Positions 1 to 48,984 of a stretch of 48,984 nt of DNA are shown here, piece after piece. Source of the DNA: Flavobacteriaceae bacterium (lineage in GTDB: Bacteria > Bacteroidota > Bacteroidia > Flavobacteriales > Flavobacteriaceae); NCBI GenBank assembly GCA_026988395.1, contig JALSLI010000122.1, forward strand, positions 1-48,984, written 5' to 3'. Both the position numbers and the translations under genes were made by a program. Each line of letters begins with the position of its first letter. The first letter of the stretch is position 1. The notes under the pieces are model-generated. The model had not been told where the DNA came from. It ran no database searches and saw only the letters and a list, made by a program, of their open reading frames with translations.

Positions 1-36
1 AAAAGCACAAACTTTAAAGTTTGTGCTTTTTCCCTT
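1..36. terminator. Perfect 30-bp palindrome, likely bidirectional intrinsic terminator
   Basis: AAAAGCACAAACTTTAAAGTTTGTGCTTTT is exactly self-complementary. It is followed by T residues on both strands and lies just past the 3' end of the carbonic anhydrase gene. Confidence 0.8.
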
Positions 37-54
37 TTAAAATAGTCAAATATT

Positions 55-855
55 TTATTGCACATCTTCTACACGACCATTTAATTTTTGAACAGGTCTA
101 TAATTATCTTTTAATAAATTATGCAATTTATCTAATTGTTCCTTTGAAGCTGTTTTAGGTTCTTTTAGTAAAATCCATTCTACAATTTCAGTACAAGGAG
201 GTGTAGTAAATGAGCCATTATAATGATAAAAATGTTTGGTATCTGCCAAAACATCTTTTAAATCAAAAGAAGTATTACTTTTAAATATTTCTCCTTCTTT
301 TGCCGGTAATTTGTCTAAAAATTTACTAAAAAACGGAGATGCTTTTCCTTCTTTAAAAAACACAGCAATCACAGCGTAAGTGCCATCGTCTGCTTTACTA
401 ACAAAATGAATTTCTAGCGGAAAATGTTTGTGATTTAAGGAGTGTTCACTTAAACTATGCATATGGAATTGCTTTAACTCATATTTTTTACCATTAAACG
501 TAAGATAATTTCCTTTATCAATTTTAAACTCAATTGTATGTCCGTTATTAATAATATCGGTTTTTGTATTACCAAAATTAACTTTTAAAACATTTGGTTG
601 TTTTTTCGTTACAACAACAGCATCTTCAATATCTATTGGAGATTGTTTTTTTCCGGAACAAGCCTTATATTCTTCGCTAATATTAGACCAATGATTAGGA
701 TCATTTTCACCAACATATGACCAATGTTTTTTATGATGTTCTACCTGTTGTGATGTGGATGTTCTCTCTTTATGAGATGTTGATTTTTGAGATGTTTTAC
801 AAGAAACAAAGAAAGAGATAACCACAAATAAAATACTTAATTTAATTGTTTTCAT
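55..855 (-). CDS. Alpha-type carbonic anhydrase, predicted lipoprotein
   Basis: Motifs HWSNISEEYKACSGKKQSPIDI, QFHMHSLSEHSLNHKHFPLEIHFVSK and FTTPPCTEIVEWIL are typical of alpha carbonic anhydrases. N-terminal MKTIKLSILFVVISFFVSC is a lipobox signal. The start is set to the internal Met of the 55..882 ORF. Confidence 0.93.
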   Translation of the reverse strand: MKTIKLSILFVVISFFVSCKTSQKSTSHKERTSTSQQVEHHKKHWSYVGENDPNHWSNISEEYKACSGKKQSPIDIEDAVVVTKKQPNVLKVNFGNTKTDIINNGHTIEFKIDKGNYLTFNGKKYELKQFHMHSLSEHSLNHKHFPLEIHFVSKADDGTYAVIAVFFKEGKASPFFSKFLDKLPAKEGEIFKSNTSFDLKDVLADTKHFYHYNGSFTTPPCTEIVEWILLKEPKTASKEQLDKLHNLLKDNYRPVQKLNGRVEDVQ

Positions 856-944
856 TATAAATTGTTTTAAAAATAGACTCAAAATTAGTTCTTTTACAAG
901 TTGTATATTGTAATTGTAGTTACATATAACTCCTATTTATTGTG

Positions 945-1922
945 TTAAAAAACAGCATTAAAAAAATAGCCGGAAATAATAATATTAATCGTAACAACTG
1001 TAAAGAAAACAGCAATTAATTTTAGACTCATTACTTTTTTAAGTAGCATTGCTTCCGGTAACGAAAGAGCAACCACACCCATCATAAAAGAAATTGCAGT
1101 GCCAAGTGGTATTCCTTTTTCTACTAAAACTTGCACAACCGGTAGAATACCACTTGCGTTAGAATACATTGGAACGGCTAGTATTGTCGCTATTGGTACG
1201 GCAAACGGATTGTCTTTATTCATATATTTTTCAAAAAAACCTTCCGGAATATAACCATGCATTAATCCGCCGATTGCAATTCCTACAATTACATAAGGGA
1301 TAACTCCTTTTAATATGGTTTTGGTTTCTTGCCAAATAACAGGTAAACGATCCTTTAAGTTTTGCTTTTCTTGTTTAAATTTATCTTGTTCTTTTTGAGT
1401 ATTTTCCAATAATTTTTTCACCCATGGAGTTAAGTATTTTTCAAGGTGTAATTTTTGTAAAATCATTCCGGAAACGGTTCCAAGCAAAATTCCGGTAATA
1501 ACGTAAATAAGTGTTATTTTAATTCCAAACAAACCTAAAAATAAACCTATTGCCACTTCATTTACCAAAGGTGAAGTCACCAAAAATGCAAATGTAACGC
1601 CAAGCGGAATTCCTCCTTTAACAAAACCAATAAACAACGGAACCGAAGAACAGGAACAAAAAGGAGTAACCACACCAAAAAGACTTGCCATAAGGTATTC
1701 TAATCCGTATAATTTTTTTCTGGATAAATAATTACGGACTTTATCGATTGGAAAATAACTATTTACAATTCCCATTAAAAACACAATACCAATTAAGAGT
1801 AAGAGTATTTTTGTGGTATCGTAAATAAAAAAATTTAATGCTTGGGCTAAATGTGTTTCTTTACCCAAATGCAAAACATCATACGTAATAAAATCGGCTG
1901 TTTTTTGAATCCAATCAAACAT
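945..1922 (-). CDS. Permease of the ArsP/SO_0444 (DUF318) type
   Basis: Multi-TM protein with the PFCSCSSVPLFIGFVKGGIPLGVTFAFLVTSPLVNE motif of this permease family. Adjacent upstream gene is a thioredoxin-like protein on the same strand. Confidence 0.85.
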   Translation of the reverse strand: MFDWIQKTADFITYDVLHLGKETHLAQALNFFIYDTTKILLLLIGIVFLMGIVNSYFPIDKVRNYLSRKKLYGLEYLMASLFGVVTPFCSCSSVPLFIGFVKGGIPLGVTFAFLVTSPLVNEVAIGLFLGLFGIKITLIYVITGILLGTVSGMILQKLHLEKYLTPWVKKLLENTQKEQDKFKQEKQNLKDRLPVIWQETKTILKGVIPYVIVGIAIGGLMHGYIPEGFFEKYMNKDNPFAVPIATILAVPMYSNASGILPVVQVLVEKGIPLGTAISFMMGVVALSLPEAMLLKKVMSLKLIAVFFTVVTINIIISGYFFNAVF

Positions 1923-1933
1923 AAGAAACAAAT

Positions 1934-2248
1934 TTAGCAACAACCACCATTATCGGTATCCGAACCACAACAAGAACCGGAATTATCAGAAGGTTCACAA
2001 CAAGATGCATCTTCTTTTAAAAGTGTTTTCATCTCATCAAAACTTGGTACTCGTCCTTTTATTACAACTTTTTCATCGATTACAACAGCAGGAGTACTCA
2101 TTATATCATAAGCCATAATATCTTGAATATCTTCTACTTTTTCTACCTGAATATCTTTTAAACCTAACTCGTTTATAACAGTATTTACTACTGCTTCGGT
2201 TCGTTTACAGTTGGCACAACCGGTTCCTAAAATTTTTATTGTTTTCAT
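1934..2248 (-). CDS. Small thioredoxin-fold protein (redox-active disulfide protein 2 type) with Cys-rich tail
   Basis: IKILGTGCANCKRTE CxxC motif, STPAVVIDEKVVIKGRVPS, and C-terminus ASCCEPSDNSGSCCGSDTDNGGCC. Confidence 0.85.
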   Translation of the reverse strand: MKTIKILGTGCANCKRTEAVVNTVINELGLKDIQVEKVEDIQDIMAYDIMSTPAVVIDEKVVIKGRVPSFDEMKTLLKEDASCCEPSDNSGSCCGSDTDNGGCC

Positions 2249-2465
2249 TTTAATTCTATTTTGATTATTATACATCGTAAATATACGATAAACTTTAGTG
2301 TTAATAATTTATATTTTTTAAATTTGTACCGGTTTTTATTTATGGGAGTAAAATTTTATTCCGAAACAAAGCTGTTTCGTAAATTTTTAGGGATATACTA
2401 TTTTATTCTTAAACGATATTAGGTTCTTTTTACCGGAAGATCTATATCTTATAATTCCCCGATTT

Positions 2466-3206
2466 TTATTTTTCAGAAGGACAAGTTAAACTTTTATGCA
2501 AAATATCATAAACCAATTGTTTTATTTTTTTATGATCTTCTATTTTTAAGTTTTTTGTTTCGATAAATTTATGAATTTTAACACGTAATTTTCCGGGTCC
2601 ACCACTAAAAAAAGTATACGAAAAACGTTTTTTACAATCGTAAAAAGTAATCGGTACAATTGGAACTTTGTGTTCTATTGCCAAACGAAAAGCACCACTT
2701 TTAAATTCGGATAAAACTATTTTTTCATCAGGTACCATACCTTCCGGAAAAACACAAATACTAATACCGTTTTTTAGTCTTTTATTTGCTTCGTCAAAGG
2801 CTTTTTTTCTACTTCTTGGATTACTTCTATCTACTAAAATATTGGTTCTTTTGTAGAAAAATCCGAATATCGGAATTTTAGCCAATTCGGATTTACCTAT
2901 AAAAACAAACGGATTTTTAGTAATTGCCAGCATCACCATAATATCAATCATAGAAGTGTGGTTTGGCGTAAAAATGTAACTCTTTTTAGGATTTATTTTT
3001 TGTTCTTCCTCTACCTCTAATCTAAAACCCATCACAAATAAAATGGTTTTTGCCCAAATACGAGCAATCTTAAAAAAGTATGGATACCATTCTTCCTTTG
3101 AAATTACAATTAATAAAACCGGAATTACAGGGATAATAGTAAACAATACCCAACAGTAAAACCAAACTCGCCAAAAAAGAATAAATATATTTTTAAAAAA
3201 TTTCAT
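2466..3206 (-). CDS. plsC: 1-acyl-sn-glycerol-3-phosphate acyltransferase (PlsC-like)
   Basis: NHTSMIDIMVML (HX4D motif), VFPEGMVPDE and FKSGAFRLAIEHKVPIVPI acyltransferase motifs. Confidence 0.88.
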   Translation of the reverse strand: MKFFKNIFILFWRVWFYCWVLFTIIPVIPVLLIVISKEEWYPYFFKIARIWAKTILFVMGFRLEVEEEQKINPKKSYIFTPNHTSMIDIMVMLAITKNPFVFIGKSELAKIPIFGFFYKRTNILVDRSNPRSRKKAFDEANKRLKNGISICVFPEGMVPDEKIVLSEFKSGAFRLAIEHKVPIVPITFYDCKKRFSYTFFSGGPGKLRVKIHKFIETKNLKIEDHKKIKQLVYDILHKSLTCPSEK

Positions 3207-3254
3207 AAGTGCCAAAAATAAACAAAAAAACAGCAATCTCTTTTATCTATTTCT

Positions 3255-3262
3255 TATTTTTG
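3255..3262 (+). promoter_or_regulatory. Bacteroidetes-type -7 promoter element (TAnnTTTG) upstream of trpS
   Basis: TATTTTTG 19 nt before the ATG at 3281. Confidence 0.45.
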
Positions 3263-3280
3263 TGCTTTAAAAAGAAAAAA

Positions 3281-4249
3281 ATGCCAAGAATTTTAACAGG
3301 AATACAAAGTACAGGAACACCTCATTTAGGAAATATATTAGGAGCTATAATTCCTGCAATTAATATGAGCAAAGATCCAAATAACGAGTCTTTTTTATTT
3401 ATTGCAGATATGCATTCGCTAACACAGATAAAAGATGCAAAAACTTTACGTGAAAACAGATATAGCACAGCTGCAACTTGGCTTGCGTTTGGTTTAGATA
3501 TTGATATTAGCGTTTTTTATAGACAAAGCGACGTACCACAAACAACAGAATTAACTTGGTATTTAAGTTGTTTTTATCCGTATCAACGCCTTACTCTTGC
3601 ACACAGTTTTAAAGACAAACAAGACCGTTTGGAAGATGTAAATGTTGGTTTGTTTACATATCCTATGCTAATGGCTGCCGATATTTTGTTGTATGATGCA
3701 GAACAAGTTCCGGTTGGAAAAGACCAATTACAACATTTAGAAATGACACGTGATGTTGCCAATCGTTTTAACCATAAAATGGGAGAAACTTTTATTATTC
3801 CGGAAGCTAAAATACAAGAAAACACCATGTTAATTCCGGGAACAGACGGTGCCAAAATGAGTAAATCTAAAGGGAATATTATCAATATTTTTTTGGATGA
3901 CAAAAAATTAAGAAAGCAAATTATGAAAATAAAAACGGATTCTACTTCATTAGAAGATCCTAAAAATCCGGATACCTGTAATTTATTTGCTTTATATAAA
4001 TTAATTGCTTCACCTGAGCAAACAGAAGAAATGCGAAAAAAATACCTTGCCGGAAATTATGGTTATGGTCACGCCAAACAAGAATTTTACGAGCTGTTAA
4101 TTAAAAAATTTGCAAAAGAACGCGAATTATATAACTACTATATGAATCATTTAGATGAAATAGATGCATTACTCAAAAAAGGAGCTGAAAAAGCTAAAAT
4201 TATTGCTGATAATGTACTAAAAAGAGTACGTAATAAAGTTGGGTATTAA
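3281..4249 (+). CDS. trpS: Tryptophanyl-tRNA synthetase
   Basis: MPRILTGIQSTGTPHLGNILGAI (HIGH-like), FIADMHSLT, VPVGKDQLQHLEMTRDVANRFN, KMSKSKGN. Confidence 0.96.
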   Translation: MPRILTGIQSTGTPHLGNILGAIIPAINMSKDPNNESFLFIADMHSLTQIKDAKTLRENRYSTAATWLAFGLDIDISVFYRQSDVPQTTELTWYLSCFYPYQRLTLAHSFKDKQDRLEDVNVGLFTYPMLMAADILLYDAEQVPVGKDQLQHLEMTRDVANRFNHKMGETFIIPEAKIQENTMLIPGTDGAKMSKSKGNIINIFLDDKKLRKQIMKIKTDSTSLEDPKNPDTCNLFALYKLIASPEQTEEMRKKYLAGNYGYGHAKQEFYELLIKKFAKERELYNYYMNHLDEIDALLKKGAEKAKIIADNVLKRVRNKVGY

Positions 4250-4358
4250 TTATTAACCGCAAAAATTCATGAAATTAGCTTTGTTTAACTGTAAAATTTT
4301 AGAATTCGAAGGAATACCTTATACTTTTACAAATATAATTTATCAATTTATTTAGGTA

Positions 4359-4423
4359 TAATGCCGATACAACTTGAAAATAGCTCAATGTGATTGAGCT
4401 ATATTGAAAGTGTAATCGGTATT
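4359..4423. repeat. Long imperfect inverted repeat (about 30-nt arms, 3-nt loop)
   Basis: AATGCCGATACAACTTGAAAATAGCTCAAT-GTG-ATTGAGCTATATTGAAAGTGTAATCGGTATT. The arms are largely complementary with a few mismatches. Confidence 0.75.
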
Positions 4424-4637
4424 AGTATTTCGAGGGTTCTGAAATGAAGCAGATGAATAAAGATAATTTCAAACTCCCTCAAGTTTGGGCTTTTGAAATT
4501 TATAAAATTCTTTACTTAGTTATTTGTTTTTCAGTAATGTATACAGTGAAAATAGAAATTGTGGTGAATTTTGCGGGTTAATCACCTTTAAAAAAGGAGT
4601 TTTGTTAATATAATTGGCAAAATTCTTCACTGCATTC

Positions 4638-4675
4638 AGGATGACAAAAGTCTTTACATAATATTTTGTCGTCCT
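4638..4675. repeat. Hairpin with REP-like flank
   Basis: AGGATGACAAAA ... TTTTGTCGTCCT, preceded by TTCTTCACTGCATTC, a wording resembling widespread bacterial intergenic repeats. Confidence 0.55.
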
Positions 4676-4725
4676 ATGTTTATAAATATAAAAAGTGTGT
4701 GATTAAATTTCTATAAATAGAACTC

Positions 4726-5673
4726 TTACTCCTTAACCAACAACCATGCATCTTTTAAAACATTTTTCTTTATGTTTTGTAATGCGTTGTTTGCTTGTTC
4801 TAAATCAGTAAAACCGGAAAATGCAACCTGTGTTAAATTAAATTTGTTTTTTCCAACGATTTCTGCTTGAAATCCTTTGGCTTTTAATTCGTTTACTTTT
4901 TTAAGTGCATTGTTTTCATCTCTAAATGCTCCGGCAATAACAAAATAATGCTTTGGTGTTGCTACGGAAGCTTCGATATTAATGGTTGGTAAAGGTGTAT
5001 CGATAACAAATGTTGCTTGTTGGATTTTAGCTTCTGTATTCTTTTGTTGTTCCACACTATTTGCTAATTGTATCGCATTATTTTGTTTAACAGCATATTG
5101 CTTTGCTCCAAAACCGATAACCGTAGAGCCTAATAAAAATATCGCCGCATATTTTAAAATATTACTTCGGTTGGATTTCTTTTTGTCTAAAGTATAAACA
5201 GGTTTGCTATCTACTTTGTCAATAATTTGCAAACCTTCATTTTTAGCAACTAATTCTTGTTTTTGTTTTTCAATTTGATTAGCTACCACGGCATCCAAAC
5301 CAAAAGAAGCGGTAAGGTAATTTGTTTTATTACTTGGTTCAAAATGTATGGTATCGTGTACCGAATATAAAGTTCCTATACCTTCTAACTCCAACTCTTC
5401 GGTTAGTAATTTATCAATCCAATTTTGGACTTCAAACTCGATGTAATTAACAGCGGTTTTATACGGCATTTTATCACAAGAAGCAATGTAATTTGCCAAC
5501 AAACCATCATTATCTACCAATAGAGAATTAAAGGATATTTGCTTAAATGGCGGCGTAAATACGTTGTTTTTAACCTGAGCGGATTTTGCATTAGCAATAA
5601 ATCCACCAAAGTTCGGTACGATTACACAATCGTATCGATATAATAAATCGGCAATGTAATTTTCTAACTTCAT
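4726..5673 (-). CDS. HU-CCDC81/SPOR domain cell-division-associated membrane protein
   Basis: N-terminal MKLENYIADLLYRYDCVIVPNFGGFIA, a TM segment, and C-terminal SPOR-like HYFVIAGAFRDENNALKKVNELKAKGFQAEIVGKNKFNLTQVAFSGF. Confidence 0.8.
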   Translation of the reverse strand: MKLENYIADLLYRYDCVIVPNFGGFIANAKSAQVKNNVFTPPFKQISFNSLLVDNDGLLANYIASCDKMPYKTAVNYIEFEVQNWIDKLLTEELELEGIGTLYSVHDTIHFEPSNKTNYLTASFGLDAVVANQIEKQKQELVAKNEGLQIIDKVDSKPVYTLDKKKSNRSNILKYAAIFLLGSTVIGFGAKQYAVKQNNAIQLANSVEQQKNTEAKIQQATFVIDTPLPTINIEASVATPKHYFVIAGAFRDENNALKKVNELKAKGFQAEIVGKNKFNLTQVAFSGFTDLEQANNALQNIKKNVLKDAWLLVKE

Positions 5674-5703
5674 ACAAAGCAAAAGTACATATTTTTTTAA
5701 AAA

Positions 5704-6333
5704 CTAACTACGTTTTTTTAAAGGAATATGCACTACTTTTTTGGTTTCAAAAAAATCTTCTTCATAAAAATCAGATATCGAATAAATTGTGGCATTTGTA
5801 AAATTTTGTAATTCTTCGGTTAAATCGCCTCCTTTAAGATAAAGAATACCGTTTTTAATTTCATGTGTATGTTTTTTCTTTGTTTTTTTACGCACCCATT
5901 TTATAAAATCATCCATTTTAGTAACCGCACGACTTACAATAAAATCAAATTCGCCTTTTACATTCTCGGCTCTTATCTGTTCTGCTTTTACGTTTTTTAA
6001 GTCTAATGTATTGACAACTTCTTGCACTACTTTAATCTTTTTTGCAATAGAATCTACTAAATAAAAATTCGTTTCAGGAAATAAAATAGCAAGCGGAATA
6101 CCCGGAAATCCACCACCGGTTCCTACATCTAAAACGTTTGCTTTTGGTTTAAATTTTACCACTTTTGCAATAGCAAGCGAATGTAAAACGTGTTTTAAAT
6201 AAAGGGAATCCATATCTTTTCTGGAAATCACATTAATTTTAGCATTCCAATCTTGATATAAAGCTTCCAGTTTTTTAAACTGCTGTTTCTGTTTTTCGGA
6301 TAAATCCGGAAAATATTTTAATATTTCTTCCAT
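5704..6333 (-). CDS. rsmG: 16S rRNA m7G527 methyltransferase
   Basis: NVLDVGTGGGFPGIPLAILFPETNFYLVDSIAKKIKVV and FDFIVSRAVTKMDDFIKW motifs of RsmG/GidB. Confidence 0.95.
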   Translation of the reverse strand: MEEILKYFPDLSEKQKQQFKKLEALYQDWNAKINVISRKDMDSLYLKHVLHSLAIAKVVKFKPKANVLDVGTGGGFPGIPLAILFPETNFYLVDSIAKKIKVVQEVVNTLDLKNVKAEQIRAENVKGEFDFIVSRAVTKMDDFIKWVRKKTKKKHTHEIKNGILYLKGGDLTEELQNFTNATIYSISDFYEEDFFETKKVVHIPLKKRS

Positions 6334-6477
6334 AATTACGGCAAAAATAACGCTAAATGATAAAAATATGCCAAAAATTGACAATTATTAGTTTTTTAAA
6401 ATAAAAATGATGTACTTTCGTTAACTAGTAACATCAAATTTGGGTTACATAACCCGAATTGAAACTAATTATTTTAT

Positions 6478-7575
6478 ATGAGTACCAATCAAAATATTCG
6501 CTTTTCAAGAGTGGATAAAACAAAGTTTTTCAGAACTTTAAACCGAAAAATCAACAACTATTTTAAAGAAAACAACCTTAAAAAAACCGGAAACGCAAAA
6601 CTGTATATCAAAGCAGTTGTTATGTTCTCCTTGCTTTTTGTTCCGTTAATTATTATTTTTACTTTACATCCTCCTCTTTGGGCACAAGCCTTGTTAATGA
6701 TGGTTGTAGGTATAGGAATGGCCGGTGTAGGTATGAACGTAATGCACGATGCCAATCACGAAGTTTTTTCCAGTAAAAAATGGGTAAATAAATTAATGGG
6801 GAGCTCTATTTATATCCTTGCCGGAAATGATTTTAATTGGAAAGTACAACACAATGTTTTACATCATACTTATACCAATATTGTTGGTCATGATGAAGAT
6901 ATTGATGCAGGAAGAATCATCCGTTTTTCCAAACATTCTAAATGGATGAAAATACACAAATACCAAAAATATTACGCTTTCTTTTTATACGGATTGCTTA
7001 CCGTAAATTGGGCAATTACTACCGATTTTAAACAAACTTATAACTACTTAAAACGTAATTTATCTTATGGTAAAATGCCAAAACCTGCGACACAATGGAC
7101 TAAATTAATCATCGGTAAAATTCTATATTATTCCTTTTGGATTGTATTGCCTTTGGCTTTAGGATACACTTGGTGGCAAGTTTTAATTGGTTTTCTAATT
7201 ATGCATTACACAGCCGGAATTATTTTAAGTATCGTTTTTCAATTAGCACATGTAATGCCAAATACAGATATGCCGTTGCCGAATGAAAATGGTGAAATTA
7301 AAAATACTTGGGCAATTCATCAATTACATACTACTTCTAATTTTGCTCCGAATAACAAAATTGTTGAATTTTATACCGGCGGATTAAACCACCAAGTAGA
7401 ACACCATTTATTTACACAAATAAGTCATATTCACTATAAAAAAATAGCTAAATTTGTTAAAGAAACTGCAAAAGAATACAAATTACCTTATCATGAATAT
7501 AATACGATGTGGGAAGCTGTAAAAGAACATTACAGACAATTAAAAGTATTGGGACAAAAACCGCAAACAGCTTAA
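6478..7575 (+). CDS. Membrane fatty acid desaturase
   Basis: Histidine boxes HDANHE, HNVLHHTYTN and GGLNHQVEHHLF. Confidence 0.93.
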   Translation: MSTNQNIRFSRVDKTKFFRTLNRKINNYFKENNLKKTGNAKLYIKAVVMFSLLFVPLIIIFTLHPPLWAQALLMMVVGIGMAGVGMNVMHDANHEVFSSKKWVNKLMGSSIYILAGNDFNWKVQHNVLHHTYTNIVGHDEDIDAGRIIRFSKHSKWMKIHKYQKYYAFFLYGLLTVNWAITTDFKQTYNYLKRNLSYGKMPKPATQWTKLIIGKILYYSFWIVLPLALGYTWWQVLIGFLIMHYTAGIILSIVFQLAHVMPNTDMPLPNENGEIKNTWAIHQLHTTSNFAPNNKIVEFYTGGLNHQVEHHLFTQISHIHYKKIAKFVKETAKEYKLPYHEYNTMWEAVKEHYRQLKVLGQKPQTA

Positions 7576-7595
7576 TTTTTTTAAAAAAATAATCT

Positions 7596-7632
7596 AATAA
7601 AACCAACGAAAATATTGTTGGTTTTATTATTT
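7596..7632 (+). terminator. Intrinsic terminator after desaturase
   Basis: AATAAAACCAAC...GTTGGTTTTATT perfect 12-bp stem followed by a T-rich tract. Confidence 0.75.
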
Positions 7633-7668
7633 CTTTTCATACATTAGCAGTCTAAAACGCATCCTTAA

Positions 7669-8856
7669 ATGAAAAATTTATTATCCAACAGAATTAATCG
7701 CTTACCGGTATCACAAACCTTGGCTATGGCGGCAAAAGCAAGAGAACTTAAAGCAGCAGGAAAAGACATCATTAGTCTCAGTTTAGGAGAACCGGATTTT
7801 AACACGCCTGATTTTATTAAAGAAGCTGCAATAAAAGCGATAAAGGATAATTATAATTCTTACACTCCGGTAAACGGTTATTTAGATTTACGAGAAGCTA
7901 TTTGTTATAAATTTAAACGAGATAATCAATTAGAATACCATCCAAACCAAATTGTGGTTTCCACCGGAGCAAAACAATCTTTGGCAAATGTTGCTATGGT
8001 ACTTTTAAATCCCGGAGACGAAGTTCTTTTACCTGCTCCTTTTTGGGTAAGTTACGAAGCAATGGTTAATTTAGCCGAAGCGGTTCCGGTAACCATACCT
8101 ACCTCCATAAAAACAGATTTTAAAATTACACCCAAGCAATTAGAGGATGCTATTACTCCTAAAACAAAACTAATCTTTTTTAACTCACCCAATAATCCAA
8201 GTGGTTCGGTTTATACCGAGGAAGAATACCGTGCATTAGCGAAAGTTTTAGAAAAATACCCAAATATTTTTGTGATTTCCGATGAAATCTACGAACATAT
8301 TCTCTATAAAGGAACTAATTTTAGTTTTGCACGTATTAAAAGTATGTACAACAGAACCATTACCGTAAACGGAGTTAGTAAGTCTTTTGCAATGACCGGT
8401 TGGCGAATAGGTTATATCGGTGCGCCGAAATGGATTGCAAAAGCATGTACTAAGTTTCAAGGACAGATTACCTCAGGAGCAAATTGTATTGCACAAAGAG
8501 CGACCATAGCTGCGGTAAAATCTCCGGTTTCTAAAATTAAATTTATGGTTGATGAATTTAAAATACGAAGGGATTTAGTGCTTAATTTACTTTCGGAAAT
8601 TGACGGTTTTAAATTTAATATTCCGGATGGTGCTTTTTATGTTTTTCCGGATATTTCTTATTATTTTGGAAAAACCATCAAAGAAGTAAAAATTAATAAT
8701 GCAACCGATTTTTCGTTATTTTTATTAGAACATGCCAATGTTGCAACCGTAACAGGCGACGCTTTTGGGCAACCAAATTGTATAAGATTATCTTACGCTA
8801 CATCACAAGATTTATTAAAAGAAGCCATTAAAAGAATCAAAGACGTTTTGTCTTAA
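7669..8856 (+). CDS. aspC: Aspartate/aromatic aminotransferase (class I PLP-dependent)
   Basis: SLGEPDFNTPDFI, NNPSGSVYTEEE, SKSFAMTGWRIGYIGAP PLP-lysine motif. Confidence 0.93.
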   Translation: MKNLLSNRINRLPVSQTLAMAAKARELKAAGKDIISLSLGEPDFNTPDFIKEAAIKAIKDNYNSYTPVNGYLDLREAICYKFKRDNQLEYHPNQIVVSTGAKQSLANVAMVLLNPGDEVLLPAPFWVSYEAMVNLAEAVPVTIPTSIKTDFKITPKQLEDAITPKTKLIFFNSPNNPSGSVYTEEEYRALAKVLEKYPNIFVISDEIYEHILYKGTNFSFARIKSMYNRTITVNGVSKSFAMTGWRIGYIGAPKWIAKACTKFQGQITSGANCIAQRATIAAVKSPVSKIKFMVDEFKIRRDLVLNLLSEIDGFKFNIPDGAFYVFPDISYYFGKTIKEVKINNATDFSLFLLEHANVATVTGDAFGQPNCIRLSYATSQDLLKEAIKRIKDVLS

Positions 8857-11294
8857 TTTTCTTTAGCATTTAATAATGTAGTTACTAACCTTAACTCAAA
8901 ATATGAATAGTCATCGTTTAATTTAGTTTTTAAATCACTTAGACTTTCAAAAGAAATTTTACGTACCTTTTTTTGTAAAGTTTCGTATTTATCGACATCC
9001 ATTAAATCGGAAACAGAGACTTGTTTTGTTGGTATGAAATATAATAAATGGTTTTGAATGGTATTGGTGGTTAATTCTCTTTCTTTTGCAATTTCAGCAA
9101 TACTTTTTCCTTCTTTAAATAAGTTTAAAGAAAGTTCTTTAGTGTTTGTTTTGGCTTGTTTTTTTGGTTTTTCTGCAACCTCATCAAAATCAATTTTAAA
9201 ATTAGTGTTAATCTTGTTTTCTTTTCTATAATGATTTATAGCCTCCAAGATTTCTTCGCCGTATTTAGCAGTACGCACTTTACCAAATCCGCTTATTTGT
9301 TGTAATTCTTTTTTATTGGTTGGTAGGTATTTACACAATTCAAAAAGAGAGCTTTGTTTAAAAATCGCAAAAGCGGGAACATCTTCTTGATCGGCCAAAA
9401 CCATACGTAATTCACGTAATTCTTCAAACAAAACAGGATGTTCGGTACTAATTACTTCTTTACGTTTTTTCTTGGTTTTTTTCTTTATCTCAATAACCGA
9501 TTTCGCTCTAATGTCTAAAAATTTTGTTAGACTAAAACCTTCTTTTAAACCATTTAAAAGAGTTATTTTTGTCACTGTAAGCTCTTCTAAAATTTCTAAT
9601 TGTTTGCTTAAATCTTTATCAATTTGCTGATTATCGGTTACATACGATAAACTATATAACGGAGTTTTAATATTTATTGCTGTTTGTTCTAAAAAATAAT
9701 GAATTCCCTTTGTAATTCTTTCTTTAATAGTAGCTTCTTTGGTAATATCTGTAATCGATTCGCTTAATAGAATAATCTGTTTTTTGAAAGTATTACTCAC
9801 TTTTAAAAACGATGCAACGGTATCTTTAATTTGTTGTGCCGGAGTGATTACATTTCCGGTAATAACCGAAGAGTTTTTATAATAAATATCCAAAAGTCTG
9901 TTTGCAGGATACAAAAACGGATAATAATTAAAAAGCTCTACGATACAATTTAATTGATATTCTTTTTCGGCTTCTTTTAATATTTTTTCATTTGGCTTTT
10001 CTTTTTCAATCGTATCGGTAAACAAAGTAACTTTATTGTCATTGATAATACTTCTACTTGAAATAGGTGTTTTTAAAATAATGCCTTCCAGGGTTTTACA
10101 CCTACTTAAAGCAACATAGGTTTGTCCGTGAGCAAAAGAAGCTTCTGCATCGATTATGGCTTTTTCAAAAGTTAAACCTTGACTTTTATGAATGGTAATT
10201 GCCCAAGCCAAACGCAACGGAATTTGTGTAAAAGAACCTTCGGTTTTTTCGGAGATGGCTTTGGTTTCTTCATCTATGGTGTACGAAACGTTTTCCCATG
10301 TTTCAGGTTTTACTTCAATTTCAAAATCATCTTCTTTACATTTTACAAAAATCGTATCTTTTGTAATGTGTGTAATCGTACCTATTTTACCGTTATAATA
10401 TTGTTTTTCAAAAGAGCTGTCGTTTTTTATAAACATTACTTGTGCTCCTTTTTTTAAGGTAAGTTTTTTGTCGGTTGGATAGGCGTATTCGTTAAATTTA
10501 CCGATTACTTTTGCCGAAAAATTATGTGCTTTTGTCGTTAATTTATCTAATTCGTTTTGGTTTATCGTATTTGCACGATTATTATGTGTGGTAAGTGTAA
10601 TATAACCATCATCTTTATTAGGATTAAAATTTGGCTGGTATCGTTCATTTAAAATTTTAATCGATTTTTCAGAAAGTTTATCGTTTCTTATTTCATTTAA
10701 AATGGTAATGAATCTTTCGTCATCTTGACGGTAAATCTTTTTTAATTCGATTTTTACGGCGTTGCTTTGTTTAAAGGAATTACTACTAAAAAAATATGCG
10801 TTTTCATAATGATTTTTAAGCAACTGCCATTCGTTTGGTTTTATAATTGGTGCTAATTGTTGCAAATCGCCAATCATTAATACTTGCACACCGCCAAACA
10901 CTTTATTTCTATCGCGATAGCGACGTAAAACTTGGTCGATACCATCTAATAAATCGGCTCTTACCATAGAAATTTCGTCGATAACCAATAAATCCATTGA
11001 ACGGATAATATTTATTTTGGTTTTACTAAATTTATGTTTAAATCCGGTTCTGCGTTGCATTTCACCGGGAATTATCGGGCCAAAAGGCATCTGAAAAAAC
11101 GAATGAATCGTTACTCCTTTTGCATTAATAGCGGCAACACCTGTTGGAGCAACCACAACCAAACGTTTATTGGATTCGGTTTTAATTTTATGTAAAAAAG
11201 TAGTTTTTCCGGTACCTGCTTTTCCGGTAAGGAAAATACTTTTACCTGTTTTTTCTACAAAATTCCACGCTAAATCCAATTCGGGATTCTTCAT
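8853..11294 (-). CDS. PIF1/RecD-like helicase with C-terminal HRDC and helix-turn-helix domains
   Basis: Walker A FLTGKAGTGKTTFL, VIDEISMV, GDLQQLAPI, LAWAITIHKSQGLTFEKAIID. HRDC-like ISGFGKVRTAKYG and HTH-like LNLFKEGKSIAEIAKERELTTNTIQNHL. Confidence 0.9.
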   Translation of the reverse strand: MKNPELDLAWNFVEKTGKSIFLTGKAGTGKTTFLHKIKTESNKRLVVVAPTGVAAINAKGVTIHSFFQMPFGPIIPGEMQRRTGFKHKFSKTKINIIRSMDLLVIDEISMVRADLLDGIDQVLRRYRDRNKVFGGVQVLMIGDLQQLAPIIKPNEWQLLKNHYENAYFFSSNSFKQSNAVKIELKKIYRQDDERFITILNEIRNDKLSEKSIKILNERYQPNFNPNKDDGYITLTTHNNRANTINQNELDKLTTKAHNFSAKVIGKFNEYAYPTDKKLTLKKGAQVMFIKNDSSFEKQYYNGKIGTITHITKDTIFVKCKEDDFEIEVKPETWENVSYTIDEETKAISEKTEGSFTQIPLRLAWAITIHKSQGLTFEKAIIDAEASFAHGQTYVALSRCKTLEGIILKTPISSRSIINDNKVTLFTDTIEKEKPNEKILKEAEKEYQLNCIVELFNYYPFLYPANRLLDIYYKNSSVITGNVITPAQQIKDTVASFLKVSNTFKKQIILLSESITDITKEATIKERITKGIHYFLEQTAINIKTPLYSLSYVTDNQQIDKDLSKQLEILEELTVTKITLLNGLKEGFSLTKFLDIRAKSVIEIKKKTKKKRKEVISTEHPVLFEELRELRMVLADQEDVPAFAIFKQSSLFELCKYLPTNKKELQQISGFGKVRTAKYGEEILEAINHYRKENKINTNFKIDFDEVAEKPKKQAKTNTKELSLNLFKEGKSIAEIAKERELTTNTIQNHLLYFIPTKQVSVSDLMDVDKYETLQKKVRKISFESLSDLKTKLNDDYSYFELRLVTTLLNAKEN

Positions 11295-11377
11295 TTTTAG
11301 CAATTTGTTGTTTTAATAAAAACAAAGGTACGGATTCTATTTTGTTTTTATTTTTTTATTATATAAATTACTGTTTT

Positions 11378-12649
11378 TTAATAATTTATCTCCTCAAACT
11401 TTTTTACCACATCGCTATGGCTTACGGGTTTGTCTTTAAAATAATCCAATAAAATAGCGGTTTGTTCTTTGGTTGCGTTTAATTGCTTAATAATATTATT
11501 TAGGTGCATTTTCATATGGCCGCTTTGTATTCCCGTTGTTGTTAATGCACGTAAAGCGGCAAAATTTTGTGCCAATCCAACACAAGCAACTACCTGCATT
11601 AATTCTTCTGCCGAAGGATTTCCTAAAATTTCCAAACTTAATTTTGCTAATGGATGGATTTTAGTCATTCCGCCAACAGTGCCAAGAGCTAGCGGAATTT
11701 CCAACCAGAAGGAAAATATGCCATTTTCGATCTTTCCTCCCGAAAGGCTTTTGTATTTTCCGGTTCTTGCCGCATAGGCGTGAACACCTGCTTCAACGGC
11801 TCTAAAATCATTTCCGGTTGCTAAAACTACCGCATCGATACCGTTCATTATTCCTTTGTTGTGTGTTACGGCTCTATGAACCTCCGCATTAGCGATATTT
11901 AGTGCTTGGATAAATTTTTCGGCATAATGTTGTGCATCTTTTTCATATAATTCTTCTACTTTGCAACTGACTTCTGCTCGCACACGACAATCCGGCACAT
12001 AATTAGATAAAATACTCATTACAATTTGGATATCATCGTTTTTAAATGCTTTTGCCATTGCTTCTAAAACGGAATTGATAAAATTAGCTCCCATGCTGTC
12101 TTTTGTATCAAACGTAACGTGTAATTGGTAGTAATTATCTAATTCATTGGTTTTATCACGTAATTCGATATCTACGATTCCTCCTCCACGTTTACGCATA
12201 TTTTTGGTAATCGAATCGGTTGCTTTATACAAATCATTTTTCTTTTTATTAAAATATTCTTTTAACGAATTAAAATCTCCTTTATACATAAAATGTACTT
12301 GTCCGATTTTTGTGGTACCTAAAACAGTCGCTTTAAAACCACCTTTATCACTCCAAAATTTGGCAACCAGAGCGGCGGCGGCAACTACCGAAGATTCTTC
12401 GATAACCATTGGTACGGTATAATTTTTTTCGTTTATCGTAAAATTCGGTGCAACGGCATATGGCATATAAAAATTAGAAATGGTATTTTCTATAAAATCA
12501 TCGTGTAGCTCCTGTAATTTTTTATCTTGGTTCCAATAACTTTCTAATATTTTTTTCCCTTCTTCTTTATCATGGAAATAATTATCGGCAAGCCATTGAA
12601 TTTTTTCTTGTTTTGGTAATTTGGAAAAACCTTGTATCTTCTTAAACAT
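11378..12649 (-). CDS. mvaA: Hydroxymethylglutaryl-CoA reductase, class II type
   Basis: FSKLPKQEKIQWLA, RAVTHNKGIMNGIDAVVLATGNDFRAVEAG, GTVGGMTKIHPLAKLSLEILG. Confidence 0.93.
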   Translation of the reverse strand: MFKKIQGFSKLPKQEKIQWLADNYFHDKEEGKKILESYWNQDKKLQELHDDFIENTISNFYMPYAVAPNFTINEKNYTVPMVIEESSVVAAAALVAKFWSDKGGFKATVLGTTKIGQVHFMYKGDFNSLKEYFNKKKNDLYKATDSITKNMRKRGGGIVDIELRDKTNELDNYYQLHVTFDTKDSMGANFINSVLEAMAKAFKNDDIQIVMSILSNYVPDCRVRAEVSCKVEELYEKDAQHYAEKFIQALNIANAEVHRAVTHNKGIMNGIDAVVLATGNDFRAVEAGVHAYAARTGKYKSLSGGKIENGIFSFWLEIPLALGTVGGMTKIHPLAKLSLEILGNPSAEELMQVVACVGLAQNFAALRALTTTGIQSGHMKMHLNNIIKQLNATKEQTAILLDYFKDKPVSHSDVVKKFEEINY

Positions 12650-12784
12650 CTGCTGTTTTATTTATATTTATTGCTTGGCAATTTTAATAAAAATCTTTGT
12701 TATGGAAGGGTTATATTATGAAAAAAACAAAATTTATAGGTCATATTTGTTTAAAATTTAGTAAAATTGGACTTTAATTTATAA

Positions 12785-15004
12785 ATGATGCAAAAGTTTT
12801 TAGTAATTATTCTTTCGTCACTATTTATTTTTAGCTGTACTGCTCAAAAAAATACGACAAAAACAAATCCTAACTCTTCAATTTCCACTACTTTAAATCC
12901 GGATTCTAAAAAAATCACCTTAGAGGATATTTGGCAAAAAGGTACTTTTAGAGGTAAATACCTTGGTGGATTTCAATCGATGAAAAATGGTGATTATTAC
13001 GTAGTCATTAACAATCGCGGTACACAATTAGATAAATATAGCTACAAAACATTAAATAAAATTACCACTTTAATCGATGCAAATGACCTTAACGGAATTG
13101 CTAACCTCTACGATTACAATTTTAGTGATGATGAAACCAAAGTTTTAATTGGTACACAACAAAAACAAATTTATCGTTATTCGCAAACCGCTGTTTATTA
13201 TGTGTACGATTTAAAAACCAAAAATTTGTCGCTTTTAACCGATAAAAGAATTCAAGAACCTACTTTTTCGCCTGACGGAAAAAAGGTTGCTTATATGTTT
13301 GCTAATAACTTATACATCAAAAATTTAGAAAATAATAAAATTACGCAAATTACATTTGACGGAAAGAAAAATAAAATCATTAACGGTATTTCCGATTGGG
13401 TTTACGAGGAAGAATTTGGTTTTGTTCGTGCTTTTCAATGGAATAAAAAATCGGATAAACTGGCGTATATTAAATTTGATGAAAGTGAAGTGCCGGAATT
13501 TTCTATGACCGTTTTCGGAAAAAACCTCTATCCGAAAATAAATACCTTTAAATACCCGAAAGCAGGCGAAAAAAACGCCAAAGTTTCTTTACATTTATAC
13601 AACTTAAACAACCAACAAAACTTAACCGTTAATCTTGCCAAAGATGCACAATACTATTTGCCTAGAATAAAATGGACAAATCAAGATGTGCTTTCGGTAA
13701 TTACTTTAAACAGACATCAAAACAACCTTAATCTAATTTTTGTAGATGCCGAAACGCTACAACACAAAATTATTTTAAACGAAACCGATAATGCATATAT
13801 CGATATTACCGACAATCTAACCTTTTTAAAAGATGATTCTTTTATTTGGACAAGCGAACAAGACGGTTGGAATCATATTTATCACTATTCGGCAAGCGGA
13901 AAGCTGATAAATCAAGTAACCAAAGGAAAATGGGAAGTAACAGCATATTACGGTTATGATGCAAAAACCAATCGTGTTTTTTACCAATCTACACAAGATG
14001 GATCCATTAACCGAAGTGTGTATTCTATCAATTTAGACGGCAGTAATCCAAAAAAATTAAATAGTAAAATAGGAACAAATTCCGCTGCTTTTAGTCCGAG
14101 TTACACCTATTACATTAACACCTTTTCCAATGCAGAAACACCAACGATATACACATTAAATGACGGTAAAACCGGAAAAGAAATCAAAGAAATAATCAAT
14201 AATTCCTCTGTTTTAGATAAACTAAAAGAATACAACATAGGTAAAAAAGAATTTAGCACCATCACTACAAAAGACGGCACTTTTAATATGTGGATGATTA
14301 AACCCACAGATTTTGATCCTACTAAAAAATATCCTTTATTTATGTTTCAATATTCCGGTCCCGGAAGTCAGCAAGTAGCTAATCGCTGGTATTACTCCAA
14401 CGATTGGTGGTATTTTATGCTGGCACAGCAAGGTTATGTTATAGCATGTATAGACGGAAGAGGAACCGGTTTTAAAGGAGCAGCTTTTAAAAAAGTAACC
14501 TACAAACAATTAGGAAAATACGAAATCATTGACCAAATAGAATCTGCAAAAGAACTTGCTAAAAAACCTTTTATTGATGAAAATAGAATCGGAATTTGGG
14601 GTTGGTCTTTTGGAGGATATATGTCATCTTTGGCAATTACCAAAGGAGCAAATACGTTTAAAATGGCAATTGCCGTTGCTCCGGTAACATCATGGCGTTT
14701 TTACGATACCATTTATACCGAAAGATATTTACAAACACCACAAGAAAATCCGAGTGGTTATGATGATAATTCGCCTATAAATTTTACAGATAAAATAAAA
14801 GGAAAATATTTATTAGTTCATGGTACAGGAGATGATAATGTACACATTCAAAATAGCATGCGAATGATAGATGCAATGGTAGAAAGCAACAAACAATTTG
14901 ATTTATTACTATATCCCGATCGTACACATAGTATTTACAGTACACGAAATGATCGATTACATCTATATACCAAAATGACCGATTTTATTCATAAAAATCT
15001 GTAA
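12785..15004 (+). CDS. S9 family dipeptidyl peptidase IV-like protease
   Basis: N-terminal lipobox-like FIFSCTAQK, DPP4-type WVYEEEFGF, GWSFGGYMSSLA catalytic serine, VHGTGDDNVHIQN, RTHSIY. Confidence 0.93.
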   Translation: MMQKFLVIILSSLFIFSCTAQKNTTKTNPNSSISTTLNPDSKKITLEDIWQKGTFRGKYLGGFQSMKNGDYYVVINNRGTQLDKYSYKTLNKITTLIDANDLNGIANLYDYNFSDDETKVLIGTQQKQIYRYSQTAVYYVYDLKTKNLSLLTDKRIQEPTFSPDGKKVAYMFANNLYIKNLENNKITQITFDGKKNKIINGISDWVYEEEFGFVRAFQWNKKSDKLAYIKFDESEVPEFSMTVFGKNLYPKINTFKYPKAGEKNAKVSLHLYNLNNQQNLTVNLAKDAQYYLPRIKWTNQDVLSVITLNRHQNNLNLIFVDAETLQHKIILNETDNAYIDITDNLTFLKDDSFIWTSEQDGWNHIYHYSASGKLINQVTKGKWEVTAYYGYDAKTNRVFYQSTQDGSINRSVYSINLDGSNPKKLNSKIGTNSAAFSPSYTYYINTFSNAETPTIYTLNDGKTGKEIKEIINNSSVLDKLKEYNIGKKEFSTITTKDGTFNMWMIKPTDFDPTKKYPLFMFQYSGPGSQQVANRWYYSNDWWYFMLAQQGYVIACIDGRGTGFKGAAFKKVTYKQLGKYEIIDQIESAKELAKKPFIDENRIGIWGWSFGGYMSSLAITKGANTFKMAIAVAPVTSWRFYDTIYTERYLQTPQENPSGYDDNSPINFTDKIKGKYLLVHGTGDDNVHIQNSMRMIDAMVESNKQFDLLLYPDRTHSIYSTRNDRLHLYTKMTDFIHKNL

Positions 15005-15123
15005 ACCAAAAAATAACAATTAATCACAAAAGCAAAAACCTTATAACAAGTTTATGATAATTTTTGAATTGAATAATTAAATTAAGATATTGCAAGCGAT
15101 TTAAACCATAAAAGAAATAATTT

Positions 15124-16704
15124 ATGAATACAACAACTTTAAAACCACATCAAAAAGAACTATTTGGACATCCAATAGGTTTGTACGTATTGTTTTTTAC
15201 TGAAATGTGGGAACGCTTTTCGTATTATGGAATGCGGGCAATTTTAGTAATTTATATGATTGCTAAAGCTACCAGTGAAAACGGCCCCGGTCTTGGATGG
15301 ACAAAAGTAGAAGCATTAAAACTTTATGGATGGTATGTAATGTTAGTTTATGTAGTTTCTATTCCGGGAGGAATTATTGCCGATCGATATTTAGGACAAA
15401 AAAAAGCTGTAATGCTAGGTGCTAGTATTTTAGTATTAGGACATAGTATCTTAGCTATTGATGCCGAATGGGCATTTTTTACAGGATTAGGCTTAATTAT
15501 TTTAGGTGTTGGTTTTTTAAAGCCTAATATTTCTACCATGGTTGGAGGATTATATAAAAAAGGAGATATCCGTAGAGATAAAGGATTTTCCATTTTTTAT
15601 ATTGGTATTAACCTTGGCTCTTTACTTGCCACATCATTAATAGGCTTGGTAGTTGCTAAATGGGGTTGGCATGCAGGTTTTGGTATGGCAGGGATTGCTA
15701 TGCTTTTTGGATTAATGGTTTATATTTGGGGACAAAAATACATTGCACATGTAGGTAATAAACCAACGGAAGCACAAAAAAAAGACGATATTTCTTTTAA
15801 ACAATTATTTGTTGATTTGATAAACTCACCTTTACAATTTACGATTTTTTTAATTTTAGCAGCTCTTTCTATTTATGCAGGTTATACTTTTGAAGGAATT
15901 GATCATTGGGCATACGGTCTTTTATTTCTGTTTCTATCAATAGTTACCGGAATGCTAATGATGATTTATAAAAACTTAGAATCACAAGTAGAAAAGGATC
16001 GATTTTTAGTTTTATTACTTTCTTTTTTAATTGTTATCGTATTTTGGGGAGCCTTTGAACAAGCCGGAGGTTTAATGTCTATTTATACTGAAGAAAAAAC
16101 CAATCGTTTCTTGTTTGGATATGAAATTCCAACGCCAATGTTTCAAGGGTTAAACGCAGGGTTTATACTGCTTTTGGCAGTGCCAATAGCAAACTGGTGG
16201 GCAAAACGTAAATTAAAAGGAAAAGAAGCTTCTTCATTATTTAAAATGGCTGTTGGAACTATAATTATGGGATTAGGATTTGTTTTTATGGTGTTTGCTG
16301 TTAGAGATTATGAAACTTATGGAAAATCTGCAATGATCTGGCTGGTTTTAGCATATCTATTTCACACAATAGGTGAATTATCATCATCGCCTGTTTCTTT
16401 ATCCTTTATTACAAAATTAGCTCCTGTAAAATATGCTTCATTAATGATGGGAGTTTATTTTGCCGCAACAGGTTTAGGAGGAAAAGTAGCCGGAATTTTA
16501 GGTGAAAAATCAGCTAAATATGGTGATTATACTATTTTTGCCGGTATTACCATTTTTACCGTTGCTTTTGGTTTATTGGTAATTGCATTTTTAAAACCTC
16601 TAAAACGCTTAACGCACGGAGCTGAAGATGATGAACACGAATTAGATGAAACTGAGTTATTAGAAGATAATGAAGGTTTTGAAATCGAAAAATTTGAAGA
16701 ATAA
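15124..16704 (+). CDS. POT/PTR family peptide MFS transporter (copy 1)
   Basis: HPIGLYVLFFTEMWERFSYYGMRAILVIYM and FYIGINLGSLLAT POT signatures. Confidence 0.93.
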   Translation: MNTTTLKPHQKELFGHPIGLYVLFFTEMWERFSYYGMRAILVIYMIAKATSENGPGLGWTKVEALKLYGWYVMLVYVVSIPGGIIADRYLGQKKAVMLGASILVLGHSILAIDAEWAFFTGLGLIILGVGFLKPNISTMVGGLYKKGDIRRDKGFSIFYIGINLGSLLATSLIGLVVAKWGWHAGFGMAGIAMLFGLMVYIWGQKYIAHVGNKPTEAQKKDDISFKQLFVDLINSPLQFTIFLILAALSIYAGYTFEGIDHWAYGLLFLFLSIVTGMLMMIYKNLESQVEKDRFLVLLLSFLIVIVFWGAFEQAGGLMSIYTEEKTNRFLFGYEIPTPMFQGLNAGFILLLAVPIANWWAKRKLKGKEASSLFKMAVGTIIMGLGFVFMVFAVRDYETYGKSAMIWLVLAYLFHTIGELSSSPVSLSFITKLAPVKYASLMMGVYFAATGLGGKVAGILGEKSAKYGDYTIFAGITIFTVAFGLLVIAFLKPLKRLTHGAEDDEHELDETELLEDNEGFEIEKFEE

Positions 16705-16728
16705 ATAGTAAACTTAGATAAATAAATT

Positions 16729-18510
16729 ATGGATACAACAAAAGATGATTTTTTTAAAAACAGTGTATTAGGACATCCTGCCGGATTGTTCGTGCTGTTT
16801 TTTACCGAAATGTGGGAGCGTTTTTCGTATTACGGAATGCGTGTTTTATTGGTATTATTTTTAACTTCTGCCTCAACCGGTTTTAATCCCGGATGGGCTT
16901 GGGATAGAAAAGCGGCTTTAGCCCTTTTTGGTACTTATGCCAGTTTGGTTTATATCACTCCTATTCTTGGTGGATGGCTTGCAGATAACAAAATTGGTTA
17001 TAAAATGGCTGTTGTTTATGGTGCTGTTATTATGACCTTAGGACATCTGTTTATGGCTTTTGAAACCGAAAATTTTCTATATTTGGGTTTGCTTTTCCTT
17101 ATTTTAGGAAACGGTCTTTTTAAACCAAATATGACATCCATTATCTCACATATGTATAAAGAACATCCCGAAAAGAAAGATGGTGCTTTTACCTTATTTT
17201 ATATGGGTGTAAACGCAGGTGCTTTTTTAGGTATTTTATTATGTGGTACAATTGGTGAGAAATATAGTTGGTCTTACGGTTTTGGTCTTGCCGGAGTTTT
17301 TATGTTTTTAGGGATGTTACAATTCTATTTTGCTCAACCTTTATTTGGACATATAGGCGATAAACCAAAAGAAGCTGAATTAGGTGAAACTAAATCTACC
17401 GAAATTTTAGAAGAAGGTGAAACCGGATTAAATCATTTTACACTAGTAGATAAAATATTAATGGTAGTAAGTGCCGTATTAGGAATTTTATATTTAATAA
17501 ACGATCCTTTATACGAAATTTCTAAAATGAAAGGATATGAAAACCCTATAAACTTATTTCCTTTTAATGTTGGTGATTTAAGTGGACAAAACTTTGCAAT
17601 TATCGTTGCTTTAATTTCCTTTTTAATATTAATAACCGGCAGAATTATACGTTATTCTACCGTTGTTCGTGATAGAATGATTGCCGTTGCTATATTTGCT
17701 TTATTTACCGTGTTTTTCTGGGCTTCTTTTGAACAAGCCGCAGGATCGATGAATATTTTTGCGAAAGATTATACCGGTAGAATGCTGGATGGCGGTTTTG
17801 CTCTGAGCTTTAAAATAATTAATACGTTAATTTATATTATTCCTTTAGCAATTATCTCTTGGGTATTAATCAAATTAATAATGGTTTCTTATGAACAAAT
17901 ACCTATCTCTAACACAATTTTAGGTACTAGTTTTGTTATTATTTGGGGAATTGTATTGTACCTTCTTTATAAGGAATTTTTAGAAGATAAAACCGAAATC
18001 CCTGCATCGTGGTTTAATATATTAAACTCACTTTATATCATCGCTTTTGCACCATTGTTTACCAAATGGTGGGAAAGTAAATACAATCCAAGCGCAGCTG
18101 TTAAGTACGGTTTAGGATTAATCTTATTAGGTGTTGGTTTTGGTGTATTGGCTTTAGGATCTACAACTATTCCGCAAGGAGCAATGACCGCAACAGTTAG
18201 TATTATGTGGTTGGTTTTTGCTTATTTATTCCATACTTTAGGAGAATTATGTTTATCTCCTGTAGGACTTTCATACGTAAGTAAATTAGTTCCGGGAAGA
18301 ATGATTGCTATGATGTTTGGAGTTTGGTATATTGCCGTAGCAATTGGTAATAAATTAGCAGGAAAAATGGGTGGAATGATCGATGAAATCACCAAAGAAT
18401 ATTCAATGACTACCTTCTTTTTAATCTTTACACTTATTCCTATTGGATTAGGTTTATTAGCAATGTTATTAAATCCGTTATTAAAAAAATTAATGCACGG
18501 TGTGCGATAA
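16729..18510 (+). CDS. POT/PTR family peptide MFS transporter (copy 2)
   Basis: HPAGLFVLFFTEMWERFSYYGMRVLLVLF and FYMGVNAGAFLGILLCG. Paralogous to the preceding gene. Confidence 0.93.
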   Translation: MDTTKDDFFKNSVLGHPAGLFVLFFTEMWERFSYYGMRVLLVLFLTSASTGFNPGWAWDRKAALALFGTYASLVYITPILGGWLADNKIGYKMAVVYGAVIMTLGHLFMAFETENFLYLGLLFLILGNGLFKPNMTSIISHMYKEHPEKKDGAFTLFYMGVNAGAFLGILLCGTIGEKYSWSYGFGLAGVFMFLGMLQFYFAQPLFGHIGDKPKEAELGETKSTEILEEGETGLNHFTLVDKILMVVSAVLGILYLINDPLYEISKMKGYENPINLFPFNVGDLSGQNFAIIVALISFLILITGRIIRYSTVVRDRMIAVAIFALFTVFFWASFEQAAGSMNIFAKDYTGRMLDGGFALSFKIINTLIYIIPLAIISWVLIKLIMVSYEQIPISNTILGTSFVIIWGIVLYLLYKEFLEDKTEIPASWFNILNSLYIIAFAPLFTKWWESKYNPSAAVKYGLGLILLGVGFGVLALGSTTIPQGAMTATVSIMWLVFAYLFHTLGELCLSPVGLSYVSKLVPGRMIAMMFGVWYIAVAIGNKLAGKMGGMIDEITKEYSMTTFFLIFTLIPIGLGLLAMLLNPLLKKLMHGVR

Positions 18511-18533
18511 ATTTAAAAAAATATAACACTCTT

Positions 18534-18571
18534 AAAAGCAGTATTAAAGGATATTTAATACTGCTTTTTTG
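18534..18571 (+). terminator. Intrinsic terminator after POT pair
   Basis: AAAAGCAGTATTAAA-ggata-TTTAATACTGCTTTTTT. Confidence 0.85.
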
Positions 18572-18643
18572 TTCTCGAAAAATATTTGTAATTTCGGCAC
18601 GTAAATTGCTTCTTACCTAAAAGAACAAAAAACAGCATATAAA

Positions 18644-19096
18644 ATGAAAAAAATAATTATTGCATTTGTATTACTATTATCCATTACTACATTTGCACAA
18701 GAAACCGAATGGTTAACAGATTATAATAAAGCAGCAAAATTATCCATTAAAAAAAACAAACCAATTTTAGCAAACTTTACCGGTAGCGATTGGTGTGGTT
18801 GGTGTAAAGTGTTAAAAAAAGAAGTTTTTAATACCCCTGAGTTTGCTAAATGGGCAAAAAAGAATGTTATTTTATTAGAAGTAGATTTCCCTAGAAAAAC
18901 CAAATTATCCCCTGAATTACAAAAACAAAATTACGCCTTACAACGTGCCTTTGGAGTAAGAGGTTACCCCACAATTTGGCTTTTTGAACCCGGAAAAGGA
19001 GATAATCCAAAACAAGATATTAAACCACTTGGCAAAACCGGTTACATACGTGGCGGTTTTCAAAAATGGGTAGCTACTCTTAATAAATATTTGTAA
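18644..19096 (+). CDS. Secreted thioredoxin-family protein
   Basis: Signal peptide MKKIIIAFVLLLSITTFAQ, ANFTGSDWCGWCKVLKKEVF (CxxC), and cis-Pro region FGVRGYPTIW. Confidence 0.9.
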   Translation: MKKIIIAFVLLLSITTFAQETEWLTDYNKAAKLSIKKNKPILANFTGSDWCGWCKVLKKEVFNTPEFAKWAKKNVILLEVDFPRKTKLSPELQKQNYALQRAFGVRGYPTIWLFEPGKGDNPKQDIKPLGKTGYIRGGFQKWVATLNKYL

Positions 19097-19116
19097 TATA
19101 TTTTTTTTAAACAATA

Positions 19117-19156
19117 AAGTGTTGGTATTGCTAAAAGCAACACCAACACTTCTTGT
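19117..19156 (+). terminator. Intrinsic terminator hairpin
   Basis: AAGTGTTGGTATTGCT-aaa-AGCAACACCAACACTT, a 16-bp stem with one G-T pair. Confidence 0.65.
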
Positions 19157-19222
19157 TTACAGTTAAACCAAAATTATACAAAAAAATAATGTACATTTGT
19201 TTTCATTGATTTTTATCTGTTT

Positions 19223-20236
19223 ATGAAAAAAATACTCGTTACCGGAGGATTAGGATTTATTGGTTCGCATACCGTTGTTGAATTACAAAACAAAGGCTTT
19301 AATGTAGTGATTATTGATGATTTATCAAATTCCGATATTTCTGTTTTAAACGGAATTACCAAAATTACCGGTAAAAAACCGGAATTTCATCAAATTGATT
19401 TAAAAAACAAAGATGCTGTTCAATCTTTTTTTAAAGATCAAAAAATCGATGGTGTTATCCATTTTGCCGCTTCAAAAGCTGTTGGTGAAAGCGTAAAACA
19501 ACCGCTTAAATATTACGAAAACAACATCGTTACCCTTATTTATTTGCTTCAAGAAATGGAAAAAAATAAGGTAACTAATTTTATTTTCAGCTCCTCTTGT
19601 ACAGTTTACGGTCAAGCCGAAGAGTTGCCAATTACAGAAAATGCACCTATACAACCGGCAGAATCTCCTTACGGAAATACCAAACAAATTGGTGAAGAAA
19701 TTATTACCGATCAAACCAAAGTAAGTAATTTAAACGCCATTGCTTTGCGCTATTTTAATCCGATAGGAGCACATCCAACAGCTTTAATTGGTGAGTTGCC
19801 TCTTGGTGTGCCACAAAATTTAATTCCGTTTGTAACCCAAACCGCAGCAGGAATTAGAAAAGAATTAACTGTTTTTGGTAATGATTATAATACACACGAT
19901 GGCACGGCCGTACGAGATTACATTCACGTAGTAGATTTGGCAAAAGCACATATTGTTGCCATGGAAAGACTACTCTTTCACAAAAATAAAAATAACATCG
20001 AATTTTTTAATATCGGTACCGGAAAAGGTTCATCCGTTTTAGATGTTATTCACGCATTTGAAAAAGCCAATAATTTAAAACTAAATTATAAATTTGATAA
20101 ACGTCGTACAGGTGATATCACCGCAGCATATGCAGATACTACCTTGGCAAATAACGAATTAAACTGGAAAAGTGAATTTACATTAGAAGATGCCTTAAAA
20201 GATGCTTGGAAATGGCAACAAAAACAAACTCCTTAA
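19223..20236 (+). CDS. galE: UDP-glucose 4-epimerase
   Basis: ILVTGGLGFIGSHTVVEL, HFAASKAVGESV, SSSCTVYG, SPYGNTKQIGEEI, GDYNTHDGTAVRDYIHVVDLAKAHI-type motifs. Confidence 0.96.
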   Translation: MKKILVTGGLGFIGSHTVVELQNKGFNVVIIDDLSNSDISVLNGITKITGKKPEFHQIDLKNKDAVQSFFKDQKIDGVIHFAASKAVGESVKQPLKYYENNIVTLIYLLQEMEKNKVTNFIFSSSCTVYGQAEELPITENAPIQPAESPYGNTKQIGEEIITDQTKVSNLNAIALRYFNPIGAHPTALIGELPLGVPQNLIPFVTQTAAGIRKELTVFGNDYNTHDGTAVRDYIHVVDLAKAHIVAMERLLFHKNKNNIEFFNIGTGKGSSVLDVIHAFEKANNLKLNYKFDKRRTGDITAAYADTTLANNELNWKSEFTLEDALKDAWKWQQKQTP

Positions 20237-20265
20237 TTTTTTAAATTAAGTACCAAATAAAATTT

Positions 20266-22635
20266 ATGATTAAACCAATTATTAACAGAATTAAACGCTT
20301 TTTTTTAAACCATAAAAAGAAAAGTGTCTTTATCCTAATTCTGTTAATTTGGTATTATTTTTCACTTCCTAAGCCTCTTTTTAACGAACCGACGAGTACC
20401 ATAATAAAAAGTAAAGAAGGCAAATTATTAGGTGCAAAAATTGCCACAGACGGACAATGGCGTTTTCCGGAACGTAAAAATCTTCCGTTTAAATTTAAAC
20501 AATGTATCGTTCAGTTTGAAGATGCTTATTTTTATAGACACTTCGGATTTAATCCGGTTTCCATAACAAAAGCTTTACTAAAAAATTTAAAAAGTAACGG
20601 TATTAAACGTGGCGGAAGTACTTTAACACAACAAGTCATCAGACTTTCAAGAAAAAACAAAAAAAGAACCTATTTAGAAAAACTAAAAGAGCTTATTCTC
20701 GCCACAAGATTAGAATTTAGATACTCTAAAAACAAAATTTTAAACCTATATGCATCTTACGCTCCTTTTGGCGGAAATGTTGTTGGAATAGATGCTGCGG
20801 CTTGGCGATATTTTGGTAGAAAACCCGAAAATTTGTCTTGGGCAGAATCTGCTACCTTAGCCGTTTTACCAAATGCTCCGAGTTTAATTTATCCAGGAAA
20901 AAATCAAGAAAAATTACGATTAAAACGGAATTGGTTGCTAAAAAAATTATGGCGTCAAAAAATTATCGATTCTACTACTTATTCGCTTTCTGTTTTAGAG
21001 GAATTGCCTCAAAAAGCATATAAAATTCCACATTTAGCTCCGCATTTATTACAAGAAATAAATAAAAAATACAGCGGAAAAAACATAAAAACTTCTGTTA
21101 ATTATACCCTTCAAAAACAAGTAAACCAAATTGTAAAACAACATTATAACGAACTAAAACAAAATCAGATTTACAATATTGCTGTTTTAATTTTAGATGT
21201 AGAAACAAGAAAAATTTTGGCTTATGTAGGAAATTCGCCAACCGATAAAAATCATCAAAAAGATGTAAATATTATTACCAAACCACGTAGTACCGGAAGT
21301 ATTTTAAAACCGTTTTTATACGCTGCAATGCTTGATCAAGGCGAATTGTTACCAAAAACTTTAATTGCCGATGTGCCAACACAAATTGCCAATTACAGAC
21401 CAATAAATTTTAATAAAAAATACGATGGTGCCGTTTTTGCAGACGAAGCTTTATCGCGATCACTAAACGTTCCGGCAGTTAAAATGTTACAACAATTTGG
21501 AGTTGATCGATTTTACCATTATTTACAAAAATTAAATTTAAAAGACATAAAATTCAATGCCAATCATTACGGATTATCTTTAATATTAGGAGGAGCAGAA
21601 TCCAATTTATGGGATATTTCCAAGGCTTTTGCTAATTTAAGCAGTACACTAAACCACTATGATGATTTACAAGGAAAATACTACAAAAACGAATTTGTAG
21701 AGCCAAGTTATCTGAATAATTATACTTTTAAATTAGGAAAAATAACACCTGAAAAAACACTTTACGATGCAGGATCTATTTTTTTAACTTATAAAGCTTT
21801 ACGCGAAGTAAAACGACCGGAAGCAGACCAAAACTGGAGGTTTTATAAAAATGCCAAACAAATTGCATGGAAAACCGGAACCAGTTTCGGTTTTAGAGAT
21901 GCCTGGGCGGTTGGAACAACCAAAAAATACGTAGTAGGTGTTTGGGTTGGAAATGCAGATGGAGAAGGAAGACCAGGATTGATAGGTGTACAAACCGCAG
22001 CTCCTATACTATTTGAGGTTTTTGAAAAATTACCGAAAACCAAAAATTTTACCACACCGTTTGACGAATTGATAAAAGTGCCTATTTGTAAAAAAAGCGG
22101 TTATCGAGCAAGTATTAATTGCGAGGAAATAGATACGCTATTTATACAACGAAGCGGATTAAAAACAAGGGCTTGCCCGTTTCATAAAATCATTCACTTA
22201 AACCAAGATGAAAGTTATCAAGTAAATGCCAGCTGTTATCCGTTAAGTAAAATGAAGCACAAAAAATGGTTTATTTTACCACCAACGCAAGCATATTATT
22301 ACAAACAAAAAAATCCGGAATATACAAATGTACCGCCATTTGCTGAAAATTGTATTTCTGAAAATCAAAAAACAATGGCTTTTATTTATCCAAAACAAAA
22401 GCACACAACCTTGTTTTTACCAAAAAATTTTAACGGTAAAAAAAATGAACTTATTTTAAAAGTTGCCCTTAACCATCAAGAAAACACCCTTTTTTGGTAT
22501 CTAAATGATGTTTTTTTAGGTACTACCAAAGACCTACACGAAATGGCAATATTACCCAAACCCGGAAACTATAAAATTACCGTTGTAGATAATTTTGGTA
22601 ATGATATTGAAGCGTTTTTAAGGATTGAGGAGTAA
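20266..22635 (+). CDS. pbpC: Penicillin-binding protein 1C
   Basis: Transglycosylase FEDAYFYRHFGFNPVSI and GGSTLTQQVIRLSR; transpeptidase STGSILKPFLYAAML, SLNVPAVK, WKTGTSFGFRDAWAVG; PbpC-type C-terminal domain. Confidence 0.95.
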   Translation: MIKPIINRIKRFFLNHKKKSVFILILLIWYYFSLPKPLFNEPTSTIIKSKEGKLLGAKIATDGQWRFPERKNLPFKFKQCIVQFEDAYFYRHFGFNPVSITKALLKNLKSNGIKRGGSTLTQQVIRLSRKNKKRTYLEKLKELILATRLEFRYSKNKILNLYASYAPFGGNVVGIDAAAWRYFGRKPENLSWAESATLAVLPNAPSLIYPGKNQEKLRLKRNWLLKKLWRQKIIDSTTYSLSVLEELPQKAYKIPHLAPHLLQEINKKYSGKNIKTSVNYTLQKQVNQIVKQHYNELKQNQIYNIAVLILDVETRKILAYVGNSPTDKNHQKDVNIITKPRSTGSILKPFLYAAMLDQGELLPKTLIADVPTQIANYRPINFNKKYDGAVFADEALSRSLNVPAVKMLQQFGVDRFYHYLQKLNLKDIKFNANHYGLSLILGGAESNLWDISKAFANLSSTLNHYDDLQGKYYKNEFVEPSYLNNYTFKLGKITPEKTLYDAGSIFLTYKALREVKRPEADQNWRFYKNAKQIAWKTGTSFGFRDAWAVGTTKKYVVGVWVGNADGEGRPGLIGVQTAAPILFEVFEKLPKTKNFTTPFDELIKVPICKKSGYRASINCEEIDTLFIQRSGLKTRACPFHKIIHLNQDESYQVNASCYPLSKMKHKKWFILPPTQAYYYKQKNPEYTNVPPFAENCISENQKTMAFIYPKQKHTTLFLPKNFNGKKNELILKVALNHQENTLFWYLNDVFLGTTKDLHEMAILPKPGNYKITVVDNFGNDIEAFLRIEE

Positions 22636-22704
22636 ATACAACTTTTGGTTTTACTAACTTATAAGATTTTTATATTTACAAGTACTATCTTTAACTTAAC
22701 TCGA

Positions 22705-22728
22705 AAAATTCACCACAATTTCTATTTT
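22705..22728. repeat. Dispersed 24-bp repeat, inverted copy at 4549-4572
   Basis: AAAATTCACCACAATTTCTATTTT is the exact reverse complement of AAAATAGAAATTGTGGTGAATTTT at 4549-4572. Confidence 0.8.
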
Positions 22729-22898
22729 TATTAAATAAAATCAGTCAATTAAATTATAAATTTTGTGGTTAATTATTTATTGACCTATGATTTATACATT
22801 TTTCTATTAGGTCACTCTTTGTTGTCCGTTCTATTGATTATATTGGCAAATAAAGACTTATTACCCAAGTTTAGCTTTGACTTTCCATACTGTTGTTA

Positions 22899-25800
22899 TT
22901 ATCTATTCTTTTTAAAATTAGCTGCTTGTTCAAAAATATCTTTATAAACTTCATCTCTTTCTACCGGTGGATAACCGTGTTCGTCCAACAACAAAATCAG
23001 TCCGACTTTTAAAGCTGATTTAATATCTTCTCGTTTACTCCAGTCAGGAAATTTTGCTTGTCCATCTACTAAGTCCTTTACAGCTTTTGCCAATTCAATG
23101 AGTTTGTCTTCCGGATATTTGAAGTCATATTTTACACACAGTTCTTTTAGAATATCGTAAAAGGCTTTTTCTTCAAAATCAATTCCCATTTCGTCTCCTG
23201 CGGAAAATTCTTTTTGTACCTCCCAAATCAAATTCGTTAAGTGTTCTGCCATTTCCTCATAAACTTCACTACGCAAAACATCATCTTCTTTTCTTTCGTT
23301 GTATTTTTCAACTAAGGATTGCATTTTTTTAGAAAAATCAATTCCCTTAATTCTATTGACTTTCTTTATTTCCCCAATGGCTTTTGCCAATAGTTGTTGA
23401 AGCAGTTTTATTTTAGTGTTTGGCAATTTTATCTTGTCTATTTTTGCTAAGTAATCTGCATCAAAAAGGTCTTGTTTGTTTTCGGTATCATCACCAAGTT
23501 TAAATATTTCTTGTACACCATCACTTTCCAAAGCTTCTTTTATCATTTCACGAACTTTGGCGTTCATCTGTGCTGTGTCGGGTGCATTTCCTTTGGTTAG
23601 TTTAAAAACAATTGAGCGAACAGCTAAATAGAAATGTATAAAATCTCTTTCCTTTTGCGTTAATTGTTCGCTACCTGCACAAATATCATAAGCTGCTTTT
23701 AAACGTTTCACCAAACCCATAAATCGAGTTTCAAGCTCTTTGGTCAGTTGTACATATTCGGCAGCCATATTCAGCGTATTTAACTGCTCTAATGCAGAAC
23801 CACCGAAATATTTTGAATTGTCAAATTTATAAAAGACTTTGGCTAATAAATCCAAATGATTTCTAACCACAATCAAGGACTCTGTAATATCCTCAAAATT
23901 TTCTCTTTCTCCTTTATTATATATGGCTAAAGCAAGATTCATCTGTTTTTTGATACCGATATAATCAACAACCAACCCCTTGTTTTTACCTGCATATTTT
24001 CGGTTTACACGAGAAATAGTTTGAATTAAATTATGTTGCCTGATTGGTTTGTCAATGTAAATTGAATCTAAGAAAGGAACATCAAAACCGGTTAGCCACA
24101 TATCAACTACAATGGCAATCTTGAAATTAGATTTTTCGTTTTTAAACTGTCTGTCTAATTCTTTTCTATACTCTTTTGTACCGAGTAAATCGTACATCTC
24201 TTTTGGGTCGTCTTTTCCTCTGGTCATTATCATTTTGATACGTTCCATTGGTTTGATTTCCCTTTTTTCTTTATCGGTTAATATCGCTCCTTCTTCCGCC
24301 ACTTTTACTCCTGCCCATTCAGGTTTTAGAGTAATTACTCTTTTATAAAAATTATAAGCAATTTCTCGGTTGCTACAAACAAACATTGCTTTTCCTTTTA
24401 CCGTTGCACCTTCTGAAACCCTTTTTTCATAATGCTTTACAAAATCTTCTGCAACGGCTTGTAATCTGTCAGGGTCACCTAGTATCGCATTCATTGTGGC
24501 AGTTGCTTTTTTACTTTCTTCTATTTGGTATTCGTTAGCTCCTTCTTCCGCCGCTTCTTCATAATACTTTTCAATTTTCTCTAATTCACTATTTCGTAAA
24601 GCAACTTTGGCTGCTCTGCCTTCATAAACAATTCTTACGGTAATTTCATCTCTTACCGATTCGGTCATTGTGTATGCATCAACCACTTTTCCGAAAACAT
24701 CTAAAGTGGCATCAATTGGCGTACCTGTAAATCCTACAAAAGTGGCATTAGGCAATGAATCGTGTAGGTATTTGGCAAAACCAAAGCTCTTTTTAACACC
24801 TTTGGAAGTAACTTTTACTTTTTGGTCTAAATTGGTTTGACTTCTATGTGCTTCATCCGAAATACAAATCACATTCGTTCTTTCAGTTAGTAGTTCTGTA
24901 TCTTCTGTGAATTTGTGAATGGTGGTTAAAAAAACACCACCGCTTTTTCTGCCTTGAAGTAAAGTTCTTAACTCGGCTCTACTTTCTACACTTTTCACAT
25001 TATTATCGCCAATAAAACTTTTAGCATTGGTAAATTGTCCTGAAAGTTGGTCGTCTAAATCTGTTCTATCAGTTATTAAAACAATGGTTGGACTTTTAAA
25101 ATGCTCACTTTTCATTAGTAGGCGAGTGAGGTATAACATTGTATAACTTTTACCGCTACCTGTTGCTCCAAAATACGTTCCACCTTTTCCATCTCCTTCA
25201 GGCTTTTCGGCTTTTTTAATATTCTCATACAACACACGAGCTGCATAGTATTGAGGATAGCGACAAACTATTTTTTCATCCTTTTTTGAAGTGTCAGGAA
25301 TGTAAATGAAGTTTTGGATTATATCTCTTAGCCTATTTTGGTTTAACATTCCTTGAACAAGGGTAAACATACTATCAATACCATCTACGTCTTTTGCCAA
25401 TCCTGCAACTCTACGCCAAGCATAATAAAATTCGTAAGGTGCAAAAAATGAACCTGCTTTATTGTTAACGCCATCACTTATTACACAAAAAGCATTGTAT
25501 TTAAAAAGTTCGGGAATATCTCTTTTATAACGAATAGTTAGTTGCTCAAAAGCATTGTGTATTGTGGCTTCTTCACGAATTGCAGATTTGAATTCAAATA
25601 CTACAACTGGTAAACCATTTATGTAAATTATTCCGTCTGGTATTCGTTTTTCTGTACCTACAATCTCCAATTGATTTACAAATTTGTAGATATTATGGTC
25701 TTTGCTATATTTAGCTTGTTGTTCGACTAAAATATTATCTGCCTGTGCGTTGCACGCAGACAGGTCTAAATCACGACTTTGTGTTTGTGGTAAAAGTCCA

Positions 25801-26129
25801 GAATAATCAATCAGTTCAATATGAATGTCTTTTTGTTTTCTATCTTCTCTTTTTAGAATAAAACCATCAGCCAACCAATGCATTATTTTCTTGTTACTCT
25901 CGTAAAGGTCAGCAGAAGAAAGTGTTTTTAGCCTGAGAATAATAGATTGGACTTCTATCTCTGTTAGTTGCTCTTCTGCGTAGCGATTAAGCAGGTAATT
26001 TTTCAAATCATCTTCAATCAACACTTCATCATCTGCTCGGGAAATAGTGTTACCCAAAAAATGAGGGAAACCTTCATTTCCTAAAAGCTCAATAAAAGCT
26101 TGCTCTAATTTTGCTTCTGTAAATTTCAT
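22899..26129 (-). CDS. hsdR: Type I restriction endonuclease, R subunit
   Basis: Nuclease-domain EKRIPDGIIYINGLPVVVFEFKS, helicase GATGSGKSYTMLYLTRLL, ISDEAHRSQ, FVGFTGTPID, SRVNRKYAGKNKGLVVDYIG. Confidence 0.96.
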   Translation of the reverse strand: MKFTEAKLEQAFIELLGNEGFPHFLGNTISRADDEVLIEDDLKNYLLNRYAEEQLTEIEVQSIILRLKTLSSADLYESNKKIMHWLADGFILKREDRKQKDIHIELIDYSGLLPQTQSRDLDLSACNAQADNILVEQQAKYSKDHNIYKFVNQLEIVGTEKRIPDGIIYINGLPVVVFEFKSAIREEATIHNAFEQLTIRYKRDIPELFKYNAFCVISDGVNNKAGSFFAPYEFYYAWRRVAGLAKDVDGIDSMFTLVQGMLNQNRLRDIIQNFIYIPDTSKKDEKIVCRYPQYYAARVLYENIKKAEKPEGDGKGGTYFGATGSGKSYTMLYLTRLLMKSEHFKSPTIVLITDRTDLDDQLSGQFTNAKSFIGDNNVKSVESRAELRTLLQGRKSGGVFLTTIHKFTEDTELLTERTNVICISDEAHRSQTNLDQKVKVTSKGVKKSFGFAKYLHDSLPNATFVGFTGTPIDATLDVFGKVVDAYTMTESVRDEITVRIVYEGRAAKVALRNSELEKIEKYYEEAAEEGANEYQIEESKKATATMNAILGDPDRLQAVAEDFVKHYEKRVSEGATVKGKAMFVCSNREIAYNFYKRVITLKPEWAGVKVAEEGAILTDKEKREIKPMERIKMIMTRGKDDPKEMYDLLGTKEYRKELDRQFKNEKSNFKIAIVVDMWLTGFDVPFLDSIYIDKPIRQHNLIQTISRVNRKYAGKNKGLVVDYIGIKKQMNLALAIYNKGERENFEDITESLIVVRNHLDLLAKVFYKFDNSKYFGGSALEQLNTLNMAAEYVQLTKELETRFMGLVKRLKAAYDICAGSEQLTQKERDFIHFYLAVRSIVFKLTKGNAPDTAQMNAKVREMIKEALESDGVQEIFKLGDDTENKQDLFDADYLAKIDKIKLPNTKIKLLQQLLAKAIGEIKKVNRIKGIDFSKKMQSLVEKYNERKEDDVLRSEVYEEMAEHLTNLIWEVQKEFSAGDEMGIDFEEKAFYDILKELCVKYDFKYPEDKLIELAKAVKDLVDGQAKFPDWSKREDIKSALKVGLILLLDEHGYPPVERDEVYKDIFEQAANFKKNR
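25742..25764. repeat. GC-rich palindromic insert inside hsdR
   Basis: CCTGT-GCGT-TGC-ACGC-AG-ACAGG hairpin, strikingly GC-rich within an AT-rich gene, encoding LSACNAQAD. Confidence 0.6.
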
Positions 26130-27247
26130 ATTTTTACTTTCATCTCTTCCACAACCCCACGCATTAAAACAGGGCAAAGTGGTTTAATACTATTTTTTAA
26201 TTGCTCATTTATCCGTTTACGAGTTTCCAAAGTGTGATAAATGGTAACTATGGCTTCTTGTATTTTTATATCGGGAATTGGTAGTTTTACATTACACATT
26301 TCAGCCCAATCAAAGGTTTCTCTGGCACTTCCCCAAGAGTTGAAACGAGCATAGCGGTCAAATTCGGTTCGTTGAAAAAACAGATACAAATATTCAGGCA
26401 ATAGTTCTTTCGAATCTTTTACTTCAAAAACAGTGTATGTGCTTGAAATTAATCCCGCTTCTCCATCTAAAATGGCAATTGATATTTTTTCTCCGTTTCT
26501 TGAAGTTACAGATACATATCCAAATTGCCTTGGTCTTACAACTTTGTAATTTGAAAGGTTTAATCTCTCCTTTTTAGATTTAGTAGGAATAAAAATTTTA
26601 TTTACACTTATTCCTATAAGATTATCAATCTCCAAATCTGTATTTCGCTCATCCGATTGTTGAATATAATCGCCTAAGGTTTTCGGTTCTTCTGTTTTTA
26701 TTAAATCTTCAATATAAGTATCACAAATCAACTGCAAGTCGTCCAAGCTGTTTTCATATACTTTTTGGTTGTTGAGCAAGCCTTTGTAAAGTGCTACATA
26801 TTTGCGTTGGGTTTCTATGTCGGGGATTGGTAACCTTACATCACACATATCTTCCCAATTAAAAGTTTCTCTAGCACTTCCCCAAGAATTAAAACGAGTA
26901 TATCGGTCAAACTCAGAGCGATTAAACCAAATAAAAAGATATTCTGGAATTAGTTTGTTTTTGTCTTTTACTTCAAATACCTGATATGCAGGCGAAAGAA
27001 TTGCTTCGTCAACTTCTTTTAATAAAGCGACTGTTATTTTTTCTCCATTTCTTGAGGTTACTGGGCTAAATGCAAATTGGTTCTTTTTAATTCTTCTGTA
27101 AACGGACATATCCGTTCCAGTTGTATTTGCAATAGACGGAATAAACTTTTTCTGAATACTAACACCCAAAAGATTTGTAACTGCTAAATCTCTGTTTCGC
27201 TTATCCACCAATTGTATGTAATCGCCCAATCGTTTATAATTTTTCAT
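26126..27247 (-). CDS. hsdS: Type I restriction-modification specificity subunit
   Basis: Two tandem TRD-like halves, each with LGDYIQ...RN, SxTSRNGEKI/PVTSRNGEKI, FNSWGSARETF and LPIPDI motifs. Confidence 0.93.
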   Translation of the reverse strand: MKNYKRLGDYIQLVDKRNRDLAVTNLLGVSIQKKFIPSIANTTGTDMSVYRRIKKNQFAFSPVTSRNGEKITVALLKEVDEAILSPAYQVFEVKDKNKLIPEYLFIWFNRSEFDRYTRFNSWGSARETFNWEDMCDVRLPIPDIETQRKYVALYKGLLNNQKVYENSLDDLQLICDTYIEDLIKTEEPKTLGDYIQQSDERNTDLEIDNLIGISVNKIFIPTKSKKERLNLSNYKVVRPRQFGYVSVTSRNGEKISIAILDGEAGLISSTYTVFEVKDSKELLPEYLYLFFQRTEFDRYARFNSWGSARETFDWAEMCNVKLPIPDIKIQEAIVTIYHTLETRKRINEQLKNSIKPLCPVLMRGVVEEMKVKI

Positions 27248-28067
27248 CTTTCCCTTCATTTTTATTAGACAACAAGTTACTTGAATTATTCTGCAAGAGA
27301 ATTTTCATTTGTGAAATAGCAATATGATTGAGTTTTATGAGTCGCTCACTTTGTGATAAACCGTCATTGATAAAAACAGCGTTTAAGTTCTCTAAATTTG
27401 CCAAACAAACAAGTTGAGAGACATTGGCATAATCACGGATATTACCTTTCTCTTTAGGATTATCATCTCGCCATTGTTTTGCGGTTTTACCGAAAAGTGC
27501 CACATTTAGCACATCAGCTTCATTAGCATAAATAAAAGAAATCTGTTTGTTGCTTAGATTCTGTGGAATAAGGTTTTCTTTAATAGCATCTGTATGAATG
27601 CGGTAATTTATTTTGGCAAGATTGCGTTTAATATCCCAACCTAATTGCTTTTGCTCTTCATCTTTTAGGCGTTGGAATTCTTTAACCAAATATATTTTAA
27701 ATTCGGCACTTATCCACATTCCAAATTCAAAGGCAATGTCTTTGTGGGCATACGTACCACCATATCTTCCTGCTTTGGCGGTTAAGCCAATGGCATTTGT
27801 TTTAGCAACCCATTCTTTTACGCTTATTTTGTAGCTATTTAAACCTGCTTTACTTTTAATTATGGCGAATTCGCCATAATTAAAATCCGGGTTATGAATT
27901 TTCTCCCAAATACCAAGATACTCAACCGTATTTCTGTTTCTAAGCCAGTCTGAAATGAAAAAATCACCATCTTTCGATTTAAGCATATCTGTTAATGATA
28001 TGAAATCATCAGGAGTAATGGTAATGCTATTTTGTAAAACGGTTATTTTATTGTATTTCTTTTTCAT
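27234..28067 (-). CDS. KilA-N domain protein embedded in the type I RM operon
   Basis: ITPDDFISLTDMLKSKDGDFFISDWLRNRNTVEYLGIWEKIHNPDFN and GRYGGTYAHKDIAFEFGMWISAEFKIYLVKEFQRLK are KilA-N features. ATGA overlap with hsdM. Confidence 0.88.
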   Translation of the reverse strand: MKKKYNKITVLQNSITITPDDFISLTDMLKSKDGDFFISDWLRNRNTVEYLGIWEKIHNPDFNYGEFAIIKSKAGLNSYKISVKEWVAKTNAIGLTAKAGRYGGTYAHKDIAFEFGMWISAEFKIYLVKEFQRLKDEEQKQLGWDIKRNLAKINYRIHTDAIKENLIPQNLSNKQISFIYANEADVLNVALFGKTAKQWRDDNPKEKGNIRDYANVSQLVCLANLENLNAVFINDGLSQSERLIKLNHIAISQMKILLQNNSSNLLSNKNEGKDEKL

Positions 28068-29632
28068 AGCTCGTAGCCAAGAGTTTTAAAAGCATTCATC
28101 AGTTGCTCTTGCGATTCTTTCTCTTCTTGCAAAAGTTTTCTAAAATCTTTTTGAATTCGTTTCATTTCGGTATCAAAATCAATTCCGCTATCTCTATCTA
28201 CAAACTCAATGTATTTGCTTGGCACAAGCGAAAAATCGTTTTCTTCTACCTCTTCAAAACCAGCAGATTTGCAAAACTCGGGTACATCTTTGTAAGTAGT
28301 TTTATAATCTACCTGTTGCCAGTTGTGATAATTTTGTGCAACTTTTTCAATATCTTCAGTAGTAAGCTCAATATATTTCTTCTCATATTGGCTTCCCCAA
28401 CGTCTTAAATCCATAAACAAAATCTCTTTTTCTCTATTTCGATACTTCTTTTGTTTACCATTTATTTCAACAGTTCTCTCTTTTTTATTTTTATTGAGAA
28501 TCCAAAGCGTTACGCTAATATCGGTTGTGTAAAATGTATTTCTTGGAATTATGATAATGGCTTCAACCAAATTGTTTTCAATCAGTTTTCTACGTATTTT
28601 GTATTCCTCTCCGCCACCGGATAATGCACCATTGGCAAGTATAAAACCAGCAACTCCATTTTCAGAAAGCTTGGAAACCATATTGAGAATCCAACCGTAA
28701 TTGGCATTGCTTTTTGGCGGTACTTCATAACCCATCCATCTTGGGTCGTCCAATAGTTCGTTTTCGCCTCTCCAATCTTTTAGGTTAAAAGGTGGGTTAG
28801 CCATTATGTAATCGGCTTTTAAATCTTTGTGTTGGTCGTTTGCAAATGTATCTGCGTGTTTTTCTCCAAGGTTTGCCGAAATTCCTCTAACAGCAAGATT
28901 CATTTTTGCCAATTTGTAAGTTGTTGGCGTATTCTCTTGTCCGTATATGGAAACTTCCTTTTTTGTTCCTTGATGACTTTCAATAAACTTTATGGATTGC
29001 ACAAACATTCCGCCTGTTCCACAACAAGGGTCATAGATTATTCCTTTGTAGGGTTCTATTAATTCGGCAATCAGATTTACAATTGTTTTTGGTGTGTAGA
29101 ATTCGCCTTTACCTTTTCCGCTACTTTCCTTTAAGGCAAATTTTCCTAAAAAGTACTCATAAACTCTCCCAATAACATCTTGTCCGTCATCTTTTAGCGT
29201 GTCAATTTCGTTGATTGTGTCTAATAATGAAGCGAGTTTTGTTTTATCTAAGGCTAAACGAGAAAAGTAATTGTCGGGTAATGCTCCTTTTAGAGCAGGG
29301 TTGTTTTTCTCAATGGTATTTAAAGCAGTATCAATTTTTAAAGAAATGTCGTTTTGCTTGGCATTTTTTATAATGTAGCTCCAACGAGAAATTTCATCTA
29401 AGAAAAACACGTTTTTCATAGTGTAGAAATCTTTCATTTCCACATATTTCTCTTTGCCTTCTGTAATTAGTTCTTTTCTGCGTTCTTCAAATTTATCACT
29501 TGCAAATTTTAGGAAGATAAGTCCAAGTACAACGTGTTTGTATTCTGCCGGCTCTACCGAACCTCTCAATTTATCACACGATTGCCAAAGTGTTTCTTCT
29601 ATTGATTTTTGTTTTATTACCTTTTTTGCCAT
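28064..29632 (-). CDS. hsdM: Type I restriction-modification DNA methyltransferase, M subunit
   Basis: GKGEFYTPKTIVNLIAELIEPYKGIIYDPCCGTGGMFVQS and DYIMANPPFNLKDW (NPPF). Confidence 0.97.
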   Translation of the reverse strand: MAKKVIKQKSIEETLWQSCDKLRGSVEPAEYKHVVLGLIFLKFASDKFEERRKELITEGKEKYVEMKDFYTMKNVFFLDEISRWSYIIKNAKQNDISLKIDTALNTIEKNNPALKGALPDNYFSRLALDKTKLASLLDTINEIDTLKDDGQDVIGRVYEYFLGKFALKESSGKGKGEFYTPKTIVNLIAELIEPYKGIIYDPCCGTGGMFVQSIKFIESHQGTKKEVSIYGQENTPTTYKLAKMNLAVRGISANLGEKHADTFANDQHKDLKADYIMANPPFNLKDWRGENELLDDPRWMGYEVPPKSNANYGWILNMVSKLSENGVAGFILANGALSGGGEEYKIRRKLIENNLVEAIIIIPRNTFYTTDISVTLWILNKNKKERTVEINGKQKKYRNREKEILFMDLRRWGSQYEKKYIELTTEDIEKVAQNYHNWQQVDYKTTYKDVPEFCKSAGFEEVEENDFSLVPSKYIEFVDRDSGIDFDTEMKRIQKDFRKLLQEEKESQEQLMNAFKTLGYEL

Positions 29633-29962
29633 CTATATTTTTTGTACTTTTATTCAGTTTGTAAAGTTACTTTTCTGTTTGGTTTCTTGTCCGAGCGTGG
29701 GCTAAAAATAGCTTCCCAATATAAAATTTAGGACAAGCTTTTTAGTTTTTTTTCGAGTTCGCTTAAGTGTTAGCAAAGACTAAATGTGCTTATTTATGTG
29801 TTAGCTTTTTTTTGCATTACTCCCAATGGTTTAAATATGGTACGTTTGACATTTCAACGCTCCAAGTTTTCGATTTTGCACTATGTTTATTTATTGCTAT
29901 CATCTTAATTTTTAGCACTACCTGCCAAATGCACTATATTTTTTGTTGTGCTTTCGTGCTTT

Positions 29963-31078
29963 TTATTTATCGGTTTTTATATAACTCCAAATTGCCTTTT
30001 TACCATTCAGCTTACATTTTAGTTCAATTTTTAATATTTTTTCCAGTTGATTTCTTGAGTTATCAAAATAATCAGGTTTAATTGATTTCTCATTAAGTTT
30101 TTCAATTAGTTTTTCAATAATATAATTTCTATAATCGTCATGTACTGTTTCTACATTAAGCATATACCAAGGGTATTGATTATTTATTAGCTGAAATGGT
30201 TTTGAAAAATTTTGATATTCTCCTTTTTCATTAACATCAAGTCCTTCATCAGTAGGGTCAAACTCGCTATGGTTATATAAAAACTTTTCTTTAGTTTTGT
30301 TTTTTTGACGGTTAATACAAATACCACCACCTTCTCCTAATATTTCAAAAACTTTTTCTGTTATCATGAAATTATTTTTATTAAAACCATACATATCAAT
30401 AATTTTTGCTTTCGGATAATTTATTTTTGTCTTTTTGCTAGATAAAAAGTCAGTTGTGAATGTATTGTCAGATAAATTGTCAATTGATGATTTATTTTCC
30501 TGATAAAAATTCTGAATAAAACTTAATGAAACTTTATTTACTCGTCTAAATCCGCACTGTCCTTCAAAAAGATTTCGAAATGTTTCGCAGAAGTAGTTGT
30601 CAAATGCAGGGATAAAACCAAAAACACCAAGTAAAACCTTTGTTACTAGAGTCAAGTCTGTATTGCCATTTGGAATAAGTAGCCTTTTAATTTCCTTGTA
30701 AATATCCATAATGATTTCTATATTTTTATCATCGTATTTATCTACATCTATGTCCCAAACAGATTTCTCTAATGAATTAATATATTGAATAGTCGGCTTG
30801 AAGTGATTAATACTGTGCTGCAATAAAAAACTTGAACCTCTTAACATTCCCCAACTTGCCAAATAAAATCCAAGAACTAAGCAACTTTTTTCGATGTCAA
30901 CAGTTAAGTCATTTGTTGTACAAAAATAATTATAGCAATAATCAAATGAAGTATATCTATCATCAGGTTTTAATTTGTCTTTGAAATCTTTAATTACTAT
31001 ATCGATGTCGGTTTGCTTAATCATTTTTCTTAATTGTATATTATTTAGTACTGTCTTTTTTATCATGAAGCACAACAA
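29963..31078 (-). CDS. Uncharacterised protein between recA and the hsd operon
   Basis: 371-aa ORF (YTSFDYCYNYF..., LGFYLASWGMLRGSSFLLQ). No family recognised with confidence. Several alternative Met starts are possible. Confidence 0.8.
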   Translation of the reverse strand: MLCFMIKKTVLNNIQLRKMIKQTDIDIVIKDFKDKLKPDDRYTSFDYCYNYFCTTNDLTVDIEKSCLVLGFYLASWGMLRGSSFLLQHSINHFKPTIQYINSLEKSVWDIDVDKYDDKNIEIIMDIYKEIKRLLIPNGNTDLTLVTKVLLGVFGFIPAFDNYFCETFRNLFEGQCGFRRVNKVSLSFIQNFYQENKSSIDNLSDNTFTTDFLSSKKTKINYPKAKIIDMYGFNKNNFMITEKVFEILGEGGGICINRQKNKTKEKFLYNHSEFDPTDEGLDVNEKGEYQNFSKPFQLINNQYPWYMLNVETVHDDYRNYIIEKLIEKLNEKSIKPDYFDNSRNQLEKILKIELKCKLNGKKAIWSYIKTDK

Positions 31079-31121
31079 TTAAATAAACACATAAAATTAC
31101 TTACATTTTAAGTAAAATCCA

Positions 31122-32141
31122 TTATTTCTCTTCTTTTAAAGCATCAAAAATTTTGGTTTCCAATTCTTCCATTAGTTCCGGATTATCACCTATTAATCCT
31201 TTAACGGAATCGCGTCCTTGACCTAATTTAGTATCGCCGTAACTAAACCAAGAACCGGATTTTTTTACAATACCATGTTCAACTGCCAGATCTAAAATTT
31301 CACCAACTTTAGAGATTCCTTGGCCGTACATAATATCAAATTCTGCTACAGTAAATGGTGGTGCTACTTTGTTTTTTACGACTTTTACTTTAGTTAAGTT
31401 TCCGATAACTTTATCGCCATCTTTTAATTGTGTTCTTCGACGAATATCTAATCTAACTGATGCGTAAAATTTTAAAGCATTTCCTCCTGTTGTAGTTTCA
31501 GGATTACCAAACATTACGCCTATTTTTTCACGTAATTGATTAATAAATATTACCGTACAATTGGTTTTACTAATCGTTCCGGTAAGTTTTCTTAGTGCTT
31601 GCGACATTAATCTTGCGTGTAATCCCATTTTAGAATCTCCCATTTCGCCATCAATTTCGGATTTTGGTGTTAATGCGGCAACGGAATCGACTACTACAAT
31701 ATCTATTGCTCCGGAACTGATTAAATTGTCGGCTATTTCTAAGGCTTGTTCACCATAATCAGGTTGTGAAATAATTAAATTATCAATATCTACACCTAAG
31801 TTTTCGGCATAAAAACGATCAAATGCATGTTCAGCATCGATAAAAGCAGCTATTCCTCCTGCTTTTTGAGCTTCGGCAATGGCGTGAATTGCCAGCGTAG
31901 TTTTACCGGAAGATTCGGGTCCGTAGATTTCAATTACTCTTCCTCTTGGATAACCTCCAACACCAAGTGCTAAATCTAAACCTAATGAACCTGTTGAAAT
32001 TGCCTCAACATCTTGGTGTGCCACATCGCCTAATTTCATTACGGCTCCTTTACCATAACTTTTATCCAATTTATCTAGCGTAAGTTGTAATGCTTTTAAC
32101 TTTGCTTCTTTTTCTTTGTTTGCTTTATCTGCTTTTGCCAT
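31122..32141 (-). CDS. recA: Recombinase A
   Basis: [73 protein letters not shown]. Confidence 0.99.
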
Positions 32142-32245
32142 AATATTTCAATTTTTGTTTGCTAAATTACTAAATTATCTTCTTTGTTTATAAATTATAT
32201 TGCAAAAGTAAGACAGGTGAGTGACAACTGTATGTCAACTTGATT

Positions 32246-32935
32246 TTATTTTTTTCGTGTTTTTTTAAAATAAGCTTCCAAATTGAAATCTTTATAATCT
32301 GAGAAAAGCGTTTCCGTTAAGGATAATTTTTTAATTTTATCGAGTCTAAATTCGCGTAAAGCCTTTCTTAAATTACAGTAAGCAATTAATATCCAATCGT
32401 TTTCGGTAAAGTAAAAAGCGAGTGGTTTAACGGTTCTTTTGGTGAGTTCATTTTTGTAAATAGATTGGTATTCCATTTCTAATACAACAGAATCGATAAT
32501 TGCTTTTTGTATGATTGCCAGATAATCGGTTTTTGGTGCGATAGTGTATTTTTGGTCTGCTCCTATCCTACTCTCTAACAATTCAATTTTTTCTTTTTGC
32601 GAATTTTTTAAAACAGATTTTATTTTTATCAATGCCGAAGAATAATTATTAATAAGAGATTTTTCATTTTTTTGAAGAACTAATTTTTCGGCTGTAATTA
32701 AAGCATTTGCTTCTTGTAAAGTGAACATAATTGGTGGTAAACGATAACCATCTACAATAAAATAACCAACGCCGTTTTCCGAACCTATGGGAACGCCTGC
32801 TTCTTGTAAGGTTTTAATATCTCGATAAACAGTTCGGATACTTATATCAAAACGTTCGGCAATGGATTTTGCCGTAACAATACGTTTGGATTGAAGTTGT
32901 GTTAATATTGCTGTTATGCGATTGATTTTGTTCAT
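32246..32935 (-). CDS. YafY-type HTH/WYL transcriptional regulator
   Basis: N-terminal HTH RIVTAKSIAERFDISIRTVYRDIKTLQEAGVPIG and C-terminal WYL-like domain (LAFYFTENDWILIAYCNLRKALREFRLDKI). Confidence 0.9.
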   Translation of the reverse strand: MNKINRITAILTQLQSKRIVTAKSIAERFDISIRTVYRDIKTLQEAGVPIGSENGVGYFIVDGYRLPPIMFTLQEANALITAEKLVLQKNEKSLINNYSSALIKIKSVLKNSQKEKIELLESRIGADQKYTIAPKTDYLAIIQKAIIDSVVLEMEYQSIYKNELTKRTVKPLAFYFTENDWILIAYCNLRKALREFRLDKIKKLSLTETLFSDYKDFNLEAYFKKTRKK

Positions 32936-32948
32936 ATTACTTTGTACA

Positions 32949-33296
32949 TCATTCTAAATCAAGAACAATCTTTATGTTTTCTTTAACTAATGGAATTAAA
33001 TCTAATGGTAAAACACCTAATTTTTGAACCAATCTTTTAATATCTATTGCACGAATTTGATCCATCATAATATCACTATCCTTTTTTAAATTTGCCATTC
33101 CTTTTTTAATATGAACTCTTAAAATTTCGGAATCTAACAATACATTTGTAGTAATAGGACAAATAATGACTGATGGATGAGGAATTTTATTTAATAAATT
33201 TGTTTGTACGATTAAAACAGGTCTTTTTTTTCCGGGCTCAGTGCCTATTTTAGGATTTAAATCTGCAATCCAAATTTCAAATTGTTTAGCTTTCAT
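32949..33296 (-). CDS. PemK/MazF-family toxin
   Basis: MKAKQFEIWIADLNPKIGTEPGKKRPVLIVQ, VIICPITTNV, DSDIMMDQIRAID. Confidence 0.92.
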   Translation of the reverse strand: MKAKQFEIWIADLNPKIGTEPGKKRPVLIVQTNLLNKIPHPSVIICPITTNVLLDSEILRVHIKKGMANLKKDSDIMMDQIRAIDIKRLVQKLGVLPLDLIPLVKENIKIVLDLE

Positions 33297-33516
33297 AATC
33301 CATTTTATCAAATTCTTTAAGTACCATTAAAGAATCTTTTTTTACTAAATTAGATTCAATTTTTAATTTTTTTTCAATCATTAATCGCTTTTGAAGCCTA
33401 TTATAATAATCAATAGCTTCATTAATATACCTATTTCTGGATTTTTTTACTTTTGAAAGTATTTTTTCGGTCTCTCCAAAAATAGAATCATCAATTTTTA
33501 AGGATACTGTTTTCAT
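33286..33516 (-). CDS. Antitoxin of MazEF-like pair
   Basis: Small ribbon-helix-helix-like protein overlapping the start of the MazF-like toxin on the same strand. Confidence 0.8.
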   Translation of the reverse strand: MKTVSLKIDDSIFGETEKILSKVKKSRNRYINEAIDYYNRLQKRLMIEKKLKIESNLVKKDSLMVLKEFDKMDYES

Positions 33517-33587
33517 TTTATTGCATTTTTAATATTACAAATATACATCTTTTATGTATATCAAAATAGTATATACTTTAAAAACAA

Positions 33588-34028
33588 TTATCGTACCATT
33601 TTTATATGCGGAATTCCGTCTTCTAAATAGGATTTTCCTTTGCGTTTAAAATCTAATCTATTGTAAAAATCTTCTAAATGTTCTTGTGCAGAAATGGCAA
33701 TATTATATTGTTTAAAATGTACGTTAATAACCATTATTGCTGTTTTAACCAATTCAAAACCAATTTGTTTATTTCTGTATTTAGGATGTACCACTACTCT
33801 ACCAATGCTTGGTAATTTAAAATAATCTCCTGCATTAAAAACGCGTGCATATGCAATTATCTTATTGTTTTTGTATCCTAAAATATGTAATGCTTTTTGA
33901 TCTTTATTATCTAAATCTTGATACACACAATTTTGTTCTACTACAAATACCTCCGATCGCAATCGTAATATTTCATAGAGTTCATCTGTGGTTAACATTT
34001 CAAAATTTTTGGTGTAAAAATCAGTCAT
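33588..34028 (-). CDS. ElaA-like GNAT N-acetyltransferase
   Basis: LRSEVFVVEQNCVYQDLDNKDQKALH, IGRVVVHPKYRNKQIGFELV, QEHLEDFYNRLDFKRKGKSYLEDGIPHIKM. Confidence 0.9.
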   Translation of the reverse strand: MTDFYTKNFEMLTTDELYEILRLRSEVFVVEQNCVYQDLDNKDQKALHILGYKNNKIIAYARVFNAGDYFKLPSIGRVVVHPKYRNKQIGFELVKTAIMVINVHFKQYNIAISAQEHLEDFYNRLDFKRKGKSYLEDGIPHIKMVR

Positions 34029-34039
34029 CGTATTTGATA

Positions 34040-34957
34040 TTAGTCTTGAATAATAAATGCTTTTTCATCATCGCGATTAAACTCGGGTTGTAAACTGCAA
34101 TGATTAATATTAAAATCGTGAATTAAAAGATGCTCAATTTCTTCGCAAATAGAATCAAAATCAGATAATTTAATATCATTTTTAAATTCGATATGTGCTT
34201 CAAAATGGCAATTTTTTTCGTTTAGTTGCCAAATATGAACGTGATGAATATTTTTTACACCTTCAATTTTTAATATTTCTTTTTCAATATCTTTAATTAC
34301 AATATCATCAGGAGCAAACAACATTAATATTTTTAATGATTCTAAAAAAACACGCCAACTCATATAGATTAAATATACCGAAATTAATAATGTTAACACA
34401 GCATCAATCCAAAATATTTGATAGTATTTCATAAGTAATCCGCCAACTAAAACTGCAACCGAAGTAAGCATATCGGTTAATAAATGCAGATAAGCGGATT
34501 TCATATTTAAGTTATGATTGGCATCTTTTTTAATTAACAAAACACTAAATCCGTTAGCTAAAATACCTATTAATGCTAACCAAATTACAATATTAGATTG
34601 TATATGATGTGGTTCATTAAAACGTTTAATAGCCTCGATTGCCAACATAACTGCAATGACAATCAGGGTTGCCGCATTAAAAAAAGCGGCAATAATTTCG
34701 GCTCTTTTAAATCCGAATGTTTGTTTTAAAGTCTGTTTTTTAGAATTTGCTAAACGATTAGCAACATAACTTACTATTAATGAAATAACATCGGATAAAT
34801 TATGAACAGCATCCGAGATTAATGCTAATGAGCCGGATAAAAATCCGCCTATTATCTGTGCTACCGTTATTAAAATATTTAAAAATATAGAAATTAACAG
34901 ATTTTTTCCCGATAATTTTGGGTGTTCATGACCGTGATGCGAATGATTATGTGCCAA
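34040..34957 (-). CDS. Cation diffusion facilitator (CzcD-like)
   Basis: His-rich N-terminus MAHNHSHHGHEH, SLALISDAVHNLSDVISL, HLLTDMLTSVAVLVGG. Confidence 0.95.
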   Translation of the reverse strand: MAHNHSHHGHEHPKLSGKNLLISIFLNILITVAQIIGGFLSGSLALISDAVHNLSDVISLIVSYVANRLANSKKQTLKQTFGFKRAEIIAAFFNAATLIVIAVMLAIEAIKRFNEPHHIQSNIVIWLALIGILANGFSVLLIKKDANHNLNMKSAYLHLLTDMLTSVAVLVGGLLMKYYQIFWIDAVLTLLISVYLIYMSWRVFLESLKILMLFAPDDIVIKDIEKEILKIEGVKNIHHVHIWQLNEKNCHFEAHIEFKNDIKLSDFDSICEEIEHLLIHDFNINHCSLQPEFNRDDEKAFIIQD

Positions 34958-34971
34958 TTGATATGATTTTA

Positions 34972-35406
34972 TTAATTATACGGAATTTTTTCAACTCTAC
35001 GTTGGTGCCTTCCTCCTTCAAAATCTGTTTCTAAAAAAAGTTTTACAAAATTTAAAGCTTGGTATTGCGATACAAATCGTGCCGGAATACTCAAAACATT
35101 TGCATCATTATGTTTTCTTGCTAAAACTACCAATTCATTACACCAACATAATGCTGCTCGTACTTTTTGATGTTTGTTTGCTGTAATTTGAGCTCCATTA
35201 CCTGAACCACATAAAATAATCCCTAAATCTGCTTCTTTGTTTTCTACTGCTTTTGCCGCTAAATGTATTGTATCCGGATAATCCATACTCTCGGTAGTAT
35301 CTGTACCAAAATTAATAACTTTATATCCTTTTTCTTCTAAAAAAGCCATAATTTTGAATTTATATTCCGTTCCGGCGTGATCGTTAGCAATAGCAATTGT
35401 TTTCAT
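34972..35406 (-). CDS. rpiB: Ribose 5-phosphate isomerase B
   Basis: IANDHAGTEYKFKI, GIILCGSGNGAQITANKHQKVRAALCWCNE, ARKHNDANVLSIPAR. Confidence 0.95.
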   Translation of the reverse strand: MKTIAIANDHAGTEYKFKIMAFLEEKGYKVINFGTDTTESMDYPDTIHLAAKAVENKEADLGIILCGSGNGAQITANKHQKVRAALCWCNELVVLARKHNDANVLSIPARFVSQYQALNFVKLFLETDFEGGRHQRRVEKIPYN

Positions 35407-36053
35407 TTTATAAATATTTTAGAAATTAATGAGTCAAAAATAATATATTTAAATGATAGATACTCATTTTATAAGGCTTATTAACACAAAAAAAACGGAA
35501 TGTTAATAGTTGTTTATAAATAATTGTTTTTTAAATAGTTATATATAATAAAAATTGTTAATTCTTTTAAACTATATTTAGATAAGTAAATTTGGAAAAA
35601 CAAAAAAATTTTACAATACAAACCAAAAAGGATATAAAACAAAATTTTATATTAATTTTTTAGAACAAGATGTTAACAAAAAATGAAGGAATTATTAAGA
35701 AAAGAAAATAAAAAGTTATGCAAAAAAATAGTGAATAGAGGTTATTAACAAATTGTGAATAGCTACATGGAAATTTGTATTAATCAGTTCTTTAAAATAT
35801 GAATAACTTGTTAATTGTTTTTAATAAATGAAAAATCCAAATTAAAACCATAAATTTTACAGTACAAATTAACAAACAATAATAAACATCATTTCTTTTT
35901 TAAAATTTTAAAATAAAAATTAATTATATGTATATATGTTGATAACTTAAATATTAAAATCAATTCTATTTAACTTTGTGTATCTTTGCATATGTTTAAA
36001 TCAAATAGAAAATACTTCCTTAAAATGATTTAAAAAATAATAAGAACAATAAA
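35407..36053. other. Candidate replication origin (oriC), hypothetical
   Basis: 647-bp very AT-rich divergent intergenic region. Motifs: TTATTAACA at 35478-35486 and 35742-35750, TGTTAATAG at 35501-35509, TGTTAACAA at 35671-35679, TGTGAATAG at 35754-35762, TGTTGATAA at 35937-35945. parS cluster about 8 kb away. Confidence 0.5.
35981..35988 (+). promoter_or_regulatory. Bacteroidetes-type -7 element upstream of rnr
   Basis: TATCTTTG matches TAnnTTTG. No convincing -33 element was seen. Confidence 0.4.
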
Positions 36054-38276
36054 ATGAGTAAAAAGAAAAAAAAGATATTTAAAAAGAAGGGAAACGTAAT
36101 TAAAAACTTAACCAAAAATATTTTAAAATTTTTAGAGCAGAATGCCAAACAAAGTTTTAATTACAAACAGATAGCATCTAAATTAGACATAAATGATGCT
36201 AACGGAAAAGATCAAATTATAAAAAAATTAGCCGAACTTTCTGTATTAGATAAGATTAAAGAAATTACACCCGGAAAGTTTCAGTTTATAGAATTTAAAA
36301 AATACCATTACGGTAAAATTGATATTAATTTAAGTGGAAACGGTTTTGTTATCTGTGATGATTTAGAAAAAGATATTTATATTCCTAAAAGAAATCTTAA
36401 TCACGCATTAAACGGTGATGAAGTTAAAGTATATATTTATCATCGAAAATCTAACGGTAAAACCGAAGGTGAAGTAATTGAAATTATTAAAAGAGCTAAA
36501 GATAAATTTGTTGGTGTATTAGAACTCAGTAAAAACTTCGGTTTTGTAGTTTGTGATGATCCAAAAATGTATGTCGATATATTTGTGGCTAAAAAGAAAT
36601 TACACGAAGCACAACACGGTGATAAAGTAATTGTTAAAATTATAGATTGGCCTGAAAATTCTGAAAAACCTTTTGGTGAAATAACCACAATTTTAGGAAA
36701 ACCCGGAGATCATGATACCGAAATACATTCCATCTTAGCAGAATATGATTTACCAAATCAATTTCCGGCTAGGGTAGAAGATGAAGCTGAGAAATTACCA
36801 ATTGAAATTACTGCCGATGAAATTTCAAAAAGACGCGATTTTAGAAAAGAATTAACCTTTACCATCGATCCTATTACAGCAAAAGATTTTGATGATGCAC
36901 TTTCTTTTAAAGAATTGCCTAACGGAAATTATGAAATTGGTATTCATATTGCAGATGTATCACATTACGTACAAGAAAATACTATCTTAGATGATGAAGC
37001 TTATAATCGAGCAACATCGGTTTATTTGGTAGATAGAGTAGTGCCAATGTTACCCGAAGTTTTGTCTAATAATGTTTGTTCTTTACGACCTAATGAAGAA
37101 AAATTAACTTTTTCGGCAGTTTTTGAAATCGATAAAAACGCTAATGTTATTAAACAATGGTTCGGAAGAACGGTAATTTATTCTGATGCTCGTTTTGCTT
37201 ATGAAGAAGCTCAAGTTATAATTGAAAATAATCCCGATAAAATTGCTCAGAAATTAACAATTCCAGCTGGAATTTCCTTAACAGAAAAGCAATATGATAT
37301 GCCAAAAGAAATAGCACAAGCTATTTTAACAATGGATAAATTAGCAAAAATTTTGCGTAAAGAACGTATGGAAGCCGGAGCTTTGGCATTCGATAAAGTT
37401 GAAGTGCGTTTCGAGTTGGATGACCATGCAAATCCTGTTGGCGTTTATTTTAAAGAATCAAAAGATGCTAATAAATTAATTGAAGAATTTATGCTCTTGG
37501 CTAATCGTAAAGTAGCCGAATATATTGGTAAAAATAAACTTGGTTTACCAACAAATAAAACATTTGTCTATCGTGTTCATGATAAACCTGATATGGCAAA
37601 AGTTGAAGATTTACAACGTATTGCCAAAAATTTAGGATATGAATTACGTATCGATTCTGTTGAAAATTTAACCAAATCACTTAACAAACTTTTACAAGAT
37701 GTAAAAGGAAAACCCGAGCAAAATATTATTGAAACTCTGGCAATCCGTACCATGAGTAAAGCCAAATATACTACCGAAAATATTGGTCATTACGGTTTGG
37801 CATTTGATTATTATACACATTTTACATCGCCAATTAGAAGATATCCGGATGTGATGGTACATCGTTTGTTACAACATTACCTTAACGGAGGAAAATCACC
37901 TGATAAAACTATTTACGAAGAAAAATGTGAGCATAGTACCGAACGCGAAATTTTAGCAACTAAAGCAGAACGAGATTCTATTAAATACATGCAAGTTAAG
38001 TATATGGAAGATCACCAAAATAAAATGTTTAAAGGCGTGATTACCGGTGTAACCGAATGGGGAATTTATGTAGAAATTATCGAAAATAAATGTGAAGGAA
38101 TGGTGCGTGTACGCGATATCCAAGATGACTTTTATACTTTTGATGAAAAACAATATGCACTTGTAGGTCAGGCAAATGGAAATAAATACACGCTTGGTGA
38201 TGAAATAATGGTAAAAGTAAAACGTACAGATTTAGAACGTAAACAAATGGATTTTTTAATTGTAGAACATTTATAA
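36054..38276 (+). CDS. rnr: Ribonuclease R
   Basis: TIDPITAKDFDDALSF, IGIHIADVSHYV, YTHFTSPIRRYPDVMVHRLLQHYL, S1-like C-terminus (FKGVITGVTEWGIYVEI). Confidence 0.97.
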   Translation: MSKKKKKIFKKKGNVIKNLTKNILKFLEQNAKQSFNYKQIASKLDINDANGKDQIIKKLAELSVLDKIKEITPGKFQFIEFKKYHYGKIDINLSGNGFVICDDLEKDIYIPKRNLNHALNGDEVKVYIYHRKSNGKTEGEVIEIIKRAKDKFVGVLELSKNFGFVVCDDPKMYVDIFVAKKKLHEAQHGDKVIVKIIDWPENSEKPFGEITTILGKPGDHDTEIHSILAEYDLPNQFPARVEDEAEKLPIEITADEISKRRDFRKELTFTIDPITAKDFDDALSFKELPNGNYEIGIHIADVSHYVQENTILDDEAYNRATSVYLVDRVVPMLPEVLSNNVCSLRPNEEKLTFSAVFEIDKNANVIKQWFGRTVIYSDARFAYEEAQVIIENNPDKIAQKLTIPAGISLTEKQYDMPKEIAQAILTMDKLAKILRKERMEAGALAFDKVEVRFELDDHANPVGVYFKESKDANKLIEEFMLLANRKVAEYIGKNKLGLPTNKTFVYRVHDKPDMAKVEDLQRIAKNLGYELRIDSVENLTKSLNKLLQDVKGKPEQNIIETLAIRTMSKAKYTTENIGHYGLAFDYYTHFTSPIRRYPDVMVHRLLQHYLNGGKSPDKTIYEEKCEHSTEREILATKAERDSIKYMQVKYMEDHQNKMFKGVITGVTEWGIYVEIIENKCEGMVRVRDIQDDFYTFDEKQYALVGQANGNKYTLGDEIMVKVKRTDLERKQMDFLIVEHL

Positions 38277-38277
38277 A

Positions 38278-38550
38278 ATGATATTAACAACCACAAATTC
38301 TATTGATAATCATCCTATTTTAGATTATCTAGGTATTGTTACCGATACGGTTTCTTTTAGTGTAAGTATCTTTGAAAATAGAAAAACATTAATTGAAAAA
38401 CGCAAAGAAGAAGCTTTTAAAATTTTGGTTAAAAATGCTACAAATCTAAAAGCAAATGCCATTGTTGGTATTAAATTACAAGTTTCTGGTTTAGGTGCTA
38501 GTTTAATACTAATTACCGTTACCGGAACTGCGGTTAAGGTTAAAGTGTAA
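38278..38550 (+). CDS. YbjQ-like (heavy-metal-binding domain) small protein
   Basis: 90 aa. MILTTTNSIDNHPILDYLGIVTD ... ANAIVGIKLQVSGLGASLILITVTGTAVKV. Confidence 0.75.
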   Translation: MILTTTNSIDNHPILDYLGIVTDTVSFSVSIFENRKTLIEKRKEEAFKILVKNATNLKANAIVGIKLQVSGLGASLILITVTGTAVKVKV

Positions 38551-38598
38551 CATTTTATTTTTATAGCTGTCTTTGTATTAAACGTAAAATCTTTTAAA

Positions 38599-39315
38599 AT
38601 GAAAAAATTACTTTTAATTTCATTCTTATTATTTGCATCATATGCTTTTTCTCAAAATAGAATAACTAAAAATCTTGGTGATTTTAATCAATTAAAAGTT
38701 TTTTCAGGTTTACACGTTAAGTTGATAAAAGATACGGTTCAAAAAATTGAAATTAAAGGTCCGCAAAGCGAATCAGTTATAGTAAAAAATGTAAATGGTT
38801 TACTTAAATTGAGTGTTAAATTACCCGAAGTTTTTGAAGCAGATAATACACTTGTAAAATTATATTATACCAATGATTTTGATTTAATAGATGCTAACGA
38901 AGGTGCTATAATAACTTCTAAAAATACACTAGAACAAGATTTTATTGAGGTAAAAACCCAAGAAGGGGCACAAATAGATTTAAAATTACAAGTAGATATA
39001 CTTAAAATAAAAGCCGTTACCGGAGGTGTTGTTTCGCTGTTTGGTAAAGTACATTCACAAGATGTAATTGTTAATACAGGCGGACAATACGAAGGTTTTA
39101 CATGTGCTTCCGATAAGGCAACAATAATTGCCGCAACAGGAGGTTTGGCTGAAGTTTTGGTTACCGGTTATTTAAAAGCTACTGCCAAATTAAAAGGGAC
39201 TATTATCTATAAAATTAAACCTAAAAAATTAGTAAAAAAAGAAATTTTAGGAGGTGAAGTTTATTTTATTAAAAATTATGTCAATTCAGACGGAAGCTTA
39301 ATTTATAACGATTAA
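38599..39315 (+). CDS. Secreted DUF2807 (GIN) domain protein
   Basis: Signal peptide and beta-repetitive sequence (GDFNQLKVFSGLHVKLIKD...). Confidence 0.75.
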   Translation: MKKLLLISFLLFASYAFSQNRITKNLGDFNQLKVFSGLHVKLIKDTVQKIEIKGPQSESVIVKNVNGLLKLSVKLPEVFEADNTLVKLYYTNDFDLIDANEGAIITSKNTLEQDFIEVKTQEGAQIDLKLQVDILKIKAVTGGVVSLFGKVHSQDVIVNTGGQYEGFTCASDKATIIAATGGLAEVLVTGYLKATAKLKGTIIYKIKPKKLVKKEILGGEVYFIKNYVNSDGSLIYND

Positions 39316-39361
39316 GTTTTTTATTTAAAGGAATTCACCTAAATTTGCAAGGAATTTATAA

Positions 39362-39553
39362 ATGGATATTCTTATGAAAGCAACTATTTTTTTAGGCTTT
39401 ATGGGTGGTTACGAGTGGATTTTAATCGCACTTGTGGTATTATTACTTTTTGGTGGAAGAAAAATTCCGGAATTAATGAAAGGTATCGGTGGTGGTATTA
39501 AAGAATTTAAAAATGCTACGAAAGACGATGATAAAGAAGAAGACAAAAAATAA
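39362..39553 (+). CDS. tatA: Sec-independent translocase TatA
   Basis: GYEWILIALVVLLLFGGRKIPELMKGIGGGIKEFKNATKDD. The start codon could be a later ATG. Confidence 0.93.
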   Translation: MDILMKATIFLGFMGGYEWILIALVVLLLFGGRKIPELMKGIGGGIKEFKNATKDDDKEEDKK

Positions 39554-39566
39554 ACTACATAAAAAA

Positions 39567-39596
39567 TCCCGTAATTTTTTATAAAATTACGGGAAA
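39567..39596 (+). terminator. Intrinsic terminator after tatA
   Basis: TCCCGTAATTTT-ttat-AAAATTACGGGA perfect 12-bp stem. Confidence 0.7.
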
Positions 39597-39722
39597 TTAA
39601 CCAACTAAACAAAAAGAAATTATTTTATACCATTAGATACAATTTAATCTCTTTTTGTTACCTCTTTTTATAGCTTAAAATTAATTCGTACATTTATCGT
39701 TTGTTAATTAAAGGATAAAACA

Positions 39723-42700
39723 TTGAGTAATTTTAAACATATTGAAAGCAAATTAAATGCTTTTATTAAAAAATATTATACCAACGAACTGTTAAAAGGA
39801 ATCATTTTATTTTTAGCCTTAGGTTTGCTGTATTTTCTTTTTACCTTGTTTATCGAATATTTTTTGTGGTTACAACCAATTTATAGAACTGCTTTGTTTT
39901 TTAGCTTTATTGGTGTAGAATTATTTTTACTTTTTAAATTTATTGTAATTCCTATTATAAAGTTATTCGGTTTACAAAAAGGTATTTCATATATTGATGC
40001 TTCTAAAATTATCGGTAAACATTTTAAAGAAGTAGATGATAAATTGATAAATGTATTGCAACTAAAAAATTCTGATAATCCGTCCGAATTATTATTCGCT
40101 AGTATTGAACAAAAATCGATTGATTTAAAACCCATACCTTTTTTAAGAGCCATCAATTTTTCATCAAATAAAAAATATTTAAAATATTTAGCAATTCCGT
40201 TACTTATTTTTATCGTTATTTTTTTATTTAATAAATCTATCATTAACGACAGTTTAACACGCGTTGTTCATTTTAAAAATGAGTATCATCCTCCGGCACC
40301 GTTCTATTTTGAAGTACAAAACAAGAATTTAGATGTTTTAGAAGGAAAACCGATTACCATTACAGTGCACACAATAGGAGAGGTGTTGCCCGAAAATGTG
40401 AAAATTAACTACAACAATTCTTCTTTTTATCTTAAAGAAGAAAATCCCGGAGTATTTTCTTATACTTTTCAACCAATTATAACCGATGTTTCTTTTTATT
40501 TTGAAGCAAACGGTATTAGCTCACCAATTTACCATTTAAATGTAGTAAAAACACCTAAAATTGAAAATTTTAAGATGTTTTTAAAGTATCCTTCTTACAC
40601 ACATAAAAAGAATGAGTTAATAAAAAATACCGGAAATGCGGTTGTACCGGAAGGAACCGTAATAACTTGGAAAATTTCCACAAAAAACACGAATTCTATT
40701 TTATTTAAAACTATTAAGGATTCAATTTTATTTCATAAACATAACGTTGATTTTGCTCTATCTAAAAAAGTAAAATACACCTTTGATTATACCGTTTCCA
40801 GCTCCAATAACAATGTACTAAATTTTGAAAATTTACAGTATAACATTCAAATGGTTGCCGATCAATATCCAAGAATGATTATTAAAACGAATATTGATTC
40901 GATTAGTTCGGGTAAAGCTCAATTTATTGGTCAATTATTAGATGATTACGGTATTACTAAGTTACAACTTGTTTATTATGATAAGAACACACCTCAGAAT
41001 AAACAGTTTTATAAACTTCCTATACAAAATCAAACTTTTCAAGAATTTTTTTATGTTTTTCCGGATAACTTAGATTTAGAAAAGGGAAAAGATTATCATT
41101 TTTACTTCCAATTATTTGATAATGATGTACTTAATAATTATAAATCGGTTAAATCTAAGGTTTTTCATTACCATTACAAAACGGATAACGAATTAGAAGA
41201 ATCCATTTTAAAAGAACAAAAACAACAATTACAAAATTTTAATTCTGCTAGAAAAAACACCGAAAAGTTAACCAAATCTATTGACGAATTTTCTAATCAA
41301 CTAAAAAATAAATCTGAAATGTCTTGGCAAGACAAAAAGAAATTTCAAGAGTTTCTAAAACGTCAAGAAAAATATGAAAAAATGTTGCAACGAAATACCT
41401 CTAAATTGCTACAAAATTTAGATGCTCTAAAAAAAGAGAAAAATCCTAATTTAGAAGAAAAGAAAAAAGATTTACAAAAGCGTTTAGAAGAAATTAAAGC
41501 ACTCCAAAAAAAGAAAAAATTATTAGATGAACTCAAAAAATTAGCTGAAAAATTAGACAAAGAAGGATTTTTACAAAAGTTAGATAAACTTACTAAAAAG
41601 AACAAACAAGATCAACGTTCTTTAGAACGTATTTTAGAAATGACCAAACGTTTTTATGCTCAGAAAAAAGCTGAAGAAATTGCAGATAAATTAAAAACCT
41701 TGGCCAAAAAAGAAGAACAACTTTCTAAACAAAACAAAAATGATTTAGATGAACAAAAGAAAATAAATAATGAATTTAATAAACTAAAAGTAGAGTTTAA
41801 TGAGTTAGATAAATTAAATAAAGATTTAAAACAACCGTTAAAACTTCCTAAATCCGAAGAAGAAAAACAAGACATTCAAAAAGATTTAGAGCAAGCCAAA
41901 GAGGAGTTACAAAAAGAAACAGATAATCAAAATGATTCTAAGGATTCTTCAAAAAAATCGGATAAAGCAAAAAAGAAACAAAAATCCGCATCACGTAAAA
42001 TGAAACGATTATCCGAAAAAATGATGGCAACAATGCAAGCAGGCGAAGGAGAGATGTTGGAAGAAGATTTAGATAATTTACGACGTATCATAGATAATTT
42101 AATTCGTTTTTCTACCGATCAAGAAGCTTTAATGATTCAACTTAAATCCTCCTTTTCCGATCGTTATGATTTTTCTAAAAAGATTAAAAAACAACAGATT
42201 TTAAAAGAATATTTTGAACATATAGATGATAGTATTTATACTCTTTCTTTACGGATGCCAAAAATGAGTTCTAAAATTCAAGAAGATATTATCGAAGCTC
42301 ATTATTATATTGATCAAAGTTTAGAGAATTTTGCTAATAATAAAATTTACCAGACTGTAAAAAATCAACAATTTACGATGACAGCTGCTAATAATTTGGC
42401 TAATTTTTTGAGTGATTTATTAGATAGTTCTCAAAGTCCTGCTTCCGGGCAAGGGCAAGGTCAGGGAAAAGGTAAAGGAATGGGTAAAGGTAAGGGAAAA
42501 GGTAAAGGAATGAGTCTGCCGGATATTATTCAAAAGCAATCTGATTTATTATCTAAGGCTCAAAAAAAAGGACAACAAAAAGGAGGTAGTAAGCCTGATG
42601 GAGAAAAAGGAAACGGCAAAAAGGGAGAAAAAGGCTCTTCCGGAGAAGGCGGAAAATCCGGTAAAAATAGTCAAAACGGACAAAACGGTGATGCTGATGA

Positions 42701-43115
42701 ACAACGTCAAGGCGAATTATTTAAAATTTATCAAGAACAAAATGCTTTACGACAACAATTCCAAGATTTATTAAATAGAGCCGGACAAAAAGGGGCTGCA
42801 GGGAATAAAGCCCTAAAACAAATGGAAGAGTTAGAACGAATGTTAATTAATAAAGGTCTCTCTAACGAAGTAATTCAAAAAATGAACATATTAAAACACG
42901 AATTACTTAAATTAGATAATGCTTTATTAGAACAAGGAGAAGACGAAAAACGTAAATCAGACACCAATAAAAATGAATTTCAATCACATTCTATAAAAGA
43001 AATAGAAACAAAAAAAATATTTTTTAATCCTAATGAAATATTAAATAGACAAGCATTACCTTTGCAAACTTTCTATAGAGAAAAAGTACAGCATTATTTT
43101 CAAAATAATAAGTAA
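39723..43115 (+). CDS. DUF4175-like large membrane/coiled-coil protein
   Basis: N-terminal TM pair, Ig-like central region, long Lys/Glu/Gln coiled coil, Gly/Lys/Gln low-complexity tract, C-terminal helical segment. Non-ATG (TTG) start implied by the ORF track. Confidence 0.8.
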   Translation: MSNFKHIESKLNAFIKKYYTNELLKGIILFLALGLLYFLFTLFIEYFLWLQPIYRTALFFSFIGVELFLLFKFIVIPIIKLFGLQKGISYIDASKIIGKHFKEVDDKLINVLQLKNSDNPSELLFASIEQKSIDLKPIPFLRAINFSSNKKYLKYLAIPLLIFIVIFLFNKSIINDSLTRVVHFKNEYHPPAPFYFEVQNKNLDVLEGKPITITVHTIGEVLPENVKINYNNSSFYLKEENPGVFSYTFQPIITDVSFYFEANGISSPIYHLNVVKTPKIENFKMFLKYPSYTHKKNELIKNTGNAVVPEGTVITWKISTKNTNSILFKTIKDSILFHKHNVDFALSKKVKYTFDYTVSSSNNNVLNFENLQYNIQMVADQYPRMIIKTNIDSISSGKAQFIGQLLDDYGITKLQLVYYDKNTPQNKQFYKLPIQNQTFQEFFYVFPDNLDLEKGKDYHFYFQLFDNDVLNNYKSVKSKVFHYHYKTDNELEESILKEQKQQLQNFNSARKNTEKLTKSIDEFSNQLKNKSEMSWQDKKKFQEFLKRQEKYEKMLQRNTSKLLQNLDALKKEKNPNLEEKKKDLQKRLEEIKALQKKKKLLDELKKLAEKLDKEGFLQKLDKLTKKNKQDQRSLERILEMTKRFYAQKKAEEIADKLKTLAKKEEQLSKQNKNDLDEQKKINNEFNKLKVEFNELDKLNKDLKQPLKLPKSEEEKQDIQKDLEQAKEELQKETDNQNDSKDSSKKSDKAKKKQKSASRKMKRLSEKMMATMQAGEGEMLEEDLDNLRRIIDNLIRFSTDQEALMIQLKSSFSDRYDFSKKIKKQQILKEYFEHIDDSIYTLSLRMPKMSSKIQEDIIEAHYYIDQSLENFANNKIYQTVKNQQFTMTAANNLANFLSDLLDSSQSPASGQGQGQGKGKGMGKGKGKGKGMSLPDIIQKQSDLLSKAQKKGQQKGGSKPDGEKGNGKKGEKGSSGEGGKSGKNSQNGQNGDADEQRQGELFKIYQEQNALRQQFQDLLNRAGQKGAAGNKALKQMEELERMLINKGLSNEVIQKMNILKHELLKLDNALLEQGEDEKRKSDTNKNEFQSHSIKEIETKKIFFNPNEILNRQALPLQTFYREKVQHYFQNNK
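42447..42513 (+). repeat. In-frame Gly-Lys/Gln/Met low-complexity tandem repeat
   Basis: gggcaagggcaaggtcagggaaaaggtaaaggaatgggtaaaggtaagggaaaaggtaaaggaatg encodes GQGQGQGKGKGMGKGKGKGKGM. Confidence 0.85.
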
Positions 43116-43118
43116 TAT

Positions 43119-43535
43119 ATGATAACTTTTAATTACGAAACCGATTTTACATTAGATAAAAGTAGTGAAATTTCAGAGTGGATTTTAAATACGATTTCCC
43201 TTGAAAAATTTTCTTTAGGAGAATTAAATTATATTTTTTGTGATGATACATATCTTCTGGATATTAATAAAAAATATCTAAATCACAATACTTTTACCGA
43301 TATTATAAGTTTTGATTATACTTTAGGAAAACAAATAAATGGTGATATTTATATTTCTATCGATAGAATTAAAGAGAATTCCAAACTCTATAACACTTCT
43401 TTTAACAATGAATTATTACGTGTTATGATTCACGGCGTTTTACACTATTTAGGGTATAAAGATAAAACGGATGCTGACAAAAAAATAATGCGTTCAAAAG
43501 AGGATTATTACTTATCTTTGCAGAATATTTATTAA
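43119..43535 (+). CDS. ybeY: Endoribonuclease YbeY (rRNA maturation)
   Basis: LNHNTFTDIISFDY and HGVLHYLGYKDKTDADKKIMRSKED (HGxLHxxGYDH-type metal site). Confidence 0.95.
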   Translation: MITFNYETDFTLDKSSEISEWILNTISLEKFSLGELNYIFCDDTYLLDINKKYLNHNTFTDIISFDYTLGKQINGDIYISIDRIKENSKLYNTSFNNELLRVMIHGVLHYLGYKDKTDADKKIMRSKEDYYLSLQNIY

Positions 43536-43551
43536 TGTTTCACGTGAAACA
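43536..43551. promoter_or_regulatory. parS site 1
   Basis: TGTTTCACGTGAAACA, perfect 16-bp palindrome matching the ParB-binding consensus TGTTNCACGTGNAACA. Confidence 0.92.
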
Positions 43552-43581
43552 TTAAATAATCACATAACTAAAAATTAAAAT

Positions 43582-43597
43582 TGTTCCACGTGGAACA
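43582..43597. promoter_or_regulatory. parS site 2
   Basis: TGTTCCACGTGGAACA, perfect 16-bp palindrome matching the parS consensus. Confidence 0.92.
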
Positions 43598-43608
43598 TAA
43601 TTTATAAG

Positions 43609-45486
43609 ATGAGTATATTTCAATCTAAATACGATGTTATTGTTGTAGGAGGTGGTCACGCAGGTTCTGAGGCTGCTGCTGCATCTGCAAACTTAGGTGC
43701 CAAAACATTACTAATTACTATGAGTTTGCAAAATATAGCACAAATGAGTTGTAATCCCGCAATGGGAGGTATTGCAAAAGGACAAATTGTTCGTGAAATT
43801 GATGCTTTAGGTGGTTATAGTGGCATTATCACAGATAAAACCGCTATCCAATTTAAGATGCTTAATAAATCTAAAGGCCCTGCAATGTGGAGTCCTAGAG
43901 CTCAAAGTGATCGTATGCAATTTGCCGCAGCTTGGCGTTGGCAATTAGAAAACATTCCTAATTTGGATATGTATCAAGATAGTGTTACCGGTTTATTATT
44001 TGAAGGAGATACTATTATTGGTGTTAAAACAAGTTTAGGATTAAAAATATATTCTAAAACTGTTATTCTAACAGCCGGAACTTTTTTAAACGGACTCATT
44101 CATATTGGTGAAAAAACTTTCGGTGGAGGAAGGGCAGGAGAAAGTGCATCAAAAGGGATTACAGAAGATTTAGTTGCTATGGGTTTTGAATCCGGACGTA
44201 TGAAAACGGGAACACCACCACGTGTAGATGCTAGATCTTTAGATTTTTCTAAAATGATTGAACAACCTGGAGATGAAAATCCGCAAAAATTTTCTTTTTC
44301 TTCAGAAACACAACCGTTGCAAAAACAAAAATCTTGTTATATGACCTATACAAGTACTGAAGTTCATGATTTATTGCGTGAAGGTTTTGATCGTTCACCA
44401 ATGTTTACAGGTAGAATTCAAAGTATTGGTCCAAGATATTGTCCTAGTATTGAAGATAAAATTGATCGCTTTACTACTAAAGAAAGACATCAAATGTTTA
44501 TTGAACCTGAAGGTTGGAAAACTAATGAAATTTATGTTAATGGATTTTCCACTTCTTTACCCGAAGATATACAGGCAAGTGCTCTACGAAAAGTTTCCGG
44601 TTTTGAAAATGTAAAATTTTTACGTTTTGGTTATGCAATTGAATATGATTATTTTCCACCAACGCAATTAAAGTATTCATTAGAAACAAAATTAATAAAA
44701 AATCTTTTTTTTGCAGGGCAAATAAATGGTACAACCGGTTATGAAGAAGCTGCGGCACAAGGAATAATAGCCGGAATTAATGCGGCACATAAAACACAAG
44801 AAAAAGATGCTTTTATTTTAAATAGAAACGAGGCTTATATTGGTGTTCTTATAGATGATTTAATTACAAAAGGTACTGATGAACCTTATCGTATGTTTAC
44901 TTCCAGAGCAGAATATCGTACTTTATTAAGACAGGATAATGCCGATATTAGATTAACACCTAAATCTTATAATATTGGTTTAGCATCTGAGGAACGAATG
45001 AAGAGAGTAGAAGAGAAGGTGTATAAAACGAAGTTATTTGTAGATTTCTTAAAGAAAACGAGTATTAAAGCAGAAGATATAAATCCTATTTTAGAATCAA
45101 AAAATTCTGCTTTGGTAAATCAATCTATGAAAATGTTTAAGTTTGCTACCAGACCACAATTAAACTTTAATGATGTTCGTGAATTTCCATTAGTTAAAGA
45201 TTTTATTGAAGAAAATAATATAGATCAAGATATTATAGAACAAACGGAAATTCAAGTAAAATATTCGGGTTATATAGAAAAAGAATTAAGTAATGTTAAG
45301 AAATTAGCTCGCTTAGAGACTGTTAAGATACCAGCTGATTTTAATTATGATATAGTTTCTTCCATAAGTACCGAAGCAAAACAAAAGCTCACTAAAATAA
45401 AACCGGAAACCATTGCACAAGCTAGTAGAATATCCGGAGTTTCTCCTAGTGATATTTCCATATTACTAGTAAATTTAGGTGTTTAA
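43609..45486 (+). CDS. mnmG: tRNA uridine-5-carboxymethylaminomethyl modification enzyme MnmG (GidA)
   Basis: YDVIVVGGGHAGSEAAAASANLGAKTLLIT, CNPAMGGIAKGQIVREIDALGG, KTGTPPRVD, TGYEEAAAQG. Confidence 0.98.
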   Translation: MSIFQSKYDVIVVGGGHAGSEAAAASANLGAKTLLITMSLQNIAQMSCNPAMGGIAKGQIVREIDALGGYSGIITDKTAIQFKMLNKSKGPAMWSPRAQSDRMQFAAAWRWQLENIPNLDMYQDSVTGLLFEGDTIIGVKTSLGLKIYSKTVILTAGTFLNGLIHIGEKTFGGGRAGESASKGITEDLVAMGFESGRMKTGTPPRVDARSLDFSKMIEQPGDENPQKFSFSSETQPLQKQKSCYMTYTSTEVHDLLREGFDRSPMFTGRIQSIGPRYCPSIEDKIDRFTTKERHQMFIEPEGWKTNEIYVNGFSTSLPEDIQASALRKVSGFENVKFLRFGYAIEYDYFPPTQLKYSLETKLIKNLFFAGQINGTTGYEEAAAQGIIAGINAAHKTQEKDAFILNRNEAYIGVLIDDLITKGTDEPYRMFTSRAEYRTLLRQDNADIRLTPKSYNIGLASEERMKRVEEKVYKTKLFVDFLKKTSIKAEDINPILESKNSALVNQSMKMFKFATRPQLNFNDVREFPLVKDFIEENNIDQDIIEQTEIQVKYSGYIEKELSNVKKLARLETVKIPADFNYDIVSSISTEAKQKLTKIKPETIAQASRISGVSPSDISILLVNLGV

Positions 45487-45506
45487 TTTAAAGAATTACT
45501 TTAATA

Positions 45507-45522
45507 TGTTTCACGTGAAACA
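45507..45522. promoter_or_regulatory. parS site 3
   Basis: TGTTTCACGTGAAACA between mnmG and the methyltransferase gene. Confidence 0.92.
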
Positions 45523-45536
45523 TTAAGCTGTTATTT

Positions 45537-46424
45537 ATGAATATAAAATCACCAATTAATCCTGATATTGATTTAGAAAATTTTTTAACTTGTAAAGATT
45601 ATACTGTTTCACGTGAAACATTTGATTTGTTATGGGATAAAAAAGCAGATTTTTTAATAACAGCTCCGCAACCAAAAATAGAAGAGTTATCAAAATATTA
45701 CGATAGTGAAGATTATATTTCGCATACCGATGCTTCAAAATCGGTTATGGATAAGTTATACCAAATAGCCAAAAAATATGCTATTTCTAATAAAATTAAT
45801 CTTGTTAAAAATGTTGCCTTAACAAATAAGTCTAAAATAAAACTTTTAGATGTAGGTTGTGGTACCGGAGATTTTTTACACGCTTGTAATAAAAAAGGAA
45901 TTTTAGTTACGGGAATAGAACCAAATGAAAAGGCAAGGAAATTAGCTATAAATAAAATTCCGGAAATTAAAATTTTAGATTCTATTTTTAATTCTACCGA
46001 AAAATTTGATGTAATAACAATGTGGCATGTTTTAGAACACGTACCTAATTTAGAGAAGTATATTATAAAATTAAAGTTCTTATTATCAGAAAAGGGTGTT
46101 TTAATTATTGCTGTTCCTAATTTTAAAAGTTACGATGCAAAACATTATAAAGAGTTTTGGGCTGCTTATGATGTACCAAGACATTTATGGCATTTTTCAA
46201 AAAAAGCAATAATCGACTTATTTAGTAAAATTGATTTACACTTACAAAAAACCTTACCAATGCGATTAGATTCTTTTTATGTTAGTTTGTTATCTGAAAA
46301 ATATAAGACAGGTAAGTCTAATTTTATAAAAGCATTTTTTATTGGTTTTCTATCTAATTTTAAAGGATTTTTTACAAAAGAATATTCTTCGCATATTTAT
46401 ATACTTAAAAACAAGAAAATTTAA
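45537..46424 (+). CDS. Class I SAM-dependent methyltransferase
   Basis: KLLDVGCGTGDFLHACNKKGILVTGIEPNEKARKLA and DVITMWHVLEHVPNLEKYI. Confidence 0.9.
   Translation: MNIKSPINPDIDLENFLTCKDYTVSRETFDLLWDKKADFLITAPQPKIEELSKYYDSEDYISHTDASKSVMDKLYQIAKKYAISNKINLVKNVALTNKSKIKLLDVGCGTGDFLHACNKKGILVTGIEPNEKARKLAINKIPEIKILDSIFNSTEKFDVITMWHVLEHVPNLEKYIIKLKFLLSEKGVLIIAVPNFKSYDAKHYKEFWAAYDVPRHLWHFSKKAIIDLFSKIDLHLQKTLPMRLDSFYVSLLSEKYKTGKSNFIKAFFIGFLSNFKGFFTKEYSSHIYILKNKKI
45605..45620. promoter_or_regulatory. parS site 4, inside the methyltransferase CDS
   Basis: TGTTTCACGTGAAACA, contributing to the in-frame codons for TVSRETF. Confidence 0.9.
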
Positions 46425-46560
46425 TTTTAATAAGTAAAATTTAATTGTTTTTTATTTATCTATATCTAAGTGTATAAAAAATTATAAAATTCGTTAAAAA
46501 GCCTTATTTTACGTTAAAATATTTTTATAAAATTTATTATTTTATTATTTATTATAGATT

Positions 46561-47688
46561 TTACTTATAGAAGTTTCTATCTTTCCATTTATATTTTTTA
46601 AATAATGATAAAATAGAGATTACTGTTATAAAATAGGGATGAATTATTGCTGTTAAGAAATAATCTATATTTTTGGTTTTCTCTTTGAATAATTTTAATG
46701 TTTTATAAATTAAAAAATAGTCAAGTACAATTTTTAAAACCCATATTATAATAATTAGGTACAATGTTGCCTTGTTTTTTATCGCATACCAAAAAGTAAA
46801 AATTGATAAAAAGGAATTTATACCTAAAACAATTACTCCAATTATTAATGTATATATATTTTTAGAATTTCCTGTTTTTGATGCCCAACGAATTCGTTGT
46901 TCGATTAAACCTTTAGTATTTCTTTCAGGTTTAGTGATTACCGTTGCGTTAAATGATTTTAAATATGCAATTTTATCAGGATATTTTTTTTGCATTTTCT
47001 CCATTAAAAACACATCATCACCGCTAGCTATGTTGTTGTTTCCGGTATATCCGTTTACACTTAAGAAGGCTTCTTTTTTATAACATAAATTGGCTCCGTT
47101 ACACATCAATGGTTTTTTCTGTCCGAAACTTCCAATTGTGGTTCCAATTAAGCTTGCAAAATCTAATTTCTGAAATTTTTCTATAAATGTTTTTCCTGTT
47201 TTGTAATTAACAGGAGCGGCAATAAAAACAACTCTGTTTCTATCTTCAATAAAATTATTAAAAGTTTTTAGCCATAAATTAGGTACAAAACAATCGGCAT
47301 CTGTTGTAATGATCCATTTATTTTTAATAAATTTTATGGCTGTTGTTATCGCATCTTTTTTTGGAGAATTTGATTGACGTTTATTTTTACAAACAGTATA
47401 TTTTATGTTTCTTGAAATATTTTGTTCTATTATTTTAACTGAATTATCCGTAGAATTATCATCAATAAAAATAATTTCATACCTGGTTTTATTGTATTTT
47501 AGTTTGTTTAAGCTATTAATTAATTCCGGTAAGTTAGAATATTCATTTCTAAAAGGTACAATTATTGAAAATGTGTTTTTATCGCTTTTTTCAATCTGTT
47601 TATATTCTTTTATTTTATCAAAACCTAAAATTAACCAGATTATTAATATAAAATATGTTAACGATATGGCTATTAATAAACTAATCAA
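46561..47688 (-). CDS. Family 2-like glycosyltransferase
   Basis: FSIIVPFRNEYSNLPELINSL, IIFIDDNSTDNSVKII, ITTDADCFVPNLWL, GDDVFLMEKMQ, QRIRWASKTGN. Confidence 0.9.
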   Translation of the reverse strand: MISLLIAISLTYFILIIWLILGFDKIKEYKQIEKSDKNTFSIIVPFRNEYSNLPELINSLNKLKYNKTRYEIIFIDDNSTDNSVKIIEQNISRNIKYTVCKNKRQSNSPKKDAITTAIKFIKNKWIITTDADCFVPNLWLKTFNNFIEDRNRVVFIAAPVNYKTGKTFIEKFQKLDFASLIGTTIGSFGQKKPLMCNGANLCYKKEAFLSVNGYTGNNNIASGDDVFLMEKMQKKYPDKIAYLKSFNATVITKPERNTKGLIEQRIRWASKTGNSKNIYTLIIGVIVLGINSFLSIFTFWYAIKNKATLYLIIIIWVLKIVLDYFLIYKTLKLFKEKTKNIDYFLTAIIHPYFITVISILSLFKKYKWKDRNFYK

Positions 47689-48428
47689 TTTATTTTTTTA
47701 AATTCATCTAATTTTTTAATACTTTCTATTGTCGCAGCCACAGTAGCTAATGGTAAGCTAATCATAATACCTATTACCGGAATAAATAATAACAAGGTAA
47801 ATACTGTTCCGTTTCCAACAGCAACACCTTTATATTTTTTATAAAATAACTTACTTTCTTTGTAGTTTAAGTGTCTTTCTAAAGTATAATCCATATTACC
47901 AATTCCGGCATAATAAGCTTGATAATAAAAAGTTAATAACATAAAAAACAATCCTATTACCGGAATAAAACTCAATATCATCAATGGAATTGTTATTATT
48001 AATTCTTTAATTAAGTTAGTTATATTTAACTTTATAGATCTTATTAATTGTGCTATTACTTTAATTTCTTTTATTCTTGTATTTCCTGTTAAATGTTTTT
48101 CTACTATTTCAGATACAGGCGTCATAAATGGAGATGATAATGCCATTAAAATATGTTTGTATAACATTATTCCGATAAGGATAATTGATAATCCTCCAAT
48201 AAAATTGCTAACGCTTTTTATAATTCCTTTTCCAAATTCAAACTTCCAGTATTTTGTGATATATTCTCCTATATCATCTGATAAAGCATAAGCTGTTGAT
48301 ATAAAAATAAGACCCAATAGTAAACCTAAGATAGCCGGAATTAAAAAATATTTCCAAAGATTTAATTCTTTGATTAATTTTAGAGCTTTAAAATATGCTG
48401 TTATACCATTAATAAAATCCTTTATCAT
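47685..48428 (-). CDS. EI24/CysZ-like membrane protein
   Basis: Multi-TM protein. ALKLIKELNLWKYFLIPAILGLLLG and C-terminal NGTVFTLLLFIPVIGIMISLPLATVAATIE are EI24-like. Confidence 0.75.
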   Translation of the reverse strand: MIKDFINGITAYFKALKLIKELNLWKYFLIPAILGLLLGLIFISTAYALSDDIGEYITKYWKFEFGKGIIKSVSNFIGGLSIILIGIMLYKHILMALSSPFMTPVSEIVEKHLTGNTRIKEIKVIAQLIRSIKLNITNLIKELIITIPLMILSFIPVIGLFFMLLTFYYQAYYAGIGNMDYTLERHLNYKESKLFYKKYKGVAVGNGTVFTLLLFIPVIGIMISLPLATVAATIESIKKLDEFKKIN

Positions 48429-48984
48429 ATTTTTGATTTTTGGTAAAGATACGGTTGTTTCTTAAATTTTAAAATAAAATAACTCCCTAAAATAGCCGGA
48501 ACAGCAAAATTTAAAAACCACATTATGGTAGTAATTATGGTTGCAGTAATTTCATTTACGCCGGCAAATTGTAATATCATAATAGCAACCGATCCTTTTA
48601 TTATCCAATCAAAAATAGGAATACTCGGTAATACCGAAGCTAATAAATAAAATGCAAATAGCAATAATAAAAATTCTGTATAGTTTATTTTTACCTCAAA
48701 CAAATATGCCAGATATATAAATTGATGTACAAAAATAAAATATTTTAAAACAGATAATATAAAACCTGTAAAAAGTATTTTCTTGGGTGTGTTTTTTAAA
48801 AAATGTACTATTTTATTCCAATAAAATGTACGAATTTTCTTGTGGATTACCGTATTTCCCATAATAAAAATCAGTATTATTCCTGTGGTGTAATAGATTA
48901 TTTTCTGGTATTTTATTTTTGGTAATTCAATATTATAATTCTTTATTAAATATATAGTTCCTACTATACCAAACATTACGGTTA
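48425..48984 (-). CDS. Flippase-like / LPG synthetase TM-domain membrane protein, probably truncated by the window edge
   Basis: Hydrophobic ORF with LLFAFYLLASVLPSIPIFDWIIKGSVAIMIL, overlapping the start of the EI24 gene. The listed ATG at 48976 is internal-looking. Confidence 0.6.
   Translation of the reverse strand, partial: TVMFGIVGTIYLIKNYNIELPKIKYQKIIYYTTGIILIFIMGNTVIHKKIRTFYWNKIVHFLKNTPKKILFTGFILSVLKYFIFVHQFIYLAYLFEVKINYTEFLLLLFAFYLLASVLPSIPIFDWIIKGSVAIMILQFAGVNEITATIITTIMWFLNFAVPAILGSYFILKFKKQPYLYQKSKI

Follow-up and report, generated by a model that had tools for sequence, protein, structure and literature searches.

What is the role of four copies of one palindrome gathered around a single tRNA-modification gene? 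The window analysed here (the whole stretch of 48,984 nucleotides, contig JALSLI010000122.1) belongs to a Flavobacteriaceae bacterium assembly (GCA_026988395.1) of 200 contigs and 2,374,159 bases that is 84% complete. An exact-match scan resolved four perfect palindromes of the form TGTTNCACGTGNAACA, all inside 2.1 kb around mnmG and at the very positions given in an initial annotation, which had taken them for parS, the loading sites of ParB (Table 1). We assign a probability of about 95% to the reading that they form the parS centromere of the chromosome, as part of a ParABS system.

Table 1. Features of the window that bear on the parS cluster and the candidate origin
Feature	Position	Strand	Description and basis
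rpiB	34972..35406	-	Left flank of candidate oriC; NCBIfam ribose-5-phosphate isomerase B
Candidate oriC	35407..36053	.	Gap of 16% GC from which rpiB (-) and rnr (+) diverge; GC skew has a local minimum at 35373; TATTAACA occurs three times; homologous gap in relatives with the same repeats
rnr	36054..38276	+	Ribonuclease R; bounds candidate oriC on the right; Pfam RNB, E=1.3e-112
ybeY	43119..43535	+	Upstream neighbour of mnmG; Pfam YbeY; same neighbour in most relatives' loci
parS site 1	43536..43551	.	TGTTTCACGTGAAACA; directly 3' of the ybeY stop; exact match
parS site 2	43582..43597	.	TGTTCCACGTGGAACA; ends 11 bases 5' of the mnmG ATG; exact match
mnmG (gidA)	43609..45486	+	tRNA-modification enzyme with sites on both flanks; Pfam GIDA, E=1.2e-162
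parS site 3	45507..45522	.	TGTTTCACGTGAAACA; in the gap downstream of mnmG; exact match
Class I methyltransferase ORF	45537..46424	+	Pfam Methyltransf_23; coding parS in N-terminal D-x-T-V-S-x-E-x-F motif
parS site 4	45605..45620	.	TGTTTCACGTGAAACA; coding, T-V-S-R-E-T in the methyltransferase ORF; exact match

Four palindromes at the mnmG locus

No fifth palindrome was found in the window, even with up to two mismatches, so the earlier statement that there are no further copies holds to that depth. At two mismatches 0.17 palindromes would be expected in the window by chance and none of 100 shuffles reached four, in agreement with the claim that chance clustering is very unlikely. A scan of the whole genome for the 16-mer, proposed as a check in the initial annotation, returned the four window sites as the only copies without a mismatch in the assembly (2.37 Mb); the sites are thus few and clustered, with no genome-wide scatter. 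The next-best matches are two scattered ones with one mismatch each, and a reversed-pattern control gave five matches at up to two mismatches.

Sites 1 and 2 are separated by 30 bases, as had been described. Both lie in the mnmG leader, within the 73 bases that separate the ybeY stop (43535) from the mnmG ATG (43609).

Site 4, a point absent from the initial annotation, lies inside the methyltransferase ORF and not between genes. Motif comparison showed that the same coding site is shared by two genomes of the same genus (G302, G303) and Lutimonas halocynthiae (L047). Synonymous differences at the coding site affect only the two outermost bases, which vary in intergenic copies too, and the methyltransferases of most other relatives have a different residue replacing the R and T of T-V-S-R-E-T. 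Four genomes agree at all four inner codons of site 4, where the background rate of identity is 52/136 (about 0.02 in the codon test). Site 4 looks like a parS that arose within a gene, for which the codons by themselves give modest, suggestive statistical support.

Conservation of the sites and of their position

Of 301 genomes in the family, 263 have the exact 16-mer at one to four copies, usually one to three, the source genome having four; the reversed-pattern control was zero in all but one of the 301. Among family genomes at least 97% complete that lack the exact 16-mer, 16 of 17 carry its 14-bp core; most of them have two cores some 1.9 kb from each other, a spacing equal to the length of mnmG. 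We then counted the core within 600 bp of mnmG in Flavobacteriales, where 80 loci were named and 78 could be scored, giving 79 with the window. An upstream core occurs in 78/79 loci, a downstream core in 76/79 and cores on both flanks in 76/79. Across the phylum, the core was present in 57 of 60 genomes, with sites at mnmG in 30 of the 31 for which positions were listed; the exception (G360) has its sites on another contig. The conservation in related flavobacterial genomes that the initial annotation suggested examining is therefore borne out, the location of the sites being shared throughout Flavobacteriales and the phylum.

When the left half-site GTTYCAC falls within 200 bp of mnmG, the right half completes it in about 95% of 181 cases, compared to 0 of 126 half-sites away from mnmG, and the palindrome centre CACGTG is nearly invariant among copies. 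Altered centres (CACATG, CACAAG, CATGTG) were observed in L049, L051, L052 (Tenacibaculum), L086 and L098, and ParB specificity may have shifted in such lineages. The parS core was not found near mnmG in a Capnocytophaga metagenome-assembled genome (L112), nor anywhere in the genome G124; these two are possible parS losses.

Copy number is higher in some Flavobacterium species (L085, L074 and L066), which have 6–12 parS-like copies upstream of mnmG. The copies in L085 lie about 60–1200 bases upstream of the gene, several of them with a CACATG centre and a spacing of about 117 bp, resembling a tandem repeat. Such arrays of up to a dozen copies, with their repeat-like spacing in L085, would fit palindromes that arose by chance or from a repeat and have no function. 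Set against this origin, which we consider a negligible prospect, are the 0.17 copies expected in the window and the same-place conservation throughout the phylum.

Every palindrome could also fold as RNA, and the sites might then act as attenuator, terminator or stability hairpins around the mnmG transcript, a proposal to which the few Tenacibaculum and Polaribacter copies with altered centres and intact arms would be congenial. The pattern of substitution speaks against it: the CACGTG centre barely varies, although free variation would be expected of a loop, the pair at positions 5 and 12 is C-A in 35/171 copies, breaking the stem, and the other bases are invariant and not covarying. Among the copies compared, no compensatory stem changes that preserve pairing but alter GTTYCAC were seen, and one copy lies within coding sequence. 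On the strength of the near-invariant centre and the broken 5-12 pair we rejected the RNA element, which seems to us highly improbable.

Proximity to the likely origin, and separation from mnmG in G023

A centromere reading, as in the initial annotation, places the sites near oriC. In the fragmented source assembly, proximity was judged from the local skew minimum and synteny, and genome-wide skew was sampled in relatives. Cumulative G minus C in the window is lowest beside the gap between rpiB and rnr, about 7.5 kb from the parS cluster. Both the window and nine relatives show over-representation of TATTAACA in this gap; in G025 it occurs four times in 1.77 kb, versus about once per 20 kb elsewhere. 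Skew and synteny point to the rpiB-rnr gap as the likely oriC, and TATTAACA is suggestive of a lineage-specific variant of the DnaA box. Canonical DnaA boxes (TTATCCACA) are absent from the gap and show no enrichment in the window, and for this reason they form no part of the case for the origin. To the left of recA, the window also holds a minus-strand run with an HsdM-like type I restriction-modification gene (28064-29632, below the NCBIfam equivalog cut-off); a weak match to a MazF-like endoribonuclease (32949-33311, minus strand) adjoins a regulator-like gene near recA.

In the relatives, skew-switch fits were assessed by permutation. The complete G025 record begins inside the rpiB-rnr gap and its skew switches there, 16 kb from parS (p=0.016). 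The switch in the complete relatives G014 (p<0.001) and G021 (p=0.0005) falls roughly 20–85 kb from both the gap and the parS pair. The skew of G023 is too weak for origin placement (fit 0.96 vs a permutation mean of 0.85). Speaking against the reading, rnr and the parS sites are 68–195 kb apart in G306, G317 and G315, three complete genomes that are more distant. Origin proximity is thus supported by the skew switches of G014, G021 and G025 together with the candidate oriC in the window.

G023 distinguishes 'near the origin' from 'near mnmG'. Its mnmG is at 1277 kb and its three parS sites are at 997–999 kb, 280 kb away, where they lie 3 kb from rnr (992–994 kb) and beside a homologue of the methyltransferase. 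Since mnmG is distant and rnr close, the sites stayed with the origin-side genes upon separation, and parS appears to be tied to the origin region rather than to mnmG.

This arrangement bears on a different function, in which the palindromes are operators of an mnmG regulator, ParB or another protein, and have been conserved for controlling mnmG expression. In most loci site 2 or its equivalent does indeed precede the mnmG start by 0–60 bp, and ParB of P. aeruginosa represses genes adjoining the intergenic parS3 and parS4 (PMC7022226). However, the second site 3' of mnmG in 76/79 loci is an odd position for an operator, the G023 sites are not at mnmG at all, and in B. subtilis lacking Spo0J the parS-adjacent genes are unchanged (PMC7022226). 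A promoter-like TAnnTTTG near mnmG, counted in only 25 of 78 loci vs 8 in single shuffles, likewise speaks against an operator. G023 argues for a centromere over an mnmG operator, and against mnmG regulation as the conserved function, which we hold to be quite unlikely. As the initial annotation had suggested, ParB bound at the centromere could possibly still affect mnmG expression.

ParB, ParA and comparison with known systems

The consensus of parS reportedly goes back to a founding survey by Livny et al. in 2007. Absence of a parB gene from the genome would, as the initial annotation pointed out, speak against parS. Two models found no ParB in the source assembly, a result that stands for this 84% complete sequence and that we put down to an assembly gap. 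In the same-genus genome G226 the order is lepB-dapB-DUF5683-parB-parA (names except parB read from translations). One contig of the source assembly (C158) starts inside parA, at residue 203 of 260, and another (C67) starts inside dapB; these contigs break on either side of the expected position of parB, which would therefore fall in an unassembled gap. The ParA residues 1–203 at the edge of C158 are 83% identical to ParA of G226.

Of 48 relatives with a completeness of 90% or more, 47 have ParB. A single genome of 0.3 Mb (G319) has neither ParB nor parS sites. The closest solved structures to a same-genus ParB are Spo0J/ParB, and all 16 relatives' ParBs examined, three of them from the same genus, carry R173, N178, G201 and R204 (Caulobacter numbering), the combination of residues that recognises parS and not the Noc site (PMC7383237). 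In eight single-contig relatives (G014, G021, G023, G025, G306, G315, G317 and G321) parB is about 0.17–1.5 Mb from parS.

The 16-mer matches the parS consensus as used in the literature (PMC10197239). This match, the phylum-wide position and the presence of ParB in nearly all near-complete relatives uphold the earlier identification of the palindromes as parS. They share with the chromosomal parS of B. subtilis (Spo0J) and C. crescentus (ParB) the same 16-bp palindrome in few, clustered, origin-near copies, ParA and ParB in the genome family, and relatives' ParBs with the same DNA-reading residues. They differ in three respects. First, in relatives parAB is remote from the sites, in contrast to the textbook arrangement of parS beside parAB. 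Second, through most of the phylum the sites are anchored on both flanks of mnmG. Lastly, position 5/12 near mnmG is more often C-G than T-A. The binding site of Noc (NBS), the nucleoid occlusion paralogue of ParB, is also palindromic and is bound by a member of the same protein superfamily, although the NBS has adenine at position 1 and cytosine at position 6 where the sites here keep the parS bases, and Noc has Q173 and R201 where the relatives' ParBs have R173 and G201. The Noc/NBS reading was rejected on these grounds.

Within the phylum, GC skew and Hi-C place clustered consensus parS sites of the gut Bacteroidota Bacteroides caecimuris and Muribaculum intestinale at the origin (PMC10197239); the accessible text of that study does not tie them to mnmG, and the two species showed no known condensin homologue. 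Both parS and its origin-proximal clusters, including those of gut Bacteroidota, are already known (PMC10197239). Our search, with partial coverage of journals and with gidA covered by titles and abstracts, returned no literature linking parS with mnmG or gidA, and within that coverage we found no earlier description of phylum-wide mnmG anchoring.

Work on other organisms has established that ParB nucleates on parS and spreads, that it stimulates ParA and that it is a loader of SMC in many species (PMC7333895). We infer ParB binding, spreading and segregation in the source organism as follows. A ParB dimer would be expected on each palindrome, where ParB would load as a CTP clamp and then slide to flanking DNA. 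The resulting partition complex would cover mnmG, about 7.5–10 kb from the likely origin, and would be moved by ParA; the mnmG region would therefore be one of the earliest-segregating stretches of the new chromosome. A broader proposal is that Bacteroidota share one fixed centromere design, with parS bracketing mnmG near oriC and parAB up to 1.5 Mb away, in which the bracketing is itself functional, for example by enclosing mnmG in a ParB domain, whereby mnmG expression would follow the segregation of the origin; we offer this as speculation that is probably wrong.

Chromosome segregation in Bacteroidota is little studied. The large distance between parS and parAB shows that their usual linkage is dispensable, and the mnmG-flanking sites are a defined target for ParB ChIP-seq. 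Lying beside one gene phylum-wide, parS provides a landmark of the origin region for genomes and metagenome bins.
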